Source: Algibacter amylolyticus (GTDB lineage Bacteria; Bacteroidota; Bacteroidia; Flavobacteriales; Flavobacteriaceae). From it: DNA of 64,000 nucleotides. The notes below the pieces were generated by a model. It saw only the letters and a list, made by a program, of their open reading frames with translations, was not told the DNA's origin and ran no database searches. The position numbers and the translations under genes are program-made. Where the stretch lies: contig NZ_JACHGE010000001.1 of NCBI RefSeq assembly GCF_014202225.1, positions 415,320 to 479,319 on the forward strand. The letters are read 5' to 3'. This document shows positions 1 through 64,000 of this stretch, piece after piece; the first letter of the stretch is position 1; the number at the start of each line of letters is the position of its first letter.

Positions 1-2897
1 TCATTAGCATCTATGGCATTAGTTCCTTGATCGTTAAACAGAATTAACATACCATCAGTTTTCGATTTGTTGGCTGCTAAGGCGCTAGTTTCATATAAAG
101 ATAATCGTAATTGACTTATTTTAGATGCTTTTTTATTTGAAGTTTTGAATACTAAAGTTTCTGATTCTGATGTTGCCTTACTTGCTTGCGTGAAACTTAA
201 TGATGATTGGCCTGCTCCATCAGTATTTACCCATCCAGATTGACCAGCTTGTAAAAATTGGTTAGCATCTGACTCATTTGTGGAAGCGACACCGGTAGAA
301 GCATTAATGGCAGTATATGCACCTCTATAACCTAAGGTTGGATCCCAAATCCAATAGTATATTGTACTAATATTGGTAGCACCCGTTGTTAATACCGTAT
401 TCATATTAATTGGGGCTTGAAAAGGATTGGCAAAGGCAACAAATTGTGATGCGTTAAGATTAATGCTAAAAACACTTGTTCCATCGTTTTCCGCAGTCAA
501 CTCGCCTGTTGCTCTTAAAGTAGTTTCTGAGGATGGTGCATTATTATTTGTTAAATCGGTAGTTCTATCTCCTCTAACCAAGGTATGATACACCGTACCA
601 GTATTTATATTAGTAGCATTTGTATTAGCCATTTGGATATAATTATTAGCTACATTATCAAAAATGTACATGGATGGATTTCCTGTATTGGTATAATCAA
701 AACCTAATTGATTATTAACATCAGTAGATCCTGTAATGTGAGTGTCCATTTGCCAGTTGCTTGAAATAGGTGTGCTCGTATTAACAGGAGAAGCTAATTG
801 TCGGTATGCTCTTTTTGAAGGGATATAGCGTTCTATTGTAAAATCGCCATTATAAGTACCAGTGCCTGAACCTATATAAGCAGATCCTGTGGCATCAGAT
901 TCAAATGTAATGGTACCGCCAGCATTGTCTAGAACGCCATCGTTAGTAACCACTGCGTTTGGATTTACTGTTAATGAAGTTCCAGCTTGAACAGTAACTT
1001 TTGAACATTCATCAATATAGAGATTTTGTCCATTCATTAATATAGGATAGTTAGCTGATCCGTCATTGATAATTACATAAATACTATTAAGCGACAGTCC
1101 TGGTGCAAAGCCAAACAAATAGTTTGCTGCTTCAGTCCAATCCGAGTTAACAGCTCCTATCCAATAAAAATAATTTATTATGCCTGAAGTACATGGACTA
1201 CCTTGTGTTACTGTGATTGTGAAATCATGGGTTGGAATTGAAGGATAATAATGGTGGTTAGTGTCTTCAACTAATAAACTAATATTAAAAGGGCCTAAAT
1301 CGCTATTTCCTGGAGTACCAGTTAATACAGCTGTACCAGTAGCAGGATCAGTTGTAAGTGTGAGCCATGTAGGCAGTGGTGTTGATGGTACTAAATCAAC
1401 GGTATCTCCAAACGCAATGTCTGGGTCATTTGCCACTATGTTATAGGTATAGGTTTGATTAACTCCTACTTCCGTAACAGGTGTTGACGATACCGATGGC
1501 ACTGTATTTATTAAATGTGACACTTCATGGGTTGCCTCATCTCCATAACTATCTCTAGCCGTGAATATGGCATGTTTGTGTCCCCAATCTGATGCTTGTG
1601 TTGGCCAGCTAAAAGTTCCACTTGTTGGATTGTCAGCAACTGTTGGAAATGGGTTTAAAGATGCTCCTGCATATAATGGGATAGGATTTCCTATCATATT
1701 TTTTCCTGTAACATCAACTATTTGAACCACATCATTAGGATCTGGATCGCTAGCTTGTACGGTATAGGTAATAAGTGTACCAGGTGATACTACATAATCA
1801 TGCGTGGCTTCTGCAGGTGTAGGTGGTACATCAAATACAGGGTTTAAACTTACATTTATTGAAATTGATGTACTAGTTTGGGCTCCAATTTCGTCTGTGG
1901 CGATAAAATTAATAACATTTGTGCCTAAGTTATTTGCAGCTGGCGTCCATGAGAATGAAGTGCTAACGGTGCCATTTCCTGAAACAGGTAGTGCAGGGTT
2001 TACGGTGGCTCCCGGAGGTAACCCAAGTGCCTGTAAGGTTACAACAGCGCCTGGATCTGTATCCGTTGCCCTAACTATAAATTGTGCTGGATCTCCAGGT
2101 GATAATTGATATACAATACCGTTTGGAGGTGTTTCGTTCGTGCCGTAAACAAAAACTGGAGGAGACGATTGTCCGGTAATTTTAATAATAAAATCATTCA
2201 TTACCAACGCCCCATTAGAATCTTCAACCACTATTGCTGCATTATAGAGTTGACCGACTGATGTTCCAGTTGTATTAAATGTAATTAAACCTGTAGGACT
2301 AACTGCAAACCCAGGGGGTTGACTTCCTAAAAACTCAGAGTAAGTTGCGAGTCTAAATGTCAATGCATCTCCATCCGGGTCTGATGCAGGTATTTGAAAT
2401 ATCGCATTTGCTAAGCCAGTTTGCATATTAATAATAGGGGCCATCGTGGTTACTGGTGAGTTGTTGCCACTCCCAATATTTACAATAGTCTCAGTCCTCC
2501 AAGACGCACTTGAGTTATTCACCATGCCATAAATCTTACAACAACTTGAGGTATATGCCGTAAAATCTCCAGTATTAGCATAGGTGTACGTAATGGTGGC
2601 TTCACCAAAATACCAATCCTCACTCGCATTGTTGGCAGTGGCTACTACTTCGAAATATTGCGAATTTCCATCACCAAAATAGAGGTAGTCACCAGTGTAA
2701 GTGGATCCAATAGGAACTTTGCCTTCTCTCCAGGCTTGAGTAATTCTAAATTCGATGGTTCTGCCAGTTGGGTCACTGTCTACAACTTGCCAGCTAATTG
2801 TGGCATGTCGAAAATGACTAGCTTCTGCATATTGAGAAAACAACATTCCAGAAAAGGTTAGTAATACAATGAATAACGACTTAAAATTGTGTGTCAT
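1..2897 (-). CDS. Large secreted Ig-like/cadherin-like repeat surface protein, 3' end outside window
   Basis: The reverse strand is open from an ATG at 2897 to the window edge, giving at least 965 residues without a stop. The first 26 residues form a signal peptide ending in an AEA-like site. Residues about 145-245, 245-350, 350-465 and 465-565 look like successive putative-Ig/cadherin-like repeats (phrases such as ASDPDGD, RATDTDPG, QASDPDPND, VANDPD). Around residue 570 comes a YFYWIGAVNSDWTEAANY segment, and near 690 ERYIPSKRAYRQLASPV; both styles are common in Bacteroidota T9SS-exported proteins. The sorting domain expected at the C terminus lies outside the window, so T9SS export is inferred. 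An in-frame ATG at 2951 would add 18 residues; 2897 is preferred because it starts directly with the signal peptide. Likely role: cell-surface or secreted adhesin-like protein. The exact function is unknown. Confidence 0.8.
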   Translation of the reverse strand, partial: MTHNFKSLFIVLLTFSGMLFSQYAEASHFRHATISWQVVDSDPTGRTIEFRITQAWREGKVPIGSTYTGDYLYFGDGNSQYFEVVATANNASEDWYFGEATITYTYANTGDFTAYTSSCCKIYGMVNNSSASWRTETIVNIGSGNNSPVTTMAPIINMQTGLANAIFQIPASDPDGDALTFRLATYSEFLGSQPPGFAVSPTGLITFNTTGTSVGQLYNAAIVVEDSNGALVMNDFIIKITGQSSPPVFVYGTNETPPNGIVYQLSPGDPAQFIVRATDTDPGAVVTLQALGLPPGATVNPALPVSGNGTVSTSFSWTPAANNLGTNVINFIATDEIGAQTSTSISINVSLNPVFDVPPTPAEATHDYVVSPGTLITYTVQASDPDPNDVVQIVDVTGKNMIGNPIPLYAGASLNPFPTVADNPTSGTFSWPTQASDWGHKHAIFTARDSYGDEATHEVSHLINTVPSVSSTPVTEVGVNQTYTYNIVANDPDIAFGDTVDLVPSTPLPTWLTLTTDPATGTAVLTGTPGNSDLGPFNISLLVEDTNHHYYPSIPTHDFTITVTQGSPCTSGIINYFYWIGAVNSDWTEAANYLFGFAPGLSLNSIYVIINDGSANYPILMNGQNLYIDECSKVTVQAGTSLTVNPNAVVTNDGVLDNAGGTITFESDATGSAYIGSGTGTYNGDFTIERYIPSKRAYRQLASPVNTSTPISSNWQMDTHITGSTDVNNQLGFDYTNTGNPSMYIFDNVANNYIQMANTNATNINTGTVYHTLVRGDRTTDLTNNNAPSSETTLRATGELTAENDGTSVFSINLNASQFVAFANPFQAPINMNTVLTTGATNISTIYYWIWDPTLGYRGAYTAINASTGVASTNESDANQFLQAGQSGWVNTDGAGQSSLSFTQASKATSESETLVFKTSNKKASKISQLRLSLYETSALAANKSKTDGMLILFNDQGTNAIDAN

Positions 2898-3906
2898 TAT
2901 TTTTTTGCACAGTACATGCAAGGATACTAAGAAAGGTTTAAAGGATTTCATGTTTTTTTGGTATTGGTTAGATTATAATTAATTGTTATTAACAAGCGTG
3001 TTTTTAGGCACGAGAAAGTCCTATTAAAATTCCTTAGGGTTGAATTTTAATTAAAATTTAAACTAAAAAGTTTAACTGTTATGTTTAAAATAGTCTTAAA
3101 AAAATTGAAAAGCGAGAGGTAATTTTTTGGTCATATAAATTTTTGTTGATTAATAGCTAATATTAACCAAAACATTTTCGAAATAAGTACAACCCCGTTT
3201 TTAATAAAACTAAGGTCTAGATAGGATGGGGCTGCCAAAAAATTAGTGCTATAGAGAGAGAGGTTGTCATTAAATGTTTTATTTGTTTATAAAACAATCA
3301 TTAAAACCTTAAACTAAGATGCATAATTTTACCGTTTCATTTTATTTTTTTCGATAAATAACATTAAAATCACTATCAATGGCGGTTTGGTTGAAATTAA
3401 ATAAGTGATTTAGTAGTAGATTACTAGGGGCTTGTAATTAAGAATTTGTCTCGTCCAATTATTTAGAATACTATTTTTTTAGTCTAGTTGAATATTGAAA
3501 CATTGTAGTTAAAATCTGGATTGTCATTATGAATTTCTAGATTTTTTATTTAACGCTATGTGGCTAAATTAAAAGTTGTTAAACAAATGAATAATAAAGT
3601 ATAAGATAATAGTTTGCCATGAAATTTTCATGTGGGTGCTATTGGTGAATAGCATTATTAATCATAACATTATGGAGGTAAAAAAGATAACTTAATTACT
3701 TAAAAATAAATAAACGGCAATATTATTGGGTAGTCTAGCGAACTACGAGATAAATACATTGTTAGCGAATAATAACCAACATGGTGAAGTTTGAATTAAT
3801 TTTTAAAACGTTATGGTTGTAATTTGCTACCTCTGTTTCGGTTGAATTTTGGTGTAGTTGTTTGTTTAAGTAAGTTTTTATATTGAAAAAGTAGGTTTTA
3901 AGAATT
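2898..3906. other. AT-rich intergenic stretch, no gene seen
   Basis: About one kilobase separates the start of the surface-protein gene from the end of nadD. No reading frame of credible length or composition is visible on either strand and I recognise no structural RNA. The only clear secondary structure is a small perfect inverted repeat at 3276-3295 (arms GTTTTAT/ATAAAAC, 6-nt loop). The promoter of the surface-protein gene must lie at its left end. Confidence 0.6.
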
Positions 3907-4485
3907 TTACCTATAAAAATTCATCTCATCCAAATACTCCCAAACATTTTTAGGTAACATGGGTTTGATATTTTTACCGTCTTTTATAGCTTTACGAATA
4001 AATGTTGAAGAGAGTTGCATAATAGGCGCATCGACATGATGTATTTTTTTATGCGCATTAAATTGGATATCTACCGTACTATTAGAAATTCGAGGGTAAA
4101 CATAAATGTGATGATTTTCTAGAATAACTTCATAGTTTTTCCACTTATGAAAACTATTTAGGTTGTCTTCGCCCATAATTAAAGAAAAATCATAATCTGG
4201 ATATTTTTCTTGTAAATGAACAAGCGTGTTTACTGTATAATTGGGTTGTGGTAAGTTAAACTCAATATCGCTGGCTTTTAACTTATCGTAATCCTTAGTG
4301 GCTTCATAAACCATTTCTAGACGTTGGTAATTATCAAGTAAACTACTTTTCTTTTTAAACGGATTATGGGGTGTAATTACAAACCAAACCTGGTCTAAAT
4401 CGCTATATTCTGCCATGTGGTTTGCAATAACCAAATGCCCTATATGAATAGGGTTAAACGAGCCAAAATATAAACCGATTTTCAT
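3907..4485 (-). CDS. nadD: Nicotinate-nucleotide adenylyltransferase NadD
   Basis: Joins nicotinate mononucleotide with ATP to give deamido-NAD in NAD biosynthesis; cytosolic. The 192-residue protein has the usual family length. Residues 8-18 (GSFNPIHIGHL) are the nucleotidyltransferase GxFxPxHxGH motif, the LIMGEDNLNSFHKW segment matches the family's GxDNL substrate region, and SSTFIRKAIKDG near the C terminus is the ISSTxIR phosphate-binding motif. It is the last gene of a yicC-gmk-nadD run with 9 bp to gmk, so cotranscription is very likely. Confidence 0.95.
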   Translation of the reverse strand: MKIGLYFGSFNPIHIGHLVIANHMAEYSDLDQVWFVITPHNPFKKKSSLLDNYQRLEMVYEATKDYDKLKASDIEFNLPQPNYTVNTLVHLQEKYPDYDFSLIMGEDNLNSFHKWKNYEVILENHHIYVYPRISNSTVDIQFNAHKKIHHVDAPIMQLSSTFIRKAIKDGKNIKPMLPKNVWEYLDEMNFYR

Positions 4486-4494
4486 TTTGTTGTA

Positions 4495-5085
4495 CTAGGA
4501 GTTTAAGAAGTCTGCTACTTGTTTTTCAGCTTCAAGTAGTGCTTTTTCTAAATCGTCATTAATAATTATAGTATCAAATAACGGAGCGGTGGCTAATTCG
4601 GCCGATGCTTTTGCAACACGCATATTTATTTTATCGGCACTTTCGGTTTTACGCTTTTTTAAACGTATTTTCAGTTCGTCTATGCTTGGTGGTTTAACAA
4701 AAATAGCAAGGGTTTGTTCAGGGAATTTTCTTTTTATTCGTAATCCTCCAGAAACATCAATATCAAAAATAACATTTTTACCAAGTGCCCAAATACGTTC
4801 AACTTCAGTTTTTAAAGTGCCATAAAAGTTATCGCGATACACTTCTTCCCATTCTAAAAAGTTATCGTCTTTAATATTGTTCTTAAATTCTTTGGCCGAT
4901 AGAAAATAATAATCCTTTCCATGCTCCTCCGTACCTCGTTTTTCTCTAGAGGTTGCCGATATTGAAAACTCTAAATTTAGGTTTTCTTTGCCTAATAAAT
5001 GCCTAACAATGGTTGTTTTACCAGAGCCCGAAGGCGCCGAAAATACAATGAGCTTGCCTTGTTTTTTTGTTTCTTTTTCTGCCAC
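4495..5085 (-). CDS. gmk: Guanylate kinase
   Basis: Phosphorylates GMP to GDP with ATP in nucleotide salvage and synthesis; cytosolic. The P-loop APSGSGKTT lies at about residues 16-24, followed by the GMP-binding region with SATSREKRGTEEHGKDYYF and the EWEEVYRDNFYGT segment, all characteristic of the family. The length of 196 residues is normal. The gene sits between yicC (58 bp upstream) and nadD (9 bp downstream) on the same strand. Confidence 0.96.
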   Translation of the reverse strand: MAEKETKKQGKLIVFSAPSGSGKTTIVRHLLGKENLNLEFSISATSREKRGTEEHGKDYYFLSAKEFKNNIKDDNFLEWEEVYRDNFYGTLKTEVERIWALGKNVIFDIDVSGGLRIKRKFPEQTLAIFVKPPSIDELKIRLKKRKTESADKINMRVAKASAELATAPLFDTIIINDDLEKALLEAEKQVADFLNS

Positions 5086-5143
5086 TTGTACGCTAATATT
5101 TTACAAATTACTGCCGACTAAAGACTGACTGCTGCCAGCTTTT

Positions 5144-6001
5144 TTAAAGTACGTTCAATAACTGTTCCTTAATTTTTTCTAATTCGTCTTTCATTTGCAC
5201 CACCAGTTGTTGCATTGGTGCATAATTACTTTTAGAGCCAATAGTATTTATTTCTCTACCCATTTCTTGACTAATAAAACCTAATTTTTTCCCGTTAGAA
5301 TCTTTAGTGTTGATAGACTCCGTAAAGTAATTTAAATGGTTTTTTAAGCGTACTTTTTCTTCTGTAATATCAAATTTTTCGATGTAATATACCAGTTCTT
5401 GCTCAAACCTGTTTTCGTCGTATTTTTCTTTTAATTCTTGAACACCTTTTAATAAACGCTCACGAACACCTTCAACACGTTCTGGGTCCATAGCTATTAT
5501 TTGCTCAAGTATATTTCCTATTGAAACCACACGATTGTTAAAATCTTGCTCTAATACTTTACCTTCATTTAGCCTGTGTTGGTTTAAGGCGTCTATAGCA
5601 TTATGAATTTCAACTTCAATAGTTTTCCATTCATTCTCATCTATTTCTTCGCGCACAGTATTAAGAGCGTCAGGAAAACGAACAGCCATTTTTAGCAATT
5701 CCAAGTCGTTTCCATTTGCAACCTGCTTTAATTGCTCCATATATTGCTTAACAACAGGCGTGTTTATTTGGGTTGATGTGTCTTCGGCAGTTGCTTCAAC
5801 ATAAATTGAAAAATCAACCTTTCCACGTTCAAGTTTATCGGCAAGAATTTTTCTAATAGATAATTCTTTTTCCCTGTATATAGATGGCATTCTAGCATTT
5901 AAATCTAAATTTTTACTATTTAAAGATTTAAGTTCTATAGTTATCTTTTTTGTTTGCAATTGCAAAACAGATTTACCATAACCTGTCATTGAATATATCA
6001 T
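5144..6001 (-). CDS. yicC: YicC/YloC family endoribonuclease
   Basis: The protein opens with MIYSMTGYGKS, the near-invariant YicC start, and ends in the DUF1732-type C-terminal domain (LGFISQEMGREINTIGSKSN, about residues 235-254). Members of this family have been described as endoribonucleases acting on small RNAs; that activity is taken from the family and not shown here. At 285 residues it is standard length. It is the first gene of the yicC-gmk-nadD operon, a common order in bacteria, and has a good -7 element 23 bp upstream of its start. Confidence 0.92.
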   Translation of the reverse strand: MIYSMTGYGKSVLQLQTKKITIELKSLNSKNLDLNARMPSIYREKELSIRKILADKLERGKVDFSIYVEATAEDTSTQINTPVVKQYMEQLKQVANGNDLELLKMAVRFPDALNTVREEIDENEWKTIEVEIHNAIDALNQHRLNEGKVLEQDFNNRVVSIGNILEQIIAMDPERVEGVRERLLKGVQELKEKYDENRFEQELVYYIEKFDITEEKVRLKNHLNYFTESINTKDSNGKKLGFISQEMGREINTIGSKSNYAPMQQLVVQMKDELEKIKEQLLNVL

Positions 6002-6023
6002 AAATGCTCGTATTTAAGTTGTG

Positions 6024-6031
6024 CAAAGGTA
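6024..6031 (-). promoter_or_regulatory. Promoter -7 element for the yicC operon
   Basis: On the reverse strand this reads TACCTTTG, a full match to the Bacteroidota -7 consensus TAnnTTTG. It places the transcript start near 6020 and leaves a leader of about 20 nt before the yicC ATG at 6001. No clear TTG -33 box was found at the usual spacing. Confidence 0.6.
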
Positions 6032-6153
6032 ATTAAAACTAAAAGACTGAAAAGGTAATTACTTAATGTTAAAAAAAATACTTTAAATGTATTATTTTGG
6101 GTTATAAGCCATTAAATAAATACATTTACCAATATTAATTGATAATTACAATA

Positions 6154-7275
6154 ATGAATAAGAATAGGGGTTTAGCTGTAGTTGTGGTTTGCTTACTAGT
6201 TATGTTTTCGTGCAAAAACAAGCAAACTGAAAAGGAAGTTGACGTTGTTGATGCAGCTAAAAATATTACCAACAAAATAACTAACGAGGTAAAACAAAAG
6301 TTAATTTCTAATGCGCCTAATGGTATGGTTTGGATTCCTGGAGGTTCTTTTTTACAGGGTGCTGTAGATCAAGATGAAATGGCTATGAGTCATGAAAAAC
6401 CGCAACACGCCGTATCGGTAGATGGGTTTTTTATGGATATTACAGAAGTTACCAATGCCGAATTTACAAAATTTGTTAACGAAACAAATTATATAACAGT
6501 GGCAGAACGTGAGATTGATTGGGAAGAGATGAAAAAACAACTTCCTGAAGGCACACCAAAACCACATGATAGTATTTTACAACCCGGCTCGTTAATGTTT
6601 AAAAAAACAAAAACATCGGTTCCTAATTTATATGATTTCTCACAATGGTGGCGCTGGGTAATTGGTGTAAACTGGAGACACCCTAGTGGTCCAGATAGTA
6701 ATATTGAAGGTAAAGAAAACCACCCAGTAGTTCATATTAGTTTTGAAGATGCGCAAGCGTATTGTAAATGGGCAGGCAGACGCTTACCTACCGAGGCCGA
6801 ATGGGAATACGCCGCAAGAGGCAAAAAAACAAGTGCTGTTTATTTTTGGGGCGATGATAGATCTACGCTTTCAAAAATGGTAAATAGTTGGGAAGGCGAG
6901 TTTCCAGTAAATAATACCTTGCAAGATGGTTTTGAAAGAACTGCACCAGTAAAAACATATCCACCAAACGATTTTGGATTATATGATATGGCAGGAAATG
7001 TTTGGGAGTTTACCACCGATTGGTATAACATTAATTACTACCAAGAACTAAAATCTAGCAATAAAGATATTTTTAATCCGCAAGGTGCCGATAAGGCTTA
7101 TAACCCAAATATGCCGTACACACCAGAAAAGGTAATAAAAGGCGGTTCGTTTTTATGTAGCGATTCCTATTGTGCAAGCTACCGTGTATCTGCCAGAATG
7201 GGCACGAGTTTAGACTCGTCTGCAGAACATGTAGGGTTTAGAACGGTTGCAACTCTAGAGATGTTGGTTAAATAA
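6154..7275 (+). CDS. Formylglycine-generating enzyme (SUMF1-type) lipoprotein
   Basis: Predicted to oxidise an active-site cysteine of sulfatases to formylglycine. The 373-residue protein starts with a lipoprotein signal (lipobox MFSC, Cys20). The FGE-sulfatase fold begins at GMVWIPGGSF (about residue 50), followed by RRLPTEAEWEYAARG, GNVWEFTTDWY and GGSFLCSDSYCASYR. In that last segment Cys335 and Cys340, separated by four residues, align with the catalytic cysteine pair of true FGEs, which lookalikes such as GldJ/GldK generally lack. The ATG at 6154 is chosen over a TTG five codons upstream because it begins the signal peptide. It converges on the PUL; no sulfatase gene lies in this window, so the substrate must be encoded elsewhere. 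Attachment to a membrane facing the periplasm is inferred from the lipobox. Confidence 0.85.
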   Translation: MNKNRGLAVVVVCLLVMFSCKNKQTEKEVDVVDAAKNITNKITNEVKQKLISNAPNGMVWIPGGSFLQGAVDQDEMAMSHEKPQHAVSVDGFFMDITEVTNAEFTKFVNETNYITVAEREIDWEEMKKQLPEGTPKPHDSILQPGSLMFKKTKTSVPNLYDFSQWWRWVIGVNWRHPSGPDSNIEGKENHPVVHISFEDAQAYCKWAGRRLPTEAEWEYAARGKKTSAVYFWGDDRSTLSKMVNSWEGEFPVNNTLQDGFERTAPVKTYPPNDFGLYDMAGNVWEFTTDWYNINYYQELKSSNKDIFNPQGADKAYNPNMPYTPEKVIKGGSFLCSDSYCASYRVSARMGTSLDSSAEHVGFRTVATLEMLVK

Positions 7276-7312
7276 AAATTAGTTATCCCTTTTTTTTGAA
7301 TACCATCTCGTA

Positions 7313-9628
7313 TTAATCTACGACTGTAAATGATGCTTTTAAGTTAGTTGTGGAGTCTCCACCTACCCAAACATTAAAATCGCCAGGTTCTACCTCCCAC
7401 TTTTTATTTATGGTGTAAAACTGCAATGTTTCTGCGTTTATGGTAAAATGGATGGTTTTGGTTTCGCCAGATTTAATCATTGTTTTTTCAAAACCTTTTA
7501 GTTCTTTAATAGGGCGAGTTATACTTCCAATTAAGTCTCTAATGTAAAGTTGAATAACCTCTTCGCCATCTCTATTTCCTGTATTGGTTACATCTACTGA
7601 TACTTTTATTTCTCCATTTGTTGGTATTTCTGTTTTATCAAGCATAAGGTTTTTATACTCAAAAGTTGTATAACTTAAACCATAGCCAAAAGGATACAAA
7701 GCTGTTTTGGGAGCATCTTGATAGCCGGAATATGTAACATGTTTTGGGCTTGATGGTCTTCCCGTCATTTTTTGGCTGTAGTATAAGGGTTCTTGACCAA
7801 CATTATGCGGAAAGGAAACCGGTAATTTCCCGGAAGGATTGTAATCTCCAAATATTACATCGGCAATGGCATTTCCAGATTCCGAGCCTAAAAACCAGCA
7901 TTCTAAAATGGAAGGTATGTGGTTTGCTGCCCAAGAAATATCCATTGGTCTTCCATTCATTAAAACAATAACCACGTTTTTATTCACTTTATAAACCGCT
8001 TTTAATAACTCATTTTGAAGTCCTAATAACCCAATATTAGTCTGACTTCTACCTTCACCAGTTTGATAGGCATTTTCACCAATAGCTAATAATACAACGT
8101 CTGCTTTTTTTGCAGCATCAACAGCGGCAGCAATTCCGGAGTTATCCGTATTGTTAAATTCTAGTGGATGTAAAAATTGGTTACTGCCTGGTTTTATGTT
8201 GGGGACTGTTAAATCAATCCCTTTTTCATAATGTATTTCAGTGTTGTTTCCTATAGCGTTTTTAATGCCTTCTAAAAGAGAAACAGCCGAATTGTTTTCT
8301 CCTTTTCCTCTCCAGTTTCCTAGGGGCGTATCCTTATCATTTGCTAAGGGGCCAATAACAGCAATGCTTTTTATGTTTTTTGATAAGGGTAATATATTGG
8401 TTTCATTTTTTAATAATACTATCGATTTTTTTGCGCCATCACGAGCAATTGCTAAATGGGCTTCCGTAAATACGTTATTTTTTTCGCGCTCTTCATTACA
8501 GTATTTATATGGATCTTTAAATAAGCCTAATTTGAATTTTACTCGTAGTACTCTTTTTACGGCATCATCTAACTGGGCTAAAGTTATTTTCTTTTCTTCT
8601 AGTAACCTTTCTAAATTGGCTTCATAGGCATACGATTCCATATCCATGTCGCTACCAGCATTCATTGCAATTTCAGAGGCATGTTTCTTGTCTTTGGCAT
8701 ATCCATGATTTCTCATTTCCCCAATAGAACCCCAATCTGATACTATAAATCCGTTCCAATTCCAGTCTCTTTTTAAAATATCGCGTTGTAGCACTTTGTG
8801 TCCGGTAGCAGGAATACCATCAATCTCGTTAAATGAGTTCATGAAAGTTGCAACACCAGCTTCGGCAGCTGCTTTAAAGGGTGGTAAAATGGTATTGTGT
8901 AATTCAAATTCGCCAACGTTAACGGTGTTATAGTCTCGCCCAGCTTCGGCAAAACCGTAACCTGCAAAATGCTTAGCACAGGCTGCTATGGTGTTTGTAT
9001 CAGTTAGGTTGGTTCCTTGAAATCCATTAATACGTGCTACTCCAACAACTTTGTTTAAGTAAACATCTTCTCCTGCACCTTCCATGATTCTTCCCCAGCG
9101 TGCATCTCTTGAAACATCAATCATAGGAGCAAAGGTCCAGTGTATACCAGATGCGGCTGTTTCTTTAGCTGCAATTGCTGCCGTGTTTTTTATAATATCT
9201 AAATCCCAACTAGCTGTTTCACCTAAGGGGATAGGGAATATAGTTTTGTATCCATGAATTACATCATACCCAAAAATTAATGGAATTTTAAGTCGTGAAT
9301 TATCCATAACAATTTTTTGAGTTTCACGAGTAGTAGCTACAGAAGCAATATTTAACATGGATCCAACTTCCCCTTTTTTTAGTTTTTCGAGTTTAAATTG
9401 GTCTGTTTTTGAAGATGATGGTCCAGTGGCATTCCATTTTCCGCTATACTGCACTAATTGACCAATTTTTTCATTTAAATGCATTAAGGCTAAAACCGAA
9501 TCTACTTTTTGTTCTATAACCTTATCGCTGTTTGAAGTTGTTAAAGTATCGTTTGTACTAGATTTTTTAAGACTAGTTAGAAATATAACAAGTAATATTA
9601 TGGGAATATATGATAAGATTTTTTTCAT
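7313..9628 (-). CDS. bglX: GH3 family beta-glucosidase
   Basis: Exo-acting glycoside hydrolase that removes terminal beta-linked glucose from oligosaccharides. At 771 residues it matches BglX-type enzymes: a signal sequence (1-20), the (beta/alpha)8 domain from about residue 35, the KHF substrate motif at 219-221, and the catalytic nucleophile Asp298 in FIVSDWG. The C-terminal alpha/beta domain follows, then a fibronectin-III-like domain from about 655. It is the last gene of the PUL, 57 bp after the EEP-family gene, and would finish degradation of products made by the GH16 enzyme. Specificity (beta-1,3, 1,4 or 1,6) cannot be read from the sequence alone. Confidence 0.93.
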   Translation of the reverse strand: MKKILSYIPIILLVIFLTSLKKSSTNDTLTTSNSDKVIEQKVDSVLALMHLNEKIGQLVQYSGKWNATGPSSSKTDQFKLEKLKKGEVGSMLNIASVATTRETQKIVMDNSRLKIPLIFGYDVIHGYKTIFPIPLGETASWDLDIIKNTAAIAAKETAASGIHWTFAPMIDVSRDARWGRIMEGAGEDVYLNKVVGVARINGFQGTNLTDTNTIAACAKHFAGYGFAEAGRDYNTVNVGEFELHNTILPPFKAAAEAGVATFMNSFNEIDGIPATGHKVLQRDILKRDWNWNGFIVSDWGSIGEMRNHGYAKDKKHASEIAMNAGSDMDMESYAYEANLERLLEEKKITLAQLDDAVKRVLRVKFKLGLFKDPYKYCNEEREKNNVFTEAHLAIARDGAKKSIVLLKNETNILPLSKNIKSIAVIGPLANDKDTPLGNWRGKGENNSAVSLLEGIKNAIGNNTEIHYEKGIDLTVPNIKPGSNQFLHPLEFNNTDNSGIAAAVDAAKKADVVLLAIGENAYQTGEGRSQTNIGLLGLQNELLKAVYKVNKNVVIVLMNGRPMDISWAANHIPSILECWFLGSESGNAIADVIFGDYNPSGKLPVSFPHNVGQEPLYYSQKMTGRPSSPKHVTYSGYQDAPKTALYPFGYGLSYTTFEYKNLMLDKTEIPTNGEIKVSVDVTNTGNRDGEEVIQLYIRDLIGSITRPIKELKGFEKTMIKSGETKTIHFTINAETLQFYTINKKWEVEPGDFNVWVGGDSTTNLKASFTVVD

Positions 9629-9685
9629 TTGAAATGTGTTAAATAGGTCTTTTAAAGCGTGTTTTAATGGTTGGTTTAGCAGAAA

Positions 9686-10534
9686 TTATTCTAAGCTTAG
9701 CTGAACATATACCGGGAAATGATCTGAAGGGTATTTTAAATTAACGTTACTAGATAAAACACCATATCTTTTAACCCGAATTCCAGAATTTTTTGAAAGC
9801 ATTATATAATCAATTCTTCGTGTTACAGGTTCTTCAAATTTAAACCCATTAAATGTTCCATTAGAACCAAAAGTTAGTTTAGCTATATTTTTGGAATCAT
9901 TCATAGTTTGTTTTAAATCTTTAATTAGATCACTATTAGGTTCTACATTAAAATCACCCATAATTATAACAGGATAATTTTTAGAATTAAGTTCTTCTAT
10001 TTTATTAAGAATTAATTGCATACCCTGTTTTTGAGCTTCTGCTCCTTTATGATCTAAATGTGTATTAAATACCCATATTTTTTGGTTGTTACTGAGTGTG
10101 GTAAACAGGCCGTAAGTGCAAATTCTAGGGTAGGCGGCATCCCAACCTTTAGACACTTTATTTGGTGTTTCAGATAACCAAAAGGTATTTTGCTGCTCTA
10201 CTTTAATTTTTTTTGGGTTGTAGAAAATAGCTGAAAACTCTCCTTTTTCTCCACCATCGCGACCTATTCCGAAGGCTTTATAATCTATAAGAGCAGATTT
10301 TAAATCTGCCATTTGGTTAGGGCGCGCTTCTTGAACCCCTAAAATATCTGGGCTATAAAATAATATTTGCGAACTTAAAAATTGGCTTCTGTTTTTCCAT
10401 GCATTTTCACCATCTGAGGCGACATCTAACCGTATGTTATAGGTCATTACACTAAGGTTTTGACTTTTAATTGCTGTTTTACAACCAGAAAAGGCTAAGG
10501 CAATTACACACAATACTTTTAAATAATTTTTCAT
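9686..10534 (-). CDS. Endonuclease/exonuclease/phosphatase-family lipoprotein
   Basis: This 282-residue protein carries the full EEP motif set: MTYNIRLD, VQEARPNQM, NTHLDHKG, MGDFNVEP, RIDYI and SDHFPV, which supply the metal and phosphate ligands. The start ATG at 10534 (MKNYLKVL) gives a lipoprotein signal with Cys17 in FSGC; an upstream in-frame GTG or TTG extension would overlap the GH16 gene and is rejected. It begins 4 bp after the GDPD-GH16 stop, so the two are translated from one mRNA. EEP proteins hydrolyse phosphodiesters or phosphomonoesters (nucleases, sphingomyelinases, inositol-phosphate phosphatases). Being exported and inside a PUL, it is more likely to act on a phosphorylated glycan or glycolipid than on DNA; this is inference. 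Confidence 0.85.
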   Translation of the reverse strand: MKNYLKVLCVIALAFSGCKTAIKSQNLSVMTYNIRLDVASDGENAWKNRSQFLSSQILFYSPDILGVQEARPNQMADLKSALIDYKAFGIGRDGGEKGEFSAIFYNPKKIKVEQQNTFWLSETPNKVSKGWDAAYPRICTYGLFTTLSNNQKIWVFNTHLDHKGAEAQKQGMQLILNKIEELNSKNYPVIIMGDFNVEPNSDLIKDLKQTMNDSKNIAKLTFGSNGTFNGFKFEEPVTRRIDYIMLSKNSGIRVKRYGVLSSNVNLKYPSDHFPVYVQLSLE

Positions 10535-10538
10535 TTTA

Positions 10539-12131
10539 CTATATTTTTTGTTGAAAAACCCTAACGTAGTCAATTAGCATTTGTTGGGGGAAAACACTAT
10601 CGTCAATACCTTTTCTTCCTCCTAACATACCGCCTACTGAAACATTTAGAATTAAATAAAACTCTTGATCAAAAGGCCATTCTGCAGTTGTTTTGCGTTC
10701 GTTTTCAATATGATTATACACAACACCATCCAATATAAAATCCATTTTTTCGGGAGTCCATTCTATTGCAAATACATGGAATGTGTCGTAAGGTTTATTT
10801 ATAAAAATTTTTTTACCACGTTGGGTGCCTCTTAAATGATTGAAAGCCTTGGTGTGTATCGTTCCAAATATAGAATCTGGGTTAAAACCAACATGTTCCA
10901 TAATGTCTATTTCTCCGCATTCTGGCCAGCCCACTTCTTTCCTGTTATTCCCTAACATCCATATAGCGGGCCATAAGCCAACACCTTTTGGTAGTTTAGC
11001 TTTAACTTCTATTCTGCCGTATTTCCATGAGGCTAAGTCTGTGGTGTTTAATCGTGCTGAGGTGTATTGTGCAGTATCAATTTCTGTTATATATTTTATC
11101 CAGCTTTTCTTTTTAATTTCGGGGTTGTTAAAATCTTTATTTGCTATTTTTTCTTTATGTGCTTCAATAATTAAATGCCCTTTATCAACTCTAACATTTT
11201 TTAAGCTGTCTGTATAGTATTGTTTTTCTCTATTGCTTAAAAAACCATAATCATATGCCCATTTTGTGCTATCTGGTTTGCCATTATAATTAAACTCGTC
11301 GCTCCAAACTAATTTGTAACCTTTAGTGGTTGGGCTTTGCTTTATTTTTTTAAAAGTAAGTTCTGGTTCGTCTGTGGTGATATAATCAAAATTGTTAGCT
11401 AAAAGCCAATCAATATCATCAACTTTATTGGCTACCCATGCATTTAATTCTAAATTGTTTTCTTTAGCACTAGATATCCATTCTGGATGTATTTTGTATT
11501 TGTAAACTAGGTAGTCTAATCCTGAAATTCCATCTTCTTTTAATTGGTTAGGCGATTTTGAGCCGTCTAAATACTGGGTTTTAGCATTAGGGTCTAGTTC
11601 CTTTATTTTTTTTAATATACTATAACTAAAGCTTATGTAGGATAAAATGTGGCTTTCGGCCTTAAGTTCTTTTACTAGTTTTATAGTCTGTTCTGCTATA
11701 AGCAGATTTTTTTCTTTGGTTTTTGCTGGTTTTAGTTCGCAGACCAAACCGGTGGAGTCGTTATTTTTTAGACCAGCAGCTATATATTCTTTTAGCGTTG
11801 GTAAAGTTTCTCCGTTTGAAAGTTTAAATTTTGAAAGTTCGGCATATGTAGATTCTTCAATAACTAAAGAATTGTAATCTTTATCGTGAGTTACAACAAG
11901 TACACTGTCTTCTGTTATCCGAACATCAAACTCTGAACCTGTACAGCCTAATTTTATGGCTTGTTTTAATGATGCAATGGAGTTTTGTGGTAAATGGTTT
12001 GTTTTCCACGCACCCCGGTGGGCAATTACAACATTATTGGCAAACGCTATATTCTTTTTTGAGCTCGACTTGCAAGCTAGAAGACTTATAAAAATTAATG
12101 TTGAAATACATATGTTTTTGCAAATGCTCAT
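10539..12131 (-). CDS. GDPD-GH16 fusion lipoprotein (glycerophosphodiesterase plus beta-glucanase)
   Basis: Two catalytic domains in one 530-residue lipoprotein (lipobox LLAC, Cys20). Residues about 33-262 are a glycerophosphodiester phosphodiesterase barrel with His38-Arg39, Glu67-x-Asp69, His82-Asp83 and Glu132, the expected catalytic and metal residues; the usual PENT motif is PQNS. Residues about 272-528 are a GH16 beta-glucanase with WPAIWMLG and the catalytic EIDIME motif (nucleophile Glu407, Asp409, acid/base Glu412), typical of laminarinase-like members. The gene lies 101 bp after susD, behind an intercistronic hairpin, and 4 bp before the EEP gene. Exposure on the cell surface is inferred. 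The pairing suggests removal of glycerophosphate from a glucan coupled to backbone cleavage. The GDPD domain could instead act on lipids. Confidence 0.9.
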   Translation of the reverse strand: MSICKNICISTLIFISLLACKSSSKKNIAFANNVVIAHRGAWKTNHLPQNSIASLKQAIKLGCTGSEFDVRITEDSVLVVTHDKDYNSLVIEESTYAELSKFKLSNGETLPTLKEYIAAGLKNNDSTGLVCELKPAKTKEKNLLIAEQTIKLVKELKAESHILSYISFSYSILKKIKELDPNAKTQYLDGSKSPNQLKEDGISGLDYLVYKYKIHPEWISSAKENNLELNAWVANKVDDIDWLLANNFDYITTDEPELTFKKIKQSPTTKGYKLVWSDEFNYNGKPDSTKWAYDYGFLSNREKQYYTDSLKNVRVDKGHLIIEAHKEKIANKDFNNPEIKKKSWIKYITEIDTAQYTSARLNTTDLASWKYGRIEVKAKLPKGVGLWPAIWMLGNNRKEVGWPECGEIDIMEHVGFNPDSIFGTIHTKAFNHLRGTQRGKKIFINKPYDTFHVFAIEWTPEKMDFILDGVVYNHIENERKTTAEWPFDQEFYLILNVSVGGMLGGRKGIDDSVFPQQMLIDYVRVFQQKI

Positions 12132-12174
12132 AAAGAAATACAGAATTATAAGTTTATAAAATATAAATAATTAT

Positions 12175-12210
12175 AACACCTAAGGACAATTGTAGTTGCC
12201 CTTAGGTGTT
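12175..12210 (-). terminator. Intercistronic hairpin between susD and the enzyme genes
   Basis: Perfect 11-bp inverted repeat (arms AACACCTAAGG at 12175-12185 and its complement at 12200-12210) with a 14-nt loop, placed 22 bp after the susD stop. On the transcribed strand it is followed by TTATAATTATTTATATTTT rather than a clean U-run. It therefore looks like an attenuator or mRNA-stabilising hairpin that would let susC-susD be expressed above the enzymes, not a full terminator. Confidence 0.65.
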
Positions 12211-12232
12211 TTAAATAGGGTGTTATTAGGGT

Positions 12233-13843
12233 TTAATAACCATCATTTTGTGGAAAATCTGGACCTAATAAATCTAAATCTATTTGAGCAATTGGCCAAT
12301 TAATATAGTGTGGTTGCCAATTTGTTCTTGGGTCTTTAGTGCCTAAATTAGCAGGGAAATATTCTCCGTCGCCTGCGTAATTTGTTATTTGAAAATCTAT
12401 AACATCTTGTCCCATACGTTTTAGGGTAAACCAACGCTGACCTTCAAAAGCCAATTCTCTTGCTCTTTCATCTAAAATAGTTTGCTGGTTTACAGATGTA
12501 ACTGCTTTGGCACCAGCACGCGTTCTTACTGCGTTAATGTAAGGTAAAGGGTCTCCTGTAGATCTCATAATAGCTTCGGCTGCAATTAAGTACGTTTCTG
12601 CTAACCTATAAACTGTAATATTACTTCTGTTTAGATAAGAGTCTGGATTATCGTCTTCCTGGGCAAATTTTATGCATGATGGATGCATTCTTTGGTAATA
12701 CCTTGCGTAATCACTGCTAGGGTTATCTAAGTCTGTTATAGGCGCATAGTCATCTAGTTCTTCGCCAATTCTGTCTCCAGAAGTATAATAATATTTAAGT
12801 CTGAAGTAAGTATCATCATCTCTAGTGTCATTAGGGTCTTCAGCTAATAGATTTAATAAATAAAGGTTAGGTAATATACGAGAGAACCCTCTACCACCTT
12901 GCTCTATGTTTGCTTCAATACCAGAAATTTGAAAATATTGTGTTACATAATTTGCATTGATCATAGTGGTGTTTCCACCGCCTAATAAATCGTCTTCAGC
13001 TTGAATTACAAATAGCGATTCTGAGTTGTTTCTATCGCCATCAAAAACAGCTGCTGTGCTGGAAACTAAGCTATGAGGCGAATCTGGACCCTCTATAACA
13101 TCTAAGGCTTGGTTTTTAGCTTCAGTCCAATTACCTTGCCACATCGCTACTTTTGCTTTTACATGCTTAGCAGTGCCTTTAGTAACACGTCCAAAGGTAT
13201 TTGTCCACTCTAAGTTTTTAACTGCAAAATCTAGATCGCTATTAATAAGTGTAAAAATTTCTTCTTCAGAAGATTTGTCGTTCACAACATCAAATGCATT
13301 TTCAACGGTAACGGTTTCAGTAGTTACATAAATGTTATTAAACATTCTGTATAAATAAAAATAAGAGTGTGCTCTAAAAAATTTGGCTTCTGCTAGAACT
13401 TGGTTCTTAACATCTTCATCAATTCCTTTAGCAACTTCAGCCGCATTTATAATGGCAGTAGCTTTATTAGTCATGTTATAAAAGTGTTTCCAAAATAATG
13501 AAGAAACAAAGTTCGCGCCTTGGTCTACTGGTGAAACACCTCTTTCGTATCTGCCCATTAATCCGGTATAACCTGTTCTGCTAAAAGCTAAATCGCTTCT
13601 AGAAGACATAAGTACAGCACCCATAAAATCTTCTGTACTTTTTTGATAACGATCTCTTTCAAATTTATATAGACTTACAACTCCAGATTTTAATCCTTCT
13701 TCTGTAGTATAAATATAATCTGCATCAATTGATGTGCTTGGGTTTTCTTCTAAGAAATCTTCGCAGGAAACTGCAAAAAATAATAATATAAGAAGCAATC
13801 CGGATCCTTTTAATTTTTTATAAAAACTTTCTGTATTCATCAT
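12233..13843 (-). CDS. SusD/RagB family outer-membrane glycan-binding lipoprotein
   Basis: Surface lipoprotein that closes over the SusC transporter and binds the oligosaccharide. The 536-residue protein begins with a lipoprotein signal (AVSC, Cys27 from the first ATG, Cys26 from the ATG one codon later), then CEDFLEENPS, the classic SusD start. It has the helical repeat region, including LAEAKFFRAHSYFYLYRMFN near residues 150-170, and the C-terminal TYLIAAEAIMRS and RARELAFEGQRWFTLKRMG segments. It follows susC by 8 bp on the same strand. The ligand is not deducible by reading; the neighbouring GH16 and GH3 suggest a beta-glucan. Confidence 0.95.
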   Translation of the reverse strand: MMNTESFYKKLKGSGLLLILLFFAVSCEDFLEENPSTSIDADYIYTTEEGLKSGVVSLYKFERDRYQKSTEDFMGAVLMSSRSDLAFSRTGYTGLMGRYERGVSPVDQGANFVSSLFWKHFYNMTNKATAIINAAEVAKGIDEDVKNQVLAEAKFFRAHSYFYLYRMFNNIYVTTETVTVENAFDVVNDKSSEEEIFTLINSDLDFAVKNLEWTNTFGRVTKGTAKHVKAKVAMWQGNWTEAKNQALDVIEGPDSPHSLVSSTAAVFDGDRNNSESLFVIQAEDDLLGGGNTTMINANYVTQYFQISGIEANIEQGGRGFSRILPNLYLLNLLAEDPNDTRDDDTYFRLKYYYTSGDRIGEELDDYAPITDLDNPSSDYARYYQRMHPSCIKFAQEDDNPDSYLNRSNITVYRLAETYLIAAEAIMRSTGDPLPYINAVRTRAGAKAVTSVNQQTILDERARELAFEGQRWFTLKRMGQDVIDFQITNYAGDGEYFPANLGTKDPRTNWQPHYINWPIAQIDLDLLGPDFPQNDGY

Positions 13844-13851
13844 TTCTTTTT

Positions 13852-16800
13852 TTAAAATTTAACTCTTACACCAAAGGTGAAACTTGTTGCATCTGGATAT
13901 CCCGTATCTGCGCTTGAAAATGTAGATCTTATATTTACTTCTGGACTATAGCCTATGTAATCTGTATTTGTAAATAAGTTGGTTCCTGTTACATAGAACC
14001 TTATCATTTCTAAATCTAACTTGTCTGTTACTATTTCTGGTAACGTATACCCTAAACTTAGGGTTCTTAATCTTACGTAGGATGCATCTTTAACTGCTAA
14101 AGAATTTAAGTATAAGGGGGTAGAATCGAAATTTGCTCTTGGGTATGAATTAGATGGATTCTCTGGTGTGTAATAATCTACTTTAACACCATTAAGTTTG
14201 CCAGATATTGTTCCTCCGTTATTGAAATCGGATAAAAACGGGTTTACTTTTGTTGCGCCTTCTACAACATAAAAATCGACTAATAAATCGAAACCTTTAT
14301 ATTCGAAAGTTGTTGAGAATGAGCCAAACCAATCTGGGTTTTGATCGATAAATACACGATCTTCTGGAGTAATTTTTCCGTCAGGGCCAGATATTATATT
14401 ACCTTCATCATCAACACCGTTAACATCTTTAATTTTAATGTCTCCAGGGCTTAAGTTGTCTTGGGTAAGTGATGACTCTGGGTTGGCTTGAGCTGCGTTT
14501 TCAAAATCGTCGCCTTCTTGCCAAATACCATCAAAAGCATATTGATAAATAACACCTACTGGCTGTCCTACGTAGTAGTTATATGTGTCATCTCGGGTTA
14601 TTTCATCGCCATTACCATCTGTATATAGCTTAATAAGTTTATTTTTATTATTAGACCAGTTTGTTGAAACAGACCATTTAAAATCTTCTTTATTAATTAT
14701 ATTAGCTGTAAGACCTAACTCAATACCTGTGTTTTGTAATTCGCCAGCATTAAAGTATGTAAAGGTGTAACCCGTTGTAGAAGGTACTGCTCTTTTTAAT
14801 AATAGGTTTTTTGTTCTTGCATCATACCAGTTAATATTACCAGTTAACACTCTTTGGAAGAGAGAAAAGTCTAAACCAATATTTGCTGTTGTAATTCTTT
14901 CAAATTCTAAATCTGGATTTGGTAAAATTGTTGAAGGTGAAAAACCGGATGCCGATTCGCTATCAAAAATATAAGGTTCTGGATCTGCTGTAAAAAGCGA
15001 TGTATAAGGAATTCCTAAATCGTTTACTAAAGAACCGTAACTTAATCTTAGTTTTAATTCTTGTATAGCATCTACATTTTCTAAAAAGCTTTCATTATGC
15101 ATTTTCCAAGCAAAAGAACCTGCAGGGTTGTAGCTCCATTTTTTACCTACCCCGTTTAACGATGTGCCATCTGCTCTCATGGTACCTGTAAATAAATATT
15201 TATCCATTAAGGTATAACGTGCTCTGGCCATATAGGATAGATAGTTAATTTTATCGGAATCGCGTTCTACACTAAGGTTGCCAATAGCACTTGCAATACC
15301 ATTATATCCGTTGTCTTCGTTTGTAAATCCTTGACCTTCGGTAAAAGTTCTTCTTACATCATCTTCTTGTGCAGATTGTACCAGGGTAACATTAAACTTA
15401 TTGTTTTCATTTATCGCTTTATCATAAGTCAAAATGTTTTCTATTAAGAATGATTCTCTTAATCTGCTATCTATACGTGCAATTCCAGAAACATCATCAC
15501 CAGCAGAACTTAAAGACGATTGGTACTGTCCTCTTTCGGAAGTTCGTCTAGTCATGTTTGCTTTTAATTGATAGGTTAAGTTGTCTGTGATTTTCCATAT
15601 TGGAGTAATGTTCATAACAAAGTCATTTCCTGTTTCTTCGTTATTTTGCTCACGCAAATTCCATAATGGATTTACTGCAGATAACTCTTCACCACTTGGA
15701 AAACGTGCTATACTACCATCGGGGTTATAGGCACTACCTAAAGGAGAGGTTGTTATAACGTTTACGTTTGCAGCTCTGTCTGTATTATCATTTAAAAGGT
15801 TTAAATCGAAATTAACAGAGAATTTGTCGCTTATCTTTTGATCTACATTTAAACGTAGTGTTTTTCGAGTGTAACTTGAGGATGGAATCAATCCATCTTC
15901 TTTAAAGTAATTAATACTACCAAAAACCTTAGTTAATTCTGTGCCGCCGCTAACACTTATAGCTTGACTATTAACGAAGCCGTTTCGCATTAATTCATCT
16001 TCCCAATCTACAAAATTACCATTGGCTATGTTTTCTAATTCTATATCAGAAAAAATATCTTCATCATTTGGGTAAGAGTCATCAGCTCTGTTTGTTCTTA
16101 CAGCTTCACGTCTTAATTGTGTAAACTCTTCTCCGCTGTATACATCAAAATTACGCTCTATGGTTTTAGTTGTTACAAACCCATGGTAACTAACACTTAC
16201 TTTGCCTGCTTTACCACGTTTAGTAGTTATTAAAACCACACCGTTAGCACCTCTTGATCCATAAATGGCTTGCGCCGATGCATCTTTTAAGAATTCTATA
16301 GATTCAATATCGTCTGAGTCTATATCCTCTATGCCATCATCTCTAATAATGCCATCAACTACATAAATAGCATTTACATTACCTTCAATAGAACCTTGTC
16401 CTCTAAAAATAATATCAGATGTTCCACCTGGTCTTAATGTACCACCGCCTACATTTACTTGAAGACCGGCAATTCTACCTCTCAACATTTCATTAACATC
16501 GGATGTTGGTGATAGTGTTGCTTTAGATAAATCGGTTATAGCCACAGCATTTACAATATCGCTTTTCTTTTGTGTACCGTAGCCTACCACTACAACTTCG
16601 TCTAGAATGTTTTCATCTTGTTCTAACAGAATAGTTATTTGGTTGGAAGTAGTTTGGGTTTCTTTTGTTTTGTACCCTACATAAGAAATAACCAATATAG
16701 TTGCGTTGTTGTTTACTGTTAATGAAAATTTCCCGTCAAAATCGGTGGATACTCCATTACTAGTTCCTTTTACAAGTACTGTTGCTCCTGGTAAAGGCAT

Positions 16801-16929
16801 GTTATCTGATGCCGACAGCACAGTTCCTGTAATTGTTTGTTCTGATTGTGCTATTGCTCCTAATGAAACAGATAAACACAATATAAAGAACAGTACTTTA
16901 ATTTTTTGATAACAAATTTTAAATTTCAT
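13852..16929 (-). CDS. SusC/RagA family TonB-linked outer-membrane transporter
   Basis: Energised outer-membrane channel that imports the SusD-bound oligosaccharide. Of 1025 residues, 1-28 are a signal peptide, about 32-108 a carboxypeptidase-D-like domain (TVLVKGTSNGVSTDFDGKFS), then the TonB box region EVVVVGYGTQKKSDI, the plug (about 118-240, with DIIFRGQGSIEGNVNAIYVV and IYGSRGANGVVLITTKRGK), and the beta-barrel ending in a terminal aromatic FGVRVKF. It starts the PUL transcript with a -7 element 25 bp upstream, and susD follows after 8 bp. Length and order are normal for the family. Confidence 0.96.
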   Translation of the reverse strand: MKFKICYQKIKVLFFILCLSVSLGAIAQSEQTITGTVLSASDNMPLPGATVLVKGTSNGVSTDFDGKFSLTVNNNATILVISYVGYKTKETQTTSNQITILLEQDENILDEVVVVGYGTQKKSDIVNAVAITDLSKATLSPTSDVNEMLRGRIAGLQVNVGGGTLRPGGTSDIIFRGQGSIEGNVNAIYVVDGIIRDDGIEDIDSDDIESIEFLKDASAQAIYGSRGANGVVLITTKRGKAGKVSVSYHGFVTTKTIERNFDVYSGEEFTQLRREAVRTNRADDSYPNDEDIFSDIELENIANGNFVDWEDELMRNGFVNSQAISVSGGTELTKVFGSINYFKEDGLIPSSSYTRKTLRLNVDQKISDKFSVNFDLNLLNDNTDRAANVNVITTSPLGSAYNPDGSIARFPSGEELSAVNPLWNLREQNNEETGNDFVMNITPIWKITDNLTYQLKANMTRRTSERGQYQSSLSSAGDDVSGIARIDSRLRESFLIENILTYDKAINENNKFNVTLVQSAQEDDVRRTFTEGQGFTNEDNGYNGIASAIGNLSVERDSDKINYLSYMARARYTLMDKYLFTGTMRADGTSLNGVGKKWSYNPAGSFAWKMHNESFLENVDAIQELKLRLSYGSLVNDLGIPYTSLFTADPEPYIFDSESASGFSPSTILPNPDLEFERITTANIGLDFSLFQRVLTGNINWYDARTKNLLLKRAVPSTTGYTFTYFNAGELQNTGIELGLTANIINKEDFKWSVSTNWSNNKNKLIKLYTDGNGDEITRDDTYNYYVGQPVGVIYQYAFDGIWQEGDDFENAAQANPESSLTQDNLSPGDIKIKDVNGVDDEGNIISGPDGKITPEDRVFIDQNPDWFGSFSTTFEYKGFDLLVDFYVVEGATKVNPFLSDFNNGGTISGKLNGVKVDYYTPENPSNSYPRANFDSTPLYLNSLAVKDASYVRLRTLSLGYTLPEIVTDKLDLEMIRFYVTGTNLFTNTDYIGYSPEVNIRSTFSSADTGYPDATSFTFGVRVKF

Positions 16930-16953
16930 AAAATGGTTGTTTTAGTTTAGTGT

Positions 16954-16961
16954 CAAAATTA
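16954..16961 (-). promoter_or_regulatory. Promoter -7 element for the susCD operon
   Basis: Reads TAATTTTG on the reverse strand, a match to TAnnTTTG, predicting a transcript start near 16950 and a short leader of about 21 nt before the susC ATG. No TTG box stands at the usual distance, as would fit an activator-dependent promoter under the adjacent regulator (inference). Confidence 0.5.
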
Positions 16962-17225
16962 TAGTTTGATTAAATTTTTAGTCGGTATTCAAAATTAACT
17001 GTTTGTTAAAATTACCGGTAGAGACTGATAATTCAATAATTTTTAAGCCGATAAAAAACGAACATTGTATTTAAAACGTGCAGTAATTGTAAAATAATTA
17101 GCCAAAAACCCTATAAATACTATAATGTTTAAAAAACCATTAAATTTAGTTTAAGCCCATAAAAATAGAGGGTTTTAAGAGCTTGTAGTGGTAATGTCGT
17201 GGTAGATAGAGTGTCTGTAGTGTTA

Positions 17226-20015
17226 CTAGAACTTTAAGATATAGTTAACAAGGCCGCTGTCGTGCTCTAAATCAAGTTTTTTTCTTAATCGGTAACGCTT
17301 TGTTTCAACACTTTTAACCGAAATATTTAGTAAAGGGGCCATTTCTTTTGAAGACAAATTAAGACGTAGGTAGGCGCAAAAACGTAAATCGTTTGGTGTT
17401 AAGTCTGGATGAACTTGTTTGATTTTTTCTAGAAAGTCTTTATCTGCATTGTTAAATGCCTGTTCAAAGAAAGACCAGTCTTTGGTGTCGTTTAAATTAC
17501 TTTCTACAAGTTTTATGGCTTCAGCATTATTGGCATCCTTACTCTTTTTTAATTCTTTTTTAATTTTATTTAATACCCTATTCTTTTTAATAATACTCAT
17601 AGTTGATATTGCCAATTCTCTATTTTTATTCTCAATATCTTGGTTTAGTTTTTCATTTTTAATTTGCATAACAGTTTGCTTGTTTTCTAACTCCTTGTTT
17701 TTAAGCATTTTGTTATAGTAGTTTTTATAAATACTATTTGTTAATAAAGCTATGGTTATTAATGCCAAAAGGTATAAGAACCATGCTAAATTAGATATAT
17801 ACCAAGGTTTGTTTATAGTGAAGTTATAAGACGCTATATTGTTTGATACCTTGCTTCCTACTTTAGCTTTTACTTCAAAATGATAATCTCCATATGGAAG
17901 GTTTTCGAAACTGCTTTCTGCTTTATTGGACCATTCACTCCACTTATCAATATTTCCATTCAATTTAAATTGATACTTAACATCTAAAAATTTTTCATAT
18001 TCTGGTACCGAGTAGTTGAATGTTAAGATTCCATATTTATAATTGAAATCACCAGAATCTTTAAGCAAGATTTTTGTTGTAGTATCTTGATTTATATCGG
18101 TATTAGAAATTGAATTTAAATGGACTGAATAATCTTCATTATAAGTAATGTTATCTAGGTTAAGTTTTAAATATCCATTTGCTGTTCCTAAAATATAAAG
18201 ATCTTGTGCTATAGTCTCAATATTTTCAAAACCTAAAGCGCCTCTTCTAAAGTAAGAGGGTATAGGAATATTAGCTATTTTAACTTTATTGGTAAGATTG
18301 TCATTATCAATAAAATTAATACTCTCTTTAGAAAACACCCATAGTTTTTTGTTTAAATCGACCACCATTTTTCCGGAAATGTACTGATTTCCCATGGCGA
18401 CCTTACTTAGTGTTGAGTCTTTTTTAAAAGCTCTTAAACTATCGTAATATTTAAAAACGCCATTGTTGGACATATATAAAATATCACCTCTATAAGTTGT
18501 TAAGCTAGAGTTTTTTCCTTTTGGTAATTTTTTTTCTTTAACAACCTTAACCACTTTAGTTAAACTGTCGTTTAATTCGAGTTCAAATACGCCTTTATAT
18601 TCATGATTTACCCAAATTTGGTTAGAGTCGTTAATTTCAAAATATCTAGAAGAGTTATTAAAGCCCTTTATTTTGTTTCTTAATTTCCAGTTATTATCAA
18701 CTTTTTCAAGGACATAAATGCCATCATAATTTCCTTGTAGTAATACATTTTCTTGGTTTGGGACGTTTTTGAAATTCCATACTCCAAAGTGGTCGCTTAT
18801 TTGTTTGGCCTTATCTTTATTTACCAAAAAGGTTCCTAAATGATGCCCACATAGCAAATCTTCATCATTATAATTATATAAACTCCAAACCTGACCAGCA
18901 GTACCTTCTATAAATTTAAAACTATCATTTACAGATCCTAGTTTACGGTAAAACAATCCTTGATTTGTACCCAAATACAAATGGTCATTAAATACTTTTG
19001 TGGCATAAACGGTTCCTAAAACACCATCATAATCTATAAAAGTTCTAATTGGCGATGTTACATTTATACAGTCTAAACCATTGTCTAAACCTGCCCAGAC
19101 ATTATTGTTGCTATCTTCAAATAGAGATAAAACAGTATTGTTGCTAAGTCCTTTTTTTTGATTTATAATATAATCGATTTGTCCATCTTTAGTTAGATGC
19201 AATATTCCTTTGGAAATAGTACCAAGCACAAAACTTTTATCGCTTAATTGAATTGCGCTAAACACACTTACGTTTTTCAATGTATCTATAGCTCGTATAT
19301 GCCAAGGAGTTAATTTATTGGCTTCAATGATATAAAAACCAGACTTTCTAGTTAAAAGTAGTATGTTTTTATTGCTCTCAAAAATATTAATAACTCTGTC
19401 GTTTAACGCAATAGGGTCATTTACCAGTAGTTTTGGTTTGCCATCTTTAACTGTATATAACCCTTCGTTATCCACATGGTAATAAATGTGATTATCGATT
19501 TTGAAAATTTTATAAATTAAATTTTTAGAGGTTATTATTTTAAACTCTTTAGTAATTGTATTGTAAAAATAGATGTGTTTTCTAGCTTGAAAAACTACCC
19601 ATTCATTATATTCAATAATATCCCAAATTTGTTCGTCAATCAATAAATTGCTATCCAGATTTGATGCCAACGATTGGTATTCTAATACTCCAAAATCATT
19701 TTTAAGCCAAAAGCCAAAATCTGAATAACAACCAGTATAAATCTTATCCTTAATAGCATTAACCGATCTAACTATAGTGTTGTTAGGGGATGGGTACACA
19801 CTCCAACTGTGGCCGTTATATTCAAGAAGGCCTTTGTTATTGGCTGCGTAAATAAAATTGTCCGATCCTTGAGAAACCATCCAATTTTGGCTGTCTGCAT
19901 TATAGTCTATTGGCGAAAATTTTTGAATAGGAGGTAATTCCTGTGCAATTAACGTATTAGTGTAGACTAGTAGAAAAATGAAAAAAGTAAAGGCTATTTT
20001 TAAATTATTTTTCAT
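17226..20015 (-). CDS. PUL regulator: beta-propeller, Y_Y_Y domain, membrane helix and LuxR-type HTH
   Basis: A 929-residue single-protein sensor-regulator. Residues 1-25 are a signal peptide; about 30-650 carry propeller-type repeats (DSNNNVWAGLDNGLDCIN, NKKLWVFSKESINFID); about 660-745 are the triple-tyrosine Ig-like domain (YQFKLNGNIDKWSEWS, LPYGDYHFEVKAK). A transmembrane helix spans about 755-775, a basic/acidic coiled coil about 780-850, and a C-terminal LuxR-family HTH (LNISVKSVETKRYRLRKKL) ends the protein. No histidine kinase or receiver domain is present, so it is one-component in layout. The ATG at 20015 is used because it starts the signal peptide; the frame opens slightly earlier at a GTG. 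Lying just upstream of susC on the same strand, it probably senses the glycan in the periplasm and controls the PUL. Confidence 0.9.
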   Translation of the reverse strand: MKNNLKIAFTFFIFLLVYTNTLIAQELPPIQKFSPIDYNADSQNWMVSQGSDNFIYAANNKGLLEYNGHSWSVYPSPNNTIVRSVNAIKDKIYTGCYSDFGFWLKNDFGVLEYQSLASNLDSNLLIDEQIWDIIEYNEWVVFQARKHIYFYNTITKEFKIITSKNLIYKIFKIDNHIYYHVDNEGLYTVKDGKPKLLVNDPIALNDRVINIFESNKNILLLTRKSGFYIIEANKLTPWHIRAIDTLKNVSVFSAIQLSDKSFVLGTISKGILHLTKDGQIDYIINQKKGLSNNTVLSLFEDSNNNVWAGLDNGLDCINVTSPIRTFIDYDGVLGTVYATKVFNDHLYLGTNQGLFYRKLGSVNDSFKFIEGTAGQVWSLYNYNDEDLLCGHHLGTFLVNKDKAKQISDHFGVWNFKNVPNQENVLLQGNYDGIYVLEKVDNNWKLRNKIKGFNNSSRYFEINDSNQIWVNHEYKGVFELELNDSLTKVVKVVKEKKLPKGKNSSLTTYRGDILYMSNNGVFKYYDSLRAFKKDSTLSKVAMGNQYISGKMVVDLNKKLWVFSKESINFIDNDNLTNKVKIANIPIPSYFRRGALGFENIETIAQDLYILGTANGYLKLNLDNITYNEDYSVHLNSISNTDINQDTTTKILLKDSGDFNYKYGILTFNYSVPEYEKFLDVKYQFKLNGNIDKWSEWSNKAESSFENLPYGDYHFEVKAKVGSKVSNNIASYNFTINKPWYISNLAWFLYLLALITIALLTNSIYKNYYNKMLKNKELENKQTVMQIKNEKLNQDIENKNRELAISTMSIIKKNRVLNKIKKELKKSKDANNAEAIKLVESNLNDTKDWSFFEQAFNNADKDFLEKIKQVHPDLTPNDLRFCAYLRLNLSSKEMAPLLNISVKSVETKRYRLRKKLDLEHDSGLVNYILKF

Positions 20016-20175
20016 ATAAATGGTACTCAAAAACACATATTAGATTTTTTCCTTTAATACAATTTAAGAAGTTTTAAATTGAAACTTGTATAAACCTTAT
20101 AAATTATGAATCTTAAAGATGTTTTTCTTTTTTAAAATTTTGTTTAATTTATAACATAAACAGCTATAAAGTAAT

Positions 20176-20211
20176 AAAAAAAAAGGCTATAACATTAATG
20201 TTATAGCCTTT
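20176..20211 (-). terminator. Intrinsic terminator of tRNA-Leu
   Basis: Perfect palindrome AAGGCTATAACATT/AATGTTATAGCCTT at 20183-20210, followed on the reverse strand by a run of seven or more T (20176-20182). It starts only a few bases after the tRNA 3' end, so it ends the tRNA transcript. Confidence 0.9.
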
Positions 20212-20213
20212 TG

Positions 20214-20293
20214 TACTCAAGGCGGGAATCGAACCCGCACTCCGAAGAATCGGATTTTGAATCCGACGTGTCTACCAATTCCACCACTTGAGC
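20214..20293 (-). tRNA. tRNA-Leu (anticodon CAA)
   Basis: The 80-nt reverse-strand sequence folds as a class II tRNA. The acceptor arms are GCTCAAG and CTTGAGT (one G-U pair at the end) with discriminator A. The D-arm contains AATTGGTAGAC, the anticodon stem is TCGGA/TCCGA around loop TTCAAAA, and the T-arm is GCGGGTTCGATTCCCGC. The loop gives anticodon CAA, reading UUG leucine codons. CCA is not encoded. A strong terminator follows at once. Confidence 0.96.
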
Positions 20294-20379
20294 AGTAATA
20301 GGACAGCAAAAATATAGTTTTTTTCGATATTATGCACAAAAATACTAGTCATTATACATTTTAGATTAAAATAAATGCA

Positions 20380-20387
20380 TAAATTTG
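20380..20387 (+). promoter_or_regulatory. Promoter -7 element for prs
   Basis: TAAATTTG, a full match to TAnnTTTG, located 53 bp before the prs ATG. Predicted transcript start near 20391, with a leader of about 50 nt. No TTG box at the standard spacing. Confidence 0.55.
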
Positions 20388-20440
20388 CACCTCGTTAAAA
20401 AACAGCTAGTGTTTCCGCACTCAAAAACAACAAGTTAACT

Positions 20441-21382
20441 ATGCCAATTGTAATTACAGAAGCCAAAATTTTTGCATGTACACAAAGTAAAGTTCTAGGC
20501 GAAAAAATAGCCAAAGCATTTGGAGCAGAATTGGGTAATGTTATTACATCTACCTATAGCGATGGTGAGTTTCAGCCTTCTTACGAAGAATCTATTAGAG
20601 GAACTCGTATTTTCATTATAGGATCTACCAATCCTGGACCAGAAAATTTAATGGAAATGTTGTTAATGATTGATGCAGCAAAACGAGCATCAGCAAGACA
20701 CGTAACAGCTGTATTGCCTTACTTTGGGTGGGCAAGACAAGACAGAAAAGACAAGCCTCGAGTACCAATTGCAGCAAAATTAGTAGCAAAAATGCTAGAA
20801 GCAGCAGGAGCAACACGTATTATTACTATGGATTTACATGCAGATCAAATCCAAGGGTTTTTCGAAAAACCTGTAGATCATTTATTTGCTTCAACAATCT
20901 TTTTACCATACTTACAAAGCCTAAATCTAGATAATTTAACCATTGCATCACCAGATATGGGAGGTTCCAAAAGAGCCTATGCCTATTCTAAAGCCTTAAA
21001 AAGCGATGTTGTAATATGTTATAAACAACGAGCAAAAGCCAATATCATTTCGCACATGGAGCTTATTGGTAATGTAGAAGGTAAAAATGTAGTGTTAGTG
21101 GACGATATGGTTGATACAGCCGGAACATTAACAAAAGCAGCAGATTTAATGATGGAGCGTGGTGCACTTAGCGTAAGAGCCATTTGTACACACCCTATTT
21201 TATCTGGTAAAGCTTACGAAAACATAAACAATTCAAAATTAGAAGAACTTATAGTAACAGACTCTATACCAGTAAAACCTTTAAGCGATAAAATAAAGGT
21301 ATTAAGTTGTGCAGATTTATTTGCGCAGGTTATGGAGAAAGTACATAACAACCAATCTATCAGTTCAAAATTTGTAATGTAA
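20441..21382 (+). CDS. prs: Ribose-phosphate pyrophosphokinase
   Basis: Makes PRPP from ribose 5-phosphate and ATP for nucleotide, histidine and tryptophan synthesis; cytosolic. The 313-residue protein has the normal length. Visible motifs are GDGEF-like SDGEFQPSYEESIRG near the N terminus, the flexible loop GWARQDRKDKPRVPIAAK (about 89-106), ITMDLHADQIQGFF (about 127-140), and the PRPP-binding VVLVDDMVDTAGTL (about 216-229). It is followed by rplY after 68 bp, a common flavobacterial pairing. Confidence 0.97.
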   Translation: MPIVITEAKIFACTQSKVLGEKIAKAFGAELGNVITSTYSDGEFQPSYEESIRGTRIFIIGSTNPGPENLMEMLLMIDAAKRASARHVTAVLPYFGWARQDRKDKPRVPIAAKLVAKMLEAAGATRIITMDLHADQIQGFFEKPVDHLFASTIFLPYLQSLNLDNLTIASPDMGGSKRAYAYSKALKSDVVICYKQRAKANIISHMELIGNVEGKNVVLVDDMVDTAGTLTKAADLMMERGALSVRAICTHPILSGKAYENINNSKLEELIVTDSIPVKPLSDKIKVLSCADLFAQVMEKVHNNQSISSKFVM

Positions 21383-21450
21383 AAAAGCGCTAAATCAATT
21401 ATTTAAGCGCAACAAACAAGAGTATTAATTATTAATTTTAAATAAACAAA

Positions 21451-22086
21451 ATGAAATCAATTACAATCAACGGATCTCAAAGAGAAAGCGTGGGCAAAAA
21501 AGCAACAAAAGCCTTACGTAATGCTGGTCAGGTTCCTTGCGTATTATACGGAGGAGACAAGCCAGTGCATTTCGCTGCACCAGAATTAGCCTTCTCTAAA
21601 CTTGTATACACGCCAAATGCGCATACAGTTGTGATTAATTTAGAAGGTGGCGAAGTATTAAAAGCAGTACTTCAAGACATCCAATTTCACCCAACAACAG
21701 ACAGAATTTTACACGTAGATTTCTATCAGTTATTCGATGATAAGGAAATAGCATTAGATATCCCTGTACAACTTGTAGGTAACTCTAAAGGTGTTAAAAA
21801 CGGTGGTGTTTTAAGAAGAAACAACCGTAAACTTCGTATTAAAGCTTTACCAGCAAACTTACCAGATTTTATAGAGATCGATATTACACCTCTTAAAATT
21901 GGAGATAAAGTTGCAGTAGGCGATTTACCAAGTGGAGATTACACATTCTTACACTCAGATAACACAGTAGTATGTCAAGTAAGAACATCTAGAACAGCAG
22001 TTGTAGACGATGAAGATGAAGATGAAGTAGAAGCAGGAGATGTACCAGCTACAGAAACTGATGATACCGCTGCAGTAAAAGAATAA
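21451..22086 (+). CDS. rplY: 50S ribosomal protein bL25 (Ctc/TL5 type)
   Basis: Binds 5S rRNA in the large subunit. The 211-residue form has the N-terminal L25 domain ([34 protein letters not shown]) and the additional C-terminal beta domain seen in long Ctc-type proteins ([36 protein letters not shown]). It ends in a strongly acidic tail ([12 protein letters not shown]). It follows prs on the same strand and is closed by an intrinsic terminator. Confidence 0.96.
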
Positions 22087-22108
22087 ACTAGTATTGCACA
22101 ATAATATT

Positions 22109-22140
22109 AAAGCATTCCAATATTTTTGGGATGCTTTTTT
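22109..22140 (+). terminator. Intrinsic terminator after rplY
   Basis: Hairpin with arms AAAGCATTCC (22109-22118) and GGGATGCTTT (22128-22137), one G-U pair, then a T-run. It lies 22 bp after the rplY stop. Confidence 0.88.
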
Positions 22141-22162
22141 GTTTTTAAAACATTCTAATTAA

Positions 22163-22313
22163 GGCGTTACCACAAGGGTCGGGCTTTACACTATATCTTT
22201 TTAAAGTGTCATTGCTAGGAAGTGGGTTACGATACAATCTGTTAAATTATAGTTTAAACACAAGTTTTTATTTTGCGAACCTTTAAAAAGGATGCCGTTT
22301 CAATCCCTAACGC
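22163..22313 (+). repeat. Dispersed flavobacterial repeat, copy 1
   Basis: Starts GGCGTTACCACAAGGGTCGG and ends CAATCCCTAACGC. The outer ends pair (GCGTTA with TAACGC, GGG with CCC), and an inner pair is ATCTTTTTAAAG (22195-22206) with CTTTAAAAAGGAT (22281-22293), so the whole element can fold into one long arm. It fills most of the 349-bp gap between rplY and pth. Further copies lie at 36129 and 61618. From memory, similar elements are scattered through many Flavobacteriaceae genomes; this was not checked. Confidence 0.8.
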
Positions 22314-22435
22314 GGGTTAGCCTGCTGAGAATAGTCAATAATATTAAACTATTTAACAGCACATATTACACAGCACTCAGTTTTAAAAAAAACCTTTATT
22401 TTTGGCATGTTTAATGTATTTTAGCTTTTAAAAAC

Positions 22436-23062
22436 ATGTGGCAATCTTTCTTAAATTTATTTAAAAAGAGAAATTATATAGAAGAACAAAATCCTATGAA
22501 AAAATTTTTAATCGTTGGTTTAGGTAATATTGGCGAGAAGTACGAAAACACACGGCACAATATCGGGTTTAAAGTGTTAGACCACTTTGCAAATCAAGAA
22601 AAGCTAACCTTCGAAACCCAAAAATTAGGCGATGTAACCACTTATAAACTAAAAGGAAGAACCTTTTTACTTTTAAAACCAAGTACTTACATGAATTTAA
22701 GCGGAAAAGCCATTCAATATTGGTTAACAAAAGAAAAAATTCCTGTAGAAAATCTATTAGTAATCACCGACGATTTAAACCTACCCTTTGGTAGCATACG
22801 TGTAAAAACAAAAGGAAGCGATGGCGGTCATAACGGTTTAAAAGACACGCAAAACACTTTAAATACCAATAAATATAACCGTTTTAGGTTTGGTATAAGC
22901 GATGCCTTTAGTAAAGGCAGGCAAGTAGATTATGTTCTAGGAGAATGGACACCAGAAGAAACAGCAAAACTTAAAGAGCGCTTAGATAAAGCATCAGAAA
23001 TAATAAAATCTTTTGCATTAGCGGGCATAAATAATACCATGAATACGTTTAATGGTAAATAA
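22436..23062 (+). CDS. pth: Peptidyl-tRNA hydrolase
   Basis: Releases tRNA from peptidyl-tRNAs that drop off ribosomes. Family residues are visible: GLGNIGEKYENTRHNIGF (with the catalytic His in RHN and the conserved Asn), KPSTYMNLSGKA, DDLNLPFGSIRVK and GSDGGHNGLKD. From the ATG at 22436 the protein has 208 residues; a second in-frame ATG at 22496 (MKKFLIVGLGN) gives 188 residues, the usual bacterial size. The upstream 20 codons are basic and I cannot exclude them, so the start is uncertain. It converges on the metalloprotease gene across a bidirectional terminator. Confidence 0.94.
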   Translation: MWQSFLNLFKKRNYIEEQNPMKKFLIVGLGNIGEKYENTRHNIGFKVLDHFANQEKLTFETQKLGDVTTYKLKGRTFLLLKPSTYMNLSGKAIQYWLTKEKIPVENLLVITDDLNLPFGSIRVKTKGSDGGHNGLKDTQNTLNTNKYNRFRFGISDAFSKGRQVDYVLGEWTPEETAKLKERLDKASEIIKSFALAGINNTMNTFNGK

Positions 23063-23093
23063 AAAAGGAAGGTTTTTTAAACCTTCCTTTTTT
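23061..23093. terminator. Bidirectional terminator between pth and the metalloprotease gene
   Basis: Perfect 15-bp stem: AAAAAAGGAAGGTTT (23061-23075) and AAACCTTCCTTTTTT (23079-23093) with a 3-nt loop. It gives a T-run on either strand and so can end both convergent transcripts. It overlaps the pth stop codon. Confidence 0.92.
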
Positions 23094-23132
23094 ATTTAGT
23101 AACACCTTTTAGGTTGGCCTAAAGCGTGTGTA

Positions 23133-25862
23133 TTACTCAATAATTATTTTTTTAGTCGCTTGCTTTATACCGTCACTAATATTTAAAATATACATACCAG
23201 ATTGTACGTTGTTTAATTTTAAAGTTTCTTCAAAGTTACTGCTATGGGTATATGTGTTACTATAAATAACGCGTCCTCTTAAATCTATAAGGTTAACACT
23301 AATATTATTCGATGCTGCACTATCAAGTTTAATGGTAAACTCACCTTTGTTTGGGTTTGGGTAAACCACCAAGTCATTAAACTCAAAGCTGGTAGTATGT
23401 AATGGAAGTAATTCTAACGAGCATACCTCGATAGACCAGCTGTTTAAAGTACCAATATCATCCACTCCAGAGTCGCCAAGACCTAATAACCAATTACCAT
23501 TGGCAGCTTCACCATTCCAACCACTAAGCGATGCCGATGGCGATTTCATGGTTAAACCATCGCCAGTTGTGGTACAGTTAAATTCGGTGCCATTATCATC
23601 AAAAGTAACTACTAAATTACTGTCTTCACCTTGGCAAGGCGTATACGATTCTAAAAGGGTTATTAAATTACCTTCTGGACTTTGTAATCCTAATAAAATA
23701 TCACCAGGCCAATTATGCGATATATTTACTGTAAGTGTAACCGCGGATACAGTTCCTGTAGCTGGTACGTTTATAAACGAAACTTCGGTAAAATCACTTT
23801 CATTATCTGATATGGTTAAAGGTAAATTAGGATCTGTAGAGTTGTATGTCGTACATGTTTCTACAATGGTGTAACCAATAGTGAAATCTTCGGTGTTTAT
23901 TGCGAAAAATATATTGCCTTCCGCTTCAACCATAACTCTACAAAAGGCCGATAATTCACTCGGCACAACTATGTCGTGCGATCCATCATTAGGTACATTA
24001 CTCGCTAAAACAGTATCATATTTTAAGCCACCATCGGTAGATAGTAATATGTTTACATTAGCGGTATTAACGCCGTTTCCTGTTGTACCAGCTACATCCC
24101 AAGTTATAGTTTCGGTTGTGCCTTCAGACCAGCTAATACCAGTTGTATTTTGCGAAGTCACTAAAAACGGGCCAGCATTTGCAGTAGTGGTAACGGTCAT
24201 GCCATCGGTTGCCGTTTGTCCTCCATCTTCATTATTGTCTCTTACCGTTAACTGAAAATTTATAGCCCTATCAGCAGAGGCTAATTTTTCCCAAGTTGTA
24301 GACCCAGCACTAGTTTTTAAGTCTTTTAAATTAGGTATATATCGCGTTGTATTAGTTGTTCCTTCAAAAGAACGCACTAAAGGACCAGTGGTATTTGTTT
24401 CTAGAGGTAAACCTGCAGCTCCTAAATCGTATTGTTCCCAGGTGTAGGTGTGCGATGCTGTACCATCGGCATCTGTTGATGCTCCTGTTAGTTTATAAGG
24501 CGTAGAAATAGGAATGGTATAATTTGCGCCGGCATTAGCCGTTGGTGCGCTGTTTGTTAAAGTGGTTTCGGTACCACAGGTACTAGCACCAGTGGTTATA
24601 TTATCCCAAATCATTTGAATACTTTTTTGGTGAAAGTAAACATCACTTTGAGATTGTATATTTTGTGGCGAACATAAACCTGCGTAAGCCATTATCGTAC
24701 TACCACTTCCAGGTTCGTAAGCATTGCTTGACTCTCTGTTGCCTGCACAATTGCTAGTACTACCATTAAATGTGTGTGGCGCTCCAAATTGGTGTCCCAT
24801 TTCATGAGCTACAAAATCTATATCGTAGGCATCTCCAACCGGTAGTGACGATCCTGTAATACCCATCGCTTTTCTAGCGGTAACACATGGTGAGTTTAAA
24901 GAGGCTAAACCACCACCACCAGTGCTAAATGTATGACCTATATCGTAATCTGTAGAAAGAATAGCGTTATCTATTTCAACTTGACTTTCATCTATTAAAA
25001 GATCTGCATCGTCATTGGTAAAGTTATCCGAGTTAATAAAAATAAGATCTGTATTATCTACCATAACCATTTTTAAGGCTAAATCTTTTTGAAAAAGACC
25101 GTTAACACGAGTCATGGTAGTAACCATGGCTTGTAAAACAGCATTTTTTTTAGCGGCTTCAGAATCGGCAATTGTTAATCCAGCGGCTTTCCAATGGTAT
25201 TCAGAGTATTCAACCGTAGAAGCTAGCACTAATCTAAAGGTTCTTAATTTACTATCGTTTGCATTAAGTAATTTTGCACTGTTGCTTGTTTCTTTTTCAA
25301 GCGTAAAATCATCCGGTACGTAACACTCAAACCCTTCTTTTAAAGCTGGTAAATCTCCTTTACTATAAGCTATATAAGTGTTGTTTTTAGTGTACGGATC
25401 CAGAAACTGAGTGCCATTACCTGTAGATAGCGTCATGGCGTGCAGACCTTGCGGTGTTATACTAAAGTTTATTGTCGATGCTGGGTTTTTAATATTTTTA
25501 CCCACGTAAGTTCTAATTTCTGGATGTTTTTCTTGAAACGCTGGCTCTAAAATGGAAGACTCCTTAATACTGTATTTATCAAATCCACCTTCACTATTTG
25601 GGAATTCAATTATTTGATTTTCAGTAATTTTGCCCGAGTTGTTTTTTGAAACCAGACTTAACTTAGTTTTAAGTTGGTTTATATCTAAAGTATAAATAAC
25701 CGATTTTCTAGGTTCGGTTTTTCTATTTATTTTTTTTCCTGCTAAAGCTTCTTTCGCCGAAACCTGAGACCAAATAGTACTTGTGTTTTGTGCAAAAACA
25801 GACGTCGATAAAAAGATAAAAAGTAGTAGGTAAAAACAATTTTTAAGGTAAAAATGTTTCAT
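23133..25862 (-). CDS. Secreted reprolysin-like (M12B) zinc metalloprotease with P domain and T9SS sorting domain
   Basis: Extracellular protease of 909 residues. It has a signal peptide (1-25, ending VFAQ), a propeptide, and a metzincin catalytic domain with zinc site HEMGHQFGAPH (about residue 350) and the downstream Met-turn GSTIMAYAGLC. A beta-sandwich region follows, then a proprotein-convertase-type P domain (about 660-820; NISHNWPGDILLGLQSPEG, NGEAANGNWLLGLGDSG). A type A T9SS C-terminal domain closes the protein (about 835-909; VYPNPNKGEFTIKL, SGMYILNISDG, KKIIIE). This order is common in Bacteroidota proteases. It is transcribed alone and ends at the shared terminator. Its substrate is unknown. 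Confidence 0.93.
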   Translation of the reverse strand: MKHFYLKNCFYLLLFIFLSTSVFAQNTSTIWSQVSAKEALAGKKINRKTEPRKSVIYTLDINQLKTKLSLVSKNNSGKITENQIIEFPNSEGGFDKYSIKESSILEPAFQEKHPEIRTYVGKNIKNPASTINFSITPQGLHAMTLSTGNGTQFLDPYTKNNTYIAYSKGDLPALKEGFECYVPDDFTLEKETSNSAKLLNANDSKLRTFRLVLASTVEYSEYHWKAAGLTIADSEAAKKNAVLQAMVTTMTRVNGLFQKDLALKMVMVDNTDLIFINSDNFTNDDADLLIDESQVEIDNAILSTDYDIGHTFSTGGGGLASLNSPCVTARKAMGITGSSLPVGDAYDIDFVAHEMGHQFGAPHTFNGSTSNCAGNRESSNAYEPGSGSTIMAYAGLCSPQNIQSQSDVYFHQKSIQMIWDNITTGASTCGTETTLTNSAPTANAGANYTIPISTPYKLTGASTDADGTASHTYTWEQYDLGAAGLPLETNTTGPLVRSFEGTTNTTRYIPNLKDLKTSAGSTTWEKLASADRAINFQLTVRDNNEDGGQTATDGMTVTTTANAGPFLVTSQNTTGISWSEGTTETITWDVAGTTGNGVNTANVNILLSTDGGLKYDTVLASNVPNDGSHDIVVPSELSAFCRVMVEAEGNIFFAINTEDFTIGYTIVETCTTYNSTDPNLPLTISDNESDFTEVSFINVPATGTVSAVTLTVNISHNWPGDILLGLQSPEGNLITLLESYTPCQGEDSNLVVTFDDNGTEFNCTTTGDGLTMKSPSASLSGWNGEAANGNWLLGLGDSGVDDIGTLNSWSIEVCSLELLPLHTTSFEFNDLVVYPNPNKGEFTIKLDSAASNNISVNLIDLRGRVIYSNTYTHSSNFEETLKLNNVQSGMYILNISDGIKQATKKIIIE

Positions 25863-25951
25863 AATAGTTTAAATTAGATTTTTTACGGGATGCTAAAAAT
25901 AGGCTGTAAAAGTATCATTTGCAAAAATTTAACTCTCATTTTAAAATAACA

Positions 25952-25959
25952 TATATTTG
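25952..25959 (+). promoter_or_regulatory. Promoter -7 element abutting a start codon (possible leaderless gene)
   Basis: TATATTTG, a perfect TAnnTTTG match, ends only 3 bp before the ATG at 25963. With the usual spacing from this element the transcript would begin at or within a base or two of the start codon, implying a leaderless mRNA. Confidence 0.5.
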
Positions 25960-25962
25960 TTT

Positions 25963-26481
25963 ATGAATTATTTATATGTTTTTTATGTATTATTTAGCTT
26001 GGTATCGTGTAAAGCTAAAAGTAGTCTTAATACAGCTATAGCAAGCAAAGTAGAACGTGCTATTTGCCCCGAAAATGGTGTTTGTGCTCACGAAATTATT
26101 GAAAATAAAGCACTTAAGGTTAAAACAGATAATCTTGGTAGTCCGTACCTAGAAATGGTGGATAGCGATAGTTTTGTAGTAAAAGTCGAATACAAGAAGA
26201 GCGGAAATAGTAAACATCAAGATAGCGGATACCGTGAAGAAGTATTTATTGAGCTTGATAAAAACAATCTGGAGTTTGAAACCGCCAATTTAAAATTTAA
26301 AAAGCTTTTTTTTGCCCGTTGGTGCTATTGCAAAGGGCAAACCGGATATTATAAAATTAATCAAGGTAAGTTAAGTGTAACTAAAATTGATAAAACCAAG
26401 TTTAAACTACATTTAGCTTTTACTGTTCCCGAAGTTCCCCAAATTATAAATGAAATAAATCACATCTTTAGTTTACAATAG
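25963..26481 (+). CDS. Putative lipoprotein of unknown function
   Basis: A 172-residue protein that starts with a short lipoprotein signal (lipobox LVSC, Cys16). I recognise no family. The mature part has two cysteines in ICPENGVCAHEI near residue 35 and a C-Y-C pair in ARWCYCKGQTGYYKI near residue 122, suggesting disulfides or metal binding, and alternates charged and hydrophobic stretches as in beta-rich proteins. The ATG at 25963 is chosen over a TTG two codons earlier because that TTG overlaps the promoter element. It stands alone between the metalloprotease and ribF. Confidence 0.7.
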   Translation: MNYLYVFYVLFSLVSCKAKSSLNTAIASKVERAICPENGVCAHEIIENKALKVKTDNLGSPYLEMVDSDSFVVKVEYKKSGNSKHQDSGYREEVFIELDKNNLEFETANLKFKKLFFARWCYCKGQTGYYKINQGKLSVTKIDKTKFKLHLAFTVPEVPQIINEINHIFSLQ

Positions 26482-26493
26482 CTGCTTATAAAT

Positions 26494-26523
26494 TTGATTT
26501 GAGTGTCATTATAACTAGTTTTG
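26494..26523 (+). promoter_or_regulatory. Promoter for ribF (TTG-N19-TAGTTTTG)
   Basis: TTG at 26494-26496, exactly 19 bases, then TAGTTTTG at 26516-26523. This is the complete Bacteroidota sigma-ABfr-type promoter form. The predicted start near 26527 supports translation from the TTG codon at 26539, since no ATG occurs between. Confidence 0.75.
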
Positions 26524-26538
26524 TAGAAAAGAAAAAGC

Positions 26539-27474
26539 TTGAAAACAAGGCGTAATTTAAATTCCTTACCAGATAAATCAACGGTTGTTACTATTGGTAC
26601 CTTTGATGGTGTGCATATTGGCCATCAAAAAATAATAAAACGTTTAATAAAAACTGGAGAGGCAGAAGGCTTACAGTCTGTAATACTTACCTTTTTTCCG
26701 CATCCGCGCATGGTATTGCAAAAGGACTCCAACATTAAATTAATTAATACTATTAACGAACGCCATGATATTTTAGAGGATTCCGGACTAGATTTCTTAG
26801 TAATAAAAACCTTTACTAAAGAGTTTTCAAGACTCTCTGCCGAAGATTTTGTCAAGCAAATTTTGGTTGAAAAATTAAATGCTAAAAAAGTAATTATAGG
26901 TTACGATCATAGGTTTGGTAGAAACAGAAATGCCGATATTAATAATTTAAAAACTTTTGGGGAAACCTATGGCTTTGCGGTCGAAGAAATTTCGGCACAA
27001 GATATCGACGATGTTGCTGTGAGTTCTACCAAAATACGAACGGCGCTAATGGAAGGCGATGTAGAACGGGCCAACAGCTATTTGGGTTACCCATTTATGC
27101 TTACAGGTATTGTAACCAAAGGGAAAGGATTGGGTAAGCAATTAGGATTCCCAACGGCTAATATTCATATTGAAGAAGATTACAAACTGATACCTAAACA
27201 AGGGTCTTATATTGTTAGTTCTACTATTAATGATATTGAGGTTTATGGTATGATGAATATTGGTGTGAACCCAACAGTAAGTGGGAGTGTGCAAACTATT
27301 GAAGTCCACTTTTTTGATTTTGAAGCTGATATTTATAACCAAACTATCAAAATAAATTTGCTACAAAGAATTCGTGATGAACAAAAATTCGATTCGGTTG
27401 AAGCCCTAAAGCATCAATTAGCAAACGATAAGATTACGGCACTAGCATACTTTACAGATAAAAATGCTGAATAA
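26539..27474 (+). CDS. ribF: Bifunctional riboflavin kinase/FAD synthetase
   Basis: Converts riboflavin to FMN and then FAD. The 311-residue protein has an N-terminal adenylyltransferase domain with TIGTFDGVHIGHQKI (about 18-32), the VIGYDHRFGRNR segment (about 118-129) and the STKIR motif near 165, followed by the riboflavin-kinase domain from about 183 with GKGLGKQLGFPTANI and MMNIGVNPTV. Translation most likely starts at TTG 26539, giving MKTRRNLNSLPDK; a promoter lies directly upstream and no nearer ATG precedes the catalytic motif. Its end overlaps the HTTM gene by 11 bp, so the two are probably cotranscribed. Confidence 0.95.
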   Translation: MKTRRNLNSLPDKSTVVTIGTFDGVHIGHQKIIKRLIKTGEAEGLQSVILTFFPHPRMVLQKDSNIKLINTINERHDILEDSGLDFLVIKTFTKEFSRLSAEDFVKQILVEKLNAKKVIIGYDHRFGRNRNADINNLKTFGETYGFAVEEISAQDIDDVAVSSTKIRTALMEGDVERANSYLGYPFMLTGIVTKGKGLGKQLGFPTANIHIEEDYKLIPKQGSYIVSSTINDIEVYGMMNIGVNPTVSGSVQTIEVHFFDFEADIYNQTIKINLLQRIRDEQKFDSVEALKHQLANDKITALAYFTDKNAE

Positions 27475-28774
27475 TTGGCTATTTAAACATATAGATAATT
27501 CTGCTTTAATAGTATTCAGGATTATTTTTGGCCTGCTTTGTTTTTTAGAATCTGTGGGTGCCATCTTTACAGGATGGATAAAACGCACTTTAGTAGATCC
27601 TAGTTTTACATTCAACTTTATAGGTTTCGAGTTTTTACAACCTTTACCAGGAAATGGAATGTATTATTACTATGCCGTTATGGGTATGTTTGGTTTACTT
27701 GTTATGGTTGGCTATAAATATCGGCTTAGTATATTGGCATTTACATTAATGTGGTCGGCGACGTATTTAATGCAAAAATCGTCTTATAACAACCATTATT
27801 ATTTATTAATGCTATTAAGTAGTATAATGGTGTTTTTACCAGCTAATACATATGCCTCGGTAGATGCTAAATTAAACCCAAGTATTACAAGTTATTCCAT
27901 GCCGCAGTGGTGTCGTTGGGTCATTATATTGCAGCTTTTTATCGTGTATACTTATGCGTCAATAGCAAAATTATATCCCGATTGGTTAGACACTACCTTT
28001 ATCGAATTATTGATGAGAGGCAAAAAAGACTATTGGTTAGTTGGCGAGTTTCTGCAGCAAAAATGGTTACATCATGTATTGGCTTACGGTGGTATTTTGT
28101 TTGATGGGTTAATTATTCCATTACTACTATTTAAGCCAACACGAAAATATGCTTTTGTAATTTCTATTTTCTTTCATCTGTTTAATTCAATAATATTTCA
28201 AATAGGTATTTTTCCATATTTATCACTTTCATTTTCATTATTCTTTTTTTCATCTGAAAAAATTCAAAAACTATTTCTTAAAAAGAAACCCTTTTATAAT
28301 AGTGAAGCTGTAATAATTCCAAAGTTAAAAACACCTTTGTTAATCGTGTTTATAGTCTATTTTATTATTCAAATTGGGTTGCCGTTAAGACATCATTTTA
28401 TTGAGGATAATGTACTCTGGACAGAAGAAGGTCACCGATTATCATGGCGCATGATGCTGAGGTCCAAAAGTGGAAAAACAAAATATTGGATTGAAAATAA
28501 AGAAACAGGGCAACGTCATGTGGTTAATTTAAGTGGTTATCTGTCTAAAAAACAAATAAGAACCGCAAGTACAAAACCAGATGTTATGTGGCAGTTTGCT
28601 AAACACTTAAAGCAAAAGTTTAAGGCCGATGGTGTAGATGTAGCGGTGTATGTAGAGAGCAAAGTTAGCATTAACGGAAAACCCTATAAAACCTTTATAA
28701 ATCCTGCTATTGATATTGCAAATGAGGAGTGGGATGTTTTTAAACATAGCGATTGGATTTTACCATTAAAGTAG
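27464..28774 (+). CDS. HTTM-domain membrane protein (vitamin K-dependent carboxylase-like)
   Basis: A 436-residue polytopic membrane protein with about seven hydrophobic segments between residues 15 and 275 and a soluble C-terminal part of about 150 residues. The pattern FRIIFGLLCFLESVG, NNHYYLLMLLSSIMVFLPA, WVIILQLFIVYTYASIAKL and FHLFNSIIFQIGIFPYLS fits the HTTM family, related to gamma-glutamyl carboxylase. Conserved histidines are visible in NNHYY and the FHLFN segment. Its start overlaps the ribF stop. Substrate and chemistry of bacterial HTTM proteins are mostly unknown; carboxylase activity should not be assumed. Confidence 0.85.
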   Translation: MLNNWLFKHIDNSALIVFRIIFGLLCFLESVGAIFTGWIKRTLVDPSFTFNFIGFEFLQPLPGNGMYYYYAVMGMFGLLVMVGYKYRLSILAFTLMWSATYLMQKSSYNNHYYLLMLLSSIMVFLPANTYASVDAKLNPSITSYSMPQWCRWVIILQLFIVYTYASIAKLYPDWLDTTFIELLMRGKKDYWLVGEFLQQKWLHHVLAYGGILFDGLIIPLLLFKPTRKYAFVISIFFHLFNSIIFQIGIFPYLSLSFSLFFFSSEKIQKLFLKKKPFYNSEAVIIPKLKTPLLIVFIVYFIIQIGLPLRHHFIEDNVLWTEEGHRLSWRMMLRSKSGKTKYWIENKETGQRHVVNLSGYLSKKQIRTASTKPDVMWQFAKHLKQKFKADGVDVAVYVESKVSINGKPYKTFINPAIDIANEEWDVFKHSDWILPLK

Positions 28775-28796
28775 AGTGATTATATATTCATTTTAT

Positions 28797-28804
28797 TAAA
28801 TTTG
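28797..28804 (+). promoter_or_regulatory. Promoter -7 element for serS
   Basis: TAAATTTG, matching TAnnTTTG, 19 bp before the serS ATG; predicted transcript start near 28808. No TTG box at the standard distance. Confidence 0.5.
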
Positions 28805-28823
28805 TCGCTTAAATTTTCATGTC

Positions 28824-30095
28824 ATGTTACAAGTTACTTTTATTAGAGAAAATAAAGAATTAGTTGTTGAAGCCTTAGCAAAACGAAATATTAATGCGGT
28901 TGAAATGATTAGTGATGTCCTTACGTTTGACGACGATAGAAAACGTCTTCAAACTGAACTAGACAATACTTTAGCTGAATCTAATAGTCTATCAAAAGAA
29001 ATAGGGAACTTGTATAAATCTGGAGAAGCTCAAAAAGCCAATGTTTTAAAAGAAAAAACAGGCATTTTAAAAGAGACTTCAAAAGAACTTTCAGACTTGC
29101 TTAACGCTAAGGTAGAAGCTTTAAACCAATTGCTTTATAAAATACCAAACGTACCACATAGTTCTGTTCCAAAAGGAAACTCAGAAGAGGATAACGAAGA
29201 AATTTATAAGGACGGCGATATACCAACATTACATGATGGTGCGCTACCGCATTGGGAATTAGCCAAAAAATATGATATTATAGATTTCGAGCTTGGTAAT
29301 AAAATTACAGGCGCAGGATTTCCAGTTTATAAAGGGAAAGGTGCACGATTACAGCGTGCATTAATTGCTTATTTTTTAGATAAAAACACAGCTGCAGGCT
29401 ATACAGAGTATCAATTACCACTTATGGTAAACGAAGCTTCTGCTCTTGGTACTGGACAATTGCCAGATAAAGAAGGGCAAATGTATCATGTTACAGAAGA
29501 TAACTTATATTTAATACCAACAGCCGAGGTGCCAGGAACTAATATTTTTAGGGATGTGGTTTTAAGCGAAAGCGAACTTCCTGTTGGAGTTACTGGGTAT
29601 ACACCATGTTTCCGTCGCGAAGCAGGAAGCTACGGTGCTCATGTAAGAGGTTTAAATAGATTGCATCAATTTGATAAAGTTGAAATTATACGCGTAGAGC
29701 ACCCAAGTAATTCTTATAAAGCTTTCGATGGTATGATTGACCATGTAAAAGATATTTTAAAAGAATTAAAATTACCATACAGAATTTTACGTTTATGTGG
29801 TGGCGACACCTCTTTTGCTGCAGCCTTAACTTTCGATTTCGAAGTGTTTTCTACTGCACAAGATAGATGGTTAGAAATTTCTTCTGTTTCAAATTTCGAA
29901 ACTTTTCAAGCTAATCGTTTAAAACTACGATTTAAAAATAGCGAAGGTAAAAACGAATTGGCACATACCTTAAATGGAAGCTCTTTAGCGTTGCCTAGAG
30001 TGTTGGCCGGAATTCTTGAAAATTATCAAACCGAAGATGGTATTGTAATACCAGAAGTACTTCAGCCTTATACAGGATTTAAAATCATAAACTAA
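28824..30095 (+). CDS. serS: Serine-tRNA ligase
   Basis: Charges tRNA-Ser with serine. The 423-residue protein has the N-terminal long coiled-coil arm (about 25-110), then the class II catalytic core: LYLIPTAEVPGTN, motif 2 TPCFRREAGSYGAHVRGLNR, the serine pocket, and motif 3 NGSSLALPRVLAGILENYQ near the C terminus. Length and domain order are standard. It is preceded by a -7 promoter element, and a very short secreted-peptide gene follows 151 bp after the stop. Confidence 0.97.
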   Translation: MLQVTFIRENKELVVEALAKRNINAVEMISDVLTFDDDRKRLQTELDNTLAESNSLSKEIGNLYKSGEAQKANVLKEKTGILKETSKELSDLLNAKVEALNQLLYKIPNVPHSSVPKGNSEEDNEEIYKDGDIPTLHDGALPHWELAKKYDIIDFELGNKITGAGFPVYKGKGARLQRALIAYFLDKNTAAGYTEYQLPLMVNEASALGTGQLPDKEGQMYHVTEDNLYLIPTAEVPGTNIFRDVVLSESELPVGVTGYTPCFRREAGSYGAHVRGLNRLHQFDKVEIIRVEHPSNSYKAFDGMIDHVKDILKELKLPYRILRLCGGDTSFAAALTFDFEVFSTAQDRWLEISSVSNFETFQANRLKLRFKNSEGKNELAHTLNGSSLALPRVLAGILENYQTEDGIVIPEVLQPYTGFKIIN

Positions 30096-30246
30096 AGTAA
30101 AAGACTACATAAAATAATGTTTTTGTTTGTTTTTATCGACGAAACGCATTTTATTCATGCTGTTCAACGATTTTAGCATGCTTTATTTTATTTTTTGAGG
30201 AATATTTTGCAAGTTCGCTTAACCTAATCTTATTAACCTACTGATT

Positions 30247-30369
30247 ATGAAGAATTTTAAGCGTATTATCCTATTAATTACTTTAATATTTGTTGCATCT
30301 CAGGTGTTGTCTTCAGATTTCGAATTGTTTGAATCAGAAAGTACTTCAACTGTAGTTGCTAGTAAATAG
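30247..30369 (+). CDS. Short secreted peptide (40 residues), unknown
   Basis: Reads MKNFKRIILLITLIFVAS at its start: a basic N-terminus, a 13-residue hydrophobic core and a small-residue site near SQVLSS, that is, a signal peptide. A short acidic/serine-rich mature part of about 16-20 residues follows (FELFESESTST). It lies between serS and the TPR gene and is followed by two hairpins. The signal-peptide-like composition and the ordered position make a real gene plausible, but a 40-codon frame can also arise by chance. Confidence 0.5.
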   Translation: MKNFKRIILLITLIFVASQVLSSDFELFESESTSTVVASK

Positions 30370-30424
30370 AATTTTTAGTTTAAAGTAATATTTTCAAAAA
30401 ACAGGCGTTCTAAGTAAATCCAAT

Positions 30425-30446
30425 AGCTAGCCGTTAAGCTAGTTTT
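30425..30446 (+). terminator. Weak hairpin terminator after the short peptide gene
   Basis: Arms AGCTAGC and GCTAGTT (7 bp with one G-U) around loop CGTTAA, followed by TTTG. It would suit a terminator for the 40-residue gene but has only a short T-run. Confidence 0.4.
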
Positions 30447-30533
30447 GTTTGGTGTGTTATTAAGAATTTAATACTGTCCCCAATCCAAGTATTTAGTTAA
30501 CTAGTAGTTAATATAAAATTATTTTTGATTGGT

Positions 30534-30562
30534 AAGTGCCCGATTTATCGGGCACTTTTTTG
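30534..30562 (+). terminator. Intrinsic terminator in the serS-TPR gap
   Basis: Strong GC-rich stem AAGTGCCCGAT/ATCGGGCACTT with a very short loop, followed by T-rich sequence. The 328-bp gap at 30370-30697 otherwise shows only the weaker hairpin at 30425; no gene is seen in it. Confidence 0.85.
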
Positions 30563-30697
30563 TTTGTATACCAAGCAATGGTGTTTGTCGTGCCAAAATA
30601 TATGTGTTGGTGGAGTTAATCTCGATATCTAGCGACATCTAATTAATTACTCGAGTTTAGTACAATTTCAAAACATTACTTTTATTATATTTACCGT

Positions 30698-32467
30698 ATG
30701 CGATATATTCTAATTTTATGCTTCTTTATTTCGGGTGTTTTGTATGCACAAAATGCCACGATAGCTAAAAATTATTTTGAAAAAGGAGAATATGAAAAAG
30801 CTTTAATTGAGTACAAAAAGCTATACGCAAAATCGTCTTCCAATATTACTTATATCACTCAAATTATAAGCACGTATCAGCAATTAGAACAATATGATGA
30901 GGCCGAGAAATTTATTCTAGATTTAATGGAGCGCGTTAAATATCCTGCTTTTATTGTAGAATTAGGGTATAATTATCAGTTAAAAAATAATTTAGAAAAA
31001 GCTAATGAATACTATAAACTTGCAATTTCAAAAATAGATGAAAGAGCAACAAATGTGTATGCCGTAGCTAGAAGTTTTCAAAACCATTCGCTTTTAAACG
31101 AAGCTGTAATAGCCTACGAAAAAGCAGTTGTTTTAAATCCAGATCTTAATTTTAATGTGCAGCTAGCCCAAATTTATGGAGAGCAAGGTAACATTGAAAA
31201 AATGTTTAATAGTTACTTAAATTTTGCCGAATCGAACCCACTTGTTTTAAGGGATGTTAAACGTGCTATAAACGATTTTATTAGTGAGGATAGTTCCAAT
31301 GAAAACAACGTGTTGTTGCGCAAATTGCTACTAAAAAAGATGCAGCAAGAACCTAACACACTTTGGAATGAGTTGCTAAGTTGGTTATTTATTCAACAAA
31401 AAGATTTAAAAAAGGCTTTTGCCCAAGAAAAGGCTATTTATAAAAGGCAACCAGAAAGTTTAAGTCGTATTGAAGAGTTGGCATTAATTGCAGTAAACGA
31501 TAATGAAAACGAAGTTGCTCAAGATGTTTTAAACTATATTATTGAAACGGCACCAGATGCCGAAACCAAGTTAAGAGCACATCATAACTTAATAAAAATA
31601 GATTTAAAATCGGATGCTAACTACGGTGCCATAAAAAGCAAGTATCTAGAGTTATTAAAAACCTATGGCGAGCAACCAGAAACATTAGAGTTGCAAATTG
31701 CTTACGGCCACTTTTTGGCATTTTATTTAAACGAAACTAAAGAAGCTACCAACTTTTTGGAGTCTACCTTAAAGCTGCCTTTATCAACCCTAGAAAAAGC
31801 ACAAGTTAAGCTAGAGTTAGGCGATATTTTAATTCTTCAAGAAAAATTTAATAAAGCCTTAATTTACTATACTCAAATTCAGCGAAACCTTAAAAATAGT
31901 ACCATTTCGCAACAAGCTCGTTTTAAAGTAGCGAAAGCAAGTTATTATAAAGGCGATTTTAAATGGGCAGAATCGCAACTTAAAATATTAAAAGCATCAA
32001 CATCGCAACTTATTGCAAATGATGCGTTGGACTTAAAACTTTTAATTTCCGATAATAAATATGAAGATTCCCTTCAAACCGCATTAAAACTTTATGCAAA
32101 AGCGGATTTGTTAGCGTTTCAAAATAGAAATGACGAGGCTATAACATTGCTAGATACTATTTTAGAAGCACATAAAACCGAACCAATTATCGCTCAAGCC
32201 TTATACAAACAAGCACAATTATTCGAATTGAAATTGCAGTACGATAAGGCTGCCGTAAATTATCAGGCTATGATAGATAATTATAAAGACGGTATTTTAA
32301 TTGACGATGCGCTTTTTCATTTAGCAGAAATATATCAAAAGCAATTAAACCTTCCTGAAAAAGCAAAGGGACTCTACGAGCAAATTATTTTTAATCATGC
32401 CGATAGTATTTACTTTGTAGATGCGAGAAAACGCTACCGAACCTTGCGTGGCGATGCTATAAATTAA
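30698..32467 (+). CDS. Exported tetratricopeptide-repeat protein
   Basis: A 589-residue protein with a signal peptide (1-18, ending LYAQ) and TPR-type helical repeats nearly throughout (NYFEKGEYEKALIEYKKLY, YNYQLKNNLEKANEYYKLA, LGDILILQEKFNKALIYYTQ, QAQLFELKLQYDKAAVNYQ, HLAEIYQKQLNLPEKAKGLY). It probably acts as a periplasmic or surface scaffold for protein-protein contacts; no enzymatic motif is seen. The next gene starts 1 bp after its stop, so they share an mRNA. The specific partner is unknown. Confidence 0.88.
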   Translation: MRYILILCFFISGVLYAQNATIAKNYFEKGEYEKALIEYKKLYAKSSSNITYITQIISTYQQLEQYDEAEKFILDLMERVKYPAFIVELGYNYQLKNNLEKANEYYKLAISKIDERATNVYAVARSFQNHSLLNEAVIAYEKAVVLNPDLNFNVQLAQIYGEQGNIEKMFNSYLNFAESNPLVLRDVKRAINDFISEDSSNENNVLLRKLLLKKMQQEPNTLWNELLSWLFIQQKDLKKAFAQEKAIYKRQPESLSRIEELALIAVNDNENEVAQDVLNYIIETAPDAETKLRAHHNLIKIDLKSDANYGAIKSKYLELLKTYGEQPETLELQIAYGHFLAFYLNETKEATNFLESTLKLPLSTLEKAQVKLELGDILILQEKFNKALIYYTQIQRNLKNSTISQQARFKVAKASYYKGDFKWAESQLKILKASTSQLIANDALDLKLLISDNKYEDSLQTALKLYAKADLLAFQNRNDEAITLLDTILEAHKTEPIIAQALYKQAQLFELKLQYDKAAVNYQAMIDNYKDGILIDDALFHLAEIYQKQLNLPEKAKGLYEQIIFNHADSIYFVDARKRYRTLRGDAIN

Positions 32468-32468
32468 T

Positions 32469-32981
32469 ATGATAGTTGCAGAAACCAACAGGCTTTTTAT
32501 TTTACAATTCACTTTAAAAGACGCGCCTTTTTTTTTAGAACTTGTAAACTCGCCCAATTGGATAAAATATATTGACGACCGCAATACTAAAACCGTAAAA
32601 GCAGCCGAAGAAAGAATTCAGGATGGGCATCTTAAAAGCTATCAATCTACAGGGTTTGGGTTTTATAAACTACTGCTTAAAGCAGAAAACAACAAGCCTA
32701 TTGGCACTTGCGGTTTAATTAAACGAGACACTTTAGATGATGTCGATATTGGTTTTGCAATGCTTCCGGATTATGAGGGCATTGGTATAGGTTACGAGGC
32801 GTCAAAAGAGGTTATAAAGCTGGCTAAACAACAATTCAAACTAAAAAGACTTGTAGCTATTATTAATCCAGACAATAAAAAATCTATTAAATTGATTGAA
32901 AAATTGGGTTTTACCTTCGAAAAACTCGTAAAACCTTTTGCAGATGATGAAGAACTCCTGTTATTTGCAAAAACATTATAA
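32469..32981 (+). CDS. GNAT family N-acetyltransferase (RimJ/RimL-like)
   Basis: A 170-residue acetyl-CoA-dependent transferase with the Acetyltransf_3 layout: TNRLFILQFTLKDAPFFLELVN at the N terminus, the GTCGLIKRDTLDDVDIGFAM strand pair, and the acetyl-CoA loop YEGIGIGYEASKEVIKLAKQ (about 101-120), followed by NPDNKKSIKLIEKLGF. Substrate unknown. It begins 1 bp after the TPR gene stop. Confidence 0.87.
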   Translation: MIVAETNRLFILQFTLKDAPFFLELVNSPNWIKYIDDRNTKTVKAAEERIQDGHLKSYQSTGFGFYKLLLKAENNKPIGTCGLIKRDTLDDVDIGFAMLPDYEGIGIGYEASKEVIKLAKQQFKLKRLVAIINPDNKKSIKLIEKLGFTFEKLVKPFADDEELLLFAKTL

Positions 32982-33074
32982 ACAAAATCGAATATCAATT
33001 ACCAAACAATCAAATTTAAATTCCATAAGGTAATAGCTGTTTGTAATTAGTTGAAATTTGAAATTTTTTAAGCT

Positions 33075-33398
33075 ATGATTATATATAACGAAACATTAAA
33101 TATCGACGAATCTATTCACAGCGAATGGCTTATTTGGATTAAAGAACACATACCAAAAGTTTTAGGAACAGGAAAATTTGAAAAAGCAACCTTAACTCAA
33201 GTTTTAGTAGAAGAAGATATGGGAGGTCTAACCTATTCGGTACAATACCGCTCGTACTCACGCGAGGCTTTAGATGCTTTTTATAGAGAAGATGCCGATA
33301 GATTACAACAAGAAGGATTAAAAAAATTCGCAGATAAAATGTTGGCGTTTAGAACCGAACTTGAAATTGTAGACGAATACACGGTAAACTTTAAATAG
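33075..33398 (+). CDS. DUF4286 family protein
   Basis: A small cytosolic protein of 107 residues starting MIIYNETLNIDESIHSEWL and continuing with LTYSVQYRSYSREALDAFY, the recognisable DUF4286 pattern, a ferredoxin-like alpha/beta fold found in Bacteroidota. No function is established. It sits just ahead of a GNAT gene (9 bp) and rsmA. Confidence 0.85.
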   Translation: MIIYNETLNIDESIHSEWLIWIKEHIPKVLGTGKFEKATLTQVLVEEDMGGLTYSVQYRSYSREALDAFYREDADRLQQEGLKKFADKMLAFRTELEIVDEYTVNFK

Positions 33399-33407
33399 CC
33401 TTCTGCA

Positions 33408-33860
33408 ATGATTTTTAGAAAAGCTACTCTAAATGATTTACCAGAAATTATTGTTATGTATGCCGATGACAAACTTGGCAAAACCAGAGAAAAGTTTCAA
33501 ACACCATTGCCCAAGGAGTATCTAGATGCTTTTAAAAACATAAGTGAAGATAAAAACCAAGAGCTTATAGTAGTTGTTAATGAGGTTAACGAGATTGTTG
33601 GCACCTTACAACTTACATTTTTACAATACTTAAATCGCCTAGGAAGCCTAAGGGCGCAAATAGAATCTGTTCATATAAAGAAGGAACAGCAAGGAAAAGG
33701 TTTAGGTAAAGCTATGTTTACTTGGGCTATAAATAGAGCCAAAGAAAATAATGCAGTGCTTATTCAGCTAACTTCCGATAAAAAACGTCCCGAAGCTATT
33801 AAGTTTTACGAAAACTTAGGTTTTATAGCCTCTCACGAAGGATTTAAATTACAGTTTTAA
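33408..33860 (+). CDS. GNAT family N-acetyltransferase
   Basis: A 150-residue GNAT enzyme starting MIFRKATLNDLPEIIVMYAD. The acetyl-CoA binding segment is EQQGKGLGKAMFTWAINRAK (about 97-116), followed by QLTSDKKRPEAIKFYENLGF, the typical closing strand-helix of this family. It starts 9 bp after the DUF4286 gene and is likely cotranscribed with it. The substrate cannot be inferred. Confidence 0.9.
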   Translation: MIFRKATLNDLPEIIVMYADDKLGKTREKFQTPLPKEYLDAFKNISEDKNQELIVVVNEVNEIVGTLQLTFLQYLNRLGSLRAQIESVHIKKEQQGKGLGKAMFTWAINRAKENNAVLIQLTSDKKRPEAIKFYENLGFIASHEGFKLQF

Positions 33861-33900
33861 AACTTTTTGCTAGCTTAAGCTTAGTCGAAAAGGTCTTTTG

Positions 33901-33908
33901 TATCTTTG
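33901..33908 (+). promoter_or_regulatory. Promoter -7 element for rsmA
   Basis: TATCTTTG, a full match to TAnnTTTG, 21 bp before the GTG start of rsmA, predicting a transcript start near 33912. Confidence 0.55.
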
Positions 33909-33929
33909 TAAGCTAAAAGTAAAAATTCT

Positions 33930-34724
33930 GTGTCAAACAAACCAAACAATCATCAAGTAAAAGCAAAAAAGCATTTAGGCCAACATTTTTTAAATGATGA
34001 GACTGTAGCCGAAAAAATTGCAGACACACTCCTTTTAAAAGACTATAAAAATGTTTTGGAAATTGGTCCAGGAATGGGCGTGCTTACCAAGTACTTGCTA
34101 AAAAAAGACTGCACGACTTACGTTATTGAAATTGATACCGAATCGGTGGAGTATTTGCAAGCCAATTATTTAAACCTGGCACCACGCATAATAGAAAAAG
34201 ATTTTTTAAAATACGATTTAAACGAGGTTTTCAATCAGGAGCCATTTGCTATAATTGGTAATTTCCCTTATAATATTTCAACACAAATTGTGTTTAAAAC
34301 CTTAGAAATGCGCGATCAAATTCCCGAATTTTCAGGCATGTTTCAAAAGGAAGTTGCACAGCGTATTTGCTCAAAAGAAGGTAGTAAAGTTTATGGTATC
34401 TTATCGGTATTAGCGCAAGCCTTTTACGATGCCGAATATTTATTTACAGTACCACCAAATGTTTTTAATCCGCCACCCAAGGTAGATTCTGGCGTATTAA
34501 GACTTACCAGAAAAGCAGATTATAGTTTACCATGCGATGAAAAATTCTTTTTCAAGGTGGTTAAAGCAGCATTTCAGCAACGTAGAAAAACACTTCGTAA
34601 CAGTTTAAAAACATTCAATTTATCCGATAATTTAAAAGCAAATAGTATATTTGGCAAACGTCCGGAACAATTAAGCGTTCAAGCCTTTATTGAGCTAACG
34701 CAATTACTTGAAAACGACGCGTAA
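33930..34724 (+). CDS. rsmA: 16S rRNA adenine-N6 dimethyltransferase RsmA (KsgA)
   Basis: Dimethylates the two adjacent adenines in the 3' terminal hairpin of 16S rRNA during 30S assembly. The 264-residue protein shows [12 protein letters not shown] at the N terminus, the SAM-binding [16 protein letters not shown] (about 38-53), the catalytic [14 protein letters not shown] (NFPY, about 108-121), and the C-terminal [13 protein letters not shown]. Translation starts at GTG 33930 ([16 protein letters not shown]); no ATG lies upstream of the conserved block. The mgtE frame overlaps its end by 17 bp if the first TTG is used. Confidence 0.95.
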
Positions 34725-36123
34725 ATTTTTTAAATCCTTCCATTTGTCAGAAGAAAACGAAAACATACAATTTCAATTAACTGATGAACTTATTGAGCAA
34801 GTCGAGCTTTTTATCGAACAAGAAAACGATAAGGAACTCAAAAAGTTCTTAGACGAGTTTCATTACGCCGATATTGCCGAAATTCTAGATGAGTTAAATC
34901 TAGAACAGGCTATGTATGTTATAAAGCTTCTAGATTCTGAAACCACTTCAGATATCTTAATGGAGTTGGATGAGGATAACAGAGAAAAAGTCTTAAAAAA
35001 TCTTTCGGCAAAAGAAATTGCCGAAGAAGTTGAAGAGCTTGATACCGATGATGCTGCCGATATTATTGCAGAGTTATCAGAATCGCGTCAAAAAGACGTT
35101 ATCGCTCAAATTATAGACGACGAACACCGAGCAGAAATTACCGAGCTTTTAGCTTACGATGAGGATACTGCAGGTGGACTTATGGCAAAAGAGCTTGTAA
35201 AAGTTTACGAAACTTGGACTGTTGCAGGCTGTATGCGCAGAATTCGCGGACAAGCTAAAGAGGTAACGCGCGTACATTCCATTTACGTGGTAAATAAGGA
35301 AGAAAAACTTATTGGTCGTCTGTCTTTAAAAGATTTAATAGTAGCAAAAAGCGATCAAAAAATCTCCGAAATAGTAAAAGTAAACGTCGACTATGTAAAC
35401 GTTAACGAAAAGGTCGAGGAAGTGGGAAGAATCATGGCAAAGTACGATTTAGAAGCCATTCCTGTTATTCAAAGCGACGATAATAAAATCCTGTTAGGAC
35501 GTATCACAATCGATGATATTGTAGATGTTTTAAAAGAAGAAGCCGAAAAAGATTACCAAATGGCAGCAGGTATTACCGGCGATGTCGAGGCCGATGATAG
35601 TATTCTCGAACTTACCAGAGCACGCTTACCATGGCTGTTTTTAGGATTATTAGGTGGTATAGGCGCCTTTTTAATCATGGAAGGTTTCGAAGGCCTTTTT
35701 ACAGGCGAAGCCGTTGTATTATTCTTTTTCACGCCACTAATCGCGGCCATGGCAGGTAACGTAGGTGTTCAATCAAGCGCCATAATCGTGCAAGGTCTTG
35801 CCAACGACGATGTACGTGGCAGTGTAAACAGCCGTTTAATAAAAGAAATGCTACTTGCCGCTCTAAACGGTACCATTTTAGCCATATTTTTATTCCTATT
35901 TGTTTGGGCAGTAAAAGGCGAAATGCTAGTCGCTTTCGCTATTTCAGTATCACTAGTCGCCGTCATAGTTATTGCAGGCTTAATCGGCACATTTGTACCG
36001 TTATTTCTAAATAAACGTGGCATCGATCCAGCCATTGCAACGGGGCCATTTATAACAACAAGCAACGATATTTTAGGCATTTTACTCTATTTCTTAATAG
36101 CTAAATCCATTTTAGGTATATAG
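34708..36123 (+). CDS. mgtE: Magnesium transporter MgtE
   Basis: Inner-membrane Mg2+ channel gated by cytosolic Mg2+ sensing. The 471-residue protein contains the N-terminal helical superfamily domain ([39 protein letters not shown]), a CBS pair (about 150-275), and a C-terminal membrane domain with five hydrophobic helices starting at [17 protein letters not shown] and including [15 protein letters not shown], the conserved pore region. No ATG is available: TTG at 34708, which overlaps rsmA, or TTG at 34744 are the candidate starts. A dispersed repeat begins 6 bp after the stop. Confidence 0.93.
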
Positions 36124-36128
36124 TTTTT

Positions 36129-36216
36129 GGGCGTTACCACAAGGGTCGGGCTTTTCGTTACAAGTCCTCGCACCTCCTACGTCGGGCTGTGGGCTTTCCA
36201 CTGCAATCCCTAACGC
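36129..36216 (+). repeat. Dispersed flavobacterial repeat, copy 2
   Basis: Begins with GGGCGTTACCACAAGGGTCG and ends CAATCCCTAACGC, with the same outer pairing (GCGTTA/TAACGC) as copy 1. Its middle part differs, with CCTCGCACCTCCTACGTCGG and a GTGG/CCAC stem. It lies directly after mgtE in the same orientation as copies 1 and 3. Confidence 0.8.
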
Positions 36217-36317
36217 GGGTTAATCCGTAAACTTAGGTATTCAAAAACAAGATTAGTGCTTATTTACAATCATCTTTTCATATTTTTACACAAATTAAAA
36301 CGCCGTAATTTTACAAC

Positions 36318-37253
36318 ATGAAAATACTCCACCTCGATAGCAATCACGATTTATTAATCCGTCAATTAAACGACTTAGGATTCACTAATCATGAAGATTT
36401 TACGTCTTCAAAAGCACTAGTTGAAGCCTCAATACATGAGTATGATGGCATCGTAATAAGAAGCCGTTTCACCATAGATAAGCAATTCTTAGATGCCGCA
36501 AAAAACCTAAAATTTATTGGTCGTGTAGGAGCCGGTTTAGAGAATATCGATTGCGATTACGCCGAACAAAAAGGGGTGTATTTAATTTCTGCTCCCGAAG
36601 GTAACAGGAATGCCGTAGGCGAGCACACTTTAGGTATGTTACTGTCGCTTTTTAATAAATTAAATAAAGCCGATGCCCAAGTTAGATCTGGCAAATGGTT
36701 GCGCGAAGATAACCGTGGTATCGAACTAGATGGCAGAACCGTAGGGCTTATTGGCTACGGAAACATGGGGAAAGCTTTTGCTAAAAAACTTCGTGGTTTC
36801 GATGTTGAGGTACTTTGCTACGATATAAAAAATAATGTTGGCGATGCCAATGCAAAACAAGTGTCGCTAACCGAGTTTCAAGACAAAGTAGAGGTGTTAA
36901 GTATGCACACACCGCAAACGCCATTAACGTTAAACATGATTAATGAAACGTTTATAAACCAATTTAAAAAGCCGTTTTGGTTTTTAAATACAGCACGCGG
37001 TAAAAGTGTGGTTACAACCCATTTGGTTTCGGCTATAAAATCTGGTAAAATTTTAGGTGCAGGCTTAGATGTTTTGGAGTACGAAAAAGCATCTTTCGAA
37101 AGTTTGTTTTCATCTCAAATGCCAGAGGCTTTTCAATATTTAATTAGTTCAGAAAAGGTACTGCTAACGCCTCATGTTGCTGGTTGGACTGTTGAAAGTA
37201 AAGAAAAATTAGCACAAACCATTGTAGATAAAATTAAAGCGAAATTTTGTTAA
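36318..37253 (+). CDS. D-isomer-specific 2-hydroxyacid dehydrogenase
   Basis: NAD-dependent oxidoreductase of 311 residues. The Rossmann motif is GLIGYGNMGKAF (about 140-151); catalytic Arg is in GRVGAGLENIDC (substrate loop) and NTARGKSVV, and the acid-base His is in LLTPHVAGWT near residue 285. It resembles 3-phosphoglycerate dehydrogenases without the C-terminal ACT domain; other 2-keto acid reductases have the same form, so the serine-pathway role is only possible. A LuxR-like gene follows 9 bp downstream. Confidence 0.88.
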   Translation: MKILHLDSNHDLLIRQLNDLGFTNHEDFTSSKALVEASIHEYDGIVIRSRFTIDKQFLDAAKNLKFIGRVGAGLENIDCDYAEQKGVYLISAPEGNRNAVGEHTLGMLLSLFNKLNKADAQVRSGKWLREDNRGIELDGRTVGLIGYGNMGKAFAKKLRGFDVEVLCYDIKNNVGDANAKQVSLTEFQDKVEVLSMHTPQTPLTLNMINETFINQFKKPFWFLNTARGKSVVTTHLVSAIKSGKILGAGLDVLEYEKASFESLFSSQMPEAFQYLISSEKVLLTPHVAGWTVESKEKLAQTIVDKIKAKFC

Positions 37254-37262
37254 ATTTAATGC

Positions 37263-37673
37263 ATGAAGAAAACCATCTTAGTTTTTTCAGGATTAATAAT
37301 AGCATTGTTACTACTGTTTCAAATAAGTACCTATTCTATTATTTCTGGAAATTTAAAAATGGAATTTGCAATTACCATAATTGCCGTTATATTTTTAATA
37401 GTTGGCATTTATATAAATAAAAAGAGTCTTCAAAAACCAGCAAACGCTTCACAAAGTATAAATCATCAAAAAATAAAAGATTTAGAAATTACAACGCGGG
37501 AGTACGAGGTTCTTCAGGCTATTTCAGAGGGTTTATCAAATAAAGAAATAGCAAATAAATTGTTTCTTTCAGAAAGTACTATAAAAACCCACGTCTCCAA
37601 TCTTCTAGTAAAACTAAACGCAAAACGCAGAACGCAGGCATTACAAATAGCACAAAAGCTTCAAATTATTTAA
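37263..37673 (+). CDS. Membrane-tethered LuxR-type HTH transcriptional regulator
   Basis: A compact 136-residue protein with two N-terminal transmembrane helices (about 5-25 and 34-51), a short linker, and a LuxR-family HTH (about 70-133; TTREYEVLQAISEGLSNKEI, LFLSESTIKTHVSNLLVKL). It has no receiver or ligand-binding domain, so the sensing part must be the membrane segment or a partner protein. The DUF4199 membrane protein gene 100 bp downstream is a candidate partner, but that link is inference. DNA targets are unknown. Confidence 0.87.
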   Translation: MKKTILVFSGLIIALLLLFQISTYSIISGNLKMEFAITIIAVIFLIVGIYINKKSLQKPANASQSINHQKIKDLEITTREYEVLQAISEGLSNKEIANKLFLSESTIKTHVSNLLVKLNAKRRTQALQIAQKLQII

Positions 37674-37744
37674 AATTTAATACATTTATACAAAAGTACT
37701 AGGCATTTGGTACTTTAGTATGACCTCATTTTCTACCGTTATTC

Positions 37745-37752
37745 TAGCTTTG
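37745..37752 (+). promoter_or_regulatory. Promoter -7 element for the DUF4199 gene group
   Basis: TAGCTTTG matches TAnnTTTG; it lies 22 bp before the ATG at 37775, predicting a start near 37756. Confidence 0.5.
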
Positions 37753-37774
37753 TAACAAATCTAAAACTATACAG

Positions 37775-38287
37775 ATGAAAAATACAGTTATTAAATACGG
37801 CCTTTATGGTTTGTTAACGGGTGTTGTAATTTTTTTAGCATCCATTGTACTTGGTAGAGGTTTAAGTTACTCCACGCAAGAACTTCTGGGTTATGCTTCC
37901 ATGACAGCATGCTTGTCCTTTGTGTTTTTCGGGATTAAACATTTTCGCGACCTTGAAAATAATGGCATCTTGTCATTAGGAAATGCAATAATTATTGGTG
38001 GTTTAATATCGGTTTTAGTTGGTATAGGTGTTGGTATTTCAGATTATATTTATACTACCGTTATAAACCCAGATTTTGCCATAGAGTATTTAGAAACCAC
38101 CTTAAAAACTATGGAAAGCACGCTTTCGCCCGAAGCGTATCAAACCCAAAAAGCAGAACTCGTTAAACAAATGGAAGACTATGGAGGCTCTGGTTTTATG
38201 GCGTTGCTAATGTGCTTTACCGTTGTGCTTATTGGATTTGTTATATCTTTAATATCTGGATTAATTCTTCAACGTAAATACATTTAA
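37775..38287 (+). CDS. DUF4199 family membrane protein
   Basis: A 170-residue inner-membrane protein with four hydrophobic helices (about 9-27, 38-53, 68-90 and 141-165) and a polar loop with many Glu and Gln between helices 3 and 4 (YLETTLKTMESTLSPEAYQ). This arrangement and the GLLTGVVIFL start fit DUF4199, a Bacteroidota family without a known function. A DUF1801 gene starts 1 bp after its stop. Confidence 0.85.
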   Translation: MKNTVIKYGLYGLLTGVVIFLASIVLGRGLSYSTQELLGYASMTACLSFVFFGIKHFRDLENNGILSLGNAIIIGGLISVLVGIGVGISDYIYTTVINPDFAIEYLETTLKTMESTLSPEAYQTQKAELVKQMEDYGGSGFMALLMCFTVVLIGFVISLISGLILQRKYI

Positions 38288-38288
38288 A

Positions 38289-38744
38289 ATGCAATCGAAA
38301 GCCACAACCGTAAAACAATATCTGGATGAATTGCTAGAAGACAGAAAAGAACCTATTACTAAACTAAGACAGCAAATTTTAGATAATCTTCCAAAAGGCG
38401 TAGAAGAGACCATGAGTTACGGTATGTTGGGTTACGTAATTCCGCATTCGGTATATCCACAGGGTTACCATTGTAACACAAAACTACCATTACCTTTCAT
38501 GAATTTGGCTTCTCAAAAAAATTTTATTGCGGTTTACAGTATGGTCATTTATTCTAAACAAGAAGTTATGGATTGGTTTACTGTAGAGTATGCAAAACGT
38601 TGTAAGTATAAATTGGATATGGGTAAAAGTCGTATGCGTTTTAAAAAAATGGACGATATTCCTTTCGATTTAATTGGCGAACTAACCGCAAAAGTAAGCG
38701 CCGAAGAATGGATTAATATTTATGAAACTACAGTAAAAAACTAA
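38289..38744 (+). CDS. DUF1801 domain protein
   Basis: A 151-residue soluble protein with the DUF1801 pattern: VKQYLDELLEDRKEPITKLR, EETMSYGMLGYVIPH, FIAVYSMVIY and the final GKSRMRFKKMDDIPFDLIG. Structures of relatives (YdhG-like) show an iron-chaperone/frataxin-like fold, but no function is proven. It directly follows the DUF4199 gene, so it is probably cotranscribed. Confidence 0.88.
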   Translation: MQSKATTVKQYLDELLEDRKEPITKLRQQILDNLPKGVEETMSYGMLGYVIPHSVYPQGYHCNTKLPLPFMNLASQKNFIAVYSMVIYSKQEVMDWFTVEYAKRCKYKLDMGKSRMRFKKMDDIPFDLIGELTAKVSAEEWINIYETTVKN

Positions 38745-38787
38745 GGCTAATTTCCGCTTTAGCGGGAACAAAAAAATAAAATGTATT

Positions 38788-39174
38788 ATGAAAAAACGCG
38801 TAACAGGCATTGGTGGTTTATTTTTTAAAACTAAAGATCCTAAAGCAGCAAAAGATTGGTATAAAAAACATTTAGGTTTTAATACCGACGATTATGGATG
38901 CACGTTTTGGTGGAAGGATGAGAACGGTAAAAAATGTTCTACCCAATGGAGTCCTTTTCCTGAGGACACAACTTATTATGAGCCTTCCAAAAAGGATTTT
39001 ATGTTTAATTATAGGGTAGAAAACTTAAAAGAATTACTTAAAGTTTTAAAAGAAGAGGGTGTTACCATTGTAGGCGAAATAGAAGAGTATGAATACGGTA
39101 AGTTTGGTTGGATTTTAGATAACGACGGAAATAAAATTGAGCTTTGGGAGCCCGTAGATTCTGCTTTTTTGTAA
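38788..39174 (+). CDS. VOC family protein (glyoxalase/bleomycin-resistance fold)
   Basis: A 128-residue protein made of two beta-alpha-beta3 modules: VTGIGGLFFKTKDPKAAKDW at the N terminus and FGWILDNDGNKIELWEP at the C terminus, the latter with the metal-ligand Glu position of the family. Substrate unknown; relatives include metal-dependent dioxygenases, lyases and resistance proteins. It follows DUF1801 by 43 bp across a short CG-rich hairpin. Confidence 0.9.
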   Translation: MKKRVTGIGGLFFKTKDPKAAKDWYKKHLGFNTDDYGCTFWWKDENGKKCSTQWSPFPEDTTYYEPSKKDFMFNYRVENLKELLKVLKEEGVTIVGEIEEYEYGKFGWILDNDGNKIELWEPVDSAFL

Positions 39175-39197
39175 ATTCGTTTTTCTAAAAACAAAAG

Positions 39198-39962
39198 GTG
39201 TCTTATATAGAAATTCTTCAATCTTACAACTTAACAACATTACAGTGGGCAGCTATTGGGTTTGCCGTTTTTTTATTAGGCTTATCTAAATCTGGTATAA
39301 AAGGTATTGGTATTATAATCGTGGTAATTCTGGCCTTTGTTTTTGGCGAAAAAGCATCAACAGGTGTTTTACTGCCCATGCTAATTTGCGCCGATGTTTT
39401 TGCGGTTATTTATTATAACAGGCATGCGCAATGGGGTATTATTAAAAAACTAATCCCGTGGATGATTGTTGGTGTTTTAGTTGGTGTTTGGGTAGGTAAC
39501 GATATTTCGGCATTGCTTTTTAAAAGGCTTATGGCTATTATAATTATAGGTTCGGTGGCCTTAATGTTTTATAACGAAAACAAAAAATCTAATAGTGTGC
39601 CAACCAATAAAGCTTTTGGTGCTTCTTTAGGGTTTTTAGCGGGTTTTACAACCATGATTGGAAATTTGGCGGGGCCTGTTTCTAATATTTATTTTATGGT
39701 AATGCGTTTTCCTAAAAACGAGTTTATAGGTACAGCGGCATGGTTGTTTTTTATAATAAATGTGTTTAAGTTGCCATTTCACATTTTTATTTGGAAAACC
39801 GTTACTGTAGAGACTTTGGTTTTAAATTCTGTTTTAATTCCGGCCGTAATAATAGGGTTTTTTGTAGGAGCGCAAATTGTTAAGCTAATTTCTAATGTAA
39901 ATTACAGACGTTTTATTTTAATTGTAACCGCTCTTGGTGGTGTAATTATGTTATTTAAATAA
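39198..39962 (+). CDS. TauE/SafE family (sulfite exporter-like) membrane protein
   Basis: A 254-residue inner-membrane protein with about eight hydrophobic segments in two halves, each containing the family's small-residue motif (FLLGLSKSGIKGIGIIIVV near residue 25, GASLGFLAGFTTMIGNLAGP near 140). Members export sulfite, sulfoacetate or related anions; the substrate here is unknown. Translation appears to start at GTG 39198; the next ATG codons lie inside the membrane domain. It is last in the co-directional run begun by the DUF4199 gene. Confidence 0.88.
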   Translation: MSYIEILQSYNLTTLQWAAIGFAVFLLGLSKSGIKGIGIIIVVILAFVFGEKASTGVLLPMLICADVFAVIYYNRHAQWGIIKKLIPWMIVGVLVGVWVGNDISALLFKRLMAIIIIGSVALMFYNENKKSNSVPTNKAFGASLGFLAGFTTMIGNLAGPVSNIYFMVMRFPKNEFIGTAAWLFFIINVFKLPFHIFIWKTVTVETLVLNSVLIPAVIIGFFVGAQIVKLISNVNYRRFILIVTALGGVIMLFK

Positions 39963-40068
39963 AATAACTAATAGACTATGTAACATTAGGTTAAGTAATG
40001 TTACATATAGATAAATAACAATTTAATTTTTACTAATTTTACAGTCTAACCAAAAAAATAATAAATAA

Positions 40069-40545
40069 ATGTCTGACGAAAAAAATTTAAGCGACGATCT
40101 AAACGATATGTTAGGAGACGCAAAAGATGGCGCAAAAAAAGCAGCAGATAAAGCTGAAGAAATAGCTGGAGAAGCTAAAGAAAAAGCTAAGGAGTTTGCT
40201 AATGAAGCAAAAGAAACGGCTTCTGAATTTGCAGACGATGCCAAGGAAGCATTAAGCAATGAAAAAAATATAGCGATTATTGCTCATATTACCTTAATAG
40301 GATGGATTATTGCTTTGGTAATGAATAATAGTAACAAGTCTGAATTTGCTTCATTTTATATTAGACAAATGTTGGGGCTTATGATTGTATCATTAATTTT
40401 AAGTTTTATACCTGTTATTGGGTGGATTTTAAATATAGTAATGCTTGTTTTTTGGATAATGAGTTTAGTAGGTGCTTTAGGTGGCGAAAAGAAACTAACA
40501 CCAGTATTGGGAGAGCATTTCCAAAATTGGTTTAAATCATTATAG
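40069..40545 (+). CDS. Membrane protein with amphipathic Ala/Lys/Glu repeat and DUF4870-like domain
   Basis: A 158-residue protein in two parts. Residues 1-65 are a charged helical repeat with 11-residue periodicity (AADKAEEIAGEAKEKAKEFA), like LEA or YtxH-type proteins and strongly alanine/lysine/glutamate biased. Residues about 67-155 have three hydrophobic helices with NIAIIAHITLIGWIIALVM and FASFYIRQMLGLMIVSLIL, fitting DUF4870-like membrane proteins. Function unknown; a stress-related or membrane-shaping role is only a guess. Followed by a strong terminator. Confidence 0.82.
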   Translation: MSDEKNLSDDLNDMLGDAKDGAKKAADKAEEIAGEAKEKAKEFANEAKETASEFADDAKEALSNEKNIAIIAHITLIGWIIALVMNNSNKSEFASFYIRQMLGLMIVSLILSFIPVIGWILNIVMLVFWIMSLVGALGGEKKLTPVLGEHFQNWFKSL

Positions 40546-40580
40546 AATAAAGCTAATATTTAGCATTTATAAATAATTGA

Positions 40581-40608
40581 AAAGAGGTCCTGTAAGGCCT
40601 CTTTTTTT
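40581..40608. terminator. Bidirectional terminator between the DUF4870-like gene and olsF
   Basis: Stem AAAGAGG/CCTCTTT around TCCTGTAAGG, with a T-run on the + strand and A's on the left side that give T's on the - strand. It lies between two convergent genes. Confidence 0.85.
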
Positions 40609-40704
40609 GTTTAATAAAGTTACTACGCCACCGCTAAGCAGGAACTTAGTGTTGGCTTTGGCAGACGCACAAATAAAAATGGCAATTAGAATGGATTGGT
40701 TTTT

Positions 40705-42531
40705 TTAATCGGTTTTGTTTTCTAGCTTACGTTCTAACTCTGCCTGAAACTCTTCCATAACTGGTTTTACGGTGCTTTCTGGTAGGTCTGCAATACGAAT
40801 ATACATAAGGCCATCCACGGAGTTATTAAATAACGGATCGACGTTAAAAGCGACTAAGCGAGCGTTTTGTTTAATGTATTTTTTTAGTAAAACTGGTAAA
40901 CGCAATGCACCTGGTTCTATTTCGTCTATAAACTTATCGAATTTGTTTAAATCGGCCTCGGCTTCGTCAAAAACAAAGTCTTTGTCGGCATCTTTCAGTT
41001 TTACTTTAAATTCCTTTTTAGGATGCACGTATTGTGCAATATATGGATCGTAATAATGCGATTTCATAAACTCGACCATTAAGGATTTTGAGAAGTTTGA
41101 AAACTGATTGCTTATACTTACACCGCCAATTAGGTATTTGTGTTCTGGATAGCGTAATGTGGTATGTACAATGCCTTTCCAGAGTAAAAATAAAGGCATT
41201 GGTTTTTGCTGATATTCTTTTATTATGAAGGCGCGCCCCATTTCAATGGACTCGCTCATCATTTTATGTAGTTCGGGTTCAAATCGAAATAAATCTTGCA
41301 GGTAAAACCCATTGATGCCAAATTGTTTGTAAATATTGGATCCTAGGCCCATTCTATAGGCTCCGGCTAGTACTTTGCTGTCGTTATCCCATAAAAACAT
41401 GTGGTGGTAATACTCATCGAAGGTGTCTAAATCTATAGCCTCGTTGGTGCCTTCGCCAACTTCTCTAAAGGTAATTTCTCTTAATCTACCAATTTCGCGC
41501 AACATGTTTGGCATGTCTTTAGCTTGGGCCAAAAACACTTCGTAATTTTTACTTTGTAAAAGTCTGGCATCGTTTTCTCTAAGTGCATCAACTTCAGCTA
41601 TCATTAGCGCATTATCAACAGGAGTAACAATGTTTTTGGGCGCTTTAGGTGTTTTTAAGGTTGATGATATATTGTCTAATATTTTAGATTTATTCTCAAA
41701 AGCATTGGCCAACATATATGTTTTTCGGCGTAAAAACTCAGAGAATTCTTTTAGCGAACCGTGTTCTTTTTGATCGTTTACTGAAATGGGCTTGCCTATT
41801 CTAACTTTTATAACACGTCTTTTTTGTGTTAAAACTTCCGACGGTAATTTGGCCGTTCTAAACGTATCACTAATTTTAGATAGCTTATAAAATAATTTAC
41901 TGTTTTTAGCATGAAAATAAATAGGAACAACTGGTACTTCTGCCTTTTGTACTAGTTTCATAGCGGATTCTTCCCAAGGTCTATCAACCACTAATTTTCC
42001 ATCGCGATACGTGGAAACTTCACCCGCAGGAAATACACCTAATGGGTGTCCAGCTCTTAAATGTAGTATGGAGTTTTTAAAGCCTGCAATGCTCGATTTT
42101 ACATCTTTTCTGTTTTCAAAAGGATTAACAGGCATTATGTAAGGCACCAAAGGTTCTATTCTTTGTAATAAAAAATTAGCGATTATTTTAAAATCCTTGC
42201 GCTGTTCTAGCATTAATTTTAAAAGTAATATGCCGTCTATTCCACCAAGTGGATGGTTAGAAACTGTTATATAAGCACCATCTTTTGGTAAGCGTTTTAA
42301 GTCTTCCTCTGGTATTTCAAATTTAATTTGAAACTCATCCAAAATGCTGTCTATAAAATCTATGTCTTTTAGGTGCTTATTGCGTTTATAAAACTTGTTT
42401 ATAGTAGATATTTTAAGAACCTTCATTAAAACCCAACCCACAAAAGTACCCATAAAGCCATATTTATCTAGCTGTATGGCTTTTGCAACTTCTTTAGGGG
42501 TTACTAATCCTGTGTCTTGCGCTTTGGTCAT
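40705..42531 (-). CDS. olsF: Bifunctional OlsF-type aminolipid acyltransferase
   Basis: A 608-residue protein with two acyltransferase halves. Residues about 30-290 are a PlsC-like O-acyltransferase with NHPLGGIDG (His93, Asp99; one residue longer than the classic H-x4-D spacing) and VFPAGEVSTY. Residues about 320-560 are an OlsB/hemolysin-like GNAT N-acyltransferase (RLREITFREVGEGTNEA, DLFRFEPELHKMMSESIEMG). OlsF of Serratia and Flavobacterium joins both steps to make ornithine lipids from acyl donors; related Bacteroidota enzymes make glycine lipids, so the amino acid is not certain. It is the last gene of a GNAT-lysC-olsF run, 22 bp after lysC. Products would sit in the outer membrane. Confidence 0.82.
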   Translation of the reverse strand: MTKAQDTGLVTPKEVAKAIQLDKYGFMGTFVGWVLMKVLKISTINKFYKRNKHLKDIDFIDSILDEFQIKFEIPEEDLKRLPKDGAYITVSNHPLGGIDGILLLKLMLEQRKDFKIIANFLLQRIEPLVPYIMPVNPFENRKDVKSSIAGFKNSILHLRAGHPLGVFPAGEVSTYRDGKLVVDRPWEESAMKLVQKAEVPVVPIYFHAKNSKLFYKLSKISDTFRTAKLPSEVLTQKRRVIKVRIGKPISVNDQKEHGSLKEFSEFLRRKTYMLANAFENKSKILDNISSTLKTPKAPKNIVTPVDNALMIAEVDALRENDARLLQSKNYEVFLAQAKDMPNMLREIGRLREITFREVGEGTNEAIDLDTFDEYYHHMFLWDNDSKVLAGAYRMGLGSNIYKQFGINGFYLQDLFRFEPELHKMMSESIEMGRAFIIKEYQQKPMPLFLLWKGIVHTTLRYPEHKYLIGGVSISNQFSNFSKSLMVEFMKSHYYDPYIAQYVHPKKEFKVKLKDADKDFVFDEAEADLNKFDKFIDEIEPGALRLPVLLKKYIKQNARLVAFNVDPLFNNSVDGLMYIRIADLPESTVKPVMEEFQAELERKLENKTD

Positions 42532-42553
42532 GGGTGTAAATGTACTAAAATGT

Positions 42554-43804
42554 TTATTTAGTTACTACTTGAATGGTCTCTTGAGTTATTTGTTTTAATA
42601 AAATAGTTTTACCTGTTTCTATTTGTTGTATTGCAGATTGGGTGTAATGCCGTATGGTATAAAGTGATACGTTTGTATGACTTGTTATTTTAAATTTAGA
42701 TTTTAAATGATGCAAAAGGGCATCAAGATTGTTGTAAATATCATCCACGCAAACTGAAAAGCTTATTGCTGAATTTTGAATAACATCTACCTTCATCTTA
42801 TATTGATGTAAAAGACTGAAAATTTCGCTAATGTTTTCTTCAACTATATATGAAAAATCTAAAGAAGAAAGTGAAATTAATACTTGGTTTTTTTTCACTA
42901 TAAAGCAAGGCATCATAGGTTCTAACGTTTCGTTTTTACCTATTTGAGTACCCATAGCTTCTGGGTTTAAAAAAGACTTTACAAATAAAGGAATTTCTTT
43001 ACCTTGAAGTGGTTGCAATGTTTTAGGATGAATCACAGAAGCACCATAAAACGCCAATTCTATGGCCTCGCGATACGATATTTTATTTAAAAGCTGTGCG
43101 TGTTCAAAATAACGTGGGTCTGCGTTTAAAACACCAGGAACATCTTTCCAAATGGTTACGCTACTAGCATTTAAACAATAGGCATAAATGGCGGCGGTAT
43201 AATCGCTACCTTCTCGACCTAATGTGGTTGTAAAATTGTTGTTATCGCTTCCTAAAAAACCTTGAGTTATGTTTAAAATTGAAGTGTTAAAACCAGAGGT
43301 TATAAGTTTTTGCGTGGCTTTCCAATTTACATTAGCGCGCCTGTAATAGTTATCGGTTTTAATTTGGCTTCTTACATCTATCCAATTATTTTTTATGTTA
43401 ATTGTATTTAAGTACTCGCTAATTATAGTGGTAGATAAAAGCTCACCATAACCAATAATTTGGTCGTAAATATAATTGTAATCTGGCGATTTGTTACTTT
43501 TTAAAAAGCTATTAAGTTCATCAAATAAATCGTTTATTTTTTTAAAAACAAAATGATTTACATTGTCAAACAGGTCTAATAAAATGGCATTATGATACTT
43601 TTTAACATCTTGAAGCGAACTTTGTAATTCGGTTTTATTATCAAAGTAATTTTTAATGACAAGCTCTAATGCATTGGTGGTTTTTCCCATAGCAGAAACG
43701 ACTACAAGCGTGTTTTTATAGTCTACTTTTTTTAGCACTATAGCTAAGTTTTTTACGCCATTAGCGTCTTTAACCGAAGCGCCACCAAATTTAAATACTT
43801 GCAT
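42554..43804 (-). CDS. lysC: Aspartate kinase
   Basis: First step from aspartate to lysine, threonine, methionine and diaminopimelate. The 416-residue monofunctional form starts VFKFGGASVKDANGVKNLA with the Lys-Phe-Gly-Gly nucleotide motif. The substrate loop TTLGREGSDYTAAIYAYCL lies at about residues 193-211 and DVPGVLNADPRYF near 223-235. A shortened ACT-type regulatory region follows residue 300, so feedback inhibition is plausible but its effector cannot be read. It lies 1 bp from the upstream GNAT gene. Confidence 0.94.
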   Translation of the reverse strand: MQVFKFGGASVKDANGVKNLAIVLKKVDYKNTLVVVSAMGKTTNALELVIKNYFDNKTELQSSLQDVKKYHNAILLDLFDNVNHFVFKKINDLFDELNSFLKSNKSPDYNYIYDQIIGYGELLSTTIISEYLNTINIKNNWIDVRSQIKTDNYYRRANVNWKATQKLITSGFNTSILNITQGFLGSDNNNFTTTLGREGSDYTAAIYAYCLNASSVTIWKDVPGVLNADPRYFEHAQLLNKISYREAIELAFYGASVIHPKTLQPLQGKEIPLFVKSFLNPEAMGTQIGKNETLEPMMPCFIVKKNQVLISLSSLDFSYIVEENISEIFSLLHQYKMKVDVIQNSAISFSVCVDDIYNNLDALLHHLKSKFKITSHTNVSLYTIRHYTQSAIQQIETGKTILLKQITQETIQVVTK

Positions 43805-43805
43805 G

Positions 43806-44285
43806 TTATAAGTTTGCTATATAATTTTTAATTCCTGCTTCACTTAATTGAACAACATCCCAATCGCGTAAAACTGTAGCGCCCTTTTTCTCATAAAAAT
43901 CAATGGCAGGTTCGTTCCAATCTATAACCTCCCAATTAATGCGTTTTACGCCTAAATCGTGACCATATTTAACAACCGTATCTAAAAGTGCGGTGCCTAA
44001 ACCAGATCCTCGCATAGCTTTGCTAACAATCAAATCTTCTAGGTGAATAATTTTACCTTTCCAGGTAGAGTAGCGGTTATATATTAAAGCTATACCTTCA
44101 ATTTTAGAGTTAACCTCGGCTACAAAGCAATGAAATGCTGGTTTATCGCCAAAACCATCCTTTTGTAAGTCTTCGACGGTTACTTCTACAGCATCTGGTT
44201 CTTTTTCAAAAATGGCTAATTCCGTAATTAATTGATGTACCTGTGGCATGTCGCCTGCCTTTGCGTTTCTAATTTTAAATTCCAT
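43806..44285 (-). CDS. GNAT acetyltransferase, SSAT/thialysine-acetyltransferase-like
   Basis: A 159-residue GNAT enzyme. IHLEDLIVSKAMRGSGLGTA (about 80-99, the acetyl-CoA loop) and WEVIDWNEPAIDFYEKKGA (about 118-136) strongly resemble spermidine/spermine or thialysine N-acetyltransferases. This suggests an amine such as a polyamine or lysine analogue as substrate; the adjacent aspartate kinase fits amino-acid metabolism but proves nothing. It is first in the operon with lysC and olsF and has a perfect -7 promoter element 19 bp upstream. Confidence 0.87.
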   Translation of the reverse strand: MEFKIRNAKAGDMPQVHQLITELAIFEKEPDAVEVTVEDLQKDGFGDKPAFHCFVAEVNSKIEGIALIYNRYSTWKGKIIHLEDLIVSKAMRGSGLGTALLDTVVKYGHDLGVKRINWEVIDWNEPAIDFYEKKGATVLRDWDVVQLSEAGIKNYIANL

Positions 44286-44303
44286 GATGTAATGTTAATG
44301 TGT

Positions 44304-44311
44304 CAAATATA
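44304..44311 (-). promoter_or_regulatory. Promoter -7 element for the GNAT-lysC-olsF operon
   Basis: TATATTTG on the reverse strand, a perfect TAnnTTTG match, predicting a start near 44300 and a leader of about 15 nt. Confidence 0.55.
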
Positions 44312-44406
44312 GTTTAAAGTTGCTCATTTAAAAGTATATATCTGTAGCGAAAACGTTGTAGTTTATTAAAATTTTTAGATATTTGTTTAAACTAAAAAAC
44401 AACTTC

Positions 44407-45420
44407 ATGTCGCACAAAAAACAAACCTTAGGAGAATTTATAATAGAAAATCAGTCGTCTTTCAAATATTCTTCAGGTGAATTATCAAGTCTTTTAAACT
44501 CAATTCGATTAGCCGCTAAAGTTGTAAATCATGAAGTTAATAAGGCAGGTTTAGTTGATATTATTGGTGCAGCGGGCGATACTAATATTCAAGGTGAAGA
44601 CCAGCAAAAACTGGATGTTTATGCTAACGAAAAGTTTATACAAACTTTAACTAAAAGAAATATTGTTTGTGGTATTGCAAGTGAAGAGGAAGACGATTTT
44701 ATTTCTATTAATAGTCAGGATGAAAATCATCAAAACAAATATATAGTGCTAATTGATCCTTTAGATGGATCTTCTAATATTGATGTTAATGTTTCGGTTG
44801 GGACTATTTTTTCTATTTATAGACGTGTTACTCCTGTTGGAACAGAAGTAACCTTAGATGATTTTCTGCAAAAAGGAAGCCGACAAGTAGCAGCTGGTTA
44901 TGTGGTTTATGGAACATCTACCATGATTGTTTATACTACAGGAGATGGCGTTAATGGGTTTACATTAAACCCTGCAATTGGTTCCTTTTATTTATCGCAC
45001 CCAAACATGGAGTTTCCGGAAGATGGCACTATTTATTCGGTTAATGAAGGAAACTATATTCATTTTCCTCAAGGTATAAAAAATTATATAAAGTATTGCC
45101 AACAAGAAGAGGACGACCGACCTTATACATCAAGATATATTGGGTCTTTGGTAAGTGATTTTCACCGAAATATGATTAAAGGTGGTATTTATTTGTACCC
45201 ACAAAGTTCTAAAAACCCCCAAGGGAAGTTACGTTTACTTTACGAATGTAACCCTATGGCGTTTTTAGCAGAACAAGCTAACGGGAAATCTAGTGATGGG
45301 TTTACAAGAACTATGGATGTTGAACCAACTGAATTACACCAACGTGTTCCTTTTATTTGCGGTAGTAAAAATATGGTTGAAAAAGCTGAAGAGTTTATGC
45401 GAAATGCTGAAAAAAGATAA
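44407..45420 (+). CDS. fbp: Class 1 fructose-1,6-bisphosphatase
   Basis: Gluconeogenic phosphatase converting fructose 1,6-bisphosphate to fructose 6-phosphate. The 337-residue protein from ATG 44407 ([12 protein letters not shown]) contains the metal-binding [20 protein letters not shown] (about 114-133), [10 protein letters not shown] upstream of it, and substrate residues in [20 protein letters not shown] and [13 protein letters not shown]. An in-frame TTG eight codons upstream is ignored because ATG begins the conserved block. It is transcribed alone and ends at a bidirectional terminator. Confidence 0.96.
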
Positions 45421-45470
45421 AATAACAATTTACTTTTAGGATTAAGATTGTATAATAGATGCAGTTAATA

Positions 45471-45502
45471 AAAAAATGCGAACCTTATGGTTCGCATTTT
45501 TT
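45471..45502. terminator. Bidirectional terminator between fbp and a T9SS protein gene
   Basis: Perfect 14-bp stem: AAAAAATGCGAACC (45471-45484), loop TTAT, GGTTCGCATTTTTT (45489-45502). It gives T-runs on both strands and shares its core with the hairpin at 50864-50895. Confidence 0.93.
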
Positions 45503-45528
45503 GTTATTAGGGTTAAGTAATGAGGTAG

Positions 45529-46656
45529 CTAATGATTTATAATTAAGCGTTTTGTTACTTTGATATTCTCACCTTCAAAACGCAATACATAAACGCCGTT
45601 GCTTATTTTGGAAGTATTAAATCTTGTGGTATTGCTTTTATGATTAAAGCTTTTAATTAGTCTGCCATTTAAATCTGTTATTGATATCACTCCGGAAGTT
45701 TTAGACTTAATATTTAGTTCGTTTTTAGTTGGATTGGGATAAATTTTAAGTTCTGATTTTGCTACATCTTTAGTGGATAGCGACGCGCAACTCGGGTAAG
45801 TGCGTCTATCTCTGCTGGCACTTAACCATGAACCGAAAAACCAAGTTTGGTCAGTCATTTCGATAGGGAAACCATCACTATTGTTAGTTTGCAAAACCCG
45901 GTTGTCATTTTCAAAAGTACTGCCGTTCCATTTTGTTTTTAAGGTTTCAATTAAGAAGTCATTACTATCGTAAGTGTAATGTCTTATTCTATCATTCTCC
46001 CAAGCAGAGGAGTTCCAATGATCCGCTTTTTTAGAGGTCAATAAATTTCCGGTGTACGTATAGGTTTCTCTTGTATCCCTAACCCAATTGCTATTATAGT
46101 CATATATGGTTACAACATTAAAAGTATTGTTTGGGTTATAAGTGTATTCGGTTTTGGTATTATTCATCCAAACCATATTTGTTTCGTCCCAAGTTTGAGT
46201 TATATTTTCTGTGAGTAAATTTGAAGCATTATAGGTATTTAGTTCTCTATTGGATTGCTCCCAGGTATTATTAAGCCAATCGTAATTTATATATTGTGTT
46301 AGGTTAGTTCCTGTGTAAATAAACTCTGTTTTTAGTTGATCTTCCCAAGTACTTGTATCTTCATTCCAAAGCTGATTTATGGACTCTACAGGTAAATCGT
46401 TATCGTTGTAAGTTAATGTAAGGTAAGAAGCATTTTCAAGCTTCCCTGAGCCTCCGTAATCAATAAATTCAGATAAGCCTTCGGTTGCTAAGCACGAACC
46501 ATTAAAAGTGAATGTGGTTCGAGAAGCTAAAACCCACATCGTACCATCCCAAATATCATTCTCCCAAACTTCGGGTACATGTATTAAGTTTGTTTCTGTT
46601 TGCGAGTAACTTTTAGTAATTATCAATGCTAGTAATAAAAGGAAAGTATGCTTCAT
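45529..46656 (-). CDS. Secreted aromatic-repeat protein with T9SS type A sorting domain
   Basis: A 375-residue exported protein. After the signal peptide (1-19, ending SYSQ) come about six tandem repeats of roughly 35-45 residues built on a pattern like YTYxxNLLTExxQxWNxxxWENxxR (instances: TEFIYTGTNLTQYINYDWLN, RETYTYTGNLLTSKKADHWN). They are rich in Trp, Tyr and Asn. A type A sorting domain (about 298-375; IYPNPTKNELNIKS, SNGVYVLRFEGEN, KRLIINH) directs export through T9SS. The repeats recall beta-hairpin wall-associated (YD/RHS-like) motifs. Function unknown. It is last of three co-directional genes. Confidence 0.85.
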   Translation of the reverse strand: MKHTFLLLLALIITKSYSQTETNLIHVPEVWENDIWDGTMWVLASRTTFTFNGSCLATEGLSEFIDYGGSGKLENASYLTLTYNDNDLPVESINQLWNEDTSTWEDQLKTEFIYTGTNLTQYINYDWLNNTWEQSNRELNTYNASNLLTENITQTWDETNMVWMNNTKTEYTYNPNNTFNVVTIYDYNSNWVRDTRETYTYTGNLLTSKKADHWNSSAWENDRIRHYTYDSNDFLIETLKTKWNGSTFENDNRVLQTNNSDGFPIEMTDQTWFFGSWLSASRDRRTYPSCASLSTKDVAKSELKIYPNPTKNELNIKSKTSGVISITDLNGRLIKSFNHKSNTTRFNTSKISNGVYVLRFEGENIKVTKRLIINH

Positions 46657-46694
46657 TTGGTTGGGTTTAAAAGGTTATACTTTATTTTAGGATG

Positions 46695-47645
46695 TCAATC
46701 TAGTTTGAAAAGTCCGCGTAAATTTTTGGTAGAATCTTTGCTTTTAGTAGGTGCTTGTTTGTTTGCTGGTTCCGCTACTGTACTTGTTCCCGTTCTTGTT
46801 GCTGTTCTCGTTCTTTTTGAAGTTGTGTTGTTTTGTTCTGTGTTAGGTGCTGGAACTCTTTGTGAAGATCTTCTAGTTGCTTTAACGGGTGGTTTCTCGA
46901 TTTTCTCTTTTGCTGCCACAACAGGTTCAACACCTTCCTTTAAAACGACTTTAGGTTTTAAAACATAGCCTTTACTTTTTCTGTACGCAATAGCCTTTAG
47001 GAGTTCTACCGATGGATGAATGGCTTTAGCGTTAACAGCATCATAAATAGCTATAGCCTCACTATATCTTTTTTGTCCTTCGTAAATTAATGCTAGTAAA
47101 AGACTTTCTTGTAGTGATAATACACCATCCTGATTTAAAGGATTTTCTTGGATACTTTTTTTTATATCACGTTCGGCATTATTTAAATCGCCTATTTGAT
47201 AATAATACTGGCCGCGATTATAATAACTAGAATAATGAGGCACCATAGCAACGTTTTCATTTAACTTCTCAATTTTAGAAGAGTCTATTGTTCTAGATCG
47301 TAATTGTTGTAAAGCGTGTTGTTTTTTGCCTTCAATAATATCAATGTAAGCATCACAAACATAAGCAAGATCATATTTAAATTTTTGGTTTAAATCGCGT
47401 CTTACTTGTTGTCCCGCTATAAATTTTTTTGTTTTGTCTTCTTCTTTAATTTGTGCATCTATAATAGCTGCATAGGTAGTCATGTGTTTAGTAAAACACG
47501 CATTATAAATTTTATCGGGTAGTTGTTGTGTGTTTTCTTGCGCTTCAATACAAGCACAGATATCTGCTTTATAGTTGCTTTCGTAATTTTGAGAATAACT
47601 ATTTAAGCCCCAAAGGAGCATCACTAAAAATATAAACTGTTTCAT
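46695..47645 (-). CDS. Exported TPR-like protein with a basic low-complexity tail
   Basis: A 316-residue protein: signal peptide (1-18, ending SYSQ), then a cysteine-containing helical segment (ADICACIEAQENTQQLPD, IYNACFTKHM), then TPR-like helices at about 135-220 (YYNRGQYYYQIGDLNNAERD, LALIYEGQKRYSEAIAIYDA). A Thr/Arg/Lys/Pro-rich tail of about 80 residues follows (KRTRTATRTGTST). The tail has no recognised sorting signal. Probably a periplasmic scaffold; no enzyme motif is visible. It starts 14 bp after the upstream small exported protein gene. Confidence 0.75.
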   Translation of the reverse strand: MKQFIFLVMLLWGLNSYSQNYESNYKADICACIEAQENTQQLPDKIYNACFTKHMTTYAAIIDAQIKEEDKTKKFIAGQQVRRDLNQKFKYDLAYVCDAYIDIIEGKKQHALQQLRSRTIDSSKIEKLNENVAMVPHYSSYYNRGQYYYQIGDLNNAERDIKKSIQENPLNQDGVLSLQESLLLALIYEGQKRYSEAIAIYDAVNAKAIHPSVELLKAIAYRKSKGYVLKPKVVLKEGVEPVVAAKEKIEKPPVKATRRSSQRVPAPNTEQNNTTSKRTRTATRTGTSTVAEPANKQAPTKSKDSTKNLRGLFKLD

Positions 47646-47659
47646 ACCGTTGCATTTTA

Positions 47660-48085
47660 TTATTCCTCTTCTTTAGTTCCAACTACCATCTCCTTTACAT
47701 AAAGAGCACAGTATTTTAATGCTTTTTTTGATTTGTTTAAATTTAAAGTTGCGCGTCCTTTATTTACAAACGAGGCTCCACTATTACCAATGTCGTCTAT
47801 AACATCTGGTAAAACTTGGAACAATTCATCGATGTCGTTTTGGGCGCTCTCGAGGAGTTCACTTTCTAAATCGGAAGGAATTTCAATGCCAACTTGTGTT
47901 AGGCTGTCATGTACATAGACTTTGTGATATAAATTATAGGTTAGATCTACAAATTTATCTGCACTTTCTATTTTAGAAGGTCGCTTAGGTTTTAACTGTC
48001 TTTTGTTTTGAGAAAAACTTTGTAATGGCATAGTAAAAACTAGGCACAACAAAACAAGCAAAAATGTACTGTTGAGGGATTTCAT
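47660..48085 (-). CDS. Small exported protein of unknown function
   Basis: A 141-residue protein with a clear signal peptide (1-25, ending QSFSQ) and a predicted mostly helical mature part (DKFVDLTYNLYHKVYVHDS, ELLESAQNDIDELFQVLPDV, LNKSKKALKYCALYVKEMV). I recognise no family. It begins the three-gene run 48085-45529 and lies 178 bp from the divergently transcribed sensor kinase, which might regulate it; that is inference. Confidence 0.7.
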   Translation of the reverse strand: MKSLNSTFLLVLLCLVFTMPLQSFSQNKRQLKPKRPSKIESADKFVDLTYNLYHKVYVHDSLTQVGIEIPSDLESELLESAQNDIDELFQVLPDVIDDIGNSGASFVNKGRATLNLNKSKKALKYCALYVKEMVVGTKEEE

Positions 48086-48263
48086 GATTGTAAGTAATTA
48101 ATTAATAGCATTATAAAGATACATTTTAAAGCTGAAAAAGACTAGGTTAAATTATTATTTGTAGGTTTTTTGTTATTAATCGTTGAGTATTTTAAAAATT
48201 TAATGAAGATTATTCTTTCTCTTATTCGTATTTTTAAATCTTAAACCAACCTAACAAAATTCT

Positions 48264-50108
48264 ATGCACTTAATTCATGCGCTACTCAAGAAGAGTTTCT
48301 GTTGTTTTGTTTTTATGATGAGTGCCGTTTTATTCTCTCAAGAGCAAAAAGAACTAGATTCTCTTCTAATTCAGTTAGAAAAAATTACTACAAAGGACTC
48401 TATACGAGCACAACTCTTAATTACAACATCAAATAATTTTGTTCGTAAAGATCTTGCGAAATCCTACGAGTTAGTTGAAGAAGCTCTTAATATTTCCACC
48501 GGTATTAAATGGAAAAAAGGTGTAGTATTGGCCTTAAGGCAAATGGGAGTTGTTTATTATAGGCAAGGAAATATTGTAAAAGCAACAGAGCAATGGTATA
48601 AGGCTTTAGAAATTTTAAAAACCATTAAAAATAGTGCGCTTTTAGAATCTAGCATTTATAATAATTTGGCTAATATTTATTCTGATTCTGGAGAGTTTGA
48701 TAAGGCCTTAACGTATTACAATAAGCTGTTGTCTATTTCTGAAAAACTGGATAATAAACCCTCTCAAATTATAGCATTAACCAATATTGGTACACTTTTA
48801 ACTGAAAGAGAAACATCTATAGATAATGGAATTGTTAGCTTAGAAAAAGCCTTAGCATTAGCCAGAGAAGTAGGTAATGACAGGTATGAGTTGAGTATTC
48901 TGTTAAATATTGGGTTAGCCTATAAAAGAAAAAAAGATTACCAAAAGGCTGAGTTTTATTATCTGAAAGTTCAAGAATTAGCGGAGCAAAGTAACGATAC
49001 GTATGTGCAGGTTTTAGTGTTTAATAACTTGAGTAATATTAGCATTTTAAAACCTGATTATGCTCAAGGAGAAATTTATGCTAATAAAACATTAAGCCTA
49101 GCAAAGGAAATTGGGGCTGTGGAGTGGGAAGCTTACGCTTGGGAAAATCTTTCTAATATTTATGAATCTAGAAACCAAAACAAAAAGGCTTTAACCTATT
49201 ATAAAAACCACATTAAGCTTATTGATAGTTTTAACGCCATGCAAAATAAAGAAGAGTTGGCTAGTTTAGAAGCAAAGCACAAGTATAATTTAGAAAAGCA
49301 ACTATTAAATACGGCACACGAAAAAAAACAACTTGTAGCAGAAGAAGAGATTAACAGACAAAAACTTATTAAAAACACAACCTTACTAGTAGGATTCATT
49401 GTTTTAATAGCTTCAATTATTGGGGTAACGTTATTTAGAAGAAAGCAATTAGCGGTTGCTAAAGCAAAAGAAATTGAACTTAAAAATAAGGTGACAGATA
49501 CTGAACTAAAGGTGTTAAGAGCGCAAATGAATCCGCATTTTATATTTAACTCTCTAAATTCTATTAACAGTTATATTGTAAAGAATGATACAGAATCTGC
49601 AACTAACTACCTCACTAAATTTTCTAAATTGGTTAGAAAAACATTAGAAAGCTCAACCGAAAAAGAAGTTTTATTAAAGGATGATATTGAAATTTTAAAA
49701 AACTATCTTGATATTGAGAATAAACGCCTTAATAATAGTTTTACCTATTCTATAAAGGTTGATGATGCTATTGATGCTGGGAATACGCTAATACCACCAT
49801 TAATTTTTCAGCCTTTTTTAGAGAATAGCATTTGGCATGGTATTGCACAAATGGAACGTTCTGGACATATTAGTGTTGAGTTTAAAAAAGAAAATAATGT
49901 ACTATTTTGTATTGTAGATGATAATGGTGTGGGTAGAAAACAAGCTATTAAAGTAGCTAAGGAAAACACCTCTTTAGGTATAAATTTAACCAAAAATAGA
50001 ATAGATATTATTAACGCACAGAATAAAACTAAAGGAAGCCTTCGTATTATTGATAAGGAACAAGGGGTAAGAGTAGAAGTTAAATTGCCATTAAAACTTG
50101 CTTTTTAA
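48264..50108 (+). CDS. TPR-containing sensor histidine kinase (LytS/His_kinase family)
   Basis: A 614-residue inner-membrane kinase: signal or anchor helix (1-24), a periplasmic TPR array (about 65-320; MGVVYYRQGNIVKATEQWYK, YNNLANIYSDSGEFDKALTY), a coiled coil, a transmembrane helix at about 370-390 (TTLLVGFIVLIASIIGVTLF), then a His_kinase domain with LRAQMNPHFIFNSLNSINSY whose His is the predicted phosphorylation site. An HATPase domain follows (FQPFLENSIWHGIA, VDDNGVGRKQA, SLGINLTKNRIDII). Its partner LytTR regulator starts 2 bp after the stop. The signal sensed by the TPR region is unknown. Confidence 0.93.
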   Translation: MHLIHALLKKSFCCFVFMMSAVLFSQEQKELDSLLIQLEKITTKDSIRAQLLITTSNNFVRKDLAKSYELVEEALNISTGIKWKKGVVLALRQMGVVYYRQGNIVKATEQWYKALEILKTIKNSALLESSIYNNLANIYSDSGEFDKALTYYNKLLSISEKLDNKPSQIIALTNIGTLLTERETSIDNGIVSLEKALALAREVGNDRYELSILLNIGLAYKRKKDYQKAEFYYLKVQELAEQSNDTYVQVLVFNNLSNISILKPDYAQGEIYANKTLSLAKEIGAVEWEAYAWENLSNIYESRNQNKKALTYYKNHIKLIDSFNAMQNKEELASLEAKHKYNLEKQLLNTAHEKKQLVAEEEINRQKLIKNTTLLVGFIVLIASIIGVTLFRRKQLAVAKAKEIELKNKVTDTELKVLRAQMNPHFIFNSLNSINSYIVKNDTESATNYLTKFSKLVRKTLESSTEKEVLLKDDIEILKNYLDIENKRLNNSFTYSIKVDDAIDAGNTLIPPLIFQPFLENSIWHGIAQMERSGHISVEFKKENNVLFCIVDDNGVGRKQAIKVAKENTSLGINLTKNRIDIINAQNKTKGSLRIIDKEQGVRVEVKLPLKLAF

Positions 50109-50110
50109 TT

Positions 50111-50860
50111 ATGATAAAAACCATAATAATTGATGACGAGCAACATTGTACAGATGTTGTTTTAAAACTAACCTCAAGTTATCCCGATGTTTTTAATGTT
50201 TTGGGTACGTTTAATACCGTTGAAGCAGGAATAGAAGGTACTAAATCTTTACAACCAGAATTAGTGTTCTTGGATGTTATGATTGGCAATCAAACTGGGT
50301 TCGATTATTTAAAACAAATTGAACATATAAATTTTAACGTCATTTTTACAACGGCTTTTGAAACCTATGCGGTTGAAGCGTTCCGGTTTAGTGCCCTAGA
50401 TTATTTGTTAAAACCTATTGATAAAGATGATTTTCATGCCACGGTTTTAAAACTTCAAAAAGTGGTGGAAACATCGCATTTAAAGAACAAAATTGATGTG
50501 CTTTTCCATAATTTGAAAGTGAAAAACGCCTTAAAAAGAATTAGTATAGCAACACCAGATGGCTATGTGTTTGTTGAGGTTTCAGATATTTTGTACTGCA
50601 ATGCCGATATTAATTATACACATATTTATACCAAGCAAGGCGATAAAATAACAACTTCAAAAACATTAAAAACTTTTGATAAACTACTAAGTAATAACCA
50701 TTTTTTTAGGGTGCATAACTCGTATCTAGTGAACTTAAATTATGTTACTAAATACACCAAAGGTAAAGGGGGCTATGTTACTATGGAGGATAATAAAAAT
50801 ATAGACGTTTCAATACGTCGTAAAGAGGAATTTATACAACGGTTTATAAAAATATCATGA
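50111..50860 (+). CDS. LytTR family response regulator
   Basis: A 249-residue regulator: receiver domain 1-120 (IIIDDEQHC acidic pocket, phospho-acceptor Asp in LVFLDVMIGNQTGF at about residue 55, conserved FTTAFETYAVEAF and Lys in DYLLKPIDKDDF), then a LytTR DNA-binding domain at about 145-245 (ISDILYCNADINYTHIY-like beta region, FFRVHNSYLVNLNYVTKY). It is translationally close to its kinase (2-bp gap). Targets are unknown; the divergent exported-protein genes upstream are candidates. Confidence 0.94.
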   Translation: MIKTIIIDDEQHCTDVVLKLTSSYPDVFNVLGTFNTVEAGIEGTKSLQPELVFLDVMIGNQTGFDYLKQIEHINFNVIFTTAFETYAVEAFRFSALDYLLKPIDKDDFHATVLKLQKVVETSHLKNKIDVLFHNLKVKNALKRISIATPDGYVFVEVSDILYCNADINYTHIYTKQGDKITTSKTLKTFDKLLSNNHFFRVHNSYLVNLNYVTKYTKGKGGYVTMEDNKNIDVSIRRKEEFIQRFIKIS

Positions 50861-50863
50861 CAA

Positions 50864-50895
50864 AAAAAATGCGAACTGAAAAGTTCGCATTTTTT
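50864..50895. terminator. Bidirectional terminator between the LytTR gene and gltD
   Basis: Stem AAAAAATGCGAACT (50864-50877), loop GAAA, AGTTCGCATTTTT (50882-50895 with the T-run). Core ATGCGAAC/GTTCGCAT is identical to the terminator at 45471-45502. Confidence 0.92.
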
Positions 50896-50914
50896 AATTA
50901 AAATATTATGGATA

Positions 50915-52378
50915 TTACATAGCAACTAAATCGCCAGTAACATCTTTAGAAGGTAAATTAGATTTACCCATTAAATATAAATCTACTTGTCTAGCAGCTT
51001 CTCTACCTTCAGAAATAGCCCAAACAATTAATGATTGTCCGCGACGCATATCGCCAGCAGCAAATATATTTGGAATGTTTGTTTGGTACTTTCCGTATTC
51101 TGCTTTATAGTTAGAGCGCGCATCTTTATTAATTCCTAATTTATCAGCAAGTGTGCTTTCAGGACCTGTAAAACCGAGTGCTAGTAAAGCTAAATCACAT
51201 GGCCAAGTTTTTTCAGTACCTTCAATTTCTATTAATTGAGGACGTTGACCCGGAACCATCTTCCATTCTACATTAACAGTTTTTAAAGCTGTTAGTTTTC
51301 CGCTTTCATCTTTAACGAATTCTTTAGTGTTTATTAGCCAGTTACGCTCAACACCCTCTTTGTGAGACGATGATGTTTTTAACTGTAAAGGCCAAAACGG
51401 CCAAGGTGTAGTTGGCGAACGGTGTCCTGGTGGCTTTGGCATAATTTCGAAATTAACTACCGATTTTGCACCATGACGGTTTGATGTTCCTATACAATCT
51501 GATCCTGTATCACCACCACCAATAACAATTACGTTTTTATCTGTTGCTAATACTTGATCTTTAACTTCTTTTCCAAATACAACTTTAGTTTGTTGTGTTA
51601 AGAAATCCATAGCTTGTACAACACCATCAGCATCAATACCAGGTGTTGGTAAACTTCTTCTTTCTGTTGCACCACCACAAAGTACTATCGAATCGAATGC
51701 TTTTAAATCTTTAACATCGTAATTAACACCAACATTTACATTGGTTTTAAAAGTAATGCCTTCAGCTTCTAAAATTTTTATACGACGATCGATAATTCCT
51801 TTTTCTAATTTGAAGTTAGGAATACCGTAACGTAATAAACCTCCAACTTCATCATCACGCTCAAAAACAGTTACGGTGTGGCCAGCTCTATTTAATTGTT
51901 GTGCAGCAGCTAAACCAGCAGGACCAGATCCTACAACTGCAATAGTTTTACCAGTTCTTGTTTTTGGAGGCTGAGGTTTAATCCAACCTTCTTTAAAGGC
52001 GCGTTCAACAATATTTTTTTCAATATTTTCAATAGATACAGGGTCTTCAATAATACCTAATACACATGATTGCTCACATGGTGCAGGGCATAAACGACCT
52101 GTAAATTCAGGAAAGTTATTTGTTGAGTGTAGTAGCCATGACGCTTTTTGCCATTCTCCTTGATGAACCATGTGGTTAAAATCAGGGATTAAGTTTCCTA
52201 ATGGACAACCACTATGGCAAAACGGAATACCGCAATCCATACAACGCGATCCTTGTTTTGTTATTTCTTCTTCAGAAAGAGGTTGGGTAAATTCTTTATA
52301 ATCCTTTACACGATCTTCTACAGGCTTGTAGCTCTCATCTTGTCTTTCAAATTCTTTAAATCCAGTTACTTTTCCCAT
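50915..52378 (-). CDS. gltD: Glutamate synthase small subunit GltD
   Basis: Supplies electrons from NAD(P)H to GltB for reductive amination of 2-oxoglutarate. The 487-residue protein has N-terminal iron-sulfur cysteines (CMDCGIPFCHSGCPLGN and CPAPCEQSCVLG), the FAD motif VVGSGPAGLAAAQQLNRAGH (about 149-168), and the NAD(P)H motif VIGGGDTGSDCIGTSNRHGA (about 284-303), with FAAGDMRRGQSLIVWAISEG near the C terminus. It starts 4 bp after gltB and ends at the shared terminator. Confidence 0.97.
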   Translation of the reverse strand: MGKVTGFKEFERQDESYKPVEDRVKDYKEFTQPLSEEEITKQGSRCMDCGIPFCHSGCPLGNLIPDFNHMVHQGEWQKASWLLHSTNNFPEFTGRLCPAPCEQSCVLGIIEDPVSIENIEKNIVERAFKEGWIKPQPPKTRTGKTIAVVGSGPAGLAAAQQLNRAGHTVTVFERDDEVGGLLRYGIPNFKLEKGIIDRRIKILEAEGITFKTNVNVGVNYDVKDLKAFDSIVLCGGATERRSLPTPGIDADGVVQAMDFLTQQTKVVFGKEVKDQVLATDKNVIVIGGGDTGSDCIGTSNRHGAKSVVNFEIMPKPPGHRSPTTPWPFWPLQLKTSSSHKEGVERNWLINTKEFVKDESGKLTALKTVNVEWKMVPGQRPQLIEIEGTEKTWPCDLALLALGFTGPESTLADKLGINKDARSNYKAEYGKYQTNIPNIFAAGDMRRGQSLIVWAISEGREAARQVDLYLMGKSNLPSKDVTGDLVAM

Positions 52379-52382
52379 GACA

Positions 52383-55300
52383 CTATGCTGTTGTTAATTC
52401 TTCTACCATTGGTTCTTCTGTCTCTAAACGTTTTAATGCACGTTTGTATTCTATTGGCATCACTTTTACAAAATTACCAAGACTAGTATCCCAGTCTGCT
52501 AATAATGTTTTAGCAAGATTACTATCCGTATAAAGTGCGTGTTTTTCAATAGTTTGTTTTAATTCGTTTGCGTCTTCACTTGTAATATCTTCAAACTCTA
52601 TAGTTTCAGTATTACATAATCCGTTTACAAATTTATTATTAGGGTCGTATACATATGCAATACCACCACTCATACCTGCCGCAAAGTTTCTTCCTGTTTT
52701 ACCAAGAACAATTACTTTACCACCTGTCATGTACTCACATCCATGATCTCCAACACCTTCAACAACTGTAGTTGCTCCAGAGTTTCTTACTGCAAAACGT
52801 TCGCCTGCAATACCATTTATGTAAGCCTCTCCAGCAACGGCACCAAATAAACATACATTACCAACAATGATGTTGTTTTCGGCTATAAAATCTGCTTTTG
52901 CAGGCTTTTTAACAATTAGTTTAGCTCCAGATAATCCTTTACCTAAATAATCGTTTGTGTTACCTTCTAATATGAATGATAAACCGTGTGCGCCAAATGC
53001 TCCGAAACTTTGTCCGGCAGACCCTGTAAAGTTAATATTCAAGGTGTCTTCAGGTAATCCTAAGTGCCCGTATATTTTAGAAATTTCGTTACTTACAATA
53101 GCACCAACCGTACGGTTTATGTTATTTATAGGATATTCTAGAGTCATTTTCTCCTTACGGTATAATGCTCTGTGAGAATCTTTAAGTATTGTAAAGTCTA
53201 ATACGTTTTCTAGGTTATGATCTTGTCCTTCTGTATTTCTTACAGGAAGGTCGTTGTAAGCAGATGGTCTGTGAAGTATACTAGATAAATCTAAACCTTT
53301 TGCTTTATAATGCTTAATAGCTTTATTCGCGTTAATTTTATTGGTTTGACCAACCATTTCTGCTAACGTTCTAAACCCTAGTTGCGCCATTATACCTCTT
53401 AATTCTTCAGCAATGTAGAAGAAGAAGTTAATAACGTGTTCTGGTGTTCCTTTAAAGTTTTTACGCAACTCTTTATCTTGAGTTGCAATACCTACAGGAC
53501 AAGTATTTAAATGACACTTACGCATCATAATACATCCTGAAGCTACTAAAGGTGCAGTTGCAAAACCAAATTCTTCAGCTCCTAATAATGCTGCAATGGC
53601 AACATCACGACCTGTTTTTAATTGGCCATCACATTCTACAACAATTCTACTTCTTAAGTTGTTTAATACTAAAGTCTGTTGTGCTTCAGATAAACCAAGT
53701 TCCCAAGGTAAACCTGCATGTTTTAATGAGGTTAAAGGAGATGCTCCTGTTCCACCATCATAACCAGAAATTAATACCACATCGGCTTTAGCTTTTGCTA
53801 CACCGGCTGCGATTGTACCTACACCAACTTCCGATACTAATTTTACATTAATTCTAGCTTCGCGATTTGCATTTTTTAAATCGTAAATTAATTGTGCTAA
53901 ATCTTCAATAGAATAAATATCATGATGTGGTGGTGGCGAAATTAACCCTACAAAAGGTGTTGAGTTACGTGCCGAGGCAATCCAAGGTAAAACCTTTTCT
54001 CCAGGTAGTTGTCCACCTTCGCCAGGTTTAGCTCCTTGAGCCATTTTAATTTGAATTTCTTTAGCGCTAGAAAGGTAATGTGATGTTACCCCAAAACGTC
54101 CCGATGCTACTTGTTTAATAGCAGAGTTACGGCTATCGCCATTTATATCTTTTTGAAAACGTTTTCTGTCTTCTCCACCTTCACCAGAATTAGATTTTCC
54201 TCCAATTCTATTCATGGCTATGGCTAAATTCTCATGTGCTTCACGAGAAATAGATCCATAAGACATGGCTCCGGTTTTAAACTTCTTAACAATTTCTGTC
54301 CATGGCTCTACTTCTTCTAAAGGAATAGGGTCTAGGTTATCAAACTCAAATAAACCACGAATGGTCATTAAGTTTTCAGATTGTTCGTTTATGGCTTTTG
54401 CATAAACATCATAACTTGCTTGATCACTTAATCTAACCGCTTGTTGTAATTTTGCTACAGTTGTTGGGTTAAATAAGTGGCGCTCGCCATTACGTCTCCA
54501 TCTGTAATCGCCACCAATATTTAAACCTAAGTTTTTATCGATAGCATTATCTGGATACGCTTGTTTATAACGTTGGTCAATTTCTTTTTCAATTTCATAT
54601 AAACCAATACCTTCTATTCTAGAAGCGGTGTATGGGAAATATTTTTCAACGAATTGAGAATTGAATCCAACAATTTCGAAAATTTGAGAACCTCTATACG
54701 AGTGTAGTGTAGAGATACCAATTTTGTTCATTACTTTTAAAATACCTTTTCCAATAGCTTTATTGAAATTATCGACCGCTTTTTGCTCGTCCATACCAGT
54801 AATGAAGCCTTCTTTAACTTGCATTCTAATAATTTCGTTAACCATATAAGGGTTTATCGCACTAGCGCCATAACCAAATAAAGTTGCAAAATGATGTGGC
54901 TCACGTGGTTCTGCAGATTCAATAATAATATCGAAATAAGAACGCTTACGTAAACGATTCAGTTGGTGATTTACAAATGAACATGCTAATAAAGCAGGAA
55001 TAGGTGCTAATTCTTGATTTACACCTCTATCCGAAAGAATAATAATATTTGTTTTTCTCTCTAAAGCTTTTTCAATTTGAATGATTACATCATCAAGCGC
55101 ATTTTCTAAACCATTCATACCCTCAATTTTTGGGTATAGCATTTGAATAGTTTCGGTTTGGAAACCATCAATATCAATAGTTCTAATTTTTTCTAAATCG
55201 CCGTTTGAAATAACTGGATTCTGAATTCTTAGTTTACGACATTGTCTTTCAGTAATACTAAAAATGTTTCTGTCTTTACCAAGATTTAAGCTAATATCTG

Positions 55301-56897
55301 TAACAATTTCTTCACGAATACCATCTAAAGGTGGGTTTGTAACCTGCGCGAATAATTGTTTAAAGTAGTTTGAAATTAATTGTGGACGGTCTGAAAGTAC
55401 CGCTAATGGCGTATCAATTCCCATTGATCCTAAAGCCTCTTTTCCAACCTGTGCCATTGGCGTAATTACCTCTTGAATATCTTCAAAAGTATAATTGAAT
55501 AAACGCTGGCGTGTTTTAATATCAATAGTTTCAATAGGGCAAGTTTCGCTAGTGTAAGGCACGTCTTTTAAATGTAAACGTGTTTTATCTAACCATTCTT
55601 TATATGGTCTTTCTGAAACTATTTTGCTTTTTATTTCTTCATCTTCAATAATACGACCATCGTTCATGTCCACTAAGAACATTTTTCCTGGCTCTAATCT
55701 ACCATGTTCTTTAACATCTTCTGGAGCAACTTCTACAACTCCAATTTCCGATGACATGATTAGTTTTCCGCTTTTAGTAACGGTATATCTTGAAGGTCTT
55801 AAACCGTTACGGTCTAATAAAGCACCTATGTAATCGCCATCTGTAAATGGTACCGATGCTGGTCCGTCCCAGGGCTCCATAATACAAGCATTGTACTCGT
55901 AAAATGCTTTACGCTCTGCAGACATTGTAGCGTGTTTTTCCCAAGCTTCAGGAATCATCATCATCATAATTTCTGGTAATGATCGTCCTGTGTGTGTTAA
56001 TAATTCTACCACCATATCCATAGAAGCAGAATCTGATTTTCCTGGTAAAATTATTGGGAATAATTTATCTATTTGCGGTCCAAAAACATCACTTTTCATG
56101 ATTTCTTCACGAACACGCATTCTACTTACGTTACCACGAAGGGTGTTAATCTCTCCATTTTGACACATGTGACGAAATGGTTGGGCCAATTCCCAGGTAG
56201 GCATTGTATTTGTAGAGAAACGTTGGTGTACTAAGGCCAAACGTGTAACTAAATCTATTTGTTGTAAATCGGTATAATATGGCCCAATATCCTCAGGCAT
56301 TATAATACCTTTATATATTATTGTTGTTGTTGATAAACTAGGTACATAAAAGTAACCACTTTCAGAAGTTTTAGAGTTTCTAATAGTGTGTTCAGTTATT
56401 TTTCTAGCAGCGTATAATTTAGCTTTAAAAGTGGCCTCGTCAATAGCATCAGTTTTACCAATAAATAGTTGTTCTATATTAGGCTCCGATGCTAATGCAA
56501 TTGGTCCTAATTGTGTAGAATCCACAGGTACTTTACGCCATCCTAAAATGGAAAGTCCTTGCGCTTCAACTTCCTTCTCAAAAGTCTTTTTACAATAAAC
56601 ATATTGGTTGTCTACCTTTGGTAAAAATACCATACCAACGGCATACTCTCTTTGCGCTGGAATTTCGAAATCACAAACGCGTTTAAAATAGTCGTGTGGG
56701 ATATCAATTAGCAGTCCAGCACCATCACCAGTTTTCCCATCTGCACTTACACCACCACGGTGCTCTAATTTTACAAGAATTTCTAGGGCGTCATGAATGA
56801 TTTGGTTTGTTCTCTCTCCTTTTAGATTACAAATAAAACCTGCGCCACAGTTTTCGTGTTCAAATTCTGGTAAATAAAGTCCTTGCTTCTTAATCAT
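52383..56897 (-). CDS. gltB: Glutamate synthase large subunit GltB
   Basis: Makes two glutamates from glutamine and 2-oxoglutarate. Start at ATG 56897; the in-frame upstream TTG codons are ignored. Of 1504 residues, the first 16 are the propeptide before the nucleophile Cys17 ([10 protein letters not shown]), which opens the class II glutaminase domain; then come the central domain, the FMN-binding TIM barrel with [15 protein letters not shown] and [11 protein letters not shown], the 3Fe-4S cluster [12 protein letters not shown], and the C-terminal beta-helix ([20 protein letters not shown]). It starts a gltB-gltD operon with a TTG-N19-TATCTTAG promoter, divergent from the porin-amtB-glnK-amtB genes. 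Confidence 0.97.
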
Positions 56898-56936
56898 AGT
56901 CAACAATAAATTAATTTAAAAACTTGAGTTGAGAAG

Positions 56937-56966
56937 CTAAGATACGTTCTACAATTTGAAATACAA
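56937..56966 (-). promoter_or_regulatory. Promoter for gltBD (TTG-N19-TATCTTAG)
   Basis: On the reverse strand TTG (56964-56966), 19 bases, then TATCTTAG (56937-56944): the consensus spacing with one mismatch in the -7 box. Predicted start near 56933, leader about 36 nt. Confidence 0.65.
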
Positions 56967-57212
56967 TAGAGACCATTTATTATTTCGATTTTAGAAGCCA
57001 TTGGGAGATAAAAATAATTATATAACAATATTACTCCACTTTTTTAATGAATATTCAAACTGCGAAATATTGTCATTATATACGTATATCTGAATTTTTG
57101 ATAATGATTCTTTTAATAAATGGAAATTACTCTATGATTTTCATGAAAATACTGACAATAATTCAATTAATCCTGTTGTAGATAATTCAATATTTTAATT
57201 ATTTAATCGCAC

Positions 57213-57231
57213 ACCCCTAAAAAAAAGGGGT
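57213..57231. promoter_or_regulatory. Operator-like inverted repeat 1 (C4/G4) in the nitrogen control region
   Basis: ACCCCT and AGGGGT arms separated by seven A. It sits in the 506-bp gap between gltB and the porin gene (56898-57403) together with a second, very similar repeat whose centre is about 53 bp away. The flanking sequence is AT-only, so the two GC blocks stand out sharply. No gene is visible in the gap. Confidence 0.55.
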
Positions 57232-57264
57232 AAAAAATATAATATCAATAAAAGTAACTCAAAT

Positions 57265-57285
57265 ACCCCTATTTTTTATGGGGGT
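57265..57285. promoter_or_regulatory. Operator-like inverted repeat 2 (C4/G5) in the nitrogen control region
   Basis: ACCCCTA arm at 57265-57271 and a GGGGGT arm ending at 57285 around T-rich DNA. It is placed where the -33 region of the candidate porin promoter (TAGTTTAG at 57301-57308) would be, as expected for a regulator-binding site. Confidence 0.55.
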
Positions 57286-57300
57286 TAAAATATTTTCACA

Positions 57301-57308
57301 TAGTTTAG
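57301..57308 (+). promoter_or_regulatory. Candidate -7 element for the porin gene
   Basis: TAGTTTAG, close to TAnnTTTG and equal in form to the TATCTTAG box of gltB. No TTG stands at -33; that position is occupied by inverted repeat 2, so an activator may replace -33 contacts (inference). Confidence 0.4.
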
Positions 57309-57403
57309 CCTCGTTCTTAAGGGAAATTAGGTCTATAAAACTTTAATAACTCAAACTAATCAAGAATTAGATCTAAGAAATTAAATAACTTAAAAATAAA
57401 ACA

Positions 57404-58405
57404 ATGATGAAAAAAATTATTACACTTTCAATGCTTTTCGCAGCAACAGCATTATTTGCACAAGAAGAGAAGTCAAAATTATCAATTAGTGGTAGTGTTG
57501 ATGCTTATTACCAAACTTATTTAACTGCTCCTGATAATGTTGGTGCTGGTTTCGGAACTGCATTTGCAGGACAATCAGGATTTGCTTTAGGTATGGGTAA
57601 CATTATTGCAAGCTATGAAGGCGAAAAAGCTGGTGCAGTATTAGATTTAGTTACTGGACCTAGAGGTGCAGGTGCGACTTTTAATAGTGATATTGTTGAT
57701 GGTATTGTTAATCAAGCATATGTTTACTGGAATGTTTCAGAAGGAACTACATTAACTTTTGGTCGTTTTAATACATTTTTAGGATATGAAGTAATTTCTC
57801 CTGCAGCAAACTTTAACTACAGTACATCTTACTTATTTTCTAGCGGACCATTTTCTCATATGGGTATAAAAGCAGATTTTGCTTTATCTGAAGATTTTAG
57901 CTTAATGTTAGCAGTTACTAATCCATGGGATGTTAATGATACTTCAATGACTGGAGAATATGCATTAGGTGCTCAGTTAGGATATAAAGGACAATTTTTA
58001 AACTTATACTACGATAGTGGATCTAATGATGGTTTAGGTTTTGAAGTAGATTATACGGGTGGATTCGATCTTTCTGATACTTTCTTTATGGGAATCAATG
58101 CGGCTTATAATGATAATGATGGTGCTGGTTTTTACGGAGCTGCTCTTTATCCTCAAGTAGCAACTTCTGATAGCTTTTCTATAGGGTTAAGAGGTGAGTA
58201 TTTTGGATACCATGCAGAAGATGTAGATGATTTACCAAGTGTATTCGCTACAACTTTAACAGGTAGCTATACTGTAGATAACTTAATTATTAAGCCAGAA
58301 ATTAGATTAGATGCTTGGAGTAATAATGAGCCATTCGTAGATAACGATGGAGCAGCTTCAGATAGCTTAGCAGCTTTCACATTAGCAGCTATTTACTCTT
58401 TCTAA
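57404..58405 (+). CDS. Outer-membrane beta-barrel porin linked to ammonium uptake genes
   Basis: A 333-residue outer-membrane protein with a signal peptide (1-20, ending ALFAQ) and alternating beta-strand pattern throughout, ending in aromatic AAIYSF. Residues LSISGSVDAYYQTYL, GRFNTFLGYEVISPAANFNY and GLRGEYFGY fit the putative porin families of Bacteroidota. Its place ahead of amtB-glnK-amtB and divergent from gltBD suggests nitrogen-regulated passage of ammonium or small nitrogen compounds; the substrate is not shown. A two-codon start (MM) leaves the first residue ambiguous. A strong terminator separates it from amtB. Confidence 0.85.
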   Translation: MMKKIITLSMLFAATALFAQEEKSKLSISGSVDAYYQTYLTAPDNVGAGFGTAFAGQSGFALGMGNIIASYEGEKAGAVLDLVTGPRGAGATFNSDIVDGIVNQAYVYWNVSEGTTLTFGRFNTFLGYEVISPAANFNYSTSYLFSSGPFSHMGIKADFALSEDFSLMLAVTNPWDVNDTSMTGEYALGAQLGYKGQFLNLYYDSGSNDGLGFEVDYTGGFDLSDTFFMGINAAYNDNDGAGFYGAALYPQVATSDSFSIGLRGEYFGYHAEDVDDLPSVFATTLTGSYTVDNLIIKPEIRLDAWSNNEPFVDNDGAASDSLAAFTLAAIYSF

Positions 58406-58435
58406 GAGAAAAACACAACAAAGAGAATATTATTG

Positions 58436-58471
58436 CAAGTTCTCTATGAAAGTAGAGAACTTGTTTTTTTT
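58436..58471 (+). terminator. Intrinsic terminator between the porin gene and the first amtB
   Basis: Perfect 11-bp stem CAAGTTCTCTA (58436-58446) / TAGAGAACTTG (58453-58463), loop TGAAAG, then eight T. It is 31 bp after the porin stop and 28 bp before the amtB ATG, so amtB either has its own promoter inside this short space or depends on read-through. Confidence 0.92.
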
Positions 58472-58498
58472 CAATTAACTAACCCAAAAAATTATATT

Positions 58499-59785
58499 AT
58501 GTCTATATTAAATATGCCTTTAATAATTCAAGATACTGCCGCTGTAGAAGGCGACATGGGAATGATGTGGATGCTTATATCAGGTATCTTAGTATTCTTT
58601 ATGCAAGCAGGTTTCTTTTTAGTGGAGTCAGGAATGACGGATTCTAAAAATGCTGTAAACATTGCCATGAAAAACTTCCTAGATATCGCCGTTGGTTCTT
58701 TAGCCTTCTGGTTTATAGGATATTCTTTAATGTACGGTGCCGATATGGGCGGAGGTTTCTTCCACTGGGGAGGGTTTACGTTTTCTCAAGGTGCTGCAGA
58801 TTTATTCTTTCAAACTGTATTTGCTGCAACAGCTGCAACTATTGTTTCTGGTGCTGTAGCCGGAAGAACAAAATATACAACTTACGCTATTTTTAGTATT
58901 GTTTTAACTGCTTTTATTTACCCTATCGCTGGTGGTTGGGAATGGAATGGTGGTTGGTTAAACAATACCGATGGTATTATGCCTGCCGAATTTATTGATT
59001 TTGCTGGATCATCTATTGTTCACTCTGTAGGTGGATGGGCTGCACTTGTAGCTGCTTGGATGGTAGGTCCTAGAATCGGGAAATTCTTAGATGGTAAACC
59101 TGTTGAAATGCACGGTCACAACCAAATGTATGCTACTTTAGGTGTATTTATTCTTTGGTTAGGATGGTTCGGTTTTAATGGTGGTTCTCAATTAGCTTGG
59201 GGTGGCGATGATGCTGTTGCTGCATCTCAAGTTGTTTTAGTAACAAACTTAGCAGCTTCTGCTGGTGCTTTAGGTGCTTTACTTTTAACTTGGTTTAAAA
59301 ACGGAAAACCAAATTTAGGTATGACTTTAAATGGATCGCTTGCTGGTTTAGTAAGTATTACTGCTGGTTGTGGAAACATGAGCGAAGGTGGTGCTGTATT
59401 AGCGGGTCTTATTGGTGGTATACTTGTAGTATTTGCTATTGGATTTGTTGAAAAGAATTTAAAAATTGATGATGCTGTTGGTGCCATTTCTGTACACGGT
59501 ATATGCGGTGCTTGGGGAACTTTAGTAATAGGTCTTTGGGGTATTGATGGTGATGCTGGAATTGGAATATTTAATGGAGGTGGTGCTGCACAATTAGGTG
59601 CACAAGCTATTGGAGTTCTTGCTTATGCAGCTTGGGCTATCGGTTTATCTTTTATTTTCTTATTTATAATGAAGAAAACTATTGGATTAAGAGTTACCGA
59701 AGCAGAAGAAATTGCTGGTCTTGACTGGACAGAGCATGGTTCTATCGCTTACCCTGGTAAGAGACAAAGAGAAATTGAAGAGTAA
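58499..59785 (+). CDS. amtB: Ammonium transporter AmtB (first copy)
   Basis: Inner-membrane ammonium channel of 428 residues with about eleven transmembrane helices. The pore histidines are present in DFAGSSIVHSVGGWAALVAA and VGAISVHGICGAWGTL, and the Phe-gate and signature region are in FFMQAGFFLVESGMTDSKN and FAATAATIVSGAVAGR. The ATG at 58499 (MSILNMPLIIQ) is used; a TTG farther upstream would translate through the terminator hairpin and is rejected. An N-terminal extension of about 15 residues precedes the first helix. A hairpin terminator and glnK follow. Confidence 0.96.
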   Translation: MSILNMPLIIQDTAAVEGDMGMMWMLISGILVFFMQAGFFLVESGMTDSKNAVNIAMKNFLDIAVGSLAFWFIGYSLMYGADMGGGFFHWGGFTFSQGAADLFFQTVFAATAATIVSGAVAGRTKYTTYAIFSIVLTAFIYPIAGGWEWNGGWLNNTDGIMPAEFIDFAGSSIVHSVGGWAALVAAWMVGPRIGKFLDGKPVEMHGHNQMYATLGVFILWLGWFGFNGGSQLAWGGDDAVAASQVVLVTNLAASAGALGALLLTWFKNGKPNLGMTLNGSLAGLVSITAGCGNMSEGGAVLAGLIGGILVVFAIGFVEKNLKIDDAVGAISVHGICGAWGTLVIGLWGIDGDAGIGIFNGGGAAQLGAQAIGVLAYAAWAIGLSFIFLFIMKKTIGLRVTEAEEIAGLDWTEHGSIAYPGKRQREIEE

Positions 59786-59810
59786 TCTTTAAATAATAAA
59801 ATAAAAACCT

Positions 59811-59840
59811 AAAAGATGCCTTAGTAATAAGGCGTCTTTT
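59811..59840 (+). terminator. Terminator after the first amtB
   Basis: Thirteen-bp stem AAAAGATGCCTTA (59811-59823) / TAAGGCGTCTTTT (59828-59840) with one G-U pair and a 4-nt loop GTAA. The T-run is within the stem, so strength is moderate. Confidence 0.8.
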
Positions 59841-59944
59841 GGTCTTTAATATAAACACGTAATATAATAGTGTTTTAGAGTTAATTATATTAAAAAAATA
59901 TTTTCCTATTTTAACAAACTAAACCATATATAAGTAAATGAATT

Positions 59945-60283
59945 ATGAAAAAAATTGAAGCAATTATTAGAAAATCAAAATATCGTGTAGTTAAGGAAGC
60001 TTTGCACGAAGTTGGTGTTAACTTTTTTTCTTATTGGGATGTAACCGGTCTTGGTAATGAAAAAGAAGGCCATGTTTATAGAGGTGTATCATATAGTACT
60101 AGTGATATTCAACGTAGACATTTATCAATCGTAGTAAATGATGATTTTGAAGAAATAACAATTAAAACACTGCTAGAATCTGCAAGTACAGGCGAGGTAG
60201 GAGATGGTAAAATATTCGTCTCAGATGTAAAAGATTGTTATAGAATAAGGACAGGAGAAAAAGGTGTGGACACCTTAAAATAA
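59945..60283 (+). CDS. glnK: PII-family nitrogen regulatory protein (GlnK-like), atypical T-loop
   Basis: Trimeric signal protein that binds ATP/ADP and 2-oxoglutarate and usually plugs AmtB. The 112-residue protein keeps the B-loop TGEVGDGKIFV, the C-terminal RIRTGEKG and the tyrosine of the T-loop (YRGVSY). The first part of the T-loop reads GLGNEKEGHVYRG: one residue is missing compared with E. coli GlnK, and the Gln39 used for Mg-ATP-2-oxoglutarate binding is not present. The lysine after the loop is also replaced (SDIQRRH). It lies between two amtB genes, 22 bp before the second. Confidence 0.93.
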   Translation: MKKIEAIIRKSKYRVVKEALHEVGVNFFSYWDVTGLGNEKEGHVYRGVSYSTSDIQRRHLSIVVNDDFEEITIKTLLESASTGEVGDGKIFVSDVKDCYRIRTGEKGVDTLK

Positions 60284-60305
60284 AAAATCATTAAAAATTA
60301 ATACA

Positions 60306-61544
60306 ATGGAAGGATTACTTACAACTAATAATGTATGGATGATGATCTGTACAGCACTCGTTTTCTTTATGCATACCGGATTTGCATTTTTAGAAATTGG
60401 GCTAACTAGACAAAAAAATACAATAAACATATTATTTAAAAACATATTTATTATTACCGTTGGGTTATTACTATACTATATAGTAGGGTTTAACCTAATG
60501 TATCCAGGATTTGCCGAAGATTCTTCAGGAATTTTAGGCTTTGCAGGATTTGGGTTCGATGCCCCTTTAACTGCCGAAGGCGCTTTAGATTTAACCTATA
60601 ACGAAGGTTACACCTACTGGACAGATTTCTTATTTCAAGGTATGTTTGCTGCTACAGCTGCAACCATTGTATCTGGTGCTGTTGCCGAACGTATGAAAAT
60701 TGGAGCATTCATGATTTTCACAGTAATTTACGTAGGCATTATTTACCCAATTGCAGGATCTTGGAAATGGGGTGGCGGATTTCTAGACCAAATGGGATTC
60801 TATGACTTTGCAGGTTCTACATTAGTACACTCTGTTGGTGGATGGGCAGCCTTAGTTGCAGTTTACTTACTAGGTTCTCGTATTGGGAAATTCGATAAAG
60901 AAGGAAAGCCACAAGCAATCCCTGGACATAACATACCATTAGCAACTGCAGGAGTTTTAATCCTTTGGTTAGGTTGGTTTGGGTTTAATGGAGGTTCTGT
61001 ACTTTCTGCCGATCCAGAATTAACATCATTAACCCTAGTTACAACATGTTTAGCAGCCGCTTCTGGTGGTGTAATTGCAGCGTTTGTTAACTTTTTAAAA
61101 TACAAAAACCTAGATTTAACCATGTTCTTAAATGGTATTTTAGGAGGATTAGTTGGTATTACCGCTGGTGCCGATGTTATGACACCAGAAAGCGCCATAA
61201 TTATTGGTGGTATTGCAGGAGCACTAATTGTATTTGCTGTTGCTTTTGTCGATGCTATTAAATTAGATGATCCTGTTGGAGCCATAGCAGTACACTTAAT
61301 TTGTGGTATCTGGGGAACTTTAGCCGTTGGAATCTTTTCAACAAACGAAGAGCATACATTTTTAATTCAATTATTAGGTGTTGCTTGTTATGCAGGAATC
61401 TGTGTAGTATCGTCATTCATAATATTCTTTGTTTTAAAGAAAACAATGGGAATACGAGTATCAGAAAAAGAAGAATTAGAAGGTTTAGATGCCCACGAAC
61501 ACGGAATGGATGCCTATCCAGATTTCAGGTTAAACGAGCACTAA
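60306..61544 (+). CDS. amtB: Ammonium transporter AmtB (second copy)
   Basis: A 412-residue ammonium channel, different in sequence from the first copy and lacking its N-terminal extension. Motifs: FFMHTGFAFLEIGLTRQKN, FAATAATIVSGAVAERMK, the pore histidines in DFAGSTLVHSVGGWAALVAV and VGAIAVHLICGIWGTL. It is 22 bp behind glnK, the classic glnK-amtB pair, so the PII protein probably acts on this copy first. An intrinsic terminator and a dispersed repeat follow. Confidence 0.96.
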   Translation: MEGLLTTNNVWMMICTALVFFMHTGFAFLEIGLTRQKNTINILFKNIFIITVGLLLYYIVGFNLMYPGFAEDSSGILGFAGFGFDAPLTAEGALDLTYNEGYTYWTDFLFQGMFAATAATIVSGAVAERMKIGAFMIFTVIYVGIIYPIAGSWKWGGGFLDQMGFYDFAGSTLVHSVGGWAALVAVYLLGSRIGKFDKEGKPQAIPGHNIPLATAGVLILWLGWFGFNGGSVLSADPELTSLTLVTTCLAAASGGVIAAFVNFLKYKNLDLTMFLNGILGGLVGITAGADVMTPESAIIIGGIAGALIVFAVAFVDAIKLDDPVGAIAVHLICGIWGTLAVGIFSTNEEHTFLIQLLGVACYAGICVVSSFIIFFVLKKTMGIRVSEKEELEGLDAHEHGMDAYPDFRLNEH

Positions 61545-61572
61545 TCTATACAACTTAAGTTTAGTTTGATTG

Positions 61573-61607
61573 AAAAGGATGTTTTGCGTAATGCAAAGCG
61601 TCCTTTT
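61573..61607 (+). terminator. Intrinsic terminator after the second amtB
   Basis: Imperfect stem AAAGGATGTTTTGC / TGCAAAGCGTCCTTT with loop near GTAA, followed by a long T-run. The gap 61545-61877 also holds a dispersed repeat copy (61618-61744) and one inverted structured element (61796-61845); no gene is seen. Confidence 0.88.
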
Positions 61608-61617
61608 TTTTGTTTTG

Positions 61618-61744
61618 GGGCGTTACATGAAAAGGGTCGGGCTTTACTCGTTGGTTTATATTTTAAATAATAGTACTCATGAATATAAATATTTCAAAAG
61701 TCGCTCTCTGGGAGGAGCTCCAACAATTGCTCAATCCCTAACGC
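61618..61744 (+). repeat. Dispersed flavobacterial repeat, copy 3
   Basis: GGCGTTAC, then GGGTCGGGCTTTAC, and the ending CAATCCCTAACGC, in the same orientation as copies 1 and 2. The left end has ATGAAAA in place of CACAA, and the middle part is AT-rich with no match to copy 2, so only the ends are conserved. A 66-codon reading frame across it is chance. Confidence 0.75.
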
Positions 61745-61795
61745 AAGTGTTTGCTAGTTTCTTGTTTTAGTATGGATTGTGTGTTTTGGGAGAGG

Positions 61796-61845
61796 TTCGT
61801 TTAACGGTTCGGTATAAGCGTCAATTACGGATTAAATATACTGAA
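61796..61845 (+). repeat. Structured element A flanking the orphan gene (inward-facing)
   Basis: TTCGTTTAACG at 61796-61806 followed by a hairpin with arms TTCGGTATA (61808-61816) and TATACTGAA (61837-61845; one G-U pair), loop 20 nt. The opposite end of the orphan gene carries the same arrangement on the other strand. Confidence 0.6.
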
Positions 61846-61877
61846 ATTTTTGATTAAGCAGAGGCTTTAGCAATAGT

Positions 61878-62759
61878 CTATTTCTCCATAAGCCATTTCT
61901 GAACAGCATTTTTATTTTTAATTTTACCTTTAAACTGTTTACTATATATAGTTCTGTCAAGTTTAATATCTAATGCGGTTTCTATTTCCTGAATAACTTC
62001 TTTTAAACCTCTCAAAGAGGGTTCTGTTTTTAAAGTATAATTCTTTCGTTTTTTTTCAAGTTTTATTTCATTTTTTGAAAGTGTTGGCCACCAAGCAGAA
62101 ATAGTTTTATTCCAATTTTTTAGTTCAATCTCCCAACATTTTTTGTCTTGGAGTGGATAAACTGAGGTGGTTATTCTTAAACGATTTTCTTTTTCTTTAT
62201 CTGTCAAATCATTACCAAATCGGAATTTTCCATCTGTAGATATTTCAAAAAACAAAGCCCAATTATTGTCGCTTGGTAATTCTAGCCCTATTTCCTTTGC
62301 CCATTTATATGATTCTATCTCATTTTGCTTAGATAAGAAGTAGTTTTCAATATCTTTAGTCAATGGTTCGTAGGCTGGATCTTTAATAAACCCCAGTATT
62401 CGCCTAAATAGAAATAAATCATTGTGTTCTGTTTTAAGAAATTGATTTCCTAAATTTATAGGGAATTTCCTTGCCTCTTCTATATTAGATAACGCCAATA
62501 AACATATGCTATACCAATAAGAAACTATATCAAACGGATATTTACTTTCTTCAGGATATTTGTAATCATCTAATACCTTTAGAACAAAGTTTACTAAAAA
62601 AGCATTAGATGAAAAAGAAATCATTCGCTCAAATTCTTTTTTGTTTGTTGGAACGTGAATATAAGATTCTAGCCGTTTTGAAAATTTCAAAATTTCCTTT
62701 TGCTCAGATTTTGAGAGATTTACTACACTTTCATTTATTTTGTTAATTAATTCACTCAT
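61878..62759 (-). CDS. Orphan protein of unknown function
   Basis: A 293-residue soluble protein that I cannot assign. It is rich in Lys, Glu, Ile and Trp, has no signal peptide or membrane segment, and seems mostly helical in the first 170 residues (SEQKEILKFSKRLESYI, VSYWYSICLLALSNIEEARK). A beta-containing middle follows (NNWALFFEISTDGKFRFG, RLRITTSVYPLQDKKCWEIE), then a basic tail. Composition and the bracketing inverted repeats suggest a cassette-like accessory gene. It stands alone; neighbours are the amtB terminator side and an unrelated small operon. Confidence 0.7.
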   Translation of the reverse strand: MSELINKINESVVNLSKSEQKEILKFSKRLESYIHVPTNKKEFERMISFSSNAFLVNFVLKVLDDYKYPEESKYPFDIVSYWYSICLLALSNIEEARKFPINLGNQFLKTEHNDLFLFRRILGFIKDPAYEPLTKDIENYFLSKQNEIESYKWAKEIGLELPSDNNWALFFEISTDGKFRFGNDLTDKEKENRLRITTSVYPLQDKKCWEIELKNWNKTISAWWPTLSKNEIKLEKKRKNYTLKTEPSLRGLKEVIQEIETALDIKLDRTIYSKQFKGKIKNKNAVQKWLMEK

Positions 62760-62786
62760 TATTTGTCAAAATTATTGCTAATATTT

Positions 62787-62833
62787 CGCGGATATGAAAT
62801 CGTTTTAATGTTTTATATCCGACGTTAAACGAA
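62787..62833 (-). repeat. Structured element B flanking the orphan gene (inward-facing)
   Basis: On the reverse strand TTCGTTTAACG (62833-62823), then a hairpin with arms CGGATAT (62821-62815) and ATATCCG (62795-62789), loop 19 nt. It copies the layout of element A but points the other way, so the two face each other across the gene; it lies in the leader region 28 bp upstream of the gene start. Confidence 0.6.
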
Positions 62834-62897
62834 GTTGTAATTTTTTTCTGACAAAGTCAAGTGTATTTATTCCTATTGATTCAACAATTAATTAAAC

Positions 62898-62930
62898 AAA
62901 AAAAACAGCTTTAGTATTAACTAGAACTGT
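62898..62930 (-). terminator. Intrinsic terminator of the zinc-ribbon/MoaF-like/SnoaL operon
   Basis: Reverse-strand stem CAGTTCTAGT / ACTAAAGCTG (one wobble, one mismatch), loop TAAT, followed by eight T. It ends the operon that comes from the right edge. Confidence 0.75.
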
Positions 62931-62954
62931 CTTTTCATTTATGTTATGTGTATT

Positions 62955-63143
62955 CTATTTATTGGATTCCAGTTGCTTTTCTAGCGCCTCGGCTTTATCC
63001 TTATACTTCTGCATAGCCTTTTTTAGTTGACCTATTTTTTTTACCAATTCGTCATCTTGTATGGCTAGGTAAGTTGTTTTACCCTTGGTTTCTGTTATTT
63101 TCGATTTGCCGCCACAGGTTGGGCAGCTAGCTACATTACTCAT
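62955..63143 (-). CDS. Small protein with one CPTCGG zinc-type motif and a coiled coil
   Basis: A 62-residue protein: a CPTCGGK knuckle at residues 7-13, then a beta hairpin (KITETKGKTTYLAI), then a charged coiled coil (KKIGQLKKAMQKYKDKAEAL). A single CxxC could bind metal only as a dimer or with other ligands. Unknown function. It starts 1 bp after the stop of the MoaF-like gene, so they share an mRNA. Confidence 0.72.
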   Translation of the reverse strand: MSNVASCPTCGGKSKITETKGKTTYLAIQDDELVKKIGQLKKAMQKYKDKAEALEKQLESNK

Positions 63144-63144
63144 A

Positions 63145-63585
63145 TTAATTAGTTTTTAAATGATCTATAACTCCTGTTAAAAACACTGTTTTTAATGGTC
63201 TTTCGGGTTTGTTCTCATAACCTATTATTATAGAACTATGTACTACCATCTTTTCAAAATCGAAAACAATGGTTAAATAATCTTTAATACCTGTTTCGTG
63301 CCAATTAACGATATAAAGTTGGTCTCCAATTTTGCGCGAGCGGTAAGGAATATCTTTGTTGCCTCTTCCTTTTCCTGGGCCTAAAATCCACTTGTATTCG
63401 GCTTCTCCGTTGTTAAACTCCATGTGTATGGCTTTACCATCTTGATATTGGAAGTTTAAGGAATAGCCATCTAAAAGGTGTTCTGCTGTTCCAAACTCAA
63501 ATGTATTTGTTTCTGTGGTTTTGCTTTGTGCAAACCCTAAGCCAAAGGTTATAAGGCTTATTAAAGTTATAAGTTTCAGTTTCAT
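63145..63585 (-). CDS. Exported MoaF-like (lipocalin-type) domain protein
   Basis: A 146-residue protein with signal peptide (1-19, ending GFAQ) and a small beta-barrel typical of MoaF-related proteins: TAEHLLDGYSLNFQYQDGK, NNGEAEYKWILGPGKG, DQLYIVNWHETGIKDYLTIV and SSIIIGYENKPE. Relatives include phenolic acid decarboxylase-like folds and proteins of unknown role. It follows the SnoaL-like gene by 11 bp. Confidence 0.8.
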   Translation of the reverse strand: MKLKLITLISLITFGLGFAQSKTTETNTFEFGTAEHLLDGYSLNFQYQDGKAIHMEFNNGEAEYKWILGPGKGRGNKDIPYRSRKIGDQLYIVNWHETGIKDYLTIVFDFEKMVVHSSIIIGYENKPERPLKTVFLTGVIDHLKTN

Positions 63586-63596
63586 TGTTGCTGTTT

Positions 63597-64000
63597 TTAA
63601 AAGTTAAACTTTCCGTTATCGTTTTTTCTATCTTCCTCCGGTAAAATGGTTTCAATAGTATCCCAATGTTCTGCAATTTTCCCGTTTTCTATTCTAAACA
63701 AATCGTAGAACGATGTTGGGTTTCCTGCAAATGTGCCTTCGCTAACCGATAATACAAAATTACCTTCTCCTAAAACAATGTGGTTTTTGGTAAACACCAT
63801 AGTAATACCTTGTTTTGCCATGTCTTCTAGGGCTTTTGCTAAACCAGAAACACCATCGGCAATCATGGTGTTGTGTTGTATGTAAGCGTCGCCATCAAAA
63901 TAGTTTGGCATTTTATCGAACTCGCCATTAATTAAAACGGTATTAACAAAATCTTTTACCAAGGCTTTGTTTTGTTCGGTTTTATCTAAATCTGTAATTG
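63597..64000 (-). CDS. SnoaL-like/NTF2-fold protein, 5' end beyond the window
   Basis: The reverse-strand frame is open to the window edge, so the first residues are missing; 133 are visible plus a partial codon. The segments LVKDFVNTVLINGEFDKMPN, YFDGDAYIQHN, NHIVLGEGNFVLSVSEGTF and YDLFRIENGKIAEHWDTIE are the typical SnoaL/NTF2-like cone fold. Relatives bind small hydrophobic molecules or act as isomerases; nothing here identifies the ligand. A TTG inside the frame at 63962 is not a likely start. Confidence 0.8.
   Translation of the reverse strand, partial: ITDLDKTEQNKALVKDFVNTVLINGEFDKMPNYFDGDAYIQHNTMIADGVSGLAKALEDMAKQGITMVFTKNHIVLGEGNFVLSVSEGTFAGNPTSFYDLFRIENGKIAEHWDTIETILPEEDRKNDNGKFNF

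Follow-up and report, generated by a model that had tools for sequence, protein, structure and literature searches.

A PUL with a fused GDPD-GH16 protein in Algibacter amylolyticus and its possible link to glycerol-phosphate-decorated beta-1,3-glucans

The window, meaning the whole 64,000-nucleotide stretch of Algibacter amylolyticus DNA analyzed here, contains a set of minus-strand genes centered on a protein in which a GDPD domain is joined to a GH16 domain:

17226..20036, minus strand, sensor-regulator with Reg_prop and Y_Y_Y domains
13852..16929, minus strand, SusC-like TonB-dependent transporter (TIGR04056 over cut-off)
12233..13843, minus strand, SusD-like lipoprotein (Pfam)
10539..12131, minus strand, lipoprotein-like GDPD-GH16 fusion of 530 aa with an ATG start (GDPD at residues 38 to 257, GH16 at about 270 to 528)
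9686..10534, minus strand, EEP-family lipoprotein-like protein of 282 aa, predicted phosphomonoesterase (PF03372, 4c1r-like)
7313..9628, minus strand, BglX-like GH3 beta-glucosidase (PRK15098 over cut-off)

Along the minus strand the order is regulator, SusC, SusD, GDPD-GH16, EEP, and GH3, with the EEP start codon (ATG, at 10534) 4 bases past the stop codon of the fusion. Adjacent SusC and SusD genes, catabolic enzymes, and a regulator, in an order repeated in relatives, make this a Bacteroidota PUL, the setting in which an earlier note on this DNA had placed the fusion. The regulator has a weak LuxR/GerE-type helix-turn-helix match at its C terminus (residues 894 to 931, below cut-off), and a domain scan found no histidine kinase domain in it, so it was not classed as an HTCS. 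Plasmid records matching the query numbered 307, none of which covered 80% of it. Adjoining the PUL is a convergent gene (6139..7275, plus strand) for a lipoprotein-like protein with an FGE-sulfatase domain, whose best NCBIfam match, GldK, is far under cut-off and which is kept at this place in Algibacter pectinivorans (L099; loci are designated L and genomes G). The window also encodes a large secreted protein (23133..25862, minus strand) with the zinc-protease motif HEMGHQFGAPH and, by eye, a C-terminal tail resembling a secretion sorting domain.

Both domains of the fusion scored over the Pfam gathering cut-offs within one 530-aa open reading frame: PF03009 (GDPD) at residues 38 to 257 (E 3.7e-23, 83.3 bits versus a cut-off of 23.6) and PF00722 (GH16) at residues 349 to 508 (E 1.9e-22, 80 bits versus a cut-off of 22). 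This bears out the fusion described in the earlier note, as well as its claim that both catalytic sites are intact; H38, E67, D69, H82, and E132 of the GDPD domain and E407, D409, and E412 of the GH16 ExDxxE motif are all present, and these eight residues are invariant across 22 aligned fusion proteins. We take H38 and H82 to be the catalytic histidine pair and E67, D69, and E132 to be metal binding, as in the GDPD family. In an alignment of the fusion-type GDPD family, 57 of 57 rows retain all five, and a dead GDPD domain was rejected on this ground; six further rows stand outside these 57, including a decayed remnant (L163) and the second GDPD of L110, which is without E132. The protein is a GDPD family member, with glycerophosphodiester hydrolase activity predicted from homology, and also a GH16 beta-1,3(4)-glucanase family member, with predicted activity on laminarin. 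An AlphaFold model (mean pLDDT 90.2, pTM 0.86) has a GH16 fold that matches laminarinases in Foldseek. By eye, an LLAC lipobox with Cys20 fits the lipoprotein assignment made previously. The surface location given in the earlier note is putative: the residues that begin at the lipid cysteine read CKSSSKK, with no acidic residues close by, and surface-export rules concern acidic residues closely behind a lipoprotein cysteine.

The GDPD-GH16 architecture itself is not new, as it is already known in three dimensions. PDB entries 7ww4 and 7wwc (480 and 479 residues) match across both domains at E about 1e-144 and rank first in Foldseek, with a TM-score of 0.96 when normalized to target length and of 0.87 when normalized to query length, an rmsd of 1.9 Å, and 48% identity. 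They share both domains, identically ordered, over the full length. Their PDB titles read "multidomain beta-1,3(4)-glucanase," with 7wwc "with Laminaritriose," and 7ww4 was released in 2023. According to an excerpt of PMC12448869, 7WWC is a Pedobacter terrae glucanase crystallized with laminarin and has no accompanying publication, although a neighboring sentence of the excerpt assigns the same code to a xylanase; unlike the case made here for the window, the excerpt describes neither a role for the GDPD nor a PUL context. The best-ranked standalone solved GDPD, BDI_0402 of Parabacteroides distasonis (PDB 3no3), matches at 40% identity and is without a GH16 domain. Among the literature matches listed (titles and abstract openings, mostly open-access), none dealt with a glucan PUL containing a GDPD, with what the GDPD domain does, with this locus, or with a GDPD acting on phosphoglycerylated glucan, and PMC5613140, PMC11345257, and PMC6298971 contain neither "glycerophosph" nor "phosphodiesterase" in their main texts.

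Among the matches listed for 80 genomes, including that of the window, one other full-length relative was found (G002, 94%), and G010 carries the two domains as adjacent genes. A collection of named genomes yielded 305 confirmed relatives, and the best 80 of these comprised 21 single-ORF fusions and 3 adjacent pairs (L116, L121, and L128). Fusion in 21 of 80 named relatives, along with a crystal structure in which both domains are joined, rules out a chance reading frame or a sequencing or assembly artifact. Across 395 genomes of the phylum (own included), 43 had a fusion-subfamily GDPD at E 1e-25 or better: 9 fused to GH16, 1 as a split pair, and 10 no more than 15 kb from a GH144 gene, against about 0.36 expected by chance from the GH144 matches listed and an assumed genome size of 4.5 Mb. 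Seventeen of the 19 best-scoring GDPDs were fused, split-paired with GH16, or near GH144, versus only 3 fused and none beside GH144 among the lower-ranked 24. Distant members of the subfamily therefore look ordinary, and from among them a lineage appears to have entered glucan loci. In Ginsengibacter, a GH16 protein (L163:9965-11017) bears the decayed GDPD remnant at its N terminus, and in Fulvivirga (L118:9974-12432) another GDPD of this family, standing alone, directly follows the fusion.

Another feature of these loci is the EEP gene. The closest named solved relative of the window EEP is the mannosyl-6-phosphatase 4c1r (E 1.5e-47, query residues 27 to 263), so that by homology it would be a 4c1r-like sugar-phosphate phosphatase with a predicted phosphomonoesterase role. 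In 112 mapped loci (window included; L088, from the same genome as L099, left out), EEP was found in 25, of which 22 have a fusion-type GDPD, 2 a different GDPD type (L122 and L126), and 1 no GDPD (L151). The earlier note had proposed to ask whether loci of other proteins with GDPD followed by GH16 share EEP and GH3; such proteins were found, and 13 of the 34 loci with both GH16 and GDPD are without EEP in the mapped DNA.

Genes for glycerol use provided a second association. GlpF, accompanied by GlpK either within the locus or just past its edge, was found in 12 loci, all among the 22 with EEP and fusion-type GDPD. In nine they lie upstream of the regulator (L089, L090, L098, L105, L106, L108, L109, L111, and L112) and in three, with GlpD, downstream of GH3 (L101, L102, and L121). 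Those of L102 were named by Pfam and NCBIfam (GlpK by TIGR01311 and MIP by TIGR00861, both over cut-off), and the others by phmmer similarity to L102. As a control, 53 GH16 loci that have no GDPD of any type were examined, and none carries GlpK or GlpF; 35 of these control loci span at least 15 kb, and 26 have SusC or SusD. The difference gives a Fisher p of 2.5e-8 for 12/22 EEP-GDPD loci versus 0/53 and of 1.0e-5 for 11/34 GH16-GDPD loci versus 0/53, figures that are rough because shared ancestry overstates independence and locus lengths are unequal. Similarly, in 16 relatives with glpK over cut-off, none of the 34 GH16 matches among those listed lies within 20 kb of glpK. Three genomes (G180, G184, and G300) have the order glpD-glpK-glpF-regulator-SusC, and each has just one GlpK match that reaches E 1e-100, encoded beside the PUL. 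In mapped DNA, GlpF is absent from 10 of the 22 EEP-GDPD loci and from 23 of the 34 GH16-GDPD loci.

Several relatives depart from the window gene content. A GDPD without EEP occurs in L097, L103, and L123; L098 (G300) has GDPD, EEP, and glp genes with neither GH16 nor GH3; and L151 has EEP and GH16 with no GDPD in mapped DNA. Homologues lacking the GDPD in otherwise identical PULs, with no change in substrate, were named in the earlier note as a case that would speak against its reading. An orthologous regulator is present in 27 loci, and a fusion-type GDPD in 22 of these but not in the other 5; 2 of these 5 carry a different GDPD (L123 and L126) and 3 carry none in the mapped DNA (L124, L125, and L151), with L124 and L125 keeping the regulator and GH16 and having neither GDPD nor EEP. 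This result neither cleanly provides such a case nor excludes it, because these loci differ in other genes too.

Gene exchange also seems to mark some of these loci. A different, PENT-type GDPD lies behind GH3 in L122:6776-7549, L123:14063-14836, and L126:14794-15603, together with a second GH16 gene, an apparent non-orthologous replacement in GH16 loci without a fused GDPD. In six others (L090, L103, L110, L113, L124, and L125), a SusC/SusD pair of a different type accompanies a retained GDPD-GH16 or GH16 gene, with the regulator also retained in five of the six, which suggests a swap of transporter inside the PUL. Finally, a sulfatase whose CSPSR motif is intact lies between EEP and GH3 in L101:11221-12699, L102:12448-13926, L104:12414-13892, and L121:12747-14225; genes similar to it are near glpD in G180 and G300 (L185 and L186). 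This enzyme is unexplained by the decorated-glucan model developed below.

A further group comprised 21 loci with a fusion-family GDPD but no GH16. Ten of these (L067 to L075 and L077) share a homologue of one GH144-type protein, the L074 copy of which has PF10091 and, as its best PDB match, the endo-beta-1,2-glucanase 5gzk/5gzh (606 bits). These loci resemble the window PUL in having SusC/SusD, a GDPD of the same subfamily, and, in 9 of 10, GH3; they differ in that GH144 replaces GH16, the GDPD is a separate gene, and EEP and glp genes are absent from mapped DNA. In a 62-row GDPD tree, with a backbone largely open and bootstrap not settled, GH144-associated GDPDs fall in two places, one of them sister to the fused L092 (95/92), while the PENT-type GDPDs of L110, L122, L123, L126, and L127 stand apart (98/96). 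The occurrence of a single GDPD lineage together with two endo-glucanase families is most easily explained if the GDPD targets a decoration and not the backbone. The backbone of periplasmic glucans is beta-1,2-linked, and GH16 is a beta-1,3(4) family, making ordinary beta-1,2 periplasmic glucans a poor fit for a GH16 of the laminarinase type. As to decorations, an excerpt of PMC10514313 states that periplasmic glucans carry phosphoglycerol, succinate, and phosphoethanolamine.

The earlier note had suggested that the substrate is a glucan decorated with glycerol phosphate and not plain laminarin, citing periplasmic glucans as its example. The first part is strengthened by GlpF and GlpK beside 12 relatives, by the kinship of EEP with a sugar-phosphate phosphatase, by sister GDPDs beside GH144, and by the different GDPD kept in two of the five orthologous loci without the fusion-type one. 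The example was set aside as the window protein's own substrate on account of its beta-1,2 linkage. Overall, the interpretation is partly supported: comparison of sequences strengthens the decoration and corrects the backbone, while the chemistry is a prediction. Of the glucans found that would suit both domains, the best documented is glycerophosphorylated cyclic beta-1,3-glucan. In minimal medium, such glycerophosphorylated cyclic beta-(1,3)-glucans are among the three main extracellular carbohydrates of Pseudomonas aeruginosa PA14 (excerpt of PMC2997053), and a GT2-GH17 synthase family of pseudomonads has been proposed to make this cyclic glucan (excerpt of PMC10237404). On balance we favor, with moderate confidence, a PUL for glycerol-phosphate-decorated beta-1,3-glucan, most plausibly the (cyclic) glycerophosphorylated beta-glucans released by other bacteria.

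From the genes, domains, catalytic residues, conserved order, and neighbors, we infer the reactions, the substrate, and its source as follows. SusC/SusD would import the glucan, the GDPD domain would split the glycerol-phosphate diester, and the GH16 domain would cut the undecorated beta-1,3 backbone, with GH3 completing the conversion to glucose. The fusion would thereby hold decoration removal and backbone cleavage on one tether. In the usual GDPD chemistry, the phosphate stays on the glycerol. EEP would remove the leftover phosphomonoester, which would be that of glycerol-3-phosphate or, should the GDPD cleave the diester at its glycerol side, one on glucose. A phosphomonoesterase acting after a phosphodiesterase would yield glycerol, glucose, and phosphate. 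In many relatives, the freed glycerol could be imported and burned via the adjoining GlpF, GlpK, and GlpD.

The window organism itself may draw glucose and phosphate from the substrate without using the glycerol, because its genome has no GlpK over cut-off (the best FGGY match is 28% identical), no match to GlpT, and no close GlpF (one MIP channel match, 27% identity). Uptake of glycerol-3-phosphate by GlpT was rejected for this organism, as the search for GlpT gave no match. Its GlpD stands apart, with no GlpK or GlpF in the surrounding 19.9 kb, and in the close relative G002, too, GlpD is present with no GlpK at E 1e-100. These absences count against the favored reading, as do the relatives described above that are without EEP, GlpF, GDPD, or GH16 and the GH144 loci without EEP and GlpF.

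The leading alternative is a PUL for laminarin or another algal beta-glucan, with GDPD and EEP serving only to recover phosphate or glycerol from the glycerophosphodiesters that lysed algal lipids provide, and with the fusion as a convenience of co-expression. GDPDs generally act on deacylated phospholipids, and marine Flavobacteriia are described in excerpts of the literature as laminarin eaters. Compared with the laminarin PULs of marine Flavobacteriia, with which it has SusC/SusD, GH16, and GH3 in common, the window PUL has an added GDPD and EEP, and its relatives have glp genes. The related structure 7wwc, a laminaritriose complex, and the loci L092 and L120, which carry the fusion in a setting resembling laminarin PULs (GH30 and further GH16), count both for this alternative and against a decorated glucan. 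In G039 and G013, a distant GDPD is encoded about 22 and 29 kb, respectively, from glpK, so some GDPD-glpK proximity may reflect lipid turnover. Against this explanation, the window organism has a second locus (G000:C1:208000-227900, L087) with a GH16-GH3-GH16-SusC-regulator arrangement and a laminarin-type surface protein, probably its ordinary laminarin PUL, and neither GDPD nor EEP was found there within 19.9 kb. Also against it are the 10 sister GDPDs that sit with beta-1,2-glucanases, as well as at least three changes in the GH16 fusion state on starred branches of the GDPD tree. Given this balance, we regard lipid scavenging as unlikely, if still the most serious competitor.

A different source of substrate would be fungal or other eukaryotic wall beta-glucan bound to a phosphodiester-bearing moiety, such as a GPI remnant or phosphomannan, with the GDPD cutting the bridge. 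The enzyme 4c1r, to which EEP is close, is presumably part of yeast-mannan degradation, and GH30 genes are added in L092, L093, and L120. However, mannosidases numbered 0 of 10 among the neighbor proteins scanned with Pfam, a minority of all neighbors, and GlpK, GlpF, and GlpD neighbors indicate a glycerol product, making a eukaryotic wall origin improbable. A laminarinase in which the GDPD serves for binding or structure, without catalysis, is highly improbable: the domains have a single relative arrangement in 7ww4 and the AlphaFold model (TM-score 0.96) and 25 of 57 rows have Q or K in place of the usual PENT-motif glutamate, but the conservation of all five catalytic or metal-binding residues throughout those rows and the occurrence of GDPD as a separate gene in L097, L098, L116, L121, and L128 argue for an enzyme.

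Extending the decorated-glucan reading beyond the window, a class of Bacteroidota PULs may serve for feeding on phosphoglycerol-decorated beta-glucans from other bacteria, a proposal we put forward tentatively and at slightly less than even confidence. In it, one GDPD lineage, working with GH16 (beta-1,3, cyclic-glucan type) or GH144 (beta-1,2, periplasmic-glucan type), would strip glycerol phosphate, EEP would complete many of the beta-1,3 versions, and linked glpDKF would burn the glycerol in some genomes. Since one GDPD lineage occurs with either GH16 or GH144, the question could be tested with two recombinant proteins. Pseudomonas cyclic glucans are reportedly linked to biofilm antibiotic resistance, going by the title of Sadovskaya et al. 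from 2010, and if the proposal is true, an enzyme that strips and cuts these glucans would be a useful tool. GH16 loci of marine Flavobacteriia are usually read as laminarin loci; part of them would then represent scavenging of, or predation on, bacteria, and bacterial biofilm and periplasmic glucans would become a recognized diet of marine flavobacteria.
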